Shown here: piece by piece, positions 1 to 64,000 of the stretch | Layout of the letters: each line of letters begins with the position of its first letter | How positions within the stretch are numbered: position 1 is the stretch's first letter | NCBI RefSeq assembly: GCF_000189635.1 | Contig: NW_002476452.1 | Coordinates: 492,717-556,716 of the forward strand | From: Tetrahymena thermophila SB210 | Taxonomy: Eukaryota; Ciliophora; Oligohymenophorea; Hymenostomatida; Tetrahymenidae | DNA length: 64,000 bases | Direction: 5' to 3' | The notes under the pieces: model-generated | The model's database searches: none | What the model was told of the DNA's origin: nothing | The model's input: only the letters and a program-made list of their open reading frames with translations | Position numbers and translations under genes: made by a program

Positions 1-465
1 TTAGTTTGAGAATAGTTCTAAACAAAATAAGGAAATTAGATTATAGTGAAAACTAATCAATTTAACAAAAATAAGAAATGTAATAATTTAAAATAGGAAA
101 TAGTATTACAATCATTTAAATTAAGTAATTTAGATTGTATTTTAAGTACTAATTCTATATAGATTTTATATAATAATTATTTTTACATAATTAAATTTAA
201 TTTTAATTATGTGAGATAATTTAACAACAAGTATTTACTTAATCAAATAAATAACTCCATCTTTCAATTAATTAATTAGTTAGTTAGTTGGTTAATTATA
301 AAGTATCTATACTAGTCACTTGTAAAGGTTTTTATGTAGTTGGGATAAAACTAATCAATTTATTTTATTTTAAATAGTTAATTTTTAGTTTTTCTAAATT
401 AATTTATCTCTTTTAATTGCTAACATTTTTATTCTATTTTCTATCAAATATTTAAGACAGCTCCA
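1..465. other. AT-rich left edge, no gene seen
   Basis: Very AT-rich sequence with short TTAG/TTAA runs and no open frame with convincing codon composition on either strand under the ciliate code. It lies downstream of the small minus-strand gene that ends at 466. Confidence 0.5.
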
Positions 466-1163
466 TCAAATATTCCAAAATTTATATGTTGATCTTTTTA
501 CTTACTCATTAATAAAGCTTTACTATTATACTGATTGATATATACCTACAGCTACGCCTAAAGTGGTAGCATTATAAGTCATTATTAAGGGAAGAGCAGC
601 CTTTTAATTAATTAATTTATACTTGTAAATATCTAAATTAAAAATAAGTTTATTTTATATTACAAAGTGAACATTCCAAAATCCGTTTAATCTAAATACT
701 TTCTTTACAAATTTAATAGATGGATAGTAAATAAGTGATGTATTTAGAACAGCTCCAAATAAACTTAACTATATTTTTATTTATTACAAAAATTGTGTTT
801 ATTTTCAAAAAAAGCAAACCTTAAATTAGTTAATTCATTTACATAAAGATAGAATAGAGATTTAACTCTGTTTGTAGCAAGTTTATGTTTTTATTCTAAA
901 TCATGAACATCATCTGTATAAAATCTATCAAGTGACTCTTTCATTATACCGCCTGTCTATTTGGATTCAAGTCTCTCTTTATTTCATAAATTCAATTTTT
1001 GATAAATTTTTAGATATTTATTTTAATATATTTTTTTATTCTGAATGCTGAAAACTGCTCTAAAAAAGTTACTTTAAATGTCCTATAAATAATAATCATC
1101 TGTTTCATTTGCTATATTCTACTTCTATTGATTACTAAATCTTTTTTTAGAGAAATTCTCCAT
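466..1163 (-). CDS. Small hypothetical membrane-type protein, multi-exon
   Basis: No family recognised. The model starts at an ATG whose complement lies at 1161-1163 (MENFSKKRF...) and ends at a TGA (complement 466-468) after ...STYKFWNI. It needs three or four short AT-rich introns. The first half is charged and soluble-looking, with an ESLDRFYTDDVHDLEQKHK stretch. The second half has two moderately hydrophobic segments, around LFGAVLNTSLIYYPSIKFV and ALPLIMTYNATTLGVAVGI, so a small two-pass membrane protein is plausible. TAA/TAG are used as Gln inside the exons. The exons are clearly less AT-rich than the flanks. The gene is isolated: nothing lies to its left and 2.4 kb of noncoding sequence lies upstream. 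Exon borders are approximate. Confidence 0.5.
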
Positions 1164-3561
1164 TTTTTATAATAAATTATTCTTTTTAAATATAAGATTT
1201 GCAAAGTTTATTTGAAATGTATTATTCTAGAAAAACTTTCAAATTAATTTTTGATTCAAAGTAAAAATTTCTTTTCTACTAAATCCTGATGAAAAGTTAT
1301 TGCTTTTTTAGATATTCATTTCAGGATTTCAATCTAAAACATCCATTAATTTCAATCACTATAGTAGAAATAATCTTTGGCCTATGTTCTTATTTAATAG
1401 TTAATTCTTTTATTTTATATAAATGCTATTTTTTATGTGCAGTCTCTCTCAACTTCTTCAATTAAATTACATTTTTCTATTATGATTTTAATACAATATT
1501 TATAAAAAATTCATAAATCTAAATAAATTAAGTTGATTTATCAAATCAATAAATTTGAATAAAATTATCTTTAATTTGTATGAGAGGTGTCAAATTTTGT
1601 TAGTTAGTTAGGTATTATTTTTAAATGTTTAGAAATAAAATTATAATAAAATTTAATTAACTTATAAATTTTTAATACTCAAAATCAAAATTAGATAGAT
1701 AAATTTTTTTGTCCATGCTTTTAAATTAAATTATTTTACTAGTATTCCTTATTTTATACAATAATATAAGATAAGTCATTTGTTATTAATAAATATTATA
1801 AAATATATATATAAATTTTTTAATACTATTTAAATAAAATTATTAGAAATTAAACATAATAAAACTAAATCCATAAAAATATTAAATTATTTTATTTTAT
1901 TTTATTTTTTTCAAATAAATCTTCAAAAATTATTTTTAATCAGTATTTAAAAAAAATATAGCTCAGATTTTTTCTCATTTTCAAATTAAATCATTTTTTA
2001 ATTCTTGAATATGTTAAAATTATCATTTTATCATTAATAAATTTTGCTAAATTAGTATTTATTTTTTTAACTTTAATCAGAGCTAATCCTTAGAAATTTA
2101 TTAAAGTAATAAAATTGTATTATTTTATTTTAAAATTAAAAAAATAAGACTAAATAAATCATTTGTAGTTAGTATTTAAATAAAATCTAACAAAGAATTT
2201 CTTAGAAAAAGATTTAATTATTTATAAATTTTATTAATGTGTTTATAATTAATTATAAAATATTAAATTTTAATATTTTGTAAAGTTAATATTTTTAAAT
2301 CGTTTTAATATAAATAAACATTTGAAATTTAAAAATTAGATTAAATCCATTACTTTATTTTAGCTGTTTTAGTTCATTTTATTGTTTTTGAAATAAAACT
2401 GTACAAATTATTTTTAGTCAATGTGTTTTTAAAAATAGCTCTAATTTTCTTAATATCATATTTAATAATTTTTAGTATTAAGAATATGTTTACAATTGTT
2501 TACTTGATAGAATGTCTTTAGTGTTTTGATTTACTAAAATAGTAATAGAACATGTAAAAAATGAAATATTTTTATGATATTTCCTTAAATTGATAGATTT
2601 TCAAGAGAAGTAATTAAAATATAGATAGAGTACTAAAATTGAAATAGTTAATAAAATTTATTGATAAAATTAAATTGATTCAACCCTTTTAATTAATTTC
2701 TTATAATAAACAACAAAATTATATGTAAATAAATTTAATTATAAAACTATTAAGTTTTTTCAAATTAAAATTAAGTAAAGCTTTCTATTAAATTCATACA
2801 ATAATAATCCTACAAACGCAAACAATTTATATGTTTTATAAAAATTTTTATACAAACTAAATATTTGAAAATAAATTGCTTTCACTTTAATTAAATTAAA
2901 TTTAAAGGATTGTTTAAGAATTTGAATTTTTACCGTTGATATATTTGGATTGTGTATCTATTTATCTATCTATGTTTTTTTTTATATATTTCAAGTTTGA
3001 GTTTTAAAATAATTGCTTGAGTTATGGAATTGATAAACAAGTCTTTTTCCTTAATATTTGAAATGTATAAAAAATCAAATTACTTACCTTTGTAGGTTTT
3101 TTATTCTATCTTTATTTTTGCATGCAAATATATATATATATATTTTTCTTCATTTTTCAAAAAATCAAAAGCAAAAAAGAAGAATTAAAGGAAAATAACA
3201 AATAAATCTTTTGAAAATTAAAAGAGAAGAATAAACAAACATACTGGCAATATTTATATTTTTATATATATAAACATACATATATACATACACACATAAA
3301 TACATACAAATAATTTGATTAAAGCAGGTTTGAAAGTGATATATTAATATAAAAAATTAGAAAAAATTCATAATAAATTAAATAGTAAAAATTAATATAA
3401 ATCACTTGCTATATAAATTAAAAACTAATTTATAGATATATTCACTAATTAACAAACAATCAAACAAATTAACATTCAATCTATAATCAAAGAAAAATAA
3501 GCAAAAAAGCTCATACATACAGACAGTTTTCTAGATAGAAGTTATAAGCGCAAAAAATAGG
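1164..3561. other. 2.4-kb AT-rich intergenic region between divergent genes
   Basis: Upstream of both the small minus-strand gene and the GBP gene. Mostly A/T runs, with a short (TA)n tract near 3128-3143. Around 1260-1460 the composition rises slightly, but I could not build a credible exon. The last 300 bp before 3562 are A-rich, as expected for a ciliate 5' leader. Confidence 0.5.
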
Positions 3562-6500
3562 ATGAAATAAAATAAAAGTGCAGAGGCAATCCCTTTTATA
3601 GTTTATGACTAAAAAGAAGGATTTCAATTAAACAAAGATGCAGAAAACTATTTAAATAGTCTCGCATAGGATAGAAAACTTGGTTTAATTTCTATTGTAG
3701 GAAAGTATCGTACAGGAAAGAGTTTCTTCGTAAATAGAGTACTCTTGGATAGATAAAAAGATGAATAGGGATTTTAAGTAGGTCCTACAATTAATCCTTG
3801 CACAAAGGTATGTAGCATAAATTCATTCATTTCATAACTTCAAAAATTTTATTGATTTTTAATATTGCTTTGAATCAATATTTCAGTTTAATTTGATGCA
3901 TTTTTGTTGTTTAGAATTTAAATGATGTAAATAAAACAAAATGGTGAAAATAATTTTTATTTTAATAGGGTCTCTGGCTTTGGAAAAAGGAGCTAAAAAG
4001 TATAGAGGATGAAAATATGGATATTTTATTGATAGATACTGAAGGTTTTGGTGGAATGGATGAAAATTTGAATCATGATTCCCGTATTTTCTTGTTTAGT
4101 TTATTGCTATCCTCATATTTCATTTATAACTCTTAGGGGAGCATTGATGAAAATGCTTTGAATAATTTATCGCTTATTATTAATTTGGCTAAAGATATTT
4201 AAATTAAATCTAAAAATAATGATTCTTAACAAGAAGACCCTGCCAATTATTTTCCTTCATTTTTATGGGTTATTAGAGACTTTGCTCTTTAAATTGTTGA
4301 CTAAATGGGAAACAAAATTTCATAGAAGGATTATCTTGAAAAGGCCTTAGAATTATAAAAGGGTGTGTCTGATGCTATAGAAAGCAAGAATAGGATCCGT
4401 AGATTGATGAAACATTTCTTTAAAGAAAGAGATTGTTGCACTCTTGTGAGACCAGTGGAGTCAGAAAAAGATCTTTAAAAGTATTGAATTAAATGAAAAA
4501 GCAAATTTAATTTTTAATTAACTTTGATTAATTTTAAAAACTTGATAATTCAAAACACTTTCAAACGTAAGGAAGATAGTTGTTTGAATATTTGATTGTT
4601 TGCTGCTTTATTGCGTTAAAAATCTGACAATTTAAATATAGATAGATAGATACATCATTTATTTACAGATACTTTATCCACTAAAGCAAAGAAAATATTA
4701 ATTTCTCATTTAAATATATCACTCAAAATTTTCATAAACATTTTAAAATGCAATATTTATTGTAAAATGTATTATGAAGATTCTACAGATGCTTGAATTA
4801 TATTTAGAAATAAAGAAAAATTTACCCTTTTAGTTTAAGTTTAGCTAAAATTAATCTAAAAATTGAGATTTTTAAAGTTTCTTTTGAAAATTATGAATTC
4901 ATTTATTAAAATATATTTTAATTAAAAGTTTGAATTAAATGAGCAACGAAGACCTTAGACCTGAATTTGTTGAATAAATCCTCCAATTAAGAAAGAAGAT
5001 CTTCAAAAAGGTTAAGCCAAAAATGCTTTGCGGAAGAAGCTTAAATGGTTAAATGTTAGTTGAAATTTGTAAGGCTTACTGTGAAGCTATTAATAAAGGC
5101 AGTCTTCCTAACATTGAAAATGCTTGGACTTATGTTAAGAAGAGTGAAACCATTAAGGCTTTTGATAAATCTGTTTAGAAATTAGATACTATTATTTAGG
5201 AACTACAAATGGATACAGTTGATCCTAACAAAATTGAAACTATTAAAGAAAACGTATAAAATTTTTTAATAGAAATTAAAATTTTTTTTTTTAATTTTCA
5301 TGTTAAAATTCAAATTTAAAAATAATTAATTTATTATAGGCTAGATAAGAAATGAAAAAAGTACTCAAAAAAAATGCTCTTGGTGAAGAAGAAGACTTGC
5401 AGGAGTATTACTAATAGATTGATGAATAACTTACTGAGAAGTTTCGTGATTTTAAAAAATAAAATAAACTTTAATGGAAAGTAAAAAAGCAAAAAATAAA
5501 AATTTTAAATAAATTATTTTTCAAATTTAATTAAAAAGAGAAAATATGCTGAAATGTGCAACGAGCAAGTGACTAAGATAGAAAAAAAATTAAATAATGA
5601 GGAATACAATAACTTTTTAGATTTTCAAGCTGATTTACTTAAATTTAAGGAGGAATTTGAAAAATAAGTTCCTTAGAAGGACTTGGTAGCTGAAAAGTTT
5701 TTCACTGAAATATCTGAAAGACTTCACAAATTAGCTGCTGAAAAGGTTAATAAAAAGTAGGAAAGAGAGCACTATAAGCAACTCAAGCAAATTGAAAACA
5801 TCTTAGCAATTACAGAAAATGATTTAAAAAATAAGAAAGACGAATTCGAAAGTGAAAGAAGACGCTATGTAGATAAAATTAATTTACTTGAAAGGGACGT
5901 AGCAACGTTGAAAGCTAATGAAAGCATTCATCAACAAAAAATGTAAATGCTACAAGAGGAAAATGAAAAATTGTAAAAATCATATCAGTTATATAAAACA
6001 ACTTACAAGGAAGAGTCTTTACAAAAAGAAAAGGAAACTGTCAAAAGAATAAAAGAACTTGAAATATCTCTCGAATAACATAGAACAGATGGTATTAAGA
6101 AAGCAGCAAGTTTTGAAAAGTAAGTAGCATTGCTTGAACAAGAATCTCAATTCAATCAAAGAGAAAATAAATCTCTCAGGGAAAAGATCAATCATCTTGA
6201 AAATGAAAATAGAAAGCTTAGATCAGACAACACTAGCCATCTTTCAACCATAGACGTATATTAATTAATATATTTTGTTTAATATTTTTATTAAGGATAT
6301 ATCAATTTACAAATTATAGCGTCTTAAACACCAAATCGATGAGTAAATAGACAAAAGTAACAGAGAGCTAGTTTATGTGAAAAATGAATTCGAAAAGAAG
6401 GTTGAAGAAATTACTTCTGAAACCGATAAAAAGAGAGATATTATCAAATAACACTCTGAATTTATTATAGAAAAGACTTATCTTGAAAACCAAGTCAGTT

Positions 6501-8250
6501 TCTACAAAAATTAACTCGAAGAAAATAAAAAGCTTCACGATGCTTTGTTAATAGCTTTGCAATGTAATCAATTTATTAATTTCCAAAGATGTTTTTAATA
6601 TATTTTTATCAACATTAATAGAGGGTATGAATAAAGATGACTAAGAAAGTAATAACGAACTCGTTGAAACAAATAGAAATCTCTCAGCAGCCATGGATAA
6701 GATAGAATAGAGATGCAAATTGTTAGAAGAGAAGAATGAAAAATTAAAGCAATATAAAAAAATGTTTAAAAACAGCTCAGCTTTACAATGTACTCATTGT
6801 TCTAAATTTATTGCCAACAATATTTTCTTGAATCATGTCAATAGTTGCATTCAAAAGAATAATGTAGGAAATACTTCAATTAATCTTTCTGGCTCTGCTG
6901 TTAATGTTCCTGTAATGTCAAATATGCCTTACAACACTATTCCAGCAAATTTCTTAAACTTAGATCCTAACTACCTCATAATATCAATTAATTAAACAAT
7001 GGTCAGAGAATCTCCTGATAACAAAGTAATTCAATAAATTAATTCTTTTTTGATAAGTGAAATTAACAAATTTTAATTTAAATATATATAGCCCTATACT
7101 GAGTATTTGATATAATTGAGCTATCAAAATATTAAATGGGAAGTAGCAAGAAAATATAAAAACTTTTGTGAATTGCACTAACAACTTATGAGTACATTCC
7201 CAGGTTTAAAATTCCCAGATTCTAGTCTTGCTATTATAAATTCATCAACAGATATCAACAATGTCTTCTACAGCAAGCGCCCAACAGTTATAGAAGACCG
7301 TCGTAAAGCTCTATAATAATATGTGAGAGATCTCGCTAAGATGGACTTGGTTAGAAACTCTAAACCTTATAAGAATTTCTTAGAAATCGACAAGAACGTT
7401 GAAATGAAGTAAATCAGTCAAGGAAGCATCTAACAACAAAAAGGAATGGTAGTAGGAGCAAGCGGTCATCATAACACTCTTAGTAATAATAATGATGATT
7501 TAAAGAGTATATTAAACTCGATAGTTGATGGAAACATTGTCAATTCTCACCAACAAATGTAACAACAACAATAGTAGTAATAGCAATAATAATAGTAATA
7601 GTTCATCTCTCAATAACTCATTTAATAGTAGTAATAACAATAACAATAATATAACTTCCAATAACAATAACAGTAGCAGTAATAATACTTAAATTAAGAA
7701 TAATTTATGTACAATCCTCACCAGAATGTAAGTTAATCTAGCAATTTGTATAAGGTTGATAAAAAAATGATGCCTCAAAGCCCAACATCATTCTTAAAAT
7801 CTTGGAATGAAAAGAACATAAATAAAGAAAACAACCCTCGCACATCTTCTACCTCACATAACTAGTAAGTTATTTACTTTTCAATCAAAAAAATGTTTTG
7901 ATTCTTTTTTTTTCTTTTTGAACTTACTAAATCTAGTAAAGCTTTTGATATTTATAAAAAAATATAGAAACTATGATGTGGTCATATAAAACTAACTGAA
8001 CAACAAAAATTAAATATAATCCCTTCATGGAAATGCACAATTAAGATAAGGAGTTCAGTCAAAGCATCTTAAAATAGATTTGTCGAAGAAAAGGTAAAAA
8101 TAAATATTTTAATTCAAAATAATTAATTTAATTAATTAAAATGAAATTTAAAAAAATAGAAATTCCCAAGTTTTAACAAAAAGTGATTTTGATATGCTTT
8201 AAGATAATTCTAACTATTACATGCATAACCATACTATAGATTATAATTGA
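3562..8250 (+). CDS. Guanylate-binding-protein GTPase fused to C2HC zinc knuckle and PX domain
   Basis: A large GTPase of the GBP (dynamin-like) family with extra C-terminal modules. The G domain begins a few residues in. The P-loop GKYRTGKS is at about residues 47-54, switch region DTEGFGG follows in exon 2, and the GBP-specific RD motif (WVIRDFAL) replaces NKxD. The GBP helical domain follows (LRPEFVEQI...IENAWTYV), then a long coiled coil, a C-x2-C-x11-H-x3-C knuckle near 6789-6850, a PX-like phosphoinositide-binding region (about 7020-7400) and a glutamine-rich tail. At least six introns are visible. The long intron at about 4475-4928 splits the G and helical domains, and splicing gives the typical LQNLNQMSNEDLRPEF join. 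The last two exons, to the TGA at 8248-8250, are less certain. The family hydrolyses GTP and acts on membranes; the PX domain suggests endosomal targeting (inference). Confidence 0.82.
7561..7690 (+). repeat. Polyglutamine tract in the GBP-PX protein, written mostly in TAA/TAG
   Basis: Three runs of glutamine, separated by short Phe/Ile/Ser and Tyr/Asn patches, encoded by mixed CAA, CAG, TAA and TAG codons. With the standard code the stretch is full of stops. The mixed codons argue against simple trinucleotide slippage and for selection on the protein tract. Confidence 0.8.
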
Positions 8251-9127
8251 TGAAAAATTTATTAAAAAATAAATAAACAATAATTAATTCATTCATTCAT
8301 TATTCAGTTAAATCTTTTTAAGAAAATAAAATAAATCCACATCTACTTAAAAAGCTATAATATAAATAAATACATACATAAAAAATATAATTAAATGCTT
8401 GCTTGAATATCAAGTAATAAAAAATAAACAAAACTATTCCTTTGATTTTTTTCTTTGAAAAGTGAGGAAAAGTTAGTAAAGTTAAACAATTCTTATCATA
8501 ATTATTTATTAGAGAAATTTCTTATAACTAAAATCAATAAATTAATTAATTAACTAATTATCATATTTGTATACATACATAGATATCTCTTTATTATATG
8601 TTTATTCTATTCACACATTAAAATAATTTACTAATTTAATCATTTTTTCAAACATTTATGAAGTTATTTAATAAATTTTAATTATTTACTACTTTATTTA
8701 TAATACATATATAAATATTAAATAAACAAATATAATAAATATCTTTAAAATTATTATTTATTTTATCTTATAAATACAATTGAATAACTAATTATCATGT
8801 TTATATACATATATTAGAGTTGATAATTTAAAAAATAAAAAATTCTTTGAGAAAAAAAAATTTTGAAGTTAAAAAAGGTAATTTTTTAAAAAAATAAAAA
8901 TTTCCAAAAGGTTGTTAAAATCCTTCACACACATTTCATAAAAAAATAAAATTATTTTTTGTACAGTTTAATTAAAATACAAAAAAGAAAATAAATATAA
9001 ATAAAATTTAAATAAAACATAGATACTTTTATTTATTTTTTCAAAATTTAATTTAGTATGATAAAATACAAGTCTATTAAAGTCAAATAGAGTTTTAAGA
9101 TTAAAATTAAATTCAAATAATTTTATA
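8251..9127. other. AT-rich region between convergent genes
   Basis: Shared 3' region of the plus-strand GBP-PX gene and the minus-strand Ser/Gln/Asn-rich gene. Contains TTAATTAA-type runs and short repeats of CATT and ATAC. No coding signal or RNA gene seen. Confidence 0.5.
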
Positions 9128-12100
9128 TCACTCAGCAACTGCTTAGCTGCTATTTTCAATATTATTAATATTATTCAAGCTTAATACTTGGTTTTCTTTA
9201 GCAATAGAGCTATTTTTTAATACTGGTTCATTTTATATGACAATAGTATTTTCTTAGGAGGATGTTGGTTAACTATGACTTTAATTTACTTTGTAACTGA
9301 AGTTTTGATGAATATCTTTACCTTATTAAGTAATAGCAGCAATTTTTGCTTATGGTTTTGAACCTTTTTTGTAAAGAGTTGAATTTAAAGAATTTTATTT
9401 GCTACTTGCTTACTAAGAAACAGTCGGAGCTTCTAAAAGTAAGTCAAGTTCTTTAAAACTTTTTATTGTAGTATGATTGTCTAAAGCATTAGTGGAATTA
9501 ATTTCTGATTTTTTTGGAAAAAAAGTTGACTAAAAACTTGCAAATCTTGCTGTTGATACTTGATATGGTTTTTTTGGAGAATGTTAATTCAAAATATTGT
9601 AACTCTTTCTCCCATTCATCCCTATAGCTATTTTTTTGCTATTTTATTGCTATTAAGGTTATTGAGTATTACCATTGAGCTAATAATTATTCTAAAGTGG
9701 AGGAGATAAAAAATTTGAAGATGAAAAGAGCTTTTGACTAGAAAGAGGTTGTAAATAAGAATTAAACTTTGCTGATTTATTCTATTATAATAAATCACTT
9801 GATGAAAGGGTTCTCTTTCCACTTGAATACTTAAATCCATTCAAGGCACCACTTTTATTCTCTTAAATACTTTATGCAAAAATAATATGTTTCTTTTTGT
9901 TTGAAGAAGAAGTTTGTGGTTTCGAAGGTAAAGGAGAGGATGATTGATTTAACACTGTAAAAGTGTTTACTGTAGGGACATTTAAAAGAGTGAAATTAGA
10001 GTTTACATTATTATTATTGTTATTATTGACTGCATAAAAACTTCTTGTAGTTTAAGAAGGATTAAAATAATGATTATCTTCTAATATTAAATTTTAAGTG
10101 AACACTTTTTGATAAAAGTTTTTTTTGTTATACTGCTTATCAAAGATCTGCTCCTCACTTTTTATTTCTGCATAATATGGAGACTGCAGCAAAGGAGTAT
10201 GGTTCTCGGAAAATACCATTAATTGATCAATTAAACTATCCATTTTTTTTCTTTACTCATCTTTACCCGAAGCATGATTTCCAAGCTGGAAATCTCTTTT
10301 AGTCTAGCTTGATTTAGTTTCAAGATTTCTTTCATTTACAGATTTATTTTTCTTAGATTTTTTGTTATTATAAACTTTAGAGATGGAAAATTACTTAAGA
10401 TAGCGATCTCTAAATTAGCTTAGAGTTTCCATTTATTGTATAACTTCTTTTTCACTTCTCTAATAAATTTAAATAATATCTGTATGAGAGTTACTAGAAA
10501 CCTTCATATTCCTTGGTTTAAACAGATCACCAACACTACTTTTTTTTCTCTAAAACTCCCTAGGCAAAGTATTTTATGTATTTAAAAGTGAATTTTTTTT
10601 ATTGTACTGTGAATCTTAAATATCTGTCTCTTGATTATTTAAAATATCTTAAGAATCTTATCCTTAAATATTGTTGCTATTTTCGCTTTTTACCATTAAT
10701 TAGTTTTCTATATTGAGAGCTTTATCTTTATTTCTATCTGATTTTTATTCATTATTTTCTAAATCTTTATTTATTTTCTATAACTCCTCTTTTTATACCT
10801 TATCAATTATTTTTTTTAAAAAGTTCATCATTGCTTTCATACACTTGCTTTTTTCTTTTACTGATTTTTCTAAAACTCCCTCTACTTTAATCTTTTTTTA
10901 GCTTCCCTAAGGACTATGAGAAGGTTCAAACTTAGAATTTTTTCTTACCAAAACAGTCTTGTGTCTCAATTTTTAATTTGTTGGATTTTCTTCAATGGAA
11001 GTCTCGCTAACTCTATCTTCCCATTTGAGATTTCTGAAAGATTATTTATTCTGTTAATAAAATAAAACAATTTAGTATAATCCCAATAAATTTTCAAGTA
11101 ATTTAGTAATTAAAATATTATTTAGTGACTATAAATAAATAATTATTTATTTACAAAAGAGCTAAATATTATCAAAAGATTTCTATAAGTAAACAAGTGG
11201 TTGTTAATCACTCATTGAATAAAATTAATTAATTAATAATTAAACTTAATAAATAAATGAATGGCTAATATTAAAAAATTACATCTAAATTATTATCTTC
11301 AATCCTTTCAATTGAAGTGTTTGGAGATAAATTAATTTGAATATCGATTTTATTTTAAGCTTATCCTAATTTACTCTTTTATTATATCTTTTCTACTTTC
11401 TCTGTATATTAAAAACTTTTTCTCTATCCATTTGCTGAAGTTATGTTAGTTTAAGATTTTGAAACTTTCTTAGGAGAATCAGGAGGAGAAGGTTTTTGTA
11501 GCTTTCTTAATGGAACAGCTAGAATTAAAGACGTCCTATAAATGATATCATATTGCTTTTTATGCTATTTCGGGATAAAAGGTAAGTCTTGCAGTTATAA
11601 TTGTTTAGAATTAAGCCTTCCGCAGTATAAGCATTCGCAACTCTTTCTTCTCATAGCCATAGGGATAATCTTTTAATTTTCTTCTTACTGCTATGCTTAA
11701 AGTTACTATTATTGTTATTCGTCCTTTACTTTTTATATTTCCTTTATCGATATTCTTTTTTTTTTGCCTAAAGAAAGAAATATGTTTTGCTATGGAGCTT
11801 AGTTGCTTTTTCTTTTAAGTCTAGTAGGTTCATTTATCCTACTATTTTAAAACTTCTTCCACTCTACTAGACTTTCATCATACATGAGTTTCACTCCTTC
11901 TTCATTATCTGCATCTTAAAAATAACAAAAATCCTTCATAAGACTATTTGTTCTTACGATTGGATTCTTTAGCTATCTGCTTATTTAGTATATTGCTTAG
12001 CTTTGAGTTGCTTCATTTTCTAAATTTATAGATAAATAATTTGCTTTAATAAATAAATATCTATCTATTTTTAATATTAATGCAACTTTATAATAACTAT

Positions 12101-12434
12101 ATACACTATTGAAATGAATAACATAAAAAGTATTCTTTTACTTTGTACTTGGTTTGAATGAGGCTTTTCTATTTTAAAAAATTTAAGACCACTATTCCTT
12201 TTATTTTTGCTTTCTATTATAAAATCTTTGCTTTACTTTACAGATGCCGTGTCTCTGTTATTACCTATTTTAAGGATAATCATTAATATCGATTACTAAT
12301 AAATCTTTAATTATACTCTGTAAATCATTGTTTTAGTTTCCTTAAATCAAAAAGTTTATTTTCTTTTTAGGCTCACTTGAATAAAGACTATCTCTCTTTT
12401 AAAGCTACTTTTCAGAGCTCTTTTATTCTAACAT
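9128..12434 (-). CDS. Ser/Gln/Asn-rich hypothetical protein with a small cysteine cluster
   Basis: Family not recognised. Three exons on the minus strand: start ATG at 12434 with exon 1 to about 12142; exon 2 about 12016-11283; exon 3 about 11053-9128, ending in a TGA (complement 9128-9130). Predicted length is roughly 980 residues. Exon 1 is basic and Gln-rich (MLEQKSSEKQLQKRDS). Exon 2 holds a Cys cluster, RKSCECLYCGRLNSKQLQ, that could bind metal, followed by a more ordered segment and a proline-rich PSPPDSPKK. Exon 3 starts with a Lys/Glu-rich, helix-prone stretch and then becomes a long Ser/Asn/Gln low-complexity region ending ...NIENSSQAVAE. The TAA/TAG-Gln codons and absence of in-frame TGA over nearly 2 kb of exon 3 support it strongly. 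Function cannot be assigned. Confidence 0.75.
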
Positions 12435-14299
12435 TTACAATTGCTAAAAGTTTTTTTACTATGATTCTATGAAAATTAGAAAAAGGAATTAAAAATTAAG
12501 AATTAAAATAAAATGCAAAATATATAAAAAATAATGCATAAATTCGAATTTAATTGCAGAAACTAATCAGCATAACAAAAGCAATCAATTTTTCTAGTTG
12601 TTAACTTCAGCTATTTTGGAAGGATAATCCAAACTTAGCCAGGAGTTAGTTAATTTTGATTAATATTTGGCAAATTACTAAATGGACTGCTAAATTTATT
12701 TTTTAGCATTTAAAAGAGGAGTTTGAGAGTTTTTTGAATATTTAATAAGATTTTGTAAAGATTAATGTTTTATTTTATTACCATTCATGTATCTTAATTT
12801 ATGGTTTATCTTAAAACTGCTAAATGTACTTCTATTGAGCTAAGAGAAATAGTTATTTCTTCACTAATTTGCTAATTTATAAAATCCTATTTTAAGATAA
12901 TATTTAATTTGCTATCTATCTATCTTCTAGTTTATTTGTTTTTTTTTTATCACAATTTCAATTATAAGTCAGTCAAATTTTCTTTTGATATTTTGTGAAG
13001 AAAAATAAATCTGAAGGTTTTAATCAGGAGTGTAAAAAAAATTTGTAAATCTACTATTATGCTTTGCAACGTTTAATACAGAAAATTTCTAAATTCAAGA
13101 AAATAATTAAGTTCCAGTATCAATATAACAAAATAGGTTATTAGTGCTATTTTTAATGATTTTATATACCTAAATTTATTAAATTCTAAATAATACTATT
13201 AATTCTATATGCGTTTTCAGAAGAAACAATCAAAAAATAGCTTCTATCTTAGCTTATAGAAGTTTATTATGAGAAATAATTTAATCAAGAACTTAATTAT
13301 AAAAATCTACTGTTTAATAAAACCAATTTCTTAAAAAAAGAAAATTGCTATTTTTAACTTACTTTTAATATCTTAAATTTTTAATGATTTAATTTAATTT
13401 TTAGCTTTTAATAGAAATTCAATGTTCTTCCTAAATATGATATAACATTTATTTTCTTTTTTTAATATTACTTAAAAATAATTTGAATTACAATTTATTT
13501 ATCAAGTAAAAAAAATATACTTGTCAATCTCTGTCAATTTAATACCTTAAATTGATTAAGCTTACTGAAAGTATAAAATGAAAAACAATTTTTTCTTGAT
13601 AACAAATCTATAAAAGCAAAAAAATTAAATTATGAATACAGTAAAACTAACTAAACTGCGCACCCTTATAAAAAAAAACGATCAATAGTTTTTATCAAAA
13701 GATTTAACTTTTTTTCATTATAAAATTCATCTATAAACAGAGTAACTTATATTTTATGTTACATTTTAGGACCTACATATCTTCAGTTTAGATAGGAGGA
13801 TTAACTTTTTATATTAAAGAAAATACTCTAAATAAATAATTAATTAAATAATTCACATTTTCTTGAATAAATAAATAGAAAAAAAAAATCAAATTTAATA
13901 TATAAATAAATAAATTAATTTTATAATTGAGGATATTTAAAATAATAAAGTGATATTTATTTTTTAATACTTTAAATAGTCATTTTTATTAAATATTTTG
14001 ATATTAGCTTGTTTTTTTAATTAATTAATAATAATAAATTTAAAAGTAAGTAATTATATTTTATATTTATCATCTTTGATCAATTTTATTTTTGCTCAAG
14101 CTTTGTTTGAATTTTATTTTTACAGTCTTTCTTTAACTTGTTAATAAATAAAAATATTATACAGTTTAATTTTTAAATGTTTAAATTAATAAATTAATTT
14201 ATAATAAGCATTTTATGAAATCGCAATAGAACATATATTAATTACATTTGATATGAAAAATATAAAAATAATTGATTATTTATTATACTATGAATAAAA
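12435..14299. other. AT-rich intergenic region, no gene seen
   Basis: Upstream region of the Ser/Gln/Asn-rich gene and downstream region of the gene ending at 14300. The interval 12560-12760 is slightly less AT-rich, but every frame is broken by TGA or lacks coding composition. Confidence 0.45.
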
Positions 14300-15376
14300 T
14301 CAGTTTTTCTTTTTAGAGAATTTGGATATTTCTTATTATATTTGCTAATCAATTAAATTAACTTGCTCTTGTTCTTACTTTTTTTTCTCTAAAAGGGCTT
14401 GGTTGCTTTTTTCGGAAAGCATTTTTTCTATAAAATCATCACTGACAGTTTCTTTTTTGTTAACTTTAAATTTATTCAATCTGATAATATCTCCTTCAAG
14501 CACTGTTTACAAAAGATTGTAGCTTGAAACTTGAGTCAATTCCTTGTTTCCAAAAATACATAGATTAAGTGCATTAAACTGTTATCCAGTCAAATCTTCT
14601 GCATTTAATGTGACAGAAATATCTTTTTATAAGCTGATGCCTTACATAGAGTCTCTAAAAACTTTATCTGATAGGTAAGGATGCTCAATATTTTCATTGA
14701 CATCAATAACTTCAATGTTGTCAATTCTGCAAAGAATAGGTTCATTTTTTTTTAATAAATAGATTCTGATTTTTTCGATTTCATTTGGTACGAATTCGAT
14801 TCTTTCTATTGTTTTATTAACCAGTCTTCTTGAAGAATAAAATGAAATAAATCCTCCTATACCAAATACCATAGGAATTATAGAGAGATAGGGACTTGCT
14901 AAGGAAGCTAAATATCCTACTCCAGACCAAAGAGTAGTCAAAAAAATAATTTATTTAGGTTAACCCTTTAAAAGTGTATGATCAATATTATTTTTAATCA
15001 AAATATCACTTTTATACTCATAATTTTCGCTGCTTTAATTATTCACTTTCAAAAGGTATTCATACAAATTCAACTTTGAGTTCTTTAGGGCTTCTTGAAC
15101 TTCTTGTATTTTTTCTTTAGGATATCTCTTTTCTAATTCCATTTGATATTTTGATTTGGGTTTTTGATATTATTATTGTTGTTGCTCTTGGCTAGCATTA
15201 TCTACTGTTTAAGTTTAGCCATTCTATTAACTGCAGAATTGGAATTTATTAAATTAGTTGAAACCTAGAGTATTGAATCCTCTTAATTAGTTATGTCTTT
15301 GAGTGAATTTCTAATATTTGATCTAGTTTTGAAAGCTATTTTAAAGATATTTTACTAATAATTTTTAAGATCTCAT
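14300..15376 (-). CDS. Intronless, probably mitochondrial, two-segment membrane protein
   Basis: A single uninterrupted frame of 358 codons under the ciliate code, starting at ATG 15376 (MRSQKLLVKYLQ...) and ending with a TGA at 14300-14302. Residues 1 to about 50 are Arg/Lys/Gln/Phe-rich without acidic residues, as in a mitochondrial presequence. A Gln-rich linker and a charged helix (YPKEKIQEVQEALKN) follow. The middle holds a hydrophobic hairpin (VGYLASLASPYLSIIPMVF, then IGGFISFYSS). After it comes RRLVNKTIERIEFVPNE, resembling the post-membrane region of small mitochondrial assembly proteins of the TMEM70/186/223 group; that resemblance is weak and from memory. The C-terminus is a Lys/Gln-rich coil. 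The middle also reads in the standard code from a TTG at 14941, but the true start is upstream. Its start faces the TMEM231 start across about 950 bp. Confidence 0.72.
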
Positions 15377-16322
15377 GACTGATTATTTAATAACTAAAAA
15401 TTTTAGAAAGTTTAATAATTTTTTTTAATTAAATAAAAAGAATAATGTATCTATTTATCTATCTTTATTATTGGCTATAAATCGAATGTCTTTTTATTTA
15501 AATAAATATCTTTGAAAAAAAAAGAATATTCCATTTTAATTTACTATTTAATTAAAAAACAATTAATTACAAAAATAAATGCATAGTGTTTTATTTTATT
15601 TAAAACTTTATAAGTAAATATATTTTTATCCATAATTTAAAAATTGATTTTATTTTAATTTATAACCCCGCTTATTCAACATTCCAAAGAAAAATCAAAA
15701 ATTAAATTTAATAAATTAAATAAAAATTTTTTTTATAAAACTATTCATTACTCCTTTAACTAAATTTAAAAATTAATTTGAATTGTATTTGAAAATAATA
15801 AATAAAAGAAAATTATTTCCTAAATATTTTTATTGCAAAATATGAATTTAAATTTATTAGTTATGCTTTTTTTTATTCTAAAGCTATTGAAAAAACTAAA
15901 ACAAAATAAAATTAATTATAATTCTAAATACTTTTTTTTATTCTCATTATTTGGTTATGTCTTTTTAAGATATTATTATTCATTTAATTTAATAAAATAA
16001 ACTAAGAAAATTATTAGAATTTTATTTATTTGAATTATTGGTAATAAATATATTTTTTGTATTTATTTAGTTAATAAAAATCATCTAAACATTTAAATAC
16101 TAAAATACAATCAAATAATTAATTGACTGATTGATAATTGTATGTATATAACATCAATAAGTATATAAATGCAATTTCTGTTTTTGATTTTTTAATTTAA
16201 TAATTTAAAAATATTACAAAGGTTTATTAATAACATATCTTTTTTGAAACTAAAACTTGATAAATTAATAGATAAAATAGATATAAATACATACATATAT
16301 AGATAGATAATTAGATAAGAAA
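15377..16322. other. Divergent intergenic region
   Basis: About 950 bp of AT-rich DNA between the start of the minus-strand mitochondrial-type gene and the start of TMEM231 on the plus strand. It must hold both promoters. No specific element was recognised. Confidence 0.5.
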
Positions 16323-17562
16323 ATGGTATACTTAATTGCAGAACAGCTTTAGTAATTTTATAAATGTAAGCGATTTTGGTCAACTACCATGTGTTTTACA
16401 GGCTTGTTATATCTTTTCATTTTAGTAGTGCCTTTCTTTTTAGCATTTGTTGTAGATGGTAATCTTATCAATTATTTATTTTACATATTGATGAATTCAA
16501 ATTTTAATTACTCTAGATTTTTGGCTTGGTCATAAAGTTTCTTTTGAGGAACCTTAAATAAATTTTTAAGGTGACCATTTGTTGTAATGCTTTAGTAATA
16601 ATTAAGAATATATATCAACAAGCATAGAGATGTTGGATAAGATGATAGGAACTAGTCTTGATCAAAAAAATTTAATATTTATGTTCAAGGTATTTGTTTA
16701 CTTATTCTTAGATAATAAGCTAATCAGTAGTTATGTTTTTCAAAATATTTTAAAAGGTAACAAGAGTTGATAATAATTCAGATGGACTATATGAATTTTT
16801 TAACATATTCACATAAATTTAATTTACAAATGTAGCAGATACAACAACAAAAGCAATGGAATGTTCAATTTACTTCTTCACAACTGTTAGTTTAAGAGTA
16901 TGTTTTTTAAAAGATGATTTTTTTAAATAGTAAAATATTCAATTTATTTGAATAGGATAAGGTTAGTATTTAAATGTAAGCTCCGTTACACATAAGACTT
17001 AGTAGAAGTAATACAAATAATTAAAAAATTCATATAGTCGGAGACATATAATTTGTTTAAAAGAATCCTTTATAAGCCTCGTAATTTATTTGCTATGCAT
17101 AAATTAATTAATAGATATTTATTTTGAATTTATATTTTAATAATTTTAAAAATAAAAAGATAAATAATAAGAAACAATTATAACTACACTGTACCTATTT
17201 TGCCTCCGAATTAAGATTATATGGGTTTGACTGATTTTTTAAAAGATATATAAAATCGTAATGAGACTCTAAGAGCTAACTATATCTAAACCTATGGTCC
17301 AAGCGATACTAATACAGACACTACTGACTTACCTAATTAATTAACAGCTAACATTTTCTTGAAGGTTCCTGTACTTACTCCAATTTTATATGTTCCTACT
17401 TTAAGAGAAAATCTAAAACTGGTGTTTTAATACTACGTCTTCTTATTTATTCCTATTTACTGGTTGATCAGTATAATTATTAGCTTCTCTCTTAAAAACA
17501 ATATATTTAAGAATACAATATCAAATAATTTGCCTCTCAAAGAATAAAACGAATTAAAATGA
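16323..17562 (+). CDS. TMEM231: Transmembrane protein 231 (transition-zone, B9/MKS complex)
   Basis: A ciliary transition-zone protein that works with the B9-domain proteins in the diffusion barrier at the cilium base (family knowledge). Five exons: 16323-16458, 16517-16689, 16757-16897, 16956-17080 and 17160-17562. All have gt...ag borders and consistent phase, giving 325 residues, close to the roughly 316 of the human protein. Features in order: an N-terminal membrane segment (GLLYLFILVVPFFLAFVV); the family FWL motif (FWLGHKVSFEEPQINFQGDH); a large extracytoplasmic region including MECSIYFFTT and HIVGDIQFVQKNPL; a NYTV.P...DY.G.T.FL block; and a second membrane segment near the C-terminus (YYVFLFIPIYWLISIIISF). 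Topology and motif order match TMEM231. Stop TGA is at 17560-17562. No close operon-like neighbours. Confidence 0.9.
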
Positions 17563-18525
17563 TTTTTTTTAAATTTAGTTTTAATCAAATTATTTTATGT
17601 CTAAATTAAAATGTATATTCATTTCAATATGCTTAATTACATATAAGTAAATAAGCAACTTAACCAATAAATTTATTAACTAATTAACTGACTGGCTTTA
17701 CTTGCTAACTCGATTTTTATAAATAAATTAATTTAATCAATTTATTTTCGCAAAATTAAAATAAATGATTTAATAATAAATAATAAAAATCGTTAAAACA
17801 AATGTTGAACAATATTAATTCTGATTAATTATAATTTTTACAAATATTTTTTATTTATTAAAATGAAAATGTATGTATACTTTTTAATTTTCAAGAATTA
17901 ATTTGTCAAAACTAACTTATATAAAAAACTCTTAATTTAAAATTATTTAAAACAAGTTTAAAATATTTGATTGATAAAATAAAGTAAATATATTTAAAAA
18001 TATTGTAAATTAATCATTTATTTTACAAATAAATGAATTAATAGTGCATCAAACAATTATTTAGTAATTCTAGCAAAATAAATAAGCGCACTATAATTTT
18101 AAAGTTGATGTTTCTAAAAAGTTAAATTATTCATTATTAAACATTAAACTAGTCAGTGGATTTTAAAAAATATAAATAACAAAGATTCATCAAATAGCAA
18201 TAGAAATTTATTTTTTATATTCAAATTTTTAACATTTTGATTGTAAAATTTGTATTTAATTTGAAGAAAATTATAATATTTAGATGATTAAAAAATATTT
18301 TAGAAATTAGAGTTTATTAATCGTAAGTATCAAATTTATTTTAATTTTTAACTTTTTGATTGTAAAATTTGTATTTAAATTGTGGAAAATTGTAATATTT
18401 AGATGGATTAAAAATATTTTAGAAATTAGAGTTTGTTTATTAAAGTTATTATATAATTTATTTTGAGTTTTATGTTTAAGGATGATAATATTTTTTAACT
18501 TAAAATACAAATTTATTTATTTTTT
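17563..18525. other. AT-rich region between convergent genes
   Basis: Shared 3' region of TMEM231 and RPF1. Apart from the direct duplication at 18200-18436 nothing stands out. Confidence 0.5.
18200..18436. repeat. Imperfect direct duplication, period about 119 bp
   Basis: Two adjacent copies of a segment containing TTTTGATTGTAAAATTTGTA and ATATTTTAGAAATTAGAGTT. The shared word TGTAAAATTT begins at 18242 and again at 18361. The copies differ by scattered substitutions and small indels. They lie just beyond the 3' end of RPF1 and show no coding potential. Confidence 0.8.
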
Positions 18526-19872
18526 TCATATAAAAACACGTTTTCTTGATTCATACATTTTATCTTTAGCTTCGAATTCAATATCACCGAAGTTATAATC
18601 GAATGTACCTAGTTGCATTTTTTTAAGCTTAAGTGTAAATCTTGGACCTATTTCTTATAATTCTACTTTTTCGTTACCTTCTTTATGGTCTTCTCCTATC
18701 TCTTAAAATTAATAACGATGGTGTCTGAAGAATATAAAGTCACGCTAGTTGTGGAATGTAACTACAGTTCTAGCTTTAAAATCAGGTTTTTAAGGGAATA
18801 AACTTGCAAAAAATCTTCCGATTCTTCTACCAAGCTTTGTGTTAAAATTATTAAGGATAAGTTCTGGGTAATGGTCAGTGGGTCTACCGTGACCATATAT
18901 ATCTTCATTAAGCTTTTCGCTGGTAACTTTAAATACAGCAGTTGGACCTTTAGGAAGATGAATTAAAATGAGTTCAGCTACCTTTCTTTTATGTTCTCTC
19001 CAAATCATGACATCTGTATATCCTTTTTGTGGAGCCTATTCGCATACTTCCTTTACTGTTAAAGCCCCACGAGGATAGTAATGACAATTAGGGAATGTTG
19101 TTTTTATTTCCTTCATAAAATCGAATAAGTCGCTGTGAGGACGTTAGCTGGTAGTCATTAAAACTTTAGGTTCATAGTCACCCTCAAAATAACTAGCGAA
19201 TTCGTCAAACTTTTCATCATTTTACAATTCTTGGTCATTTTCATCATCTTCAAAAACAAAGTTTTCATCAATCTTTTTAGTTAAATAAAAGTGTTAAAAA
19301 CAAGCAATATATAGTGCTAATATATTTCAAGCAAACAAACTCTACTCATTCATTATTTTTTGCTTAAAAATTAAAATTTTGCATTCAAATATGATTACTC
19401 AGGCAATTAAATTTTGTAATAGATTACATCAAATATTTAATTTCTTAATTTAAAAAAAATGAGCATTTTACAATGTATTAAAAAGCTCATTTTTTTTTTA
19501 GTATTTAGTGAGTATGCTTGGAGTAGAATTAATTATTCAAAGATCTGAAAAATATTTAATAATTACTTCTTTTTTATCATCTGTGGTAATTGTTTATAAT
19601 TTTTCTTAACCAGTTTATTTATGCTCTTCTACTCTTTCCTTACGCTCTTTTTTTTTAAGTTTCTTTTACTCCTTTTGCTTTTTTTATAGGATCTCTATTC
19701 TTTTTTCTTTACACTTGATATCTGTTGGATTGATGTGCAAATATGATTTCTTGATACCTTTATTTTTCTTTTTATTCTTTTCTTTAGCAGTAGCTTCAAA
19801 TCCTGGCTTAGCTCCTGCCTTAATAGGATTAAGTTTTAGCTTTTAGTATGATGGTTTAGCGTGCTTTCCCAT
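18526..19872 (-). CDS. RPF1: Ribosome production factor 1 (Brix domain)
   Basis: Nucleolar factor needed for 27S pre-rRNA processing in 60S subunit assembly (family knowledge). Two exons: 19872-19567 (MGKHAKPSYQKLKLN...) and 19272-18526, both in phase 0, giving 350 residues, the usual RPF1 size. The N-terminus is a Lys-rich basic helix region. The Brix domain carries the hallmark blocks: PKVLMTTSQRPHSDLFDF, the FPNCHYYPRG block, LILIHLPKGPTAVFK, DIYGHGRPTDHYPELILNNF, and LGRRIGRFFASLFP. They are followed by FKARTVVTFHNQRDFIFFRH and the terminal LQEIGPRFTLKLKKMQLGTF. The HGRPT and RDFIFFRHHRY motifs separate RPF1 from IMP4, RPF2 and BRX1. Codon use is less AT-rich than in neighbouring genes, as expected for a well-expressed ribosome-biogenesis gene. 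Confidence 0.95.
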
Positions 19873-21132
19873 TTGCTAAATTTTATGATTTATTTATTTT
19901 GTATATATTCCCTACTTTTTAAAATTCTAGTGAATTTAATTAAATTTTTCTTTAATCTCAAATGCTTCTAAATAAATTAAGATTTTTGTTGTGGTTGCTG
20001 ACAAAAATACGATATTTTTACTTTCAAAGATAAAAATTTATAAGTATCACACTAATTAATTTGTATTATTATGAGTATTAATTTATTTATCCTTCTTAAA
20101 CCAAACTTAATTAGAATTTAATTTTCTTTTGCTTTCCATTCTAAATTTTGTCATTTTGAGCATTCAATTCTAATTATTCTACAATAAACTCTTTCTTGGC
20201 TTTAAAAATAAAATTTTTTCAAAAAAATAGTTTTAATTGAACTTAAAGCAATATTCAGGTTTAATAAAATCTATGAGAAATAAAGTAAGTCTTAATTACT
20301 TTAACAAAAAAATAAAGAAAAGTTATTCTAATTGAAACAAAAAAAATATTTGATAGATTCCTTATAAAAAATTTATATTATTTATCATTCTTCATTGTTA
20401 AATAAAAAACATTATTTTGTTAGTTTTTTAATAGCTAAATGATATTTATTCTTAAATTCAAAAATAAAATTTTAAGTATTTAATTATAAATATATTTTAA
20501 TAGTTTAAAATAATAGAATTAAATAAATAAATACAATCTCAGAAATCTTTTTTTTTTAAAATTAATACATTTATTTATTTATAAAAAATTAAACAATTAT
20601 ATTTTTATTTATTTAACTTTTATTATCTAATATTTAAATGTGAAAATTAAATCAAAAAATTTTTTATTTTAAAACAAACCAACCTCATCCTTAAATCAAA
20701 GTAAATATCTGATAAATAAAAAGGCTTCTTATTTTAAGATTGATTTGGAAATTGAAATAATTTTATATTGAAGATTTATTTATGTATTATTTAAAATTGA
20801 ATGAATTCGCTTTTGAAAAATAAAAATAGCTATTAAAATACTCTTTTTTGAAAAAAAACTTAACTTTTAAAATCTAAATAATTTGATGATTTTATTTTTG
20901 ATAAATTAACTGCTTAATTGATATAATATAAATAAATACAGAGAAAATAAAATATTTTAAGAATAATTTTAAAGCTATTTTGATTAAACCATTATATTTG
21001 TTAAAGTGTTGCAGATGAAATTATAACTAGGAATTAAATTTATTTATTTATTTATTTATTATTTTGCTTGAAATCAGTTTATATTTTTTATGAATTTCAT
21101 CTTTTATTTATTGAAACCGGTGTAAATGTTTT
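19873..21132. other. AT-rich intergenic region
   Basis: Upstream of RPF1 and downstream of the SKP1-like gene. A minus-strand frame continuing the SKP1-like gene stays open down to a TGA at 20685, but below about 21115 its composition is that of noncoding DNA. I treat it as intergenic. Confidence 0.45.
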
Positions 21133-22046
21133 TCATGCAAGATTGAAATTAAAGTTCTTTTCTACTTGTTATCAGGTTAAACATTAATTAATTTACTGTA
21201 TTGTAAGTCTTTCTTGTTTTCTAAACATCTTTTTACTATTTTTTTATCTAGTTTATTCATTTAAAGTAAACTCATTTCTTCTTTCCATCCTAATACTGCT
21301 TAAATAAGACTTCTAATTCTGATTTCATTCCCTGTTAATATCCCTTTATTAACTAGCTAAATTATTCTTTACATTCTTGTTTTATGTCTTCTGTTAGATC
21401 TTCATCATCAAGACCCCATTTTTCCATAAACTACACTTGCTCTTCTTCAGAGGGTCCACAATAAAATATTACTTAGATGCATGTATTAATTATTTTTTTC
21501 AACTTAGTAAAACCTAAATAAAACGCTGCCTCTAAAAGTGGTGATAATTTTTAGATTCTTAATTCGGTATTTTCAATATCATACTCTTTTAAAACTTAAT
21601 AAGATTTCTCATCTATATTTTCTTTTAGTTTAGCTGAGAGAAAAGGGAATTAGTAAGTCATTGTATCTGAATTGTAATTATGAGTTTCACAAAATTCTCT
21701 TATTTTATCTAAAACTTCAGTAGATATTTCGCTAACTGGAATATCTTCTTCCAACTCAGAATGGCTAATCAAGTCAGCTAGTTTAGCTAATTCTTTTTTA
21801 AAAAAAACCTTTTAACCTTATTTAGATATAAGGCATATATTCTCCTTTTAATTTAGGTTATCCATTCAGAATCTAATTCTAATTAACTACTTTTATTTTA
21901 ATAAGTATCTTATATCAAAAACTATTTAAATAACTCAGGATTAATTGCAATAAAATAGACGAGGGTACAGCTAGGTAGTCTTATTTTAAAAATTACTTAA
22001 ATTCATTTTAAACATTAACACCTAATTGTATTTTATAATATTTCAT
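21133..22046 (-). CDS. Divergent SKP1-like protein with long N- and C-terminal extensions
   Basis: Resembles SKP1/elongin C, the adaptor that links cullin-1 to F-box proteins in SCF ubiquitin ligases. Visible family blocks: IPVSEISTEVLDKIREFCETH; LSPLLEAAFYLGFTKLKKII, matching the SKP1 LxLLxAAxYLxIxxL block; and a tail resembling TPEEIRKxFxIxxDFTxEEE (GPSEEEQVQFMEKWGLDDED). Unlike ordinary SKP1 (about 160 residues) this one is about 290 residues, with extra N-terminal helices (INPELFKQFLIQD, LDSEWITQIKRRIYAL) and a C-terminal extension (NEIRIRSLIQAVLGWKEEMS). Substitutions in the F-box-binding helices suggest an altered partner (inference). The start at ATG 22046 needs a 26-nt intron, which is suspiciously short. 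The stop at 21133 needs a 35-nt intron; without it the frame runs to 20685. Confidence 0.6.
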
Positions 22047-22484
22047 TCTTTAATAATTCTAGATTTCTTCTAAAAGCTAGAAAAGCTTTGTAATAGAAAA
22101 TTAAAATGATAAAATAATCTGTTTGTCTATATCTATTTTAATTATATTTTATTAAGTATTTAGAAATTTGTTTTATAAATGTTTTTTTCTAGAATATTTT
22201 TTTGATAAATTATTACCAATAATTTAAATGGTTAATTAGCTTTTATTTTAATTATTTAATTCATAAAAAAATTTTCAATTTCTTTAGAAAATATTTATTT
22301 AAAAATTTTCATTTTTTTAATTAATAAGCTATTTTAAATGTAAAAATAATAATAAATCTATCTATATATCTATTTATGTTTTAGGTTAAATTATCTTTTT
22401 ACAAAATATTATATAATAAAATATATTTATTTTCTAATATTCAAATATTTAAAAATTATTCATTTTATTTTCACCACTTGTTTA
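22047..22484. other. Short AT-rich region between two minus-strand genes
   Basis: Downstream of the LRR gene and upstream of the SKP1-like gene. A/T runs with a short CTAT repeat near 22360. Nothing coding seen. Confidence 0.5.
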
Positions 22485-25400
22485 TCAAAATTAGAAATCT
22501 ATATAAAATACAACTAATCTTTTTAATTTAAGACACTTGCTTGCTATTTTCAATTGTTATGATTCTTAGATTGAGTTTTAACTTTATTATAAATTAATAA
22601 AAAAGTAAAAAATTAAGCAATTTTTAAATTAATAATTAAAAAATATTAGCATAATAAAAATAAATCAAATTAAAAGCTAGCAAATAAATTAAAAAATTTG
22701 TTTTAAATTTCTTTTTTTAACTAAAAATACTTTAATTCAAATAAAATAGATTCTTTTTACCCAAGTTAAAGTGTCAATTTTAATAGATTAGTGCAATTTG
22801 CTAGAGCAGGACCTAAGCTTAATGCACAAATTTCACTTATTTAATTTTCCCTTTTTAAATATTGAATAAAAATTATATTATTAATCAGTTATAAACAAGG
22901 AAAAATTAAGAAAAGATGTGTAATAATTAAAAATAAATCAATTAATAATAAAAATAAGAGTTGAAAATAATAAAAAAAATTAGTTAAATTAAGAAAATAT
23001 AAGAAAAAAATATTTATTTAAAAAAAATAAATAAATCAAATAAAAAGCAAATAAACAAATTAAAAGATTTATATTATTTTAAATTCATTTTTATAAGGAA
23101 AAATATCACAAATCAAAGCAAATAAACTGTTTTTACCTAAGATTAAGGTCCAAACTTAAGAGTTTAGTGTAATTTACTTAAGAAAAACCTAAGCCTGATG
23201 CACCTTCATCAACAATTTAATTTCCCCTTTTTAAATATTGAAGAAAAATATATTATTATTTAGTAACTTAGAAGGAAGGAAATAATGAAGATAAAATATG
23301 AAATAATAAGAAATGAATTAATTAATAATAAAAGCATAAGTTGAGAATAAAAAATTGAGTTAAATTAAGAAAGATAGAAAGAAGAATAAAAGAAATTAGT
23401 AAAATAATAAAGAAAAATAAATCAAATAAAAAGCTAATAAACAAACTAAAAGAGTTATATTGTTTTAAATTCATTTTTACTACTAAAAATATCAATTAAT
23501 TAAAAACAAATAAACTCTTTTTACCAAAGACCAATCATCAAATTTGAGAGATTAGTGCAGTTTGCTAAAATAGAACATAAGCCTGATGCACCAGTGGCAC
23601 CAATTTAATTTTGCCTTATTAAATATTTAAGAACAAATATATTATTAACTAGTTACATAGAAGGAATAAAAGATATGAAATAATAAGAATAAATTAATTA
23701 ATAATAAAACCAAAAGTTTAAAATAAAAAAATGAGTTAAATTAAAAAAGATAGATAAAGAAAAACACAGGTACAATAAATAAGAAAAAGAAAAATAAATC
23801 AAATAAAAAGCTAGCAATAAATGAAAAGAGTTAAATTGTTTTAAATTACTTTTTTAACTAAAAATACCACAATTCAAAAAAATAAACTGTTTTTACCCAA
23901 GAAAAAGTTTCAAATTTTAGAGATTAGAGCAATTTGCTATAGCAGAACCTATTCTTGATGCAACTTCATCACTTATTTGATTTCTACTTTTTAAATATTG
24001 AAAGTATATTATTAATTAATTAATTACTTAGAAGTAAAAATGTAGAATAATATGAAATAATAAGTAATGGATTAATTAATAGTAAAAGTAAAGGTTGAAA
24101 ATAAAAAAAATGAATTAAATTAAGAAAGACAGAAGAGAATAATAAACAATAGTTCTATAAAAATGAAAAAAAAAAATAAATCAATTAAAAAGCCAATAAA
24201 GAAATTAAAAGAGAATATTATTTTAAATTCATTTTTATTACTAAAAATATCAAAATTCTAAACAAATAAACTGTTTTTACCAAAGATTAAGTGCCAAATT
24301 TGAGAGATTAGCGCAATTTGCTAAACCAGAACTAAAGCCTGATGCAAATATTGCACCAATTTAATTTCCACTTTTTAAATATTGAATAAAAAATATATTA
24401 TTAATAAAACAAAAAAAAAATTATGAAATCATTAAGAAATCAATTCATTAATAATAAAAGCAAAAGCTTAAAATAAAAAATCAAGTTAATTAAGAAATAT
24501 AGAAAGAAAAAAAACACAATTCAAATAAAAAAGAAAAAGAAATATAAATCAAATAAAAAGATAATAAGCAAACAAATTAAAAGATTTATATTATTTTAAA
24601 TTCATTTTTATAACTAAAAATATCGCAAATCGAAGCAAATAAACTGGTTTTACCTAAGATTAAGGTCCAAACTTAAGAGTTTAGCATAATTTACTAAAGA
24701 AAAATCTAAACCTGACGCACTTTCATCTACAATTTAATTTCCCCTTTTTAAATATTGAAGAAAAAATATACTATTATTAAGTTACTTAGAAGGAAATAAT
24801 GAAGATAAATTTGAAATAATAAGAAACGAATTAATTAATAATAAAAACAAAAGTTTAAAATAAAAAAAGGAGTTAAATTAAAAAAGATAGAACAAAAAAA
24901 CACAAGTACAATAAAAAAGAAAAATAAATCTAATAAAAAGCTAATGAACAAATTAAAAGAGTTATATAATTCATTTATATTACTAAAAATATCGCAATTT
25001 AAAATAAAATTTTTTACCAAAGATTAAGAGTCAAATTTGAGAGATTAGTGCAATTTGCTAAACAGCAAAATAATCCTGATACACCTATTGCACCAATTTA
25101 ATTTACCCTTTTTAAATATTGAAGAAAAAATATATTTATTATTAATAAGTTATCTAAAAGCAAAAAAAAAAAATATGAAATAATAAGAAATGAATAAATT
25201 AATAATAAAAGCAAAAGTTTAAAATAAAAAAAATAAGTTAAATTAAGAAATATAAAAAAAAAAACACAAGTACAATAAAAAAAATAAATCAAATAAAAAG
25301 CTAATAAACAAATTAAAAGAGTTTTTTTGTTTCAAATTCATTTTTATAACTAAAATTATCACAATTTTAAACAAATAAACTTTTTTTACTCAAGTTAAAG

Positions 25401-28400
25401 TGTTAAATTTGAAAGATTAGTGCAATTTGCTAAACCAGAACCTAATTTAGATGCTCCTTCATCACCAATTTACATTCCACTTTTTAAATATAGAAAGAAA
25501 AATATATTATTAATTAGTTATTTAAAAGCAAAAAAAAAAAATGAAATAAAAAGAAATGAGTTAATTAATAATAAAAGCAAAAGTTTAAAATAAAAAATGA
25601 ATTAAATTAAGAAAGATAGAAGAAAAAAACACAATTACAAATAAAAAGCTAATAAAGAAATAAAAAGAGTTATATTTTTTAAATTCATTTTTATAACTAA
25701 AAATATCACAATTTAAAACAAATAAACTTTTTTTACCAAAGATTAAGTGTCAAATTTGAGAGATTAGCACAATTTCCTAAACCAGAACCTAATCCTTATG
25801 CACCAGTGGCGCCAATTTAATTTTCACTTTTTAAATATTGAAGGAAAAATAAATTTTTAATTAGTTACTTAGAAAGGAAAAAATTAAGAAAATATATGAA
25901 ATAATAAGAAATATATTTATTAATAATAAAAGCAAAAGTTGAAAATAAAAAATTAGCTAAATTAAGAAAGATAGTAGAAAAAAAATATAAATCAAATAAA
26001 AATCTTAAAAACAAGTTAAAAAAATTATTTGGTTTTAAATTAATTTTTATAACTAAAAATTTCTTAATTCAAAACAAATAAACTATTTTTACAAAAGAAA
26101 AAGTGCCAAATTTGAGAGATTAGTACAATTTGCTAGGCTAGAACTTAATTCAGATGCTCCTTTATCACCAATTTAATTTTCGCTTTGTAAATATTGAAGA
26201 AAAAATAAGAAATGAATTAATTTAATAAAACTAAAAGTTTAAAATAAAAAATGAGTTAAATTAAGAAAGATAGAAGAAAAAAAAAATTATAATAAAAAAA
26301 AAATAATAAATCAAATAAAAAGCTAACAAACAAAATAAAAAAGTTATATAATTTAAAATTCATTTTTATAATTATAAATATCATAATAAACAAATAAACT
26401 GTATTTACCAAATATTAAGTTTCAAATTTGAGAGATTAGTGCAATTTGCTAAGCCAGAACCTAAGCCTAATGCGCCAGTGTCACCAATTTAATTTTCCCT
26501 TTTTAAATATTGATTAAAAAATATATTATTAATTAGTTACTTAGATGGAAAAAATCAAGAAAAAATATGAATTGAATTAATTAATAATAAAAGCAAATAT
26601 AAATCAAATAAAAACTAATAAATAAATTATAAGAGCTTTATTGTTTTAAATTCATTTTAATAACTAAAAATGTCACAATTACAATTGAAAACAAATAAAC
26701 TCTTTTTACCTAAGAGAAAGTGCCAAATTTGTGAGATTAATGCAATTTGCTAAACCAGAACCTAATCCTTATGCACCTATTGCACCAATTTAATTTCCCC
26801 TTTTTAAATATTAGAGAAAAAAATATATTATTAATTAGTTACTTAGAAGGAAAAAATGAAGAAAAAATATGAGATAATAAGAAATGAATTAATTAATAAT
26901 AAAAGCAAAATTTCAAAATAAAAAATCAATTAAATTAAAAAATATATATGAAAATAAATAAACACAAATAAAATAAAAAAGAAAAAGAAAGATAAACCAA
27001 TAAAAAGCTAACAAACAAACAAAATAAAAGAGTTATATTATTTAAAATTAATTTTTATAACTAAAAATATCACAATTAAAAACAAATAAACTGTTTTTAC
27101 CAAAGATCAATTGTCAAATTTATGAGATTAGTGAAATTTGCTATATCAAAACCTAAGCTTTATGCGCCAGTATCACCAATTTAATTTCCACTTTTTATAA
27201 AATTAATTATTAATTAATTACTTAGAAAGAAAAGTTGAAGAAAAAATATATGAAATGAAATAAATAAAAAATGAGATAAATTAAGAAAAATAGAAGGAAA
27301 AAAAACGCAAGTTCAAAAAAATGAAAAATATATCAAATAAAAGCTAATAAAAAAAGTAAAAGATTTATATTGTTTTAAATTCATTTCAATAACTAAAAAT
27401 GTCACAATTGAAAACAAATAAACTCTTTTTACTTAAGAGCAAGTACCAAATTTGAGAGATTAGTGCAATTTGCTAAACCAGAACCTAAGCTTGATGCACC
27501 TATGTCACCAATTTAATTTTCACTTTTAAATATTGAAAAAAAATATATTACTAAAAATTATTCGTTTTTTTTTTGAAACCAAACTGAACCAAATATTTTT
27601 TATTAGATATTACGAAAAGATTGTGTATGAAAACATCGAAGAAAAAAGATTTTGAGCAATAAAATTTGAACTCTTCATTTAAAAGTTTTTTTTGATTTAA
27701 ATTAACTTTTATAACTAAAAATATCACGATTCTAAATAAAAAACTTCTTTTACTCAAGATTAAGTTTCAAATTTGAGAGATTAGTGCAACTTGCTAAACC
27801 AGAACCTAAGCTTGATGCACCTATGTGGCCAATTTAATTTTCACTTTTTAAAATTGAATAAATAATATATTATTAATTTGTTCTTTAGAAGTAAAAAATG
27901 AAGAAATAATAAGTAATGAAGTAATTAATAATAAATCTAAAGTTGAAAATAAAAAAATTAGTTAAATTAAGTAAGATAGAAGAAGAAAAAGCACAAATAA
28001 AAAAAATAAATCAAATAAAAGTTAATAAACAAAGTAAAAGATTTATATTGTTTTTATTTCACTTTTATAATAAAAAATATCACAATTCTAAACAAATAAA
28101 TTTTTTTACTTAAGATCAAGTATCAAATTTTAGAGATTAGTGCAATTTGATAAAGCAGAACCTAAGCCTTATGAGCCAATTTCATCAATTTTATTATAAC
28201 TTTTTAAATATTGAATAAATAATAAATTATTAATTTGTTCTTTAGAAGGAAAAAATAAAGAAAAAATATGAAAAATTAGAAATTAATTAATAATAAAAGT
28301 AAAAGTTGAAAATAAAAAATGACTAAATTAAGAAATATATAAGAAAAAAAACACAAGTACAATAAAAAAGAAAAATAAACCAAATAAAAAACGAATAAAC

Positions 28401-28858
28401 AGACTAAATTAGTTGTATTACTTTTATTCATTTTTATAACTAAAAATATCACAATCCAAAACAAACAAATAATCCGTTTTTAATGTGTTAATAGAAAAAA
28501 TTAATAATAAATACAAAATATCAATAATGTAAAAAAAATTTTAAAAATTGATAAAGAAAATTTAGGTAAAATAACTAAAGAAATATTTTTTTAATAAAAT
28601 GAAGGTATTTTGGTAAAAATTTCTATCATAAAAATAATATTATTTTTTAATTCAAATGTAAAAAATAAAGAAAAAATTAATAACAATAATTTTTATAAAT
28701 TAAACATACCTCAGCTTAATATGGACAACCTAATGAGATTATAGTGTAGAGTTTAGAAACTTTTTATATTAAAAAAATTAAATTTAAAGTATATTTTTTT
28801 AAAATAAATAAATAATTACTTTTTCTAATTTGTTGTAATATTAAATCTATTATATCAT
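22485..28858 (-). CDS. Leucine-rich-repeat protein built of 16 identical-length LRR exons
   Basis: A ribonuclease-inhibitor-like LRR protein of 527 residues from 19 exons. Exon 1 (28858-28820) and exon 2 (28759-28710) give MIQQIQYYNKLEK... and ...VVHIKL. Sixteen exons of exactly 90 nt follow, at plus-strand starts 28110, 27754, 27433, 27101, 26710, 26409, 26093, 25737, 25390, 25018, 24654, 24281, 23897, 23525, 23137 and 22761. The last exon (22539-22485) adds KCLKLKRLVVFYIDFQF and TGA. Each 90-nt exon starts with one base that completes a codon and ends with two bases of the next. Each encodes one repeat of the type ENQIGDIGASSLGSGLAN followed by CTNLSNLTLNL. I translated all 16: none contains TGA or a frameshift. 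Introns are 211-301 nt within the array and are paralogous to each other. No signal peptide, kinase or other domain was seen. The likely role is protein binding. Confidence 0.87.
22600..28482 (-). repeat. Tandem array of an LRR exon+intron unit (16 units of about 300-390 bp)
   Basis: Start-to-start spacings range from 301 to 391 bp. The conserved core on the plus strand is GAGATTAGTGCAATTTGCTA (complement of the exon). The exon is flanked by a TTTTTAC donor complement and a CTTTTTAAATATTGAA acceptor complement. Intron sequence is also shared, including ATAAATCAAATAAAAAGCTA and TTAATTAATAATAAAAGCAA. The homology stops on the right near 28482, just inside a donor site, leaving an orphan intron piece without its exon. 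On the left it fades inside the last intron near 22600. Units starting at 23137 and 24654 are much closer to each other than to their neighbours. Confidence 0.92.
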
Positions 28859-29467
28859 TTATTTATTTATTTTTCAAAAATATCTAAAAGCAATTTATGG
28901 AAATTTAATTAATTTATTAATTATAAGTTGATAAAAATAACAAATAAATTATATTAATTTATAAAATTGCTTTTATTAACAAATATCAAAAAAAGGATAG
29001 TGTAACATTAACTATTTAATCTCAATAATTATATTAAAAATTTTTACTTAAAAATATAGTAGGAACAAGAGATAGGTAGTCAGTCATATATTGAAAAAAT
29101 TCGAGCAATTACTGGTATTAAATTTTATAAAAATAATTTTTATTTTACAGATTTTTCTATTTAATCAATCAATTAGGGTAATTTTTTAATATATCTAATT
29201 ATTCTCTAATCCTATTAGTTTTTATTTCAAGCATATTTTATTTAAGTATATATATAATTTGCATGTACCATATAAGTGCGTTTATATCTATTTAAATAAT
29301 TTTTAATAAATAGATCATATATTTTATAAAATTAAAAAAAAATTTTGAAATCTAAATATCTGTAACATAAAAGCTAATTAATTTACATTATATAAGAATT
29401 AGTATATTCTATTATTTTTTTATATTTTAAAATAATTATTTTTTATTTAATTTTAAATTTCTATCTT
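28859..29467. other. Upstream region of the LRR gene
   Basis: About 600 bp of AT-rich DNA containing ATTTATTT repeats. It lies between the LRR gene start and the stop of the next minus-strand gene. No coding signal. Confidence 0.5.
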
Positions 29468-30712
29468 TCATTCATATATAAAATCACTATAGTTATGATC
29501 ATATACTATTATGTTCTAGAATGCCTCAAAAGTAATTTTATGTTTCTTGTATTATTAGTCATAAACAGGGAAGGTTTCTTCTAAGAAAGGGTATATGTAA
29601 GAAGGATTTTAAGCTTATGGCAGGTTATCCCATAAGTCATATAATATTTGCTTACTGCTGAATGTCATCATAGGAGAAAGTAATTTATTAAATACACAAA
29701 AATACAATAAGGTATTTCTCAACTTATAAGTATAGTACTTTAGTAAGCACCCAAATTTGTTTTGAATTTTGTAAGGTTTTTACTTGGGGTTGCATTTTTT
29801 TATCTAAATATTTGAATCATTAGTAACAAATAATTCTATGGAAAATATATTTGTTGGTGCTTCTTATTTTAGTTGATAAAGATATTTTTCATTCTCTATA
29901 AGCCTTAAAGGGAGTTTAGGAATGAATTCATAAGAAAAATTAGAGTATTAGAAAAACTTCCATTGTTTGTTTTATACGAAAATAACAAATATATCTATAT
30001 TAGAAGGCAGTTAGATTTATCGGAAAATCCTAAATTGCTTAAGTTATTCGTTTGATATATTTTGCTAATAAATTGATTAAAATTAGATCTACAAATAAGG
30101 GATGTTAAAGAGTAAGTTGATCATTGTGTCATTAGGACAATCTTCAACCATTTCTAAAATAAAATCAAGATTACTGAAATTCAAGTATGATAAGCCTTTT
30201 TCTCTTTAGCTTATGATTAAAAAGTAATCTCTTATGAGTTTTACTTCAGAATGAGTAACTATACGTGAAACTTTGTACTCCGGTTTTTATCTAATTTCTA
30301 AAAAATCATTAACTTCTTTAAAAATTTGCATATAAATCTAGACATTTTATTATTTAAAAGGCTCTTCTATAATTTAGTCAAGACCTAATCTCCAATCCCA
30401 AATAATTTAATTTAGTTTTATGACATTGTTAAAGATATCGTTTATAATAGTGAATGTAATACTATGAAGTGTATTTTAATGAGTAATAAATGATTAATTC
30501 AAATATTCATCCAAAGCATTCTCCATTTTAACTTAGTCTATGAATAATTTTTATTCCTTGAAAGCCTGCTCTCTTTTTGCTTCCACATATGACATTCTCT
30601 AAAGGCACATATTACCTTCTTTTTCAGCTAATTTGAAGGCTTTTTAAATCAATTGCTCTAATTCTGCTATTTTCTCTTAAAAATTATCTTTTTTTAATTG
30701 AATGTCTTTCAT
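29468..30712 (-). CDS. Hypothetical protein with N-terminal coiled coil
   Basis: Not recognised. One continuous ciliate-code frame of 414 residues from ATG 30712 (MKDIQLKKDNFQEKIAELEQ) to TGA at 29468-29470, checked codon by codon. Residues 1 to about 75 are Lys/Glu-rich with heptad-like spacing, so a coiled coil is likely. The middle (DIFNNVIKLNQIIWDWRLGL, SEVKLIRDYFLIISQREKGL, FILEMVEDCPNDTMINLLF) looks like packed helices. The C-terminal half is aromatic- and Lys-rich (QWKFFQYSNFSYEFIPKLPL, SPMMTFSSKQILYDLWDNL) and may be a beta-rich globular domain. A possible 63-nt in-phase gt...ag segment after NIPYL (about 30028-30090) could be a removable intron. Its upstream region is shared with the divergent gene at 31952. 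Confidence 0.72.
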
Positions 30713-31951
30713 ACTATTTTAAGAAGCTTTGAAGTTGAAATTTAAAAATTTTTTATACAAAAAAATTGATTATAAAATCTCCTTTTTTTAAAAAAATTTA
30801 AATATTAATATTGTTTGGTGTACTTAAAAAGGCAAAAAGGGGTTAGTTATTTTATTCAAAAGTTTTGATGATATATTTTCACTTTCTGATTATTTTAGTT
30901 ATTTTTTGTGAAATTCAAACATTTTTTTCACTAAAAACTTCTAAATTAGCATTTAAAATAACAATTATTTAAATTAATAGCAGAAAAATCAAATTTTTGA
31001 GTGATACACAGGCAATTCAATTTAATTAAATTAATAAGTAATATAAAAACAATATCAAATAATATTAAAAAATAAAATATTTAGCAAAAAATGCTTATTG
31101 ATTATATAATAATAAAACATTTATTAAAATACGTTTAAAGAATTAGCCAATTATTAATTGCATTTAAAATTTTATAAAAAACCAAAAATCAAAGAAAGAA
31201 AGTTATCTAATTTTTATTGATATTTATTTGTCAAATAAAAATTTTATCTAGTCTTAGAAGTTATTATATGATAAAAATCTTCTTTTTGAAATTCAAATTA
31301 AACAAAATGTGTTCAATATTTTAATCTATAATTTCAGTAAATAATAAAAAATATTTGTTTTTAAAAAAAGTATGGATTGAGTAGTTTTTGAAGAGGTAAT
31401 TTATAGTTCAGCAAATAATTCAAGCAAAGGATAAATTAACATATAAATTAATAAATTTTTTATAATTTAGAAAAAATTGATGAATTTGTTTAAACACCTA
31501 ACAACTAACAAAATATTTATTTACTTATATATTTATCAATCAATCTATCCATCTATCTCTTTATTTATTTATCTGTATATCTATTAGCATTTTTTTACTT
31601 GAATAGTAAAAATATTTGTTATTATTATATCTTAAGCAATTTATAATTTTTATAATCAATCAATTAATTAATTTGTTAATAATTCATTTATATTTTATTC
31701 AGTCAAAATTTCATTTTTAAACAATAATCTATAAGCAAAGGAGAGACAAGCAACAAGATAGTTAATAAAGAAAAATATTAAAGATATATATTTTTATAAA
31801 CAAGAAAGGCAATAAATAAAATTAAAATTTAAGTATCAACAAGATTAAACTGTATATAAAATAAGAGCACAAATATTAGGCTTTATCAATATTTATACAA
31901 ATTTTAGTTCAAGAATAAAAATAAGCATATAGAGTTACAACTAGCACTGAA
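30713..31951. other. Divergent intergenic region
   Basis: About 1.2 kb between two gene starts facing away from each other. It contains a TCTATCTATTTAT-type microsatellite near 31540-31590 and A-rich leader sequence before 31952. No other element recognised. Confidence 0.5.
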
Positions 31952-34900
31952 ATGAGCCAGCATATGAACGGGGAAGTAGATTAATAAATAGAATCAGAGT
32001 TATAAAATAGCATTAAATAATAGATGGATGCTAAAAATCATAATTCAACTAATGGTAATAGTAGTAAAGTTGAAAATTAAGAGTGTGATTTGGATAGCGA
32101 ATAGCAAAAATAATAAAGTTAACGCAAATCTAGTGAAAATGGAAATGGGGGAAGAAAATTAAGTTCGAAATCGAATAATTCATCTTCATAAAAAATTTCT
32201 ATTAAATAAGATTAATCTTTGTTGGAATAATAGCCACCCTTATCCTAACGCAGTAATTAGAACCACTCAGAGAATTAAGACTCTTCTCCTATTTCTGATA
32301 AAATTGCATAATAAAATCCTGAATCAGTTCAAGGAAATAAATAAGAAAATTTGTAAAAATCTGCTTCATCTTTCAGGGATAGTTCTCCTTCTTAAGCAAA
32401 TTAGTAACTAATTGATGGAGTTATAGAAGATAAACAAGCTGATTTATAAAGGTAATAAAGTAACTAGCACAGTAATTTACAAAAAGCAGAAAGCGAATAA
32501 TAAAATACTAATTAGTCAGATTTCCAAATAAGGGAATCAAGTGAATAAGAAGTAAAACTTCATTCATCTCCTAGACCTTCTTAAAAAAATTCTTCAACAA
32601 AAATGTCAGAAAGCAGCAAATAGCAGTAGGAGTAGTTACCTACTTAAGAGAAGTAGATATAGGATGAAAACATCTAAGAAATGTGCGATCAAGGATAGGA
32701 AAAAGTTAAGAAAGCAAAGATACCAAGTAATAAAAATGAAGATCCTAGTGCATAAGCGGGGAAGCGTAATAATGGAAATGGGGATGTTGCATAAGGAATA
32801 TCACTGGAAATATATAAAATGGTTGATAAGATAAGCGAAGATTTGGAAAAATAAAAAGAAACCAATAAATACTTATATGAGGAGATGAAAGAATTATAGC
32901 AAAAGAACTCACACCGTTCAGGAGACAAAACTTCAAGATTATCTAGTCTTGCTAGTATAAATTAATCTCCTAAATATATTTAAAGTGAAGATATTTGCAA
33001 AGAGAAGAATGAAGCTGAATAAGCTTAGTTAAATTCATTTAATTTAGATAAAAGTTAATAATAGCAGTAAAGTGAAAAGCATCAACTTCAAACACAATAA
33101 AAATAAGCTGATTAATCTTCTGCTTAATTTCAAATGCTTCATCCAAACAATAAATTATCTCCTCAAAGGTAAACCTTTCAAAATAACGACTAACAAACTT
33201 AAAATAAGACTGAGCCAAAGACTTTTATGTAAAACCAAAGTAAATCTTTTTTTTAAAATTTTTTATTGAATAAAAACTAAAAAAGATGACTTACTGAATT
33301 ACTGATTCATTAATTGAATTTATTTTACTGCTCTTTTTAAAATTTAAAAAATCATGCAAAAACGAGAATGCTTTTTAATAAATTAAACCTTCAATTAATT
33401 AATTAAAAGCTATTTTTAGAATATTATTCAAATAAATTTATTTATTTTTTTGAAGCCTTTCTTATTAATATTTCAATTAATTTTAAAGTTAAACATTTTC
33501 CATAGCAAAAAATAATAGCTTTAATAAGATTTATTTATCATAAACATTTTCATTTGTCAAAATCTAAGAAGCTAACTATTTTTTTTAAATACTTACTAGG
33601 TTTTCCATCACAACCTTCTGATAAGAAATAGATTTATTCTTCAAATATTTCAAGAAGTTAAATGCAATAATAAAGTCCTTAAATAGGTTTTAATAACAAC
33701 AATTAGTATTATGGAAATATGATTAACCCAAACGTGCTAGTCTAGTCTTAGAATTTCGACAACTAATCAAGAATAATTCCTCAACATCATGTTAATTAAA
33801 GTTCATAGAATTTCTCCTACAATTTCTATAATGGGCAAAGCTATGATCATGAAAAGCTAATTGAAAAGCTCATTTTCCTTCAGAAAGAAAATGATTCTTT
33901 AAACAAAGAAAATGCAATACTGAGAGAGAAAAATGAATATTATTAGTAGAGACTTAAATAAATAGAAAATGATAGCAGAAACTAATTTTTAGCAATGTCT
34001 TTAAACAAAAATAATTAAAATAATATCTATAATTTTAGCAGTGCTAGCAGTAGCAATGGATCTGCCATTTAGTTGAATCCAATTAATGGAAGTTATAGTT
34101 AATTTACAACTCCTTTATCTGATACAAACAAAAAGAACTTGTCCTCTCCTTTAGAGCCTCATTACTTCTTAAGTGCCTCTCGAACTAATAATTAGAATGA
34201 TAACTCTCTCGGTTCAAACTAATCATTAGATTCAAATTTAATTAAAAAAGTAACAAAATAATAACATCTTCAATTTATAAAACTATTTTTAAAATTAAAA
34301 ATTAGCTATGTGAGATATTGTGTGTAGAGTCTCCTGAACAGTTAATTCCAGTCGCTAAAAAATATGAAAAATGCATTCAAAGCGTAAGAATTTTAAGTAT
34401 AAAATTGACTAAAATAAACAATTTTAAAATATTTAGATTCCTAAACTCGAAGCTTTTATTACTTAAATTTACAATTTAGTCTTACCAGAAAGTGCCTCTA
34501 TAAAGAAAAATTTGGCACCTATGAAGGAAATAATTAAGGAATTAACAATATGGAAAGAAGAAAGATTAAATATGAAGTAAGGGTAGTCTTAACTAAAATA
34601 AACTCCTTCAGTTCATTAAAGCCAAAGTTTTAATAATATTTATAGTTCTGTAAATGGTATATCTCCTAGAGTTTCTTCAGTGGTTCAATAAAATTCAAAT
34701 TCCTACAGAGAATATATAAATGTAATTTATTCAGCAAGAAAGAAAGCATCACATAAGTTTTATTAATCTTATTTATTTTTAAAAAAATAAAGTTTTATCA
34801 GTCCTTCATGCAAATATTTTAAATTGATTAAAACCAAAAAGACGACATTTTATAAAATCTCTACTCAATCCGTTAAAAAACAGATGAATATCACAAATTC

Positions 34901-35352
34901 ATTTTAGTAAATAAACATAATCAATTAATTGTTGCTTTAAAAAAATATTTAATTTACCTTTTACATATATAAATAGAAAGTTAAAAAGATACTTGACTTA
35001 GATCCTTAAATAAGAGACGATTTAGTTTTGAAGATAGCATTTGACAAATTATAGTAATATCCAGTATATAGACAATTCACAAAAAGTCTCCAAAAGCACT
35101 CAGGAATCTCAGATTTAAATAAATTGCATTCTTAAATTGAGAAGTAAAAAATATATCCTTTAATAAATTTAAAATATAATTTATTTAGTAATTAAATGAT
35201 GATTTTAATAATTTTTATGACAGATAGAATTAATTAAATTAAAAAAATATGCATTTTAAAAATAAAAAATTAAAATTATTTTATTGTCATCAAAAAATAG
35301 GATGCTCAATTTGATGTAAAACAAAGGAAATTATCCTAAGAACTAAGTATGA
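31952..35352 (+). CDS. Low-complexity/coiled-coil protein with conserved-looking C-terminal helical domain
   Basis: No firm family. Six exons: 31952-33239; about 33600-34253; a short exon ending near 34384; about 34437-34721; one in the 34980-35145 region; and a last one ending in TGA 35350-35352. About 840 residues. The first 430 residues are disordered Ser/Gln/Asn/Lys-rich sequence, with one helical patch (ISLEIYKMVDKISEDLEK). A coiled coil follows (HEKLIEKLIFLQKENDSLNK) in exon 2. The C-terminal exons encode compact helices (LCEILCVESPEQLIPVAKK, IPKLEAFITQIYNLVLPES, DDLVLKIAFDKLQQYPVYRQ). This layout recalls centrosomal/basal-body coiled-coil proteins such as CEP70, but only weakly. Ending exon 1 at 33239 rather than 33168 is needed to keep phase. 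The last exon is uncertain. Confidence 0.65.
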
Positions 35353-37063
35353 TGAGCTGAATATTAGACACATAAAATAAATTCTCAAAAATTATATATA
35401 ACATGAATGAAATTCTAGATAATATTCAGTCTAGTCAATCAGCAATATGAATAAAAGTTTAAAATACTACTGAATTAACAATTTAGTTATTCATTCATTC
35501 AATAATTCAGCAATCATACTTACTTATATTCATTCATTCAATCTATCGATCGATCTAATAATCAAATAAACAGCATAACACATACATCTTATAAATTTTC
35601 CACCTATAAATTCAAAATTAATACAGATTTTTGCTCTATAAATAGAGATGAACTAGCTATATAATAATAAATAAAATTAGGAAGATGATAGTTGATGTTC
35701 ATCTCTTAAACAAAATTTTTATACATAAACATTAAATTTATTTATAACACCTTGTTAAAATAAATATTAGTAGTAACTTTTCTCATTAATAATAAATAAC
35801 TCATGATTTAATCAATTAGTAGTTAATTAAAATTTAAATGAATAATTATCAATTAGTTGATATAATAAAAATTAAATGAAAACTTTTATAAAAAGCTTAA
35901 TTGAATATTGATTGATAATTCAGCCAACTCATCAATTTATAATAATAAGATTTTAAATATTTATGAATTTAGTATATTATTAAATTATTTAGATAGAATT
36001 TCATAAAAGCTTGATTACTTTCTTTCTTTTTAATGCTTAATTTCCTCATTATATTTAATTTAATTTTTGTATTTGAGAAATTATCAATTTTACTGTTTAA
36101 TTTATTTATCTTTATTTTACCCTAAAATATCATCAAAATATCTGTTTGTTTGTCTGTCTGTCTTTAGAAAAGATTTTTCAAATTTAATTAAGCTTTTTTG
36201 TTTATTGATTACAAATGTCTTAATATAAAAATATTAAATCTAGACAGGATACTTAATTAAATTAGCGATTAATAAATAATCAGAGCTAATAATTTTTTCT
36301 TTTAATTTTACCTAAATTAATTTTTTCTTTCTTTTTTTTCTTCAGCTCCTCTTGTTGGTTATAAGAGCACGTTTTACTTCTTTAGTTTTATCTTAAATTT
36401 AATAAGTTAAATTTGATTGATTGATAAATAAATTCAAAAATATGATTGATATTAAATAATATTTTAACAAAATATTTTTTGTTGTTTTTTCGATAAAAAA
36501 TTAAATATCGTTTTTAAAAATTAATAACACAACTTTATTATAATCAAATGAAATAGATTGCTATAATTTTTTTAATAGATCTAATGATGAATTTTTAAGT
36601 TTTTTTTTGAAATTTAGTTGTTTGTAAAAATGATAACTCCTTTAAAAATAATTAATTATTAAGTAAAGAAACCTATTGTTATTAGTAATATTTTTATGAT
36701 TTTAAAGAAAGAACTAAATACAACAACTACATTTTAGTTTGTATAAATTTGTTTGTATATTTTTGATACTATAATTTCTAACAATACTAAATCAATCTTA
36801 ATTTCAATTTTCATTTCAATTATTAGTTAAGTTAAACTAATTAAAGATTTTATAGACAGACAGACTCATAATCTTAAATATTACAAAAAACATATAAAAT
36901 AAGCTAACTTATAAGGTTGCAGGATTTACAAATACCTTTAATTATAAAACATTTCATTTATTATAGATAAGTAGTAAAACACTGATTGTGTCCTACAGAT
37001 TGAAAGCCAATTCTAAAGAATACATTTCAGTTTAAGTTTAATAAATAGTTAGTAGTTAAAGCG
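35353..37063. other. 1.7-kb AT-rich intergenic region
   Basis: Upstream of the IP3-receptor gene. Contains short microsatellites (ATTCATTC near 35490, CTGTCTGT near 36155) and A-rich sequence. No exon could be supported. Confidence 0.45.
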
Positions 37064-40000
37064 ATGAGCAAATAAGTTTCAAATTAAAATATTGTCTTTA
37101 TTCAGTCTCGTTCGCCAACATAAAGCAAATTGATTAACAATTTCGTTCAAGAAAGGTAAATTTTTTAATTCAGCTCTTTACTTTTTGTCATAAAATACTT
37201 TTTTTCTTCTCTCTTAAATCTATTATTCAAAAAAAAGGGATACTCCGATGAGCGGTTTAAACATAGATGAGCATTAATAAAACGATAAGAATTTATTTCA
37301 TACTATTAGACAATTCCCATAAGCATAAGCACTTATAAGTGATCATTCAAATTAGCATCAAACCAATGAAGATGGTATATTAGAAAGTCATTCTTTAGCT
37401 CCTAAAGATATTTTGGAGTAATAAAAAAAAGCAAAGCTCGAGCTGTTTAAATAAAGTATAACTAAATTATTCAAACAATAATATAATGGTTTTAACTTTA
37501 AAAATTTAGGAAGTCTTATGAAGTAGCCCACTATTTTTAGAAATTAGGAGAATGAAGAAAAAGAAGATCAACAAGGAGAAGAAAAGGAGGGAATATCATA
37601 AGACATCAATTTAAAATATGGTGATATAGTATATTTTAAGTACTACAGAGAGCAATCTAAGGGAATTGTTTCAGGTAAAAAAATGTTCAAATACTTTTAG
37701 GATATTCAATAAAATGCGATAAATAAAACGAAAAATAATATAATACGAATAATAAAGAATAAAATTATATAATGCAATACAGAATATACGAATGAAAATA
37801 ATTTTAATTAGTATTAATAAATGAACAAATATCATTTTCTTTTATTTAGATATTTTGATTCTTTAATAAATTAAATTAACGTTTAATCTACATATAAATA
37901 TATATATTTTTAGGTGATGGTATTGCTGGTAATAAGATAGAATGTGTATCTGTGGGAAATATTATTAAGTCTGGTAGCGAAGAGCATTTTAATTAGTAAT
38001 AAAGTGTAAATGGCGAGGGTGATGATTTTGATGATATAGATGAAAAATAAGGCTATGCCAATTAGAGTAATGACCCGAATTACAAAAGATAAATTCTAAA
38101 TAAGAAAGCATCTCTATAATTTAGAAAATGTTTATTTAGGGTGACAAATTCTAAGAAATATTATTATTAAAACTTGTACAATATTGAGTTAAAAAACATG
38201 AAATCATCTTCATACAAAAGCAAAAATCAGCAACAGAAATTAACAGACATTGAGCAGAAAATGAGGGAAGAGCAAGAGGAAAACTAAAGAGCATATTAAC
38301 ATAAGATGGGAACAAATGTTATTTATGGATAAGAAATATAATTAGAACATATATATAGCAAATGCATTGTCACCTTAAATCCTGACGTATTAGCATATGA
38401 GCACTGCTGCAGAGAGGTAAATAAGCATTGATATAACACTTATTATAATAATTTATATAAATATTTGTTATAATTAGCTAAGCTTAGAAGAAATTCCAAG
38501 CTAATGGTCTAACTTTATAATTACTTCTTCTAATAATGCTAAAAAAACCGGTGAACCCGTAATGTATAAAGAATAAATCAGCATATACAGCTCTGAGAAC
38601 CCTTATTACTGGATTAATATACAATAAAGCTAATCTAGTTCTTCAGATGATAACACTGAAGCTGTTACTGATTTATTTGATGAAGGACTTGAAGTTAATT
38701 GCACTGATCGTTCTGCTTCAATGAAATTAAGCTTATATTTAGGAGTAAACGAACAAAAAGAGCGTTCAGAACAAATGGAATAGCAGGAAAATTAACCAAT
38801 TCAAATCGGTGATGTTGTTTACATATACAACAGGTAATTTAAGATAGATAGTTAATAATAATTATGGATTGGTTTATTTATTTAATTAATCTTTTAAATA
38901 AATTTAAATAATTTGATTGTATATAAATAAGAATCGTTAAGGGTAGGATTGGAGTTGCGAGAAAGAATCAATCTTAAGAAAATGACTCTCAGTTTTAAAT
39001 GAAAAGAGTTGAATTAAAGTTAGAAACGAATGACGATTTTAAGCAAAGAAAAGGATTAGAAATTTAAGTGTTAAAAGTAGAAGACTACACTAAAAATATA
39101 TCTTCTTAATATGAGTTTTTTATTGATACAAGTGAAGATGAAAAAAGAATCGAAACTCTCTGGGAGATTTAAAGGGAAAGAAACTTTGATTCATCATTAG
39201 CAAGCCATGATGATAACTATCGTATTAAAAACATATGGACTGGACTCTATCTCTATTTGAATGATAACGATGAAATAGATTTAACTCTAGAAGGTAATTT
39301 AGATAAGACCTTTTTCTCGATCAAGCCTAAAAGAGTTTTATAGCTTATAGAGAATACTCTTGTTTATCAATAACCTGTTAAGATTCTCTAATCTCTAGTT
39401 GATCACACAATGTACCTCAGGGTTAAAGAGGATCCAAATGAAGAGGATGAGTTTAATTATTTTAATTAAAGAGGGAAGCAATCAGCAAAGAAGTTAGGTT
39501 TGATGAGAAATTAATGCAGGCTTCTTGAAGAAAAACCTAAAATTGTGAATACAATATCTTCTTATAATATTAAAAAAGATAAAAGAGGAGAAATAGAGTT
39601 CGAATTTATTAGAGCGGATCCTAAATTAATGTAAAATTCTCAGAAATTTATGCAGATTATTATATTTTTTTAACTTTAATTAGAAATCTTGCTGATAGAG
39701 TCTCAAGTCTATTCCCTTATCTAATGAATTTCTACATCTTTTTGCTTCATTGGGGTAATAGAATCTAAAAGAATCCAGGTAGCAATGAGGAGTGGTATTA
39801 TGAGTACTTTAAAGCCTTTGAATAACAAAAATACTTGTATAATTATGTCTAGCAACTTTATCAAAGTATTGAAAATCTTGAAGATTTTTTAAAACCAGAT
39901 ACAAATTTATATGAGAGATAACGCATCTTACTAGATGCTGGTATAGTAGAGATTTTGCTTTTAACTTTGAAACTCATTCATTATAAAATATACTGCCATT

Positions 40001-43000
40001 GCGAAATTGACAATTAGAATCAATTTTAAGAATAAAAAAACATAAATGACAAGCTCAACAGTATTCCAGATAGAACTGCTTAAAAGATTGCTTCTATAAA
40101 ACTTTTAAAAACAATTAGTGTGCTCTATGATGTAAATTTATTTATATAAATTTTTGAAATAAACTAAAAAAAATAAAAATTAAAAAGATACTAATTAAAT
40201 GCATTCAAGGAAACTCTCAATGCTCTTCATTTGTCCTCAAAATGCAAAAAGACAATTTCCTATTTAATTAAATAAAATTTCACAAATCGGAAGTAGTAAT
40301 GCTTCTCAAAGAAGCAACAAGATATGTAGATGGTGACCAAAAAGAACAAAATGTAGAAAATATGAAAAAATGGGTAAGTAAAATTTAACAAATTTCAGCC
40401 GCAAATGTTCAAGAGTAAACATTCATCATCGAGCTGCTTTGTTTATCTATTACTGACCATTTAGAGTAACCAATTACTGAGTATCAAAATTCCTTAAGAA
40501 AACTACTCTTTAACTAGCCAAGGCGCTTTAAGGATGACGATGATGACGATGCAAATGGTAATGAGCGTGTTAAATTTTCAGGAAAGTAAAGAGAGAGAAA
40601 ATATACTGGATTTTTGAAAAAATCTCATTTGCTTAGCTTTAAAATTGAATAAGATTCTCCTTATATAATATTTAACTTATTGAGTAAACTTTTATTGATT
40701 AAATTTTTTATCAAAAGTAATTTTTTAAATCAAATAGATTCAAATAAAAGTAAATTCGAAAATGATAATCAAGATTTATACTACACTGGAAAGAAGGGTG
40801 TTGTAAGAGATGATGAGAATATCAATCACTTCCCTTTTGATCATATAAATGGATCTCAAGTAAAAGGTAAAACTAACACTCAGCTCTAGTAAAGCATTGA
40901 AAAGTATGAAGTTTATGTCTTAGAAGTTCTTAACTTATACTCACTACTTTCTGCTGGAAGAAATATGAAATCTATCAAATGTCTCTAAACATTAGGTTTA
41001 ACTAAGAATTTTATATACAAATGTCTTCAATCAAAGAAAATAGATGGAAGTCATTTAAGATAATACAAAAGCATTTTAAATTTATATGACAGTTTTATCC
41101 TAAACGTATCTCCCTTCACTCCTATAACAGGATATCATAATCTCGTTTTCCAAAATATAGATTTTAAGGATTTTGATCCTAAGAAATAACCATCATTTCA
41201 TCTTTTTAGAGAAATCGTAGTTAATTAAGAAACAAAAAACTCCATCAGAGATGAATACTAAAAGTTGGTTGATAAAAATTCATTGCAAGCTCAAGAAAAT
41301 GACTCTAATCTCCTTTAATTATATGCTAAGTGTATTGTGGATAGAGAAGAATAATGGTATAGAGAATCTAAAACAAATCCAGAAAAAAGACATCAAATAT
41401 CATCTTTAAGAATTTAAGAAGAATTAACTATTTATACTAAGGAAGAAAGAAACAAAATTATAGAAAAATTGAATCACGAAATTAGTTTACAGTAAAATCC
41501 TGTAAAAAATTTATCAATTTTAATTTAATTAAATTATTAATTTAAACCTTGCTTAATATTAGAATGCAGACAAAGCAAAGCTCTCTAAATTTATGATGGA
41601 AACATTCCTATAGATGCTTAAGATAGTAAAAACACGTATAAATCTAGGTTATAACACTCCAGAATAGAATTAAAGAATTATGGACATTGTAATTAATTAT
41701 TATTTTAAATATTTCTAAAATTTGTTTCTTTGTTTGTTTGTTTATTTATTTATTCCATCCATTTTTTCTAATTAGATTCCAAATATTTTCATGGCTTTGA
41801 TTGAATATAAGGAAGAAATGTAAAATGTAGCTATTTAAAATGACTTAACTGAAATAGCTGCTGCTGCTCATAAGAAAGACAAAAGAAAGAATGCTGCTGA
41901 AGCTGACAGATTCAATTAGAATTGGATTTATGCTTTCATGAGATATAATCTCGAGTATTCCTTTGATGATCTAATCACAACTAAAGTAAGATTTATTTTT
42001 GAAATAAAAAACTACAACAAAAATATATTTATTTGTTTAAATTTGAATGTAAATATAGATTTTTATTGAAGCAATTACTATAGTAAATATAATTACGAAG
42101 CTTAATATGTACTTATATATTGTGGAAGTCATATAATCCAAGAAATACTTTACAGATGACAGCTTAGAGTTTTTTTACTAATTCAAATTTTCTTTAGAAG
42201 ATTAATAAAAAATAAACAGAAGCAACGGAGTTAATTTAAATGTGCTCATAATGCAGACTTTGGAGTATTTAAAGAGAGATCCTATCCTTGAGTAGACAAT
42301 GTTCAAAACTCTGATTAAGAATTTCGATTACCTAAAAGATCTGCAAAATTAAATGTTAGAAGTTGAAATCATTGAAGATTTATAAGAAATAGAAATTTAC
42401 AAAGATGTGAATGGCATAACAGAAAATAACTAAAATTCTTAAAGATCACCCTAAGATATTAAATTGATGGTTTTTAAAACAATTTAGTATTTCTAATTCC
42501 TTGAAGTGCTACTAAAAGATAAATTCTTTGAAATAAAAGTAAAAGATCTAAAAGACGAGGAGGAGGAAAAAATTTATGAATCAAAATTAACAAAAATAAA
42601 TGAATTAGAATAGAGTTTTGACCAACTAAACCTTGCCATAGACTACTGCATCTCTCTCTTTTCAAAGAAAATTGCTGTAGAAGGAACAAAAAATAAGCAA
42701 TAACATTACAAGTTATAGCTCTAAAATATTTTTAGGCACTCTCGTATACCTGAATACTTGCTAAATTTACTTGATAAAGTCCCATAATACAATTCAGTAT
42801 TCATCGAATTTTACAGAGTAAATTAATTTGTTAATATATTGATTATTTGAAACAATTTATTTACTTTTAAATTAGAAATTAATAAAATTCTTTGAGCATT
42901 ACACTGAAGATAATATGACAAATAAACGCAAATTATTGGACTATATTACAAATATAATGAATTTATGTCTTGTTCCTAACACACTTATAGCTACACCAGA

Positions 43001-46000
43001 AAAACTAAGCGATAAAATACAAACTCCAATTTAGCCTATAAAAGTATTTATTTTTTTGATTAATAATTAATTATCAGTTGATTAAATAAAATATTAAAGA
43101 AATTCTTAAAAAATTAATTAAAACAAAATACATTTTTTAAAATATTCAGATTTCCAAACTTTGCATTTAATTACTTGAAGAAATAAAAGACGATGGTACT
43201 ATAATAAAAGATATTATCAATCAAATAATAAATTTAATAGAAGAAAATAATCCTTTTAATGTTAGCAAAGATAAATTCAGCAATTAGAATTGGAAACAAA
43301 TGAAATATAAAATTTATAGGTTTGGAGTGGATGAGTTAAAATGCTTGGCACTCATTCAATACTTCAAAATTTTGAAGTCTTTAACTTTTGCCCATAATAA
43401 AAAGCCTATCTAATCTAATTAGCTTTAAATTTTAAATAATTTTATGCATAAAAGAGTGCTAACTGATATTGTTTAGCCCATCATTGAAAGTTATTTAACA
43501 AGGTTCTAAATAAAATTTGAATCTCAACCTGAATACCTTAAGCTCAAGCTGCATACTTAAGGTAATCTACTAAATAATTCATTTTATTCCTAATAAGCTC
43601 TCAAATATACTTATGAGTTAAAACTTATCAAATATCTGCTTACCATTCTAAAACTATTTTAATAAATAAATAAAAAATAATCATAAATAAATAAAATGAT
43701 TTTTTTTCTTTTTGATTTAAATTTAAATAAATTTAATTAATTTAAGGTATTATCTTACTTGCATATTGTTGCAAGGACTTCAAAATTGGTATTTAAGAAA
43801 TTCAGAGATTTGTGATGTTCGATACACTTAAAGCTATTATTGTTAGTCAGTATTCACCTTTTATGTTGAAGAGAGCTTACTTAAAATGTCTATTCGAAGC
43901 TTATGTGAATAAAGTAAGTATTAATATTTTTTAAGCTTTAATTAATGAAACTAAAATAGGTTTATGACATAGAAAAAGACAGTTCAAATGAAACTATTTC
44001 AAACATTGAGCTAAACGATATACTAACTTCTGAAATAATACCAATACTCTCTGTAACAACCTCCTATAAATACTTACAAGGCTTGATAATCCATAACGAA
44101 GAAAAAGGTTAGGAAGTGAAGGGATTAAGAGATAATGTAACTAGAAATAAATATAAAATTTTCAAATCAAATAAGGATTATGAAAAAGCTATATGGGCAG
44201 ACGACGTAATTTGCATTTTTATATTAAAAAAACCAAGAATTAGAGGTTAATTAATTTTTTAAAAATATATTTTTAGTAAAAAAAGAATGATGATTAAGAA
44301 AATATTTAAGAATAAGGCATTGTAAAAGATGTAAGTGAATATTGGAAATATTTATTTAAAGAAGGTGTTATTCACTTCGTTATTGATAGTTTTGATGAGT
44401 TTAGCGATATCTTAGTAGGTGATTAGAAGGATGCTGATTATTAAGGTTCAGTCCTTAGTAACTTTTAATTCATTGGAAACTATTTACAAAAACTCTATGA
44501 ATAAATTGAAATCGTTGAAAAAGAATTTAAAGTTATCAGCATCCAGCAAAAAACATATGTAGATTTTGAATTGATGAGAAATGTATTAGACATCATTCCG
44601 ATTGGTAACCCAAAGAAAAGTGGAACTCATTTTATTATTGACAAGAACAAAGAAGAAAAAGTAAACAAATTTTAGATTAATTTAACTTAAAATTTATTTA
44701 TTTCCACTAATTTAACTAAATACCAAATTAATTAGCAACAAATGATTTCTGGATATGTTTTATAAATAATTACTTATCTTTTTTAGTCTATCGAACTATG
44801 AAGCATATCAATTAATTATTTTTAAAAAGAAACTAATACAAAAATTTTATTCAAATTTTAAAAAATACATAATGAATTTACTAGAAAATTATTAATTTTT
44901 ACATTTGGATATATGTAAAAACTAACTAATTTACATTGATTATTAAGTTTTTAATTTAGCTTTATGTACCAAAATTAAAATTTTTTAAAAACAAACAAAC
45001 AATTAATATCTAATTTTTACTTTTATAGAATTAGGTTGTTAAATTAAATATAAACAATTAAGAGCAAGCAGTAGAAAACAATAATGCAGGTAAATAAGAA
45101 ATTAATGTTGCAGATTATGTTAAAGATTTGGAATAGATCGAAGTTTAAAAACAATTTAAATTATAGCTTGTTAGAAAGAGAATAAAACTATAAGAATTCT
45201 TATACTAGTTCTACACTTATTTCCATGATACTAAATCTATAACGAAGGCTCTTTATCTAGCTTTAAATGTGCAAAAGCTTATTTTTATTCCTAGTTAAAT
45301 TAATCATATACTCAAGAAATATTGCAACTACGAAGAAAGATATTAAAATTAACTTTCTTTAAATAGCTTATCTAAAAAAAAGATTCATAGCTAAGCCTAA
45401 GACTTAGAGGATTAAGCAAAGTAAGTTATGGGTACTTTGTATTAGTTAGCCACTAAATCTTTTAAAAATGAAGCAGTCTAAGATCCAGTTGATCTTAGTA
45501 TAGTAAATAATATAATATTAAGTCATAAGAAAGCACGTTCATAGTAGGCATAAATTGATTTTATCAAAATTTAATTTAGTAAAATCATTAAGTTAAATAT
45601 CAAAGATTAGTTAAATATCCTTAAGAAGTCTGTCATAGACTAAGAAGTAGAAAAAGATTTATTACAAGCAAAATCTAATCCTTACAGACTAGAGGCTTTG
45701 AAGGGTAAATACTCTTAAGATATAGATAATTGTATTGCTGACTATGAAGTATATGTAAAATCAAACGATGAAGATTTAAAAGAAGATAAATCACCTCTCT
45801 TTAATAAATCAAAGACTTTACTTAATAATAAAATTAATGGAATCTCTAATCCTAATCCGATTCTAGATAAAAGCTCAAATGTTGCTCGTTATGACGATTT
45901 AGAGGAAGAAGAAGAACTAACAAAAGTTGAGCTCTTTTGCTTGGATAGAATGATGGTTGATTCCTAAATTACTTTATTTTTAAGAGATATCTAATAAGAG

Positions 46001-49000
46001 CTTAATATTTATGGAATAGATAACCCAAATGAATAAGAAGATGAATTTTTGGAAGAGCTTCAAGATTTAGAAGAAGAAGAAAAATTTACATATCAAGCAA
46101 ATTCAGATATTAATCCCCAAAGAAGAATCTTCTAATCTTATATTCAACTCTTTTCTTAAGTATTTGAAGAAAAAAAATATTATTTAGTTAAAATTGTTAG
46201 ACTTCTGCTTGAAGTTGTTTAAATAGATGATTTAACTATGAGTTAACTCACTTCTACTCACCATAGAGAGAGAAAAAGAGCTAAAAATAAATTTGATCTC
46301 CTTCAACTTTGTCAATCAGAAGTAATTTTTTATATTTTTAACTTTTATTTTTTTATTATTTTCATATACTTAATTTTAAGATTAGTTCATATTTATTTAT
46401 ATTTATATTTATTTGTCATTTTTTCATTTTATTTCCTTCAGTCGAACAAAATTTTCTTTTTTTTGTTTTCAAAAAATAAATTTAAGTAAAAAAATACTGT
46501 TAATCATCTACTCTTTATTAAAATTAAAATACCTTAATTAATTAGATAGAAATTTTTAAAATATTCATTCTTAATTTTTAGGGTTGAGTATATAATTATT
46601 TTTAAATTTACTAATAAATAGGTTGCAGGATAGGAGATATTTATTCATGCCTTAAATTTAATCAAAGTTACTTCTACATATGATGAGCTTTAAGAAGGGT
46701 TGACTTTTATGATTTGTATGTTAAATAGAGGTAATCAATTTGCATAAAATTGTGTTCTCAATTATCTTAAGAAAAATACCGATAGTCTAGTTGATTTCTT
46801 TTCTTTCTTAAGAAACTTCTTTAATCAAGAAATTACTTAGCAAATTAAGGGCATGTTTGATTAATAGGTAAATAACTTTACTTATTCTTTTGATTAAAAA
46901 TTATATTTATAACCATTTTTATTACTTTCATAATATGATTAAAAAAAGAGTTTAGATTTAACTAAATTTAATTGAATGGTTTTTATTTTTTATCTTATTG
47001 GGAATTTTTCAAATTCGTTCATTAATAAATCTAATAATATTAAAAGGCTATTTCAAATATCCCAACTGAATTTGAAATTCTTGCTTTAAAGATTCTTAGA
47101 CTGATTTAGCTTTTCTGTGAAAATGTAAATGAAGATTTCTAATACTTTTTGATGAAATAGATTGAGGATGAAACGACTTAAATTTCTAATTACAATGTCA
47201 TATTAGAAGTGTCAACCTTCCTTTCTATATTCCTCGAAGATGATTTGCTGCAAATGGGTCGTAAATAGAATATTATTATCCAGTGTATTGATACATTAAA
47301 TGAGTGTATTAGTGGGTAGCAAGAAGTTGTTGATTGTGTTGGTAAAATATCATTTTATAAAATCAATTCATTTAAATTAAAACAATAAATTTTTTTCCAT
47401 TTAAATTATTTAAAAATTAAAAAAAAAATAGCTTAAAACAAAAGATTGTTCATCTATCTAAATGAAAAAATTATAAGAAACAATTTCAACTTTGCCCAAA
47501 AAAAAATTGTAAATCCTACAAAAGATGAATTAAGAAGATTTGAAAATTACACAGCTAATTTAAAGAAGAACTTAGAACTTTTCTAGAGTGCTATTAAATT
47601 TATTCTTACAATAGTCAGTGGTGTTTCAAAGAGCGAGCATCTCGAATTTTTGCTTGATTAAGTTTAAACTAATAAATTAATTAGGATGATTGATCAAATT
47701 TATGAATAGAGAATCAAACCAAAAGAAGATTATGTTCAGATGGGTTAAGTATGCTAACATTTAAGCTAAGATAATGATGATGACGATGATGATAATGGTA
47801 AAATATTCTGTAGTGAAGATTTTTGCATTGAAGGAAAAGTTACATTAATCGATCAGCTAATCATGTCAATTGGCTTTAATGTATTTATTTTCTTCTATTA
47901 CATTAGAGACGCTTTCCCAGACTATTAAGATAAATTGTTGGCATTCCATTTAGATGAGAAGAAAGATTTGGAAATAAATTTAGATTTATCAGATTTTGGT
48001 CTTTCTGCTAAACCATAAGAAGAAAAAATAGATGAAAAGAAACAAAATCAATAAGTATTAAAGAATATCAGAAAATAAAAATCTTCTCGTAATAATTCAA
48101 TTAGAGCTATTTCTAATTCGAAAGGTTAATCTGGAATTACTAATGAAGAATAAGATGATGATAGCGAAAAGGATTAAAATGAACAAGACGAAGAGGAAGG
48201 TCCTAAAAAATCTTAAGAAAACATTAACGAAGAAATTGATAAATTTAGTGCACGTAAATTGCTCTCAAAGGGTTTAGCTCATTAGATACTAAAGGATATA
48301 GCTACTCTAGAAAATAACGAACCAAATGATTAGTAAAAAGACACTAATGAAAATATATTTACAGGAAAGTCAAAATATCAACATATTTTTGACGAGCATG
48401 TTGATGACTCATATTTAGTAAAGGATAAAAACAGAGATTACTTTAAATTCTTTAAAAATTTTGTTGGTTCTGTGGAAATATCAAATTAACATGATATTCT
48501 TAAAAAAGTGTACTTCTAGAAGCCATTTTACACAAAATATCTCACTCCTGACATCAAAAAGCACTTGGTAAAAATTATATAAAAAAAAACAATAAAGATT
48601 CAAAATAAAATATAAACGTTGATGATTTAATAATTAAAATTGTAATTGATTTAATAAAAAGGTTTATGAGTCAGATAGAGATTCAGATACAGAAAGATTA
48701 ATGTTTTTAATAGATCACGCTACTTACTACGAGGAATAAATGATTCACAAATAAAAAATATCATAATGGGGAGTAAAGATTATCATATCTAATTAAATTT
48801 ATAAATTAAAATTTCATTTAAAATATATAGATATTCTCTTATGTTGCAGATAAATGGAGATTATATAAATAAATATCTTACTATTTAGTTGTGGCTTTAA
48901 CAATAATTACTCTTGCAACTTTTGGTTACACAGAAGAGACTGATAACGATGTTGCAAACAGCTCAAACAATGAAAATATCAAAAATACATTTGTAGTTGT

Positions 49001-50222
49001 ATCTTATATTTAATTAATACTTAGTTTTGCTATCTTAGTAAGCTGTGCAATTGAAAGATTCCCAATTTCAGTTTATAGAAATGTAGAGAGCTAAGTTTAT
49101 GAAACTATTTAAAGGCATAAAAAGAATGCAGGTTTTCCTGATGACAGTATTAGTAGTGTGTACAACTTAATAGCGAATAAACTATATAATGTTCTTTCAA
49201 TTAAAAATGCAAAATCAAGCTTATATGTTAAAATTTTATTAGTATGCTTTGATAAAGAAAACATATACAATCTTTGTTATTTGATAATAACAGGATTCGC
49301 TTTTTCCAACAATCTCATTTATGCTTTCCTTCTCTTAGATATAGTAAAGAGAAGTGAAGATTTGCAAAATGTCATCTCTTCAATCACTAAAAATGCTCTC
49401 AGTTTGCTTAAATTCAGTTTTTTAGGTTTGGTTATCATGTACATTTATGGTATTATAGGTAATCAATCGTTTAAAGGCGATTATCAGCCTGAAAATGGAA
49501 CCATAGGTGATACATTTATCCTAACCATCACTTCAACAATAAAGTAAGGTCTTAAAAATGGTGGTGGTATAGCTGAAAGTTTACGTTCAGTTGACTATGA
49601 TGAACACACTTTTTGGTCTCGCTACTTCTTTGATTTGACTTTCTTTATAGTTATTAATATGCTCTTTATTTAGATGATTTTTGGTAATATTTCAATCTTA
49701 AATTAATTCATATTTAAAGCTATTTAATAATAGGTATCATTCTCGACACATTTGGTGAGTTAAGAGATAACAGATAAGAATTGCTTGCTCTTGTCACAGA
49801 CACTTGCTATATTTGTGTAATTTACAATTATTTAAATAAATTATTTTACCATTTATATTTACTTTATTCAAAAGGGTTTAAGCCGTAGATTTGTTGAAGC
49901 TAACAGTGATGAAGATTGGTATCATCACATATATATGGAACATAACTGCTATAATCTTCTCTTTTACATTATTTACATAAGAAGAAAAAGTGAAAACGAC
50001 TGTGATGCCTTAGAGAAATATATTAAAAAATGTTTAGATAGGAGTGAAGGCGAAAACAAGTTGCAACTTAAGCCTGTTGATTTTACTCCCATTGGAAAGA
50101 GTCTATCTATACAAAACTTCAGAAGTAAAGAAAAAGATCATAATGAAAGTGAAGAACACGATAATGAAGCGCATAATGAAAGCAGCGAAAATGGAAAGAA
50201 ATAATCAGAAAAGAAGGACTGA
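37064..50222 (+). CDS. Inositol 1,4,5-trisphosphate receptor/ryanodine-receptor family calcium-release channel
   Basis: A giant tetrameric Ca2+-release channel of internal membranes. ATG at 37064; exon 1 ends 37155 and exon 2 opens at 37238. Some 15-20 short introns follow, and TGA is at 50220-50222. The product is probably well over 3,000 residues. The N-terminal region has the suppressor/MIR blocks (YGDIVYFKYY...SKGIVSG; NVIYGQEIQLEHIYSKCIVT; IGDVVYIYNR). A long helical RIH-type region follows. The C-terminal channel has several membrane segments (AFSNNLIYAFLLLDIVKRSE; LLKFSFLGLVIMYIYGIIG), a pore loop NGGGIAESLR, and the inner helix and gate FFIVINMLFIQMIFGIIIDT. The linker is FGELRDNRQELL with the zinc-binding CYIC...HHIYMEHN. 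These are diagnostic of IP3/ryanodine receptors. Odd point: the filter reads GGGIAE where animal channels have GGGVGD/GGGIGD. The acidic, disordered C-tail ends ...QSEKKD. Confidence 0.92.
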
Positions 50223-50914
50223 TTTGATTGATTAATAAATGCAATTAAATTCATGTACAGATTCAATTATAAAATAGATTTTGATTTATTTGTAGTTAAA
50301 TATTTATGTATGTATAAATAATTTATATCTTATTTACAATAAATTAGTTAGCTAATTACTTATCAATCAAGCATATTGAGCTTTTTATAAAGCAAAATAA
50401 TTTAATAAATAAATTAGAATTTTAAATAGATTTAATAATTATGAATTTTATTGATAATAAGTTAAAAAAATAATTAAATAATTAAAAGTTATTTTTGATT
50501 GTGTCTTAAAAAGATAAGCAAATTTGATAGTTAGTTAGCTATTTATTTATTTAGTTGGTTGGCTATTATGATTTCTATAAATAGCTAATAAAAAATATTA
50601 ATAAAAATAACTAAAGAATAAATAACTATTAATCAATATTATCTTTCTAGGTATAAGAATATACACTTATTAACTTAAAAAAGTAGATTGATTTTTTTAC
50701 TTCATTTATTCATACATTCATTTATTCAATCAACTCTAATCACAAAAATAAAACAAAAAAAATAAATAAACAAAATTTATTATTTTGCTTTATTTGGAAT
50801 AGCATATCTCTGAGCCAATCAATTAATAAAAAATCAATTAAAATTTTGCCAATCCTCAACAATAAAAATAAAAAAAGGATAATAGTAAATAAATATAAAG
50901 ATAAATAAATAAGT
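50223..50914. other. Intergenic region between IP3 receptor and enkurin
   Basis: About 690 bp, AT-rich, serving as the 3' end of the channel gene and the enkurin promoter. TTAGTTAG and ATTCATTT repeats only. Confidence 0.5.
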
Positions 50915-52292
50915 ATGGCTGCAAACAGATTAAATAAATATTTAAACCAATCTTATCAAGAGGAAGAAAGCATCTATAATATCATTCCTCCTGAACCTGT
51001 CGCTATTTTTAAATCACGTCGTTATCATTCTCGCTATCCCTCTTCCATAGATCCCACAGGTTCTACTTTTGGTCATTAAAATACAACAAAGCCTGGAGTA
51101 ATTTTTTAGTTTGCAAAAATTATACCTAATTTAGATGATAAATTAAAATGTAGCAAGTAAATTAAATTTCTTTTAACAAAATATAAGATTTCAAATTTAG
51201 CTGGAGATTTTTACTCACCTGACTTAGGTCATTAGAGAAGAAATAGAGGTGTTTCGTTTGGATCTCCACCAAGTAAAAATTAATTAATAGAATTTGTCAT
51301 TTGAAATGATTAGCAGTGAATTAGGAAACATTATAAATTTATTTACTAAAAATTAGAAAAGAGTTAGCAATCTCCATCAAATTATTTGAGAAAAGGAGAA
51401 GGAACATCAGTTGGAACAATTCTTAGGCTACCATAAATAAATTGTAATTTTATGATAGAAACTTAAAAGCAAAATAATTGAAAAATACGATTTCATATAG
51501 AAAGAATAATAAATTTGACTTATGAAAATCTAATTTTTTACTTTAAACATTATTTAGAATCAGTTAATAAAAATGAAGTATCATTCTAGTCTGCTCTCAA
51601 TTAAAGTTATATAATCAATTAAAAATGCAATTCAAGAAATCCATCTGTACCAAAAAGGGAGGAATGTCCGTATTCCGTGGTTCCTTAAAAGAAAAGTTAT
51701 GTTTTATAAAATATAGTTCAAAATATTTTGTCATGTAAATTAAATAAATTATTCATTGAGTTTATTTATCTTTAAATTAATCAATTAAATTAGCTCCACC
51801 AAAAAATGAACCTCATTAAGATTGGTTGAAGAAAAAAAATTATGGAAAGATTCCATTGTATTTAAGTCGTTTGAAAGAGTAAACATAGCAGGAATATGAA
51901 ACTCTTAAGAATTTCATTGACCAAGAGGAAGCGATTAAAAAAAGTTAAGTGTAAATAAAATAGTTTTGATAATTGCTATAGGATTAATTTTAACATTAAA
52001 TAATATTTAGATACGAAATACCTCAAGAGGAATTACAACAATTGAGGTCCGGATTAAAAGAAAGATGGAATGAACTCAATTCGGAATATTAAAAGACTTC
52101 TCATAAATCTAAATTAGATACTCTATCGAAGGTTTAAAAGTAAATAATTTATTTGTTTAATTCTTAAACTTTAAAAATAAATAAAATTATTTTTGAAATA
52201 GGAGATTAAATTTAGAATAGCAGTTATCATAAATAGAAAAAGATATAGAATTATTAAATAAAAAAAGGATTGTAGTTGATGTAACTAAATGA
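50915..52292 (+). CDS. ENKUR: Enkurin (ciliary microtubule-associated protein)
   Basis: An axonemal microtubule inner protein; in mouse sperm it also binds TRPC channels and calmodulin (family knowledge). ATG 50915 opens exon 1 (to 51097), which encodes the typical enkurin start EEESIYNIIPPEPVAIFKSR. Exon 2 begins at about 51188 (ISNLAGDFYSPDLGH; RRNRGVSFGSPPSKN). Later exons give the C-terminal enkurin domain: APPKNEPHQDWLKKKNYGKI, PLYLSRLKEQTQQEYE, IPQEELQQLRSGLKERW, NELNSEYQKTSHKSKLDTLS, and the end LEQQLSQIEKDIELLNKKRI. Stop TGA is at 52290-52292. The KxYGxxPxYL, LKxxWxxLNxxYQ and DT motifs are family hallmarks. Exon borders in the middle (51250-51720) are approximate. Transcribed in the same direction as the calcium-channel gene, 690 bp downstream. 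Confidence 0.88.
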
Positions 52293-53462
52293 GTTTATTT
52301 ATTAATTTAAGTAAATAGGTCAAAGTAGCAAGTCCTCTTTCAAAATGTTGTATTAGAAATAACCCAGCTCACAATAATTTTAAAAATTAATAAAACCAAA
52401 AATCAAAAAAATATGAAAAGATTTAAGAATTTTAGAGCTTTGCTTATCATGTAATAGATTAAAGAAAGCTATCGCTTTTGCTAACATTTTATAGAATATC
52501 ATTCATTATATACATTTAATATATAAATTAATAAGAAATTAATATTTGTAAATAGAAATATTATATAAAATTATTTATTTTAAAATTACTTTAAATTAAC
52601 AAAAATCTTATTTCTGCTGTTATTAAAATGAATATATTTTAGCTTTCTAGATAGATAATAAAATATTTAGCAAGGCTTTCTTTCATTCTTTCGTTCCTTT
52701 ATTGAGTAAGAAGATCATCAATTAAATTGGTTTTGAATATATATTTTGGAAGATTTCAAGTATAAATTTTAGTATATTTGAAATTCCTAAAATATTAATA
52801 TAAATGAAAAATGCAATTTAAATGTTTTACTCAAACAACCTACCAACTTAATTTTATTGATGTTGGATCGATTAATCGAGCAAAATAAAAATAATATATA
52901 TAAACTTTATGTGATAAAATATTATAATATAAGCAAAGGAAGGAATGAAGTAGAATATAAAAGATACAGATTAAGAGTAGAATATTTTAAAAATGAAAGA
53001 AGATTTAAATTTTTTAAAAAATAAATGAATTAAATAACTAACTAACTAATCAAATATTGTTTTATTCTTGATAACCACAAAGTTTGCATGTGCATATCTT
53101 TAATGGAAAAAAAATCCAAAATGAATGAATTTAAGTAAAAATAGTAATATAGTAGAGCGAGTTAAAAAGTATAAAGGACTATCTTTTTAGAAAGCCATAT
53201 ATGTATGCATGTATTTATGTGAAAGCGACTGTTTAAAAAATGAAGGCGAGAGGTTGATTGCTGCAGTAAATATGAGAAACAAAGGGAGAAAATAATCTAA
53301 TTAACATGAGAGAGCAAAAATATAGAGCAAAAAAAGAATTGTATTAAATATCAAAATTAAAGAAAGCAATTTTGAAAGAGGAACTAAAATAAAATAAAAG
53401 AATACAAAAACAAAGAAACTAAATTAATTCAATAAAAAGAAGAAAAAACAATAAAGATAAAA
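52293..53462. other. Upstream region of the uS8 gene
   Basis: AT-rich, turning strongly A-rich over the last 150 bp before 53463, as is common for ciliate leaders of highly expressed genes. No additional exon or RNA gene recognised. Confidence 0.5.
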
Positions 53463-53855
53463 ATGGTCAAGGTTAACATTTTGGCTGAATGCCTTAAGGA
53501 TTTAGTTAATGCCGAAAAGATGGGTAAGAAGCAAGTTCTCTTAAGACCCGTTTCCAAGGTCGTCCTCAAGTTCTTAAGAATTATGTAAAAGAACGGTTAC
53601 ATTGGTGAATTCGAAGTTATCGATGACCACAGATCCAAGAAGGTCGTTGTTGAACTTATTGGCAGAATTAACAAATGCGGTGTTATTTCTCCCAGATATG
53701 ACGTTCCTCTTGCTGACTTCGAAAAGTGGACTAACAATATCCTTCCCTCCAGACAATTCGGTAATGTTGTTCTCACCACCACTTACGGTATTCTTACTCA
53801 CGAAGAATGCAGAAAGAGACACACTGGTGGCAAGATCCTCGGTTTCTTCTATTGA
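53463..53855 (+). CDS. RPS15A: 40S ribosomal protein uS8 (RPS15A/RPS22)
   Basis: Small-subunit protein that binds the central domain of 18S rRNA. An intronless frame of 130 residues, exactly the eukaryotic uS8 length, from ATG 53463 to TGA 53853-53855. Hallmarks in order: [99 protein letters not shown]; ending [11 protein letters not shown]. One glutamine is TAA (MQKNGYIG), which is why standard translation breaks it. Codon use is very different from the neighbours: many C-ending codons and AAG for Lys, the signature of very high expression in ciliates. Open frames on the opposite strand here are by-products of this composition. Confidence 0.97.
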
Positions 53856-56107
53856 ATAATCTATCTATGTACATTATTAGGGGAAAAGAATTGATAGAGG
53901 CTGATTGATTTTCCTTTCAATGAAATAATAAAAAAATATAGTAAATTTAAAGCAAGTAGTGTTTAAAATCGATCTTAAAACAATTAAAGCTAAGTATATA
54001 AAATTATTTCTAAATGTTTGATGTTTTATATATTGTTTTATTTAAATCATAGAGATTACTTTAAAATATTACTTTGGCATCATCTTATTAAACTACTAAT
54101 TGAGCGATTTATTCATTAAATAGGGGAATATTACAGCATTTCAATCCGTCTTTTGATTGCTGATCAATGCTGCCTCAATAAATTTTACTTTTGCAGCAAA
54201 TTTTATGTTCTTTGCATTCAAATCTTATAAAAAATATATCGCTTAATCGCATAAATACTTATTAATTCAATATCTCCTAAAAAAACAAACAATAACCCAA
54301 GCTATCAAATCTAACAAATAATTAGTTATTTAGCTATTTAGCATCAAACAGCCCATTTAACAAAACAAAAAAAATTATAATTTCAAAGTATTTTAAAATG
54401 GGTTGCTAAAATAAATAAATAATGCTATATTTTTCATATCAGTTATTTTTGTTTGAATTACTCCTATGAAACAAAATCAAAATCTATCAATTAATCAAAA
54501 TATAAGTAAATAAATAAATATATTTTATTTTTCATTTGATAATCAAAAATAGTATTCAAATTCATTATTTAAGATATATTAAAGATTTTGATGTATATTA
54601 AATTAATCAAATCCAAATCAAAAAATTTGATAACAAAAACTTTTATAAATATCATAATTATATTTAGATAAATAAATTTTGGTATGATAAGAAGAAAATA
54701 ATATATTTAGAAATCTATCTATTTTTCTGCAAATATTTTAATATCCCACATATATATTAATTAATTTCTTACGTATTAATTTAAATTGCTACTTTACTAA
54801 AATTTAAAAAAATCTAATAAATTCATAAATTTAATTTCCATTGAAATTACTTAACTTCTACTAAAGTAGAGTTATCAAATTAATTTTACTACTAAAATTT
54901 TAATCATCTTGAAAACAAAATATAATTTTATTCATATTTCTTTTATTAGTGAAAATACTATTTTTTAAGTTTTAAATATTTCTAAATTGTTTTATCTTTA
55001 AATCATTTTTGCTTTAACTATGTATAATAAAGATAAAATTTTTAGATTTTGTTCTTTATTCTTCACCTAATATATAAAGAGTATTAGTATTGTTGAAAAG
55101 AACAGAACTACTTATTGAAAAAAATAATTCTAATTTTTTTATTTAATGGATTGTTTTAATAATTTTAAATAATCTGAAACAAATCTTACTATTAGAAGAT
55201 ATTGAAAGCAAAAATTATGTCATTATTTATTTTCAATAAAAAAAATAAAAATAGATTTAGTTAAAATAAAATTTTGATTATAAAATCATTCTTACTAACA
55301 TATATTTTTTTTAAAATTATAATAAAAGCATTAATAATATAAAACATTCTAAACATAAAAATGCCTAGATAATCTTAATAACAAATTACTATCAACATTA
55401 TATTTTTTATTTCCAAATAAAGCAATTAAATTAAATTTCTAATAAATTTAATGCTATTCTAAATCAAAGATTAATTACTTTTGAATAATCATACTGAAAT
55501 TAATTCTTATATCTCTTAAATAATAACTTAATGGCATTAAAAAAGGGTAAAGAGGAATTTTTTGCTTTAATTTGTAAGTTAGCTCATAAGATTTAATTCT
55601 TCAATCAATATATTAACTCTCTGATTTGTAGGCTTTTAAAATTTATTTTTGAGAAATTTATATATGATTAAATAAAAAGATATATTATTTATTCACAAAT
55701 ATTAACATGATATTTCAAGCAAATGTGATTTGGTTAAAGAAAGTATTTAAAAATAAGATAAATTGAAATTTATCTTTTATTTTTTAATTTTTGGTTTAAA
55801 TATTTTAAAATAAGATTTTTAATTAAAGTCAATTTAAATTTTTAAATAATAAACAAAAATAATTATCAAAAAATAAATTTTAATTGGTTTACAAAAATAA
55901 AAAGGAAATATTTTTAATTGTTTAATTTATAAAATCTATGATATTAAATATATCTTTCAACAGAAATATCAAAAGTTTTTGAATTTAATTAAGAAGTAAA
56001 TAACATTTAAAATATTAAATTGAAAGAACAAAATTTAAGAGTGGTCAAAACTCATTCTCAAATAATAGCCTAAATTGCCTAGCAATATTTATAATATTTT
56101 AGAATAA
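53856..56107. other. 2.25-kb AT-rich intergenic region
   Basis: Between uS8 and the myosin gene. Long A/T runs throughout. No frame with coding composition and no tRNA-like or snRNA-like block was recognised. Confidence 0.45.
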
Positions 56108-59100
56108 ATGAGTTAAACTAATCTTCCATAAAAGAAAACGGTCTTACCGCCTACATTATGGATAAGACCTGGTATACAGATTGATAATCAATTATTTATG
56201 ACAATATAAACACACACACACCAATTTTAATAATTTTTAATTTAGATGTTATTAATTATATATCATTAATCTATAAAATATTTTTATATTAAGATTTAAA
56301 ATATTTACTAATTAATTATTTCTTGTAGGTCAGGTGTGCTGGGTAGGCAATTATGATATCTAAAAGAAAGAAGTCACCAATTATTTTGCTGCTTTTATTT
56401 AGACTTCTAATCATTCTTTATAAAATGCCAGAGTAAAGTACTTGGATAATATTGATGCTCCAACTGAAGTAGCTATGAAATTTATACTAATGAGAAGCGA
56501 TGATAACAAAATAAATTTTAATTCTATGGATAATTTGATTAATTTGCCTATATTAAACGAAGCTGAATTGATTCAATGTATTAAAATTAGATTTTAAAAT
56601 AATCAGATATTTTCATACGTAGGATAAACGCTTATAATTGTTAATCCATTTAAAGATATATTTGATTTGTTTAGCAATGAAATCATTGAAAATTTTAAAC
56701 ATTGTGCCAGAAAACGTGGTTTTATACTAAAACAGGAGTAGCCTCACATTTATGCAGTGGCTGCTCTTACTTATAATCAGTTATTTGAATACTATAAATC
56801 TTAGGCTATTGTAATTAGTGGTGAAAGTGGTACAGGCAAAACTGTAAACACTAAATTATGTATGAAATTAATAGTACAAATGAGCTCATAAAAATAAAAT
56901 ACAAATTAGCAGAGTCACCAACTTGAATAGTAGGTTATATATTTAGGTTTTCTTATTATTTTTACTCTAAAATAAAAATATAAATTAATATTTTAATTTT
57001 ATTGTTTTTTAATAACAGATTATTAATTGCAATCCTATCCTAGAAGCGTTTGGCAATGCCAAAACTATTAAAAATGATAATAGCAGTAGATTTGGTAAAT
57101 TTGTTAGTATTTTTATTGACATGAAGCTTGAAAAAATTATGGGTGCGAGAACATAAAGCTATCTGCTAGAAAAATCAAGAGTTATTTCATAATCCAAGGA
57201 AGAAAGAAATTATCATATTTTTTATAGTTTAATGTATTCTAATGATTCAGAACTTTTACAATCCCTTGGTTTGAAAGAAAAAAATTAAAAAGTGAATTTG
57301 ACCAAATTTAATTATCTTAATAAATCAGATTGCTACACTGTAAATACCATTAACGATGAAACATCATATTTTGATGTATGCTAAGCATTAAGCACTCTAG
57401 GTATTTTTTAATACATCCTTATATAGATTCTTTTAATTTGTATTAAATATTCTTTTAACACAAACAAATTGATATTAAAAATTAGAGATTGACACTATAG
57501 ATCCTAAGTATATATGGCAAATTTTAGCTGCAATTTTGCATTTAGGAAATTTAGAATTCGATGATAGATACGCTGATAGTAATTCAGATTAGCCCTGCTA
57601 AATTATACAAAGTGGCAGCTCCACATGTGAGAATATATCTAGCTTTCTAGGAGTGCCACTTGAAAAATTGAAAGAAGCTTTGCTGAAAAAGATCATTAGA
57701 GTAATCAACTAATTAATTACTTTTAAATTGAATATATTAAGGTTTATGAAATGATTTATTAAAAGGTAGGTAATAAAGAGCCTACAACGTCTTCTAAGCA
57801 AAAAATAGATGTTATTTCTCACCTGCATTCGTTATCTAAGGATTTATATGACAAACTGTTTTTTTGGCTTATTAAAAGAATGAATGATAAACTGATGCAA
57901 CTCTCAGAAAAAGAAATCCAAATAAGAACTATGTAAAATGAAATGAAGCAAATAGGATTATTAGATATATTTGGTTTCGAAGTATTGCAAAATAACTCAT
58001 TTGAATAGCTTTGCATCAATTATGCCAATGAAGTTCTTTAGTAGCTTTACATCGAATATACTTTCAAAGCAGAATAGGTAGAATTTGAAGAAGAGGGTCT
58101 TCAAGACGAGCTCAGTCAAATTCCCTTTTCTGATAACAACGAAGTAATAAACTTACTTGATAAGCCTCCTTTCGGACTTTTTCATTAAATTGATGAAAAT
58201 TGTTCTCTTGCTACAGCAGGAGATGATGGTCTTTATAATAAAATAAAAGATTAGCACAAAACAAATCAGCTTTTGATAGTCCCAACAATTAAAAGCGATA
58301 AATTCACAATTTAGCATACTCCTAGATAAGTTTAATACTCAATCTTAGGCTTTAGAGCAAAGAACAAAGATGAAATGAATCTACAATTTATTTAATTGCT
58401 TTCAGAATCTAAAAATCCTATTATAAATGATATATATTATGCTGAATTATAGCAGCTTGTTTAAAATCAAAGTAATTAAAAAGTAACTCAAGCCAAAGAT
58501 AAGTTTATAGGCACTAAGTTTAGGAAATAAATAAATTAATTAATGTCAGAACTAAGATAAAGTGATGTACATTTTATTAGGTGTGTAAAACCTAACGAGA
58601 GTAAATAACCCAATCAATTTAATGATGATATCATATTAAACTAGCTAAGATATTTAGGTGTTCTAGATACTATCAAGATAAGGAAAGAAGGTTTTCCTGT
58701 AAGAAAAGAATACAAAGACTACTTCAGAAAATTCGGAGAAATTATGGATTTAAATGCAACATTCACAGAACTTGATAAATAAAAAGCTGATTTTAGAAAA
58801 TATGTAGTAAATGCAGAATTATGGAAAAACAGTTTCTAACCAAAAGGTAAAAAATTCTTCTTAATTTAATCATTTAAAATTCTCTTAATTGATAAGATAT
58901 TTTATTTTTAAATTTATTTTTTATAATACTAAATGAATACATATATATGAGGAATTTAAGAAAATATCAAAATTATTTTTATACTTAAAATTTTTATACA
59001 ATCTCAATATAAAAATATTTATAAATTAATAAAAATAAATGAAAAATTTAAGAAAACATCAAAATTTTTGTTTGTTTTCCACCTAAAACAAAAACAATAT

Positions 59101-62100
59101 TTGCTCTTAATATAAATTTATAAAATTTTCAACAATAAAAGATATTTATTTAGCTTTCTAAAAACTTAAATTCTAAGCTTTGAGAAAATGTGTTTTAATA
59201 TTTGAAAAGATAAATTAAAAAAATGCCCTTTTTATGCATTTCAATTTAAAAAAATATTTATCTAATTATAATTTTTAAGATAATAAGAAATAAGTAGTGT
59301 TTGGAAAAACTAAGATATGTTTCAGGAGCGAAGCTTACGATTAACTAGAATTAATTTATTAAGAAAAAATTAAGAAAAAAACTGAGGCCACAATATAGAT
59401 TCAAAGGATAGCAAGAGGTTTCTTGGCAAGAAAATAAACAAAAATAGTTAGAAATAAACTTTTACTGATAAATAGGTGGCTGAAATCTAGGTTGATTCGT
59501 ATATAGTTTCTTAAAAAGAAGAAAGCTGTAGACAGAATTAAAAAATTTTATAAGTAAGTATTATTTAAAAAGATAAGAAAGATGGCTATGGTGATCTAAC
59601 TCTATATGAAGAGATAATTGCACCTTAGAAATTACTAAAATAGTATTAAATAGATCATAACCACTCAAAGATATATAAAAAAATAAGTTTAAGTGTGGAA
59701 ATAAAGAAGATACGTAAACTTCAAAAGAACTATTGTGGTAACTTATTTATTTATTATTAAATATACATATTAAGAGAATAATTATCTAATTAATTAAAAG
59801 CTGAATTCTCTAAGCTAGGCTTGGTACAAAATCACAAATAGAAATGCTACTATGATTTAAAAAATAATCAAAGGTTATTTAGTGAGAAATGTTTTTCATG
59901 CTGATAAAATTAAACATACTAAAATTCACATGGTTAGATGGCACTAAAATAAAGCTGCTACCAAAATTTAAAAAATTATTAGAGGAGTTTAGGGCAGAAA
60001 ATACGCAAAACATAGAATGAACTGCATATTGTTTATACAGAGACACTATAGGATAAAATGGTTAAACGAATTTAAGTAAAAGCTAGAGAATGCAGCCATC
60101 AGCCTATAAGTAAATAAATTTTAATTTCTTAATTATTTACTTTGTTTTATTGATTCTTTGATATTTAATTAATTAACCAATCCTTTTTTTAATGCTATAA
60201 TTAATTTCAACAGAAAATTTACAGATAAAAATCTGAGAATTCCAAAAATTAAAGAAGCTATTTTTTAAATGAAGACTTAGCTTTATAAAATATACAAATT
60301 TCAGAGTAAACTGCTATGATTACTTCCAAAATGTAATTACTCGATTAGTCAAGAAAAGATTGCACTCTCATTTCAAATTTAGACTCCAAAGAAGCTCGAA
60401 TAAATAGAGACCATCTAACTCCAGCAGACAAAAAAATTTCATTTTTCCTTTTTGTGTTAGATTACGAGATCCTCACAGATACAAGCGAAATTTATGATCC
60501 ATTATGGAATAAGTAATTTTCTTACCTATAAAAAGAAATGCTTTAAACAAGCCACGACATTACTCATATTTAAGTTGGTAAGACATATGAAAAAAAAAAA
60601 TTATCTTAATTATCAAATAAAAATTTTTAATTTTAAATAAATTAATTAGGTGACACGCATAGCATTGCAAGCTCAACAAATGGTAAAATTTATGGATGGG
60701 GATGGAATGATTTGTGCTAAATTGGTATTGATTCAAATGAGGGTTATTTTTGTACTAAAAAGCCTATTCCTATACCTTGGATTGAAGAAATAACAAGACC
60801 AAAAGCATTTAGTGTGGGAAGCAATCATACTTTTGTTTTGGATGTAGATAATAATTTATATGTCTAAGGAAAGAATAACTTAGGTAAACTTATTATTTTT
60901 TAAAGAAAGGATTTTTAAAATAAATAAAAAATAGGTTAATTAGGATTAGGTCATAATGATATAGTGCATGATCCTGAGAGACTAGATCTAAATATCAAAC
61001 CAGATGATAGAATTAAAATTATTAAATCTAGATACGAATAGTCTGTAGTAGTTACAGAAAAAGGAGTTGTCTTTATTTGGCCATTTTAACTTTAAAACAA
61101 TAATTGGATAAATGAGCCGTTTGAACTAGCTTTCCCTTCATCTAAAGTCCTAATATCCTAAGTCTCTTGTGGTTTAAAGTTTTCTATATTTTTATCAAAT
61201 AATGGTGTCCTATATTCAATGGGATCAAACGAATAAGGCGAGCTTGGTTTGGGAGATTGTATAGATAGAAATATTCCTTGCTAGATTGAGTCATTGAAAA
61301 ACTCAGCAGAAAAAATTTAATAGTAAATTAAACAAACATCTCATTTATTTTTATATTTAATAAATTTCCTTTGACTTTTGACGAATTAAGCTATAAAAAT
61401 TTTTTTATGATTGCTATTAAAGTTAAAAATATAAATTTATTTAATAGCAAGAAATATTTTTTTGTTTACTTTTTTTTGCTTTTCAAAGATTTTTAAAGAA
61501 ATTTTTTTTTTAAATTAAAATAATTATTTTAATAATTAATTCTATGATAATTTGATATTTTAAGTAAATTTATTTTTAAATGAAAATTTAAGAGTTGAAT
61601 GTGGGTAGAAACACACGATTTGCAAATCAGGACTGAATAAAATATATACTTGGGGATTCGGTGCAAAAGGATAGCTAGGTCATGAAAATAAATAAAACGA
61701 ATATTATCCTAGATAAGTTAATCTTAGTGCTAATTACAGCAAGCAGAAAATAATGCAAGTATAAGCAGGTCAAAAGAGTAGTTTAGTTTTATTCGATAAC
61801 AAAAAAATATTGTGGTGGGGAACTAATAATCACTTGAAATATTAAAGTTCACCTGTTGAAGTTGACTTGTCATAAATCCACAAAACTATGAATAGTTAAG
61901 ATTTTTATCCTGTTAGAATAGAAACAACATGGAGTAAATCTGTATCGCTCACTTATATTAGAATGGCAGATACACGAACATTTGATTAGGGAATTTAATT
62001 TAAACAAAAGCTAATAAATACTCTTATTCAAAAATGGCAAGAGTCTTATCTAAATACAAGTAAATTTATTTTCAATTTTCTAAAAAAAATTGATATAAAT

Positions 62101-63507
62101 AATATTAATTGCTTATTTTTCTTGTAAAATTAGTGGATGTTCCTTTTTTCGATACCATTTCGAAAAATATTTCAAATCGCCATGTCCTCAAACATTTTTC
62201 AGCATATAAAGTAAAAATTTAAGAAAAAAAAATTTAACCTGATATAATATATTTTAATAATTAGAGAGTAGGCCCTAAATACCCTAAATAAAAGGCAGAA
62301 AAATATTATGTCTTATAAAACTCAAGTCCTATCAAAAAATAGGATGAATTTTTTGAAGAAAATACATAAGGCAGCAGATTTTAAAATTCTTCTGTCATAA
62401 CATAATCGTCTCCAGGCAAACCTTTTAAAGATGTCTTTTAAAATTTTATAGAAAACTCTGCAAAAAAAGAAAATAAGATTTTAAAAAGCTAAAATTAATA
62501 AGAAGGGGGTTTAGATGAAGTAAATTTTTTATTTTAAAAAATAGTTATTAAAGTTAAAATTATATATATAGTTTGTTTCTCCTGTTGCAAAATTGCAGGG
62601 GAAAGAAGAAGAAAATTTACTTGATACTATGAAAGTCTCACCAAACAGTCTATTTGAGAAATACAAAAATGAAAATAAAAACCAATAGAAAGTCTCTTAA
62701 TTTGAAATTAATATTCATAAAGTACCTTCAATGGGCCCTAATTAGAATATGCTTTAAAAAATGAAAACTTTATAGCCAACTAAGCTCTAGCCTCCGATGT
62801 TTGGAATAGTGAAGTAGGTAAGTAGCAACCTACCAGCAAATAGAGGATCAATAGATTCAGAATCATCTCAAATTACTTCTTCTAGATCAAAATCAAAGGA
62901 AAAACCAAAGCAAAACGTTAAATTTAGTGATAACTAATTCTAAAAAAGTTCATTTTCATCTAATAACAGAGATGGACCTAATTAAGATTAAAATGAGTAA
63001 AGGTAATTTGCTACAAAATATAATATTCCCACCTCAGAATAAGGAATGCTTTCATCTAAAGTTATATATGCCTAAAATCAATATGCAAATAACTAGGAAT
63101 CTATAGCTCCCTAAAGAGATTCTTCTCAGAATCAAAACTATAGAAAAGAGAATAGAGTATTGGAAAAAACATATTCAAAATAAAATATGTAAAGCATAAA
63201 AGAATTGAAATTTAACAATGTAACTAAAGATCAAGTGAAATACCCATTTATAAATGATGAAAAATATGAAAATAAAACTTCTGAAAATGACGAATTTATC
63301 AACTCACTGTAAATATTTATCATAATATCATAAAATTAAAAAAAAATGTATTAACAAATTAATAGGCACTAAAAGCTAGCTGGTATAAAATCCAGAATGC
63401 AAACTCTAACACGAATTCCAAAAGAAGAATGGACACTGGATGATCATTAATTTATGAGTGAAGTCTCTAATTCAAAAATGATAGAGTTTTTCAAGAGTAT
63501 AAGCTGA
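56108..63507 (+). CDS. Unconventional myosin with IQ neck and RCC1-repeat tail
   Basis: An actin-based motor with an unusual tail. ATG 56108 (MSQTNLPQKKTV); TGA 63505-63507; about a dozen introns; roughly 1,850 residues. An N-terminal SH3-like [10 protein letters not shown] precedes the motor. The motor keeps the P-loop GESGTGKT (about 56818-56841), switch [11 protein letters not shown], switch II DIFGFE, and the converter-side block [13 protein letters not shown]...[21 protein letters not shown]. The neck (59380-60110) has several IQ-like motifs ([36 protein letters not shown]). RCC1 repeats then form a likely beta-propeller (about 60650-61980): GDTHSIA.., [63 protein letters not shown] disordered Ser/Gln/Lys-rich tail follows, ending ...[21 protein letters not shown]. 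The exon at 63365 is read in the frame giving [11 protein letters not shown]; another frame stops earlier, at 63444. Confidence 0.9.
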
Positions 63508-63900
63508 AAAGATAAAATTTATAAAAAATAATCAAACAAAATTATTAAAATATAAATAGCCTTTTAAAATAATAAACTTAACTACTAAAATAAAATTAAT
63601 TTAAATACTAATCAATAAAATCCATATCTGTTAGACTTGTGTACATATATATTTGTTATAACTGATATTTCTATTAAAAAAGCATTTATTAAATTCTGTC
63701 TCAAAAAATCCATATTATTATTTGATAAATATCAAATTTTTTTTGAAAATTTTTAATAAAATTGAATTATTTATTTATATAATCTCTAAGAAATTTAACA
63801 ATGATTTATTTTTATAATCTAATTTTCCATTAAATTTAAATTTTAGAATCAAATTCATATTTGTAAAAATCAAAATAAATTAATTATTAACTTATTAATC
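63508..63900. other. Subtelomeric spacer
   Basis: Fewer than 400 bp of AT-rich DNA between the myosin stop codon and the first telomeric repeat. No subtelomeric satellite or degenerate telomere repeats. It must contain the whole 3' UTR and polyadenylation region of the myosin gene. Confidence 0.75.

Positions 63901-64000: not shown

What the first reader, a model, noticed from the sequence alone, without database searches (positions are those of the whole stretch)
22485..28858. A 16-unit 'satellite' that is really a gene: one 90-nt LRR exon plus its intron, tandemly amplified
Read in the + direction or with the standard code, this 6 kb looks like noncoding minisatellite. On the minus strand with TAA/TAG=Gln, each unit contains an exon of exactly 90 nt bounded by gt and ag, encoding one 30-residue LRR (consensus around GASGLGSGLANCTNLSNL). 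All 16 are open, same length and same phase, while the flanking introns, though clearly homologous, vary in length (211-301 nt). Perfect exon length against drifting intron length is the signature of selection on a coding repeat. Symmetric phase means units can be gained, lost or skipped without frameshift, so the gene is a ready-made generator of length variants.
Basis: partly seen in the sequence, partly recalled or inferred. Interest (0 to 1): 0.88.

Follow-up and report, generated by a model that had tools for sequence, protein, structure and literature searches.

The report
Tetrahymena 90-base-exon leucine-rich repeat gene
The repeat is most likely a real gene of the ciliate Tetrahymena thermophila, built from 16 similar 90-base exons that each encode one leucine-rich repeat; it belongs to a large gene class already published in 2019.

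Summary
Observation confirmed. On the minus strand, window 28858-22485 holds 16 exons of exactly 90 nt, all AG/GT-bounded, phase 2 and open when TAA/TAG=Gln (in-frame TGA 0 of 464, other frames 23 of 480 and 10 of 464). With a first and a last exon they predict a 561-aa LRR protein. Peptides of these cap exons match 150 and 147 places in the genome, own locus included. TERT residues point to T. thermophila. This is the '90-bp exon, phase 2 intron' LRR class of Xiong et al. 2019 (PMC6564038), so the kind is already known.

Site by site, leucines are constrained and a few residues change faster than the global synonymous rate. Over 329 sampled exons the two most variable residues flank the splice junctions; selection there is suggested, not proved. 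Exon and intron histories look uncoupled, which fits the published exon shuffling. Splicing and expression are untested here.

The parts
28710..28858 (-). first (cap) exon, 149 nt, ATG at 28858, ends phase 2 before GTATGT
   Evidence: its peptide matches 150 places in the genome, own included
28200..28709 (-). intron 1, 510 nt; its 3' 270 nt align to the repeat intron
28110..28199 (-). 90-nt LRR exon 1 of 16
27754..27843 (-). 90-nt LRR exon 2 of 16
27523..27753 (-). intron after exon 2, middle unlike the other array introns (57-66% identity over the alignment)
27433..27522 (-). 90-nt LRR exon 3 of 16
27101..27190 (-). 90-nt LRR exon 4 of 16
26710..26799 (-). 90-nt LRR exon 5 of 16
26409..26498 (-). 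90-nt LRR exon 6 of 16
26093..26182 (-). 90-nt LRR exon 7 of 16
25737..25826 (-). 90-nt LRR exon 8 of 16
25390..25479 (-). 90-nt LRR exon 9 of 16
25018..25107 (-). 90-nt LRR exon 10 of 16
24654..24743 (-). 90-nt LRR exon 11 of 16 (91% identical to exon 15)
24281..24370 (-). 90-nt LRR exon 12 of 16
23897..23986 (-). 90-nt LRR exon 13 of 16
23525..23614 (-). 90-nt LRR exon 14 of 16
23137..23226 (-). 90-nt LRR exon 15 of 16
22761..22850 (-). 90-nt LRR exon 16 of 16
22582..22760 (-). last intron, 179 nt
22485..22581 (-). last exon, 97 nt including TGA, C-terminal cap
   Evidence: its peptide matches 147 places in the genome, own included, many weakly

Best explanation
This is one gene of the Tetrahymena thermophila macronucleus, of the published 90-bp-exon LRR class (most like its young 'group III'). 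A conserved first exon, 16 tandem LRR exons of 30 codons split by phase-2 introns, and a conserved last exon are spliced into a 561-residue protein in which Pfam finds only LRRs. Shown by sequence: the exon architecture, the reading frame, the relatives and the constraint on leucines. Inferred: splicing and transcription; that units arose by unequal crossing over or conversion in the germline nucleus (published proposal; the pattern here agrees); and that the LRR surface binds varied partners, since leucines are nearly fixed and the residues next to each splice junction vary most.
For: Architecture. Open frame against other frames. LRR: Pfam LRR_6 E=7.1e-12; solved LRR relatives by sequence, best E=3.1e-12. 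Species: the exon stretches of the TERT fragment are identical to chain 2r4g in the printed alignment; that 2r4g is from T. thermophila is recalled. Sister arrays: 259 DNA matches in the genome, own array included, 36 of 1144 candidates scored. Caps. Constraint: leucine at positions 12, 16, 22, 25, 27 and 29 in 309, 312, 315, 325, 316 and 292 of 329 exons; site 25 has 38 synonymous and 7 nonsynonymous changes, p=5e-13. Published class: PMC6564038, abstract, passages and sections 9, 10, 11, 15 (part 1 of 2), 25 and 27 seen.
Against: No RNA evidence was available. Codon-position bias among units is absent on average and pooled omega is 0.77-0.90, so the average signal of purifying selection is weak. 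Some sister genes look damaged: of 15 arrays with a first-exon match, 2 (L042, L043) show an in-frame stop in it, and 6 of the 150 listed first-exon matches hold a TGA (my count). The per-site test at the junction codon gives omega 0.96, p=0.64, so diversifying selection there is not shown by that test. The published consensus sequences that define group III were not available, so the group is assigned by resemblance. A very close sister species of T. thermophila is not strictly excluded by one protein fragment.
Confidence: 0.9

Rival explanations
1. A recently silenced array (pseudogene) whose exons are still intact because too little time has passed.
For: Pooled omega among units is 0.77-0.90, near neutral. 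The paper reports low expression for species-specific genes (passage). Some sister genes look damaged: an 89-nt unit in L041, in-frame stops in the first exon of 2 of 15 arrays.
Against: The 16 units differ by about 24% on average, yet none has a TGA or a length change. None of 329 sampled exons has a TGA where a neutral star model expects 46.9 with one; the 329 were filtered by length and splice sites, not by stops, and 20 of 349 hits failed that filter. Leucine sites are constrained. This argues for family-wide constraint but cannot exclude that this one gene died recently.
Confidence: 0.08
2. A noncoding minisatellite in which the open frame is an accident.
For: TRF reports parts of it as tandem arrays of period 347 and 316.
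Against: Frame-specific absence of TGA, exact exon length against variable introns, similar cap exons at many places.
Confidence: 0.01
3. The exon variation is mostly imported by conversion or crossing over between arrays, not made by selection at single sites; exons and introns simply have separate histories.
For: Exon and intron distances are nearly uncorrelated over 23,454 unit pairs (r=0.05), and the closest exon lies in the same locus for only 63 of 268 units. Pairs chosen for close introns have more distant exons, and pairs chosen for close exons have more distant introns. In 10 close pairs synonymous as well as nonsynonymous exon change exceeds the intron rate (1.72x, CI 0.88-2.59; 1.53x, CI 1.29-1.74).
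Against: Exchange alone does not explain why variation concentrates at codons 30, 1 and 28 and exceeds the diversity of saturated intron-like sites there.
Confidence: 0.45

Closest known systems
Tetrahymena 90-bp-exon LRR array genes, groups II/III (Xiong et al. 2019, PMC6564038)
   Same: Same species, exactly 90-bp exons, phase-2 introns, runs of 3 or more, six conserved leucines, repeat unit near the published 347 bp (301-391 here), variable unit number.
   Different: No structural difference seen. This report adds a map of variable residues and an exon-versus-intron comparison. The terms 'positive selection', 'diversifying', 'hypervariable' and 'concave' do not occur in the paper's held main text; its figures and supplements were not seen.
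Ribonuclease-inhibitor-like LRR proteins (NLR LRR domains, RanGAP)
   Same: Sequence matches to solved chains: 5irl E=8.1e-12 (listed as 'Uncharacterized protein'; that it is a NOD2 is recalled), RanGAP 1yrg and 1k5d E=5e-7.
   Different: Only the repeat domain is found here by Pfam at E 0.001.
Lamprey variable lymphocyte receptors and plant NLRs
   Same: Analogy only: an LRR scaffold with variable surface residues (recalled; one search was a listing, no paper of it read).
   Different: No somatic assembly shown, no signalling domain found, no evidence of immune function.

Membership tests
Tetrahymena 90-bp-exon LRR array gene | at least 3 consecutive exons of exactly 90 bp | tested here: met
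   16 consecutive
Tetrahymena 90-bp-exon LRR array gene | phase-2 introns before the 90-bp exons | tested here: met
   all 17 introns phase 2 in the predicted model
Tetrahymena 90-bp-exon LRR array gene | encodes LRRs with leucine conserved at six positions | tested here: met
   LRR_6 E=7.1e-12; six leucine sites, 292-325 of 329 sampled exons
group III (youngest) subset | masked by a published LRR consensus repeat sequence | not testable with these tools
   consensus sequences are in supplements that were not available; DNA-level repeats are detectable
group III (youngest) subset | long introns, peak about 257 bp in T. thermophila | tested here: met
   15 introns 211-301 nt, median 274; 269 sampled introns, median 281
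group III (youngest) subset | pericentromeric or subtelomeric place in germline chromosomes, association with the REP retrotransposon | not testable with these tools
   the genome held is the somatic one; the REP sequence was not at hand
expressed protein-coding gene | spliced transcript | not testable with these tools
   no RNA data held; the RNA-seq example in the paper is another gene (figure legend)
plant-type NLR or receptor kinase | NB-ARC/NACHT or kinase domain with the LRRs | tested here: not met
   Pfam finds only LRR_6 in the 561-aa protein
noncoding satellite | no frame constraint | tested here: not met

The most novel reading that the evidence does not exclude
The introns of this LRR family sit exactly in the protein's most variable slot. 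The codon split across each junction and the next codon are the two most variable residues of the 30-residue repeat. Every recombination in an intron would therefore build a new pair of surface residues as well as change repeat number, making the arrays a germline cassette system for diversifying a binding surface.
Probability: 0.3. Interest if true: 0.65.

Novelty: already known. Interest (0 to 1): 0.3.

Why it matters
The array shows how a gene can pass for a satellite when the wrong strand or genetic code is used, but the class is published. The added point matters more. If the residues at every exon edge really are under diversifying selection and are re-paired by recombination in the introns, the Tetrahymena LRR arrays would be a testable single-celled model for how a genome keeps making new recognition surfaces.

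Tried and rejected
Satellite reading: rejected on the frame test. Average codon-position bias as proof of coding: tried and absent, so not used. Overall omega as proof of positive selection: rejected, 0.77-0.90 in the pooled sets; the one exception, 8 pairs with 1-4 differences, gave 2.14 on only 2 synonymous changes. Per-site test at the junction codon: not significant (omega 0.96, p=0.64). Codon 1 gave omega 1.69, p=6e-4, and codon 3 gave 2.24, p=7e-3, before correction for 29 sites. 'Exons evolve faster than introns' as a flat claim: weakened, because choosing pairs by close exons reverses it; see the full report. Ordered block duplication: identity by unit lag shows no clear period. Exons 11 and 15 are 91% alike with flanking introns 91% and 88% alike on global alignment, while a multiple alignment gave 82% for the downstream introns, so identities depend on gap placement and a shared duplication is possible. 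Intron 2's odd middle: four other copies at 82-86%; the C85 copy lies about 1.4 kb from a first-exon match on the same strand; its nature is open. tRNA scan (bacterial settings) and Rfam scan of the window: nothing. Structure prediction was not sent, because the spliced protein is not given letter for letter by the DNA, as that tool requires; so 'binding face' rests on recalled LRR geometry.

Full report
What is there. The window is the last 64 kb of contig C99 (492717-556716 of 556716) and ends in 100 bases of GGGGTT repeat, a telomere. The genome has 101 Mb in 445 contigs. The exon stretches of its TERT fragment are identical to chain 2r4g in the printed alignment; I recall that chain as Tetrahymena thermophila, so I take this to be the T. 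thermophila macronuclear genome. On the minus strand at 28199-22761 there are 16 exons of exactly 90 nt, each preceded by AG and followed by GT, all in the same phase. With a 149-nt first exon (28858-28710) and a 97-nt last exon (22581-22485) the predicted coding sequence is 1686 nt, 561 residues plus TGA. The 15 internal introns are 211-301 nt; the first intron is 510 nt and the last 179 nt.

Is it more than chance? In the coding frame 0 of 464 codons are TGA; in the other two frames 23 of 480 and 10 of 464 are. A profile of the 16 exons found 349 hits in the 42 sequences given to it (the window and 41 loci; 34 of the 42 had hits). Of these, 329 are exactly 90 nt with both splice dinucleotides and 20 are not: three cut by locus ends, five with both sites but 75, 84, 87, 87 or 89 nt, the rest without one of the sites. 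The 329 have 0 TGA in 9541 in-frame codons, against 422 of 9870 and 241 of 9541 in the other frames. A neutral star simulation from the consensus expects a TGA in about 2.1 of 16 and 46.9 of 329 exons.

The ends of the gene. The first-exon peptide has 150 matches in the genome (150 of 233 candidates scored, E up to 0.1), the listed ones ending at query residue 47-49, where this exon ends. The last-exon peptide has 147 (150 of 157 scored), many of them weak. Both counts include the gene itself. In 23 arrays defined in the window and the fetched regions (some of only 1 or 2 units), a first exon was found for 15 and a last exon for 16, the window included. GT stands at the phase-2 place after 13 of the 15 first exons and AG before 14 of the 16 last exons (my count from the printed bases). 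Of the 8 arrays without a first exon, 7 begin within 600 bases of the end of the fetched stretch; of the 7 without a last exon, 3 end near one. Against intactness of all sisters: 2 of the 15 first exons (L042, L043) show an in-frame stop, and 6 of the 150 listed matches hold a TGA (my count).

What is known. This is the class described by Xiong et al. 2019 (PMC6564038; abstract, passages and sections 9, 10, 11, 15 part 1 of 2, 25 and 27 seen). That paper reports tandem arrays of exactly 90-bp exons in LRR genes with over 98% phase-2 introns in 10 Tetrahymena species, a repeat unit of about 347 bp in T. thermophila, and 1 to 51 such exons per gene. It reports 934 group III genes there and proposes exon shuffling by unequal crossing over and possibly a retrotransposon. 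The listings of my four searches showed no later paper on these genes. Whether this particular gene has an identifier there I could not see.

Selection. Pairwise divergence among the 16 exons at codon positions 1, 2 and 3 is 0.232, 0.273 and 0.213, so there is no third-position excess. With a mutation spectrum taken from 61 close, partly overlapping intron pairs, omega is 0.90 among the 16, 0.83-0.90 for five distance bins of all exons, 0.77-0.90 for pairs with close introns, and 2.14 for the bin of 8 closest exon pairs (2 synonymous changes). A tree-based count over 329 exons gives 0.78. The average hides two kinds of site. Leucine site 25 has 38 synonymous and 7 nonsynonymous changes (p=5e-13). 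Some sites change faster than the global synonymous rate: codon 1 at 2.76x, codon 28 at 2.17x, the junction codon 30 at 2.69x. But the site omega is 1.69 for codon 1 (p=6e-4, uncorrected), 0.75 for codon 28 and 0.96 for codon 30, because synonymous change is high there too. So selection at the exon edge is suggested, not proved.

Where the variation sits. Amino-acid entropy is highest at residue 1 (3.79 bits, 329 exons) and at the junction residue 30 (3.77 bits, 269 junctions); the other 28 residues are at or below 2.84 bits. The intron bases next to the junction are quieter: +3 to +6 at 0.08-0.47 bits, -3 to -12 at 0.31-0.64 bits, though splice signals may hold them, and columns further out reach 1.3-1.5 bits, partly from length changes. 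Columns 2, 4, 83 and 89 of the exon exceed the diversity of a site saturated to intron composition (heterozygosity 0.69-0.71 against 0.60; bootstrap intervals over loci within 0.658-0.723); the median third position of codons 2-29 is 0.15. In the protein residues 30 and 1 are adjacent; in the DNA they are an intron apart, which favours an effect at the protein level. From recalled LRR geometry they follow the repeat's strand, next to the presumed binding face. In the window's 16 exons alone the top columns include 83, 89, 3 and 1, but also 19, 21, 78 and 45.

Exon and intron histories. Results depend on how pairs are chosen, so I give each way. (a) Chosen by close introns on both sides: in 10 pairs using each unit once, though several come from the same arrays, introns are on average 6.2% apart and exons 13.2%. 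Corrected for base composition the exon rate is 1.65 times the intron rate (95% CI 1.31-2.01), synonymous 1.72 (0.88-2.59), nonsynonymous 1.53 (1.29-1.74). This choice favours low intron values. (b) Chosen by close exons, the order reverses: with 0-4, 5-8 and 9-12 exon differences the introns are 5.9%, 11.1% and 14.1% apart, more than the exons (6, 22 and 515 pairs). (c) Chosen by the upstream intron alone, the exon and the downstream intron can be compared evenly: 5.2% and 5.2% (6 pairs), 12.2% and 5.2% (12), 17.7% and 9.0% (40), 22.0% and 13.6% (201) (without composition correction). So exons vary more than introns in most but not all bins, and the two are loosely coupled: over 23,454 pairs r=0.05. 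The closest exon lies in the same locus for 63 of 268 units and the closest intron for 74.5 of 257 (ties shared), against 3.3% by chance; the loci are partial, so these are rough. This fits exchange of exons among arrays on top of local duplication, as the paper proposed.

Verdict. Interest is low to moderate, carried by the map of variation at the exon edges, which the paper's held text does not discuss under the words searched.

Noticed in passing
window 63901-64000: One hundred bases of perfect GGGGTT repeat at the contig end: the window is the end of a macronuclear chromosome, with the array about 35 kb from the telomere.
   Followed up: partly
window 27540-27700: The middle of intron 2 is unlike the other array introns; it has four other copies in the genome at 82-86% identity, one (C85) about 1.4 kb from a first-exon match on the same strand.
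   Followed up: partly
window 57664-63507 +: Neighbouring frames with a myosin head, IQ motifs and RCC1 repeats in a row, possibly one gene: a myosin with an RCC1-like tail.
   Followed up: no
window 46939-50222 +: Neighbouring frames with RIH_assoc and ion-transport domains, possibly one IP3/ryanodine-receptor-like channel gene.
   Followed up: no
window 6381-7901 +: Open frame with a PX domain.
   Followed up: no
L041 5512-5604 +: One sister unit with both splice dinucleotides but an 89-nt exon, a likely broken unit in another array.
   Followed up: no
window 28200-28709 -: In a local alignment to one unit, the last 270 nt of the first intron match almost the whole repeat intron and the first 240 nt do not, so the repeat homology begins inside the first intron. 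Other arrays also have a long first intron.
   Followed up: partly
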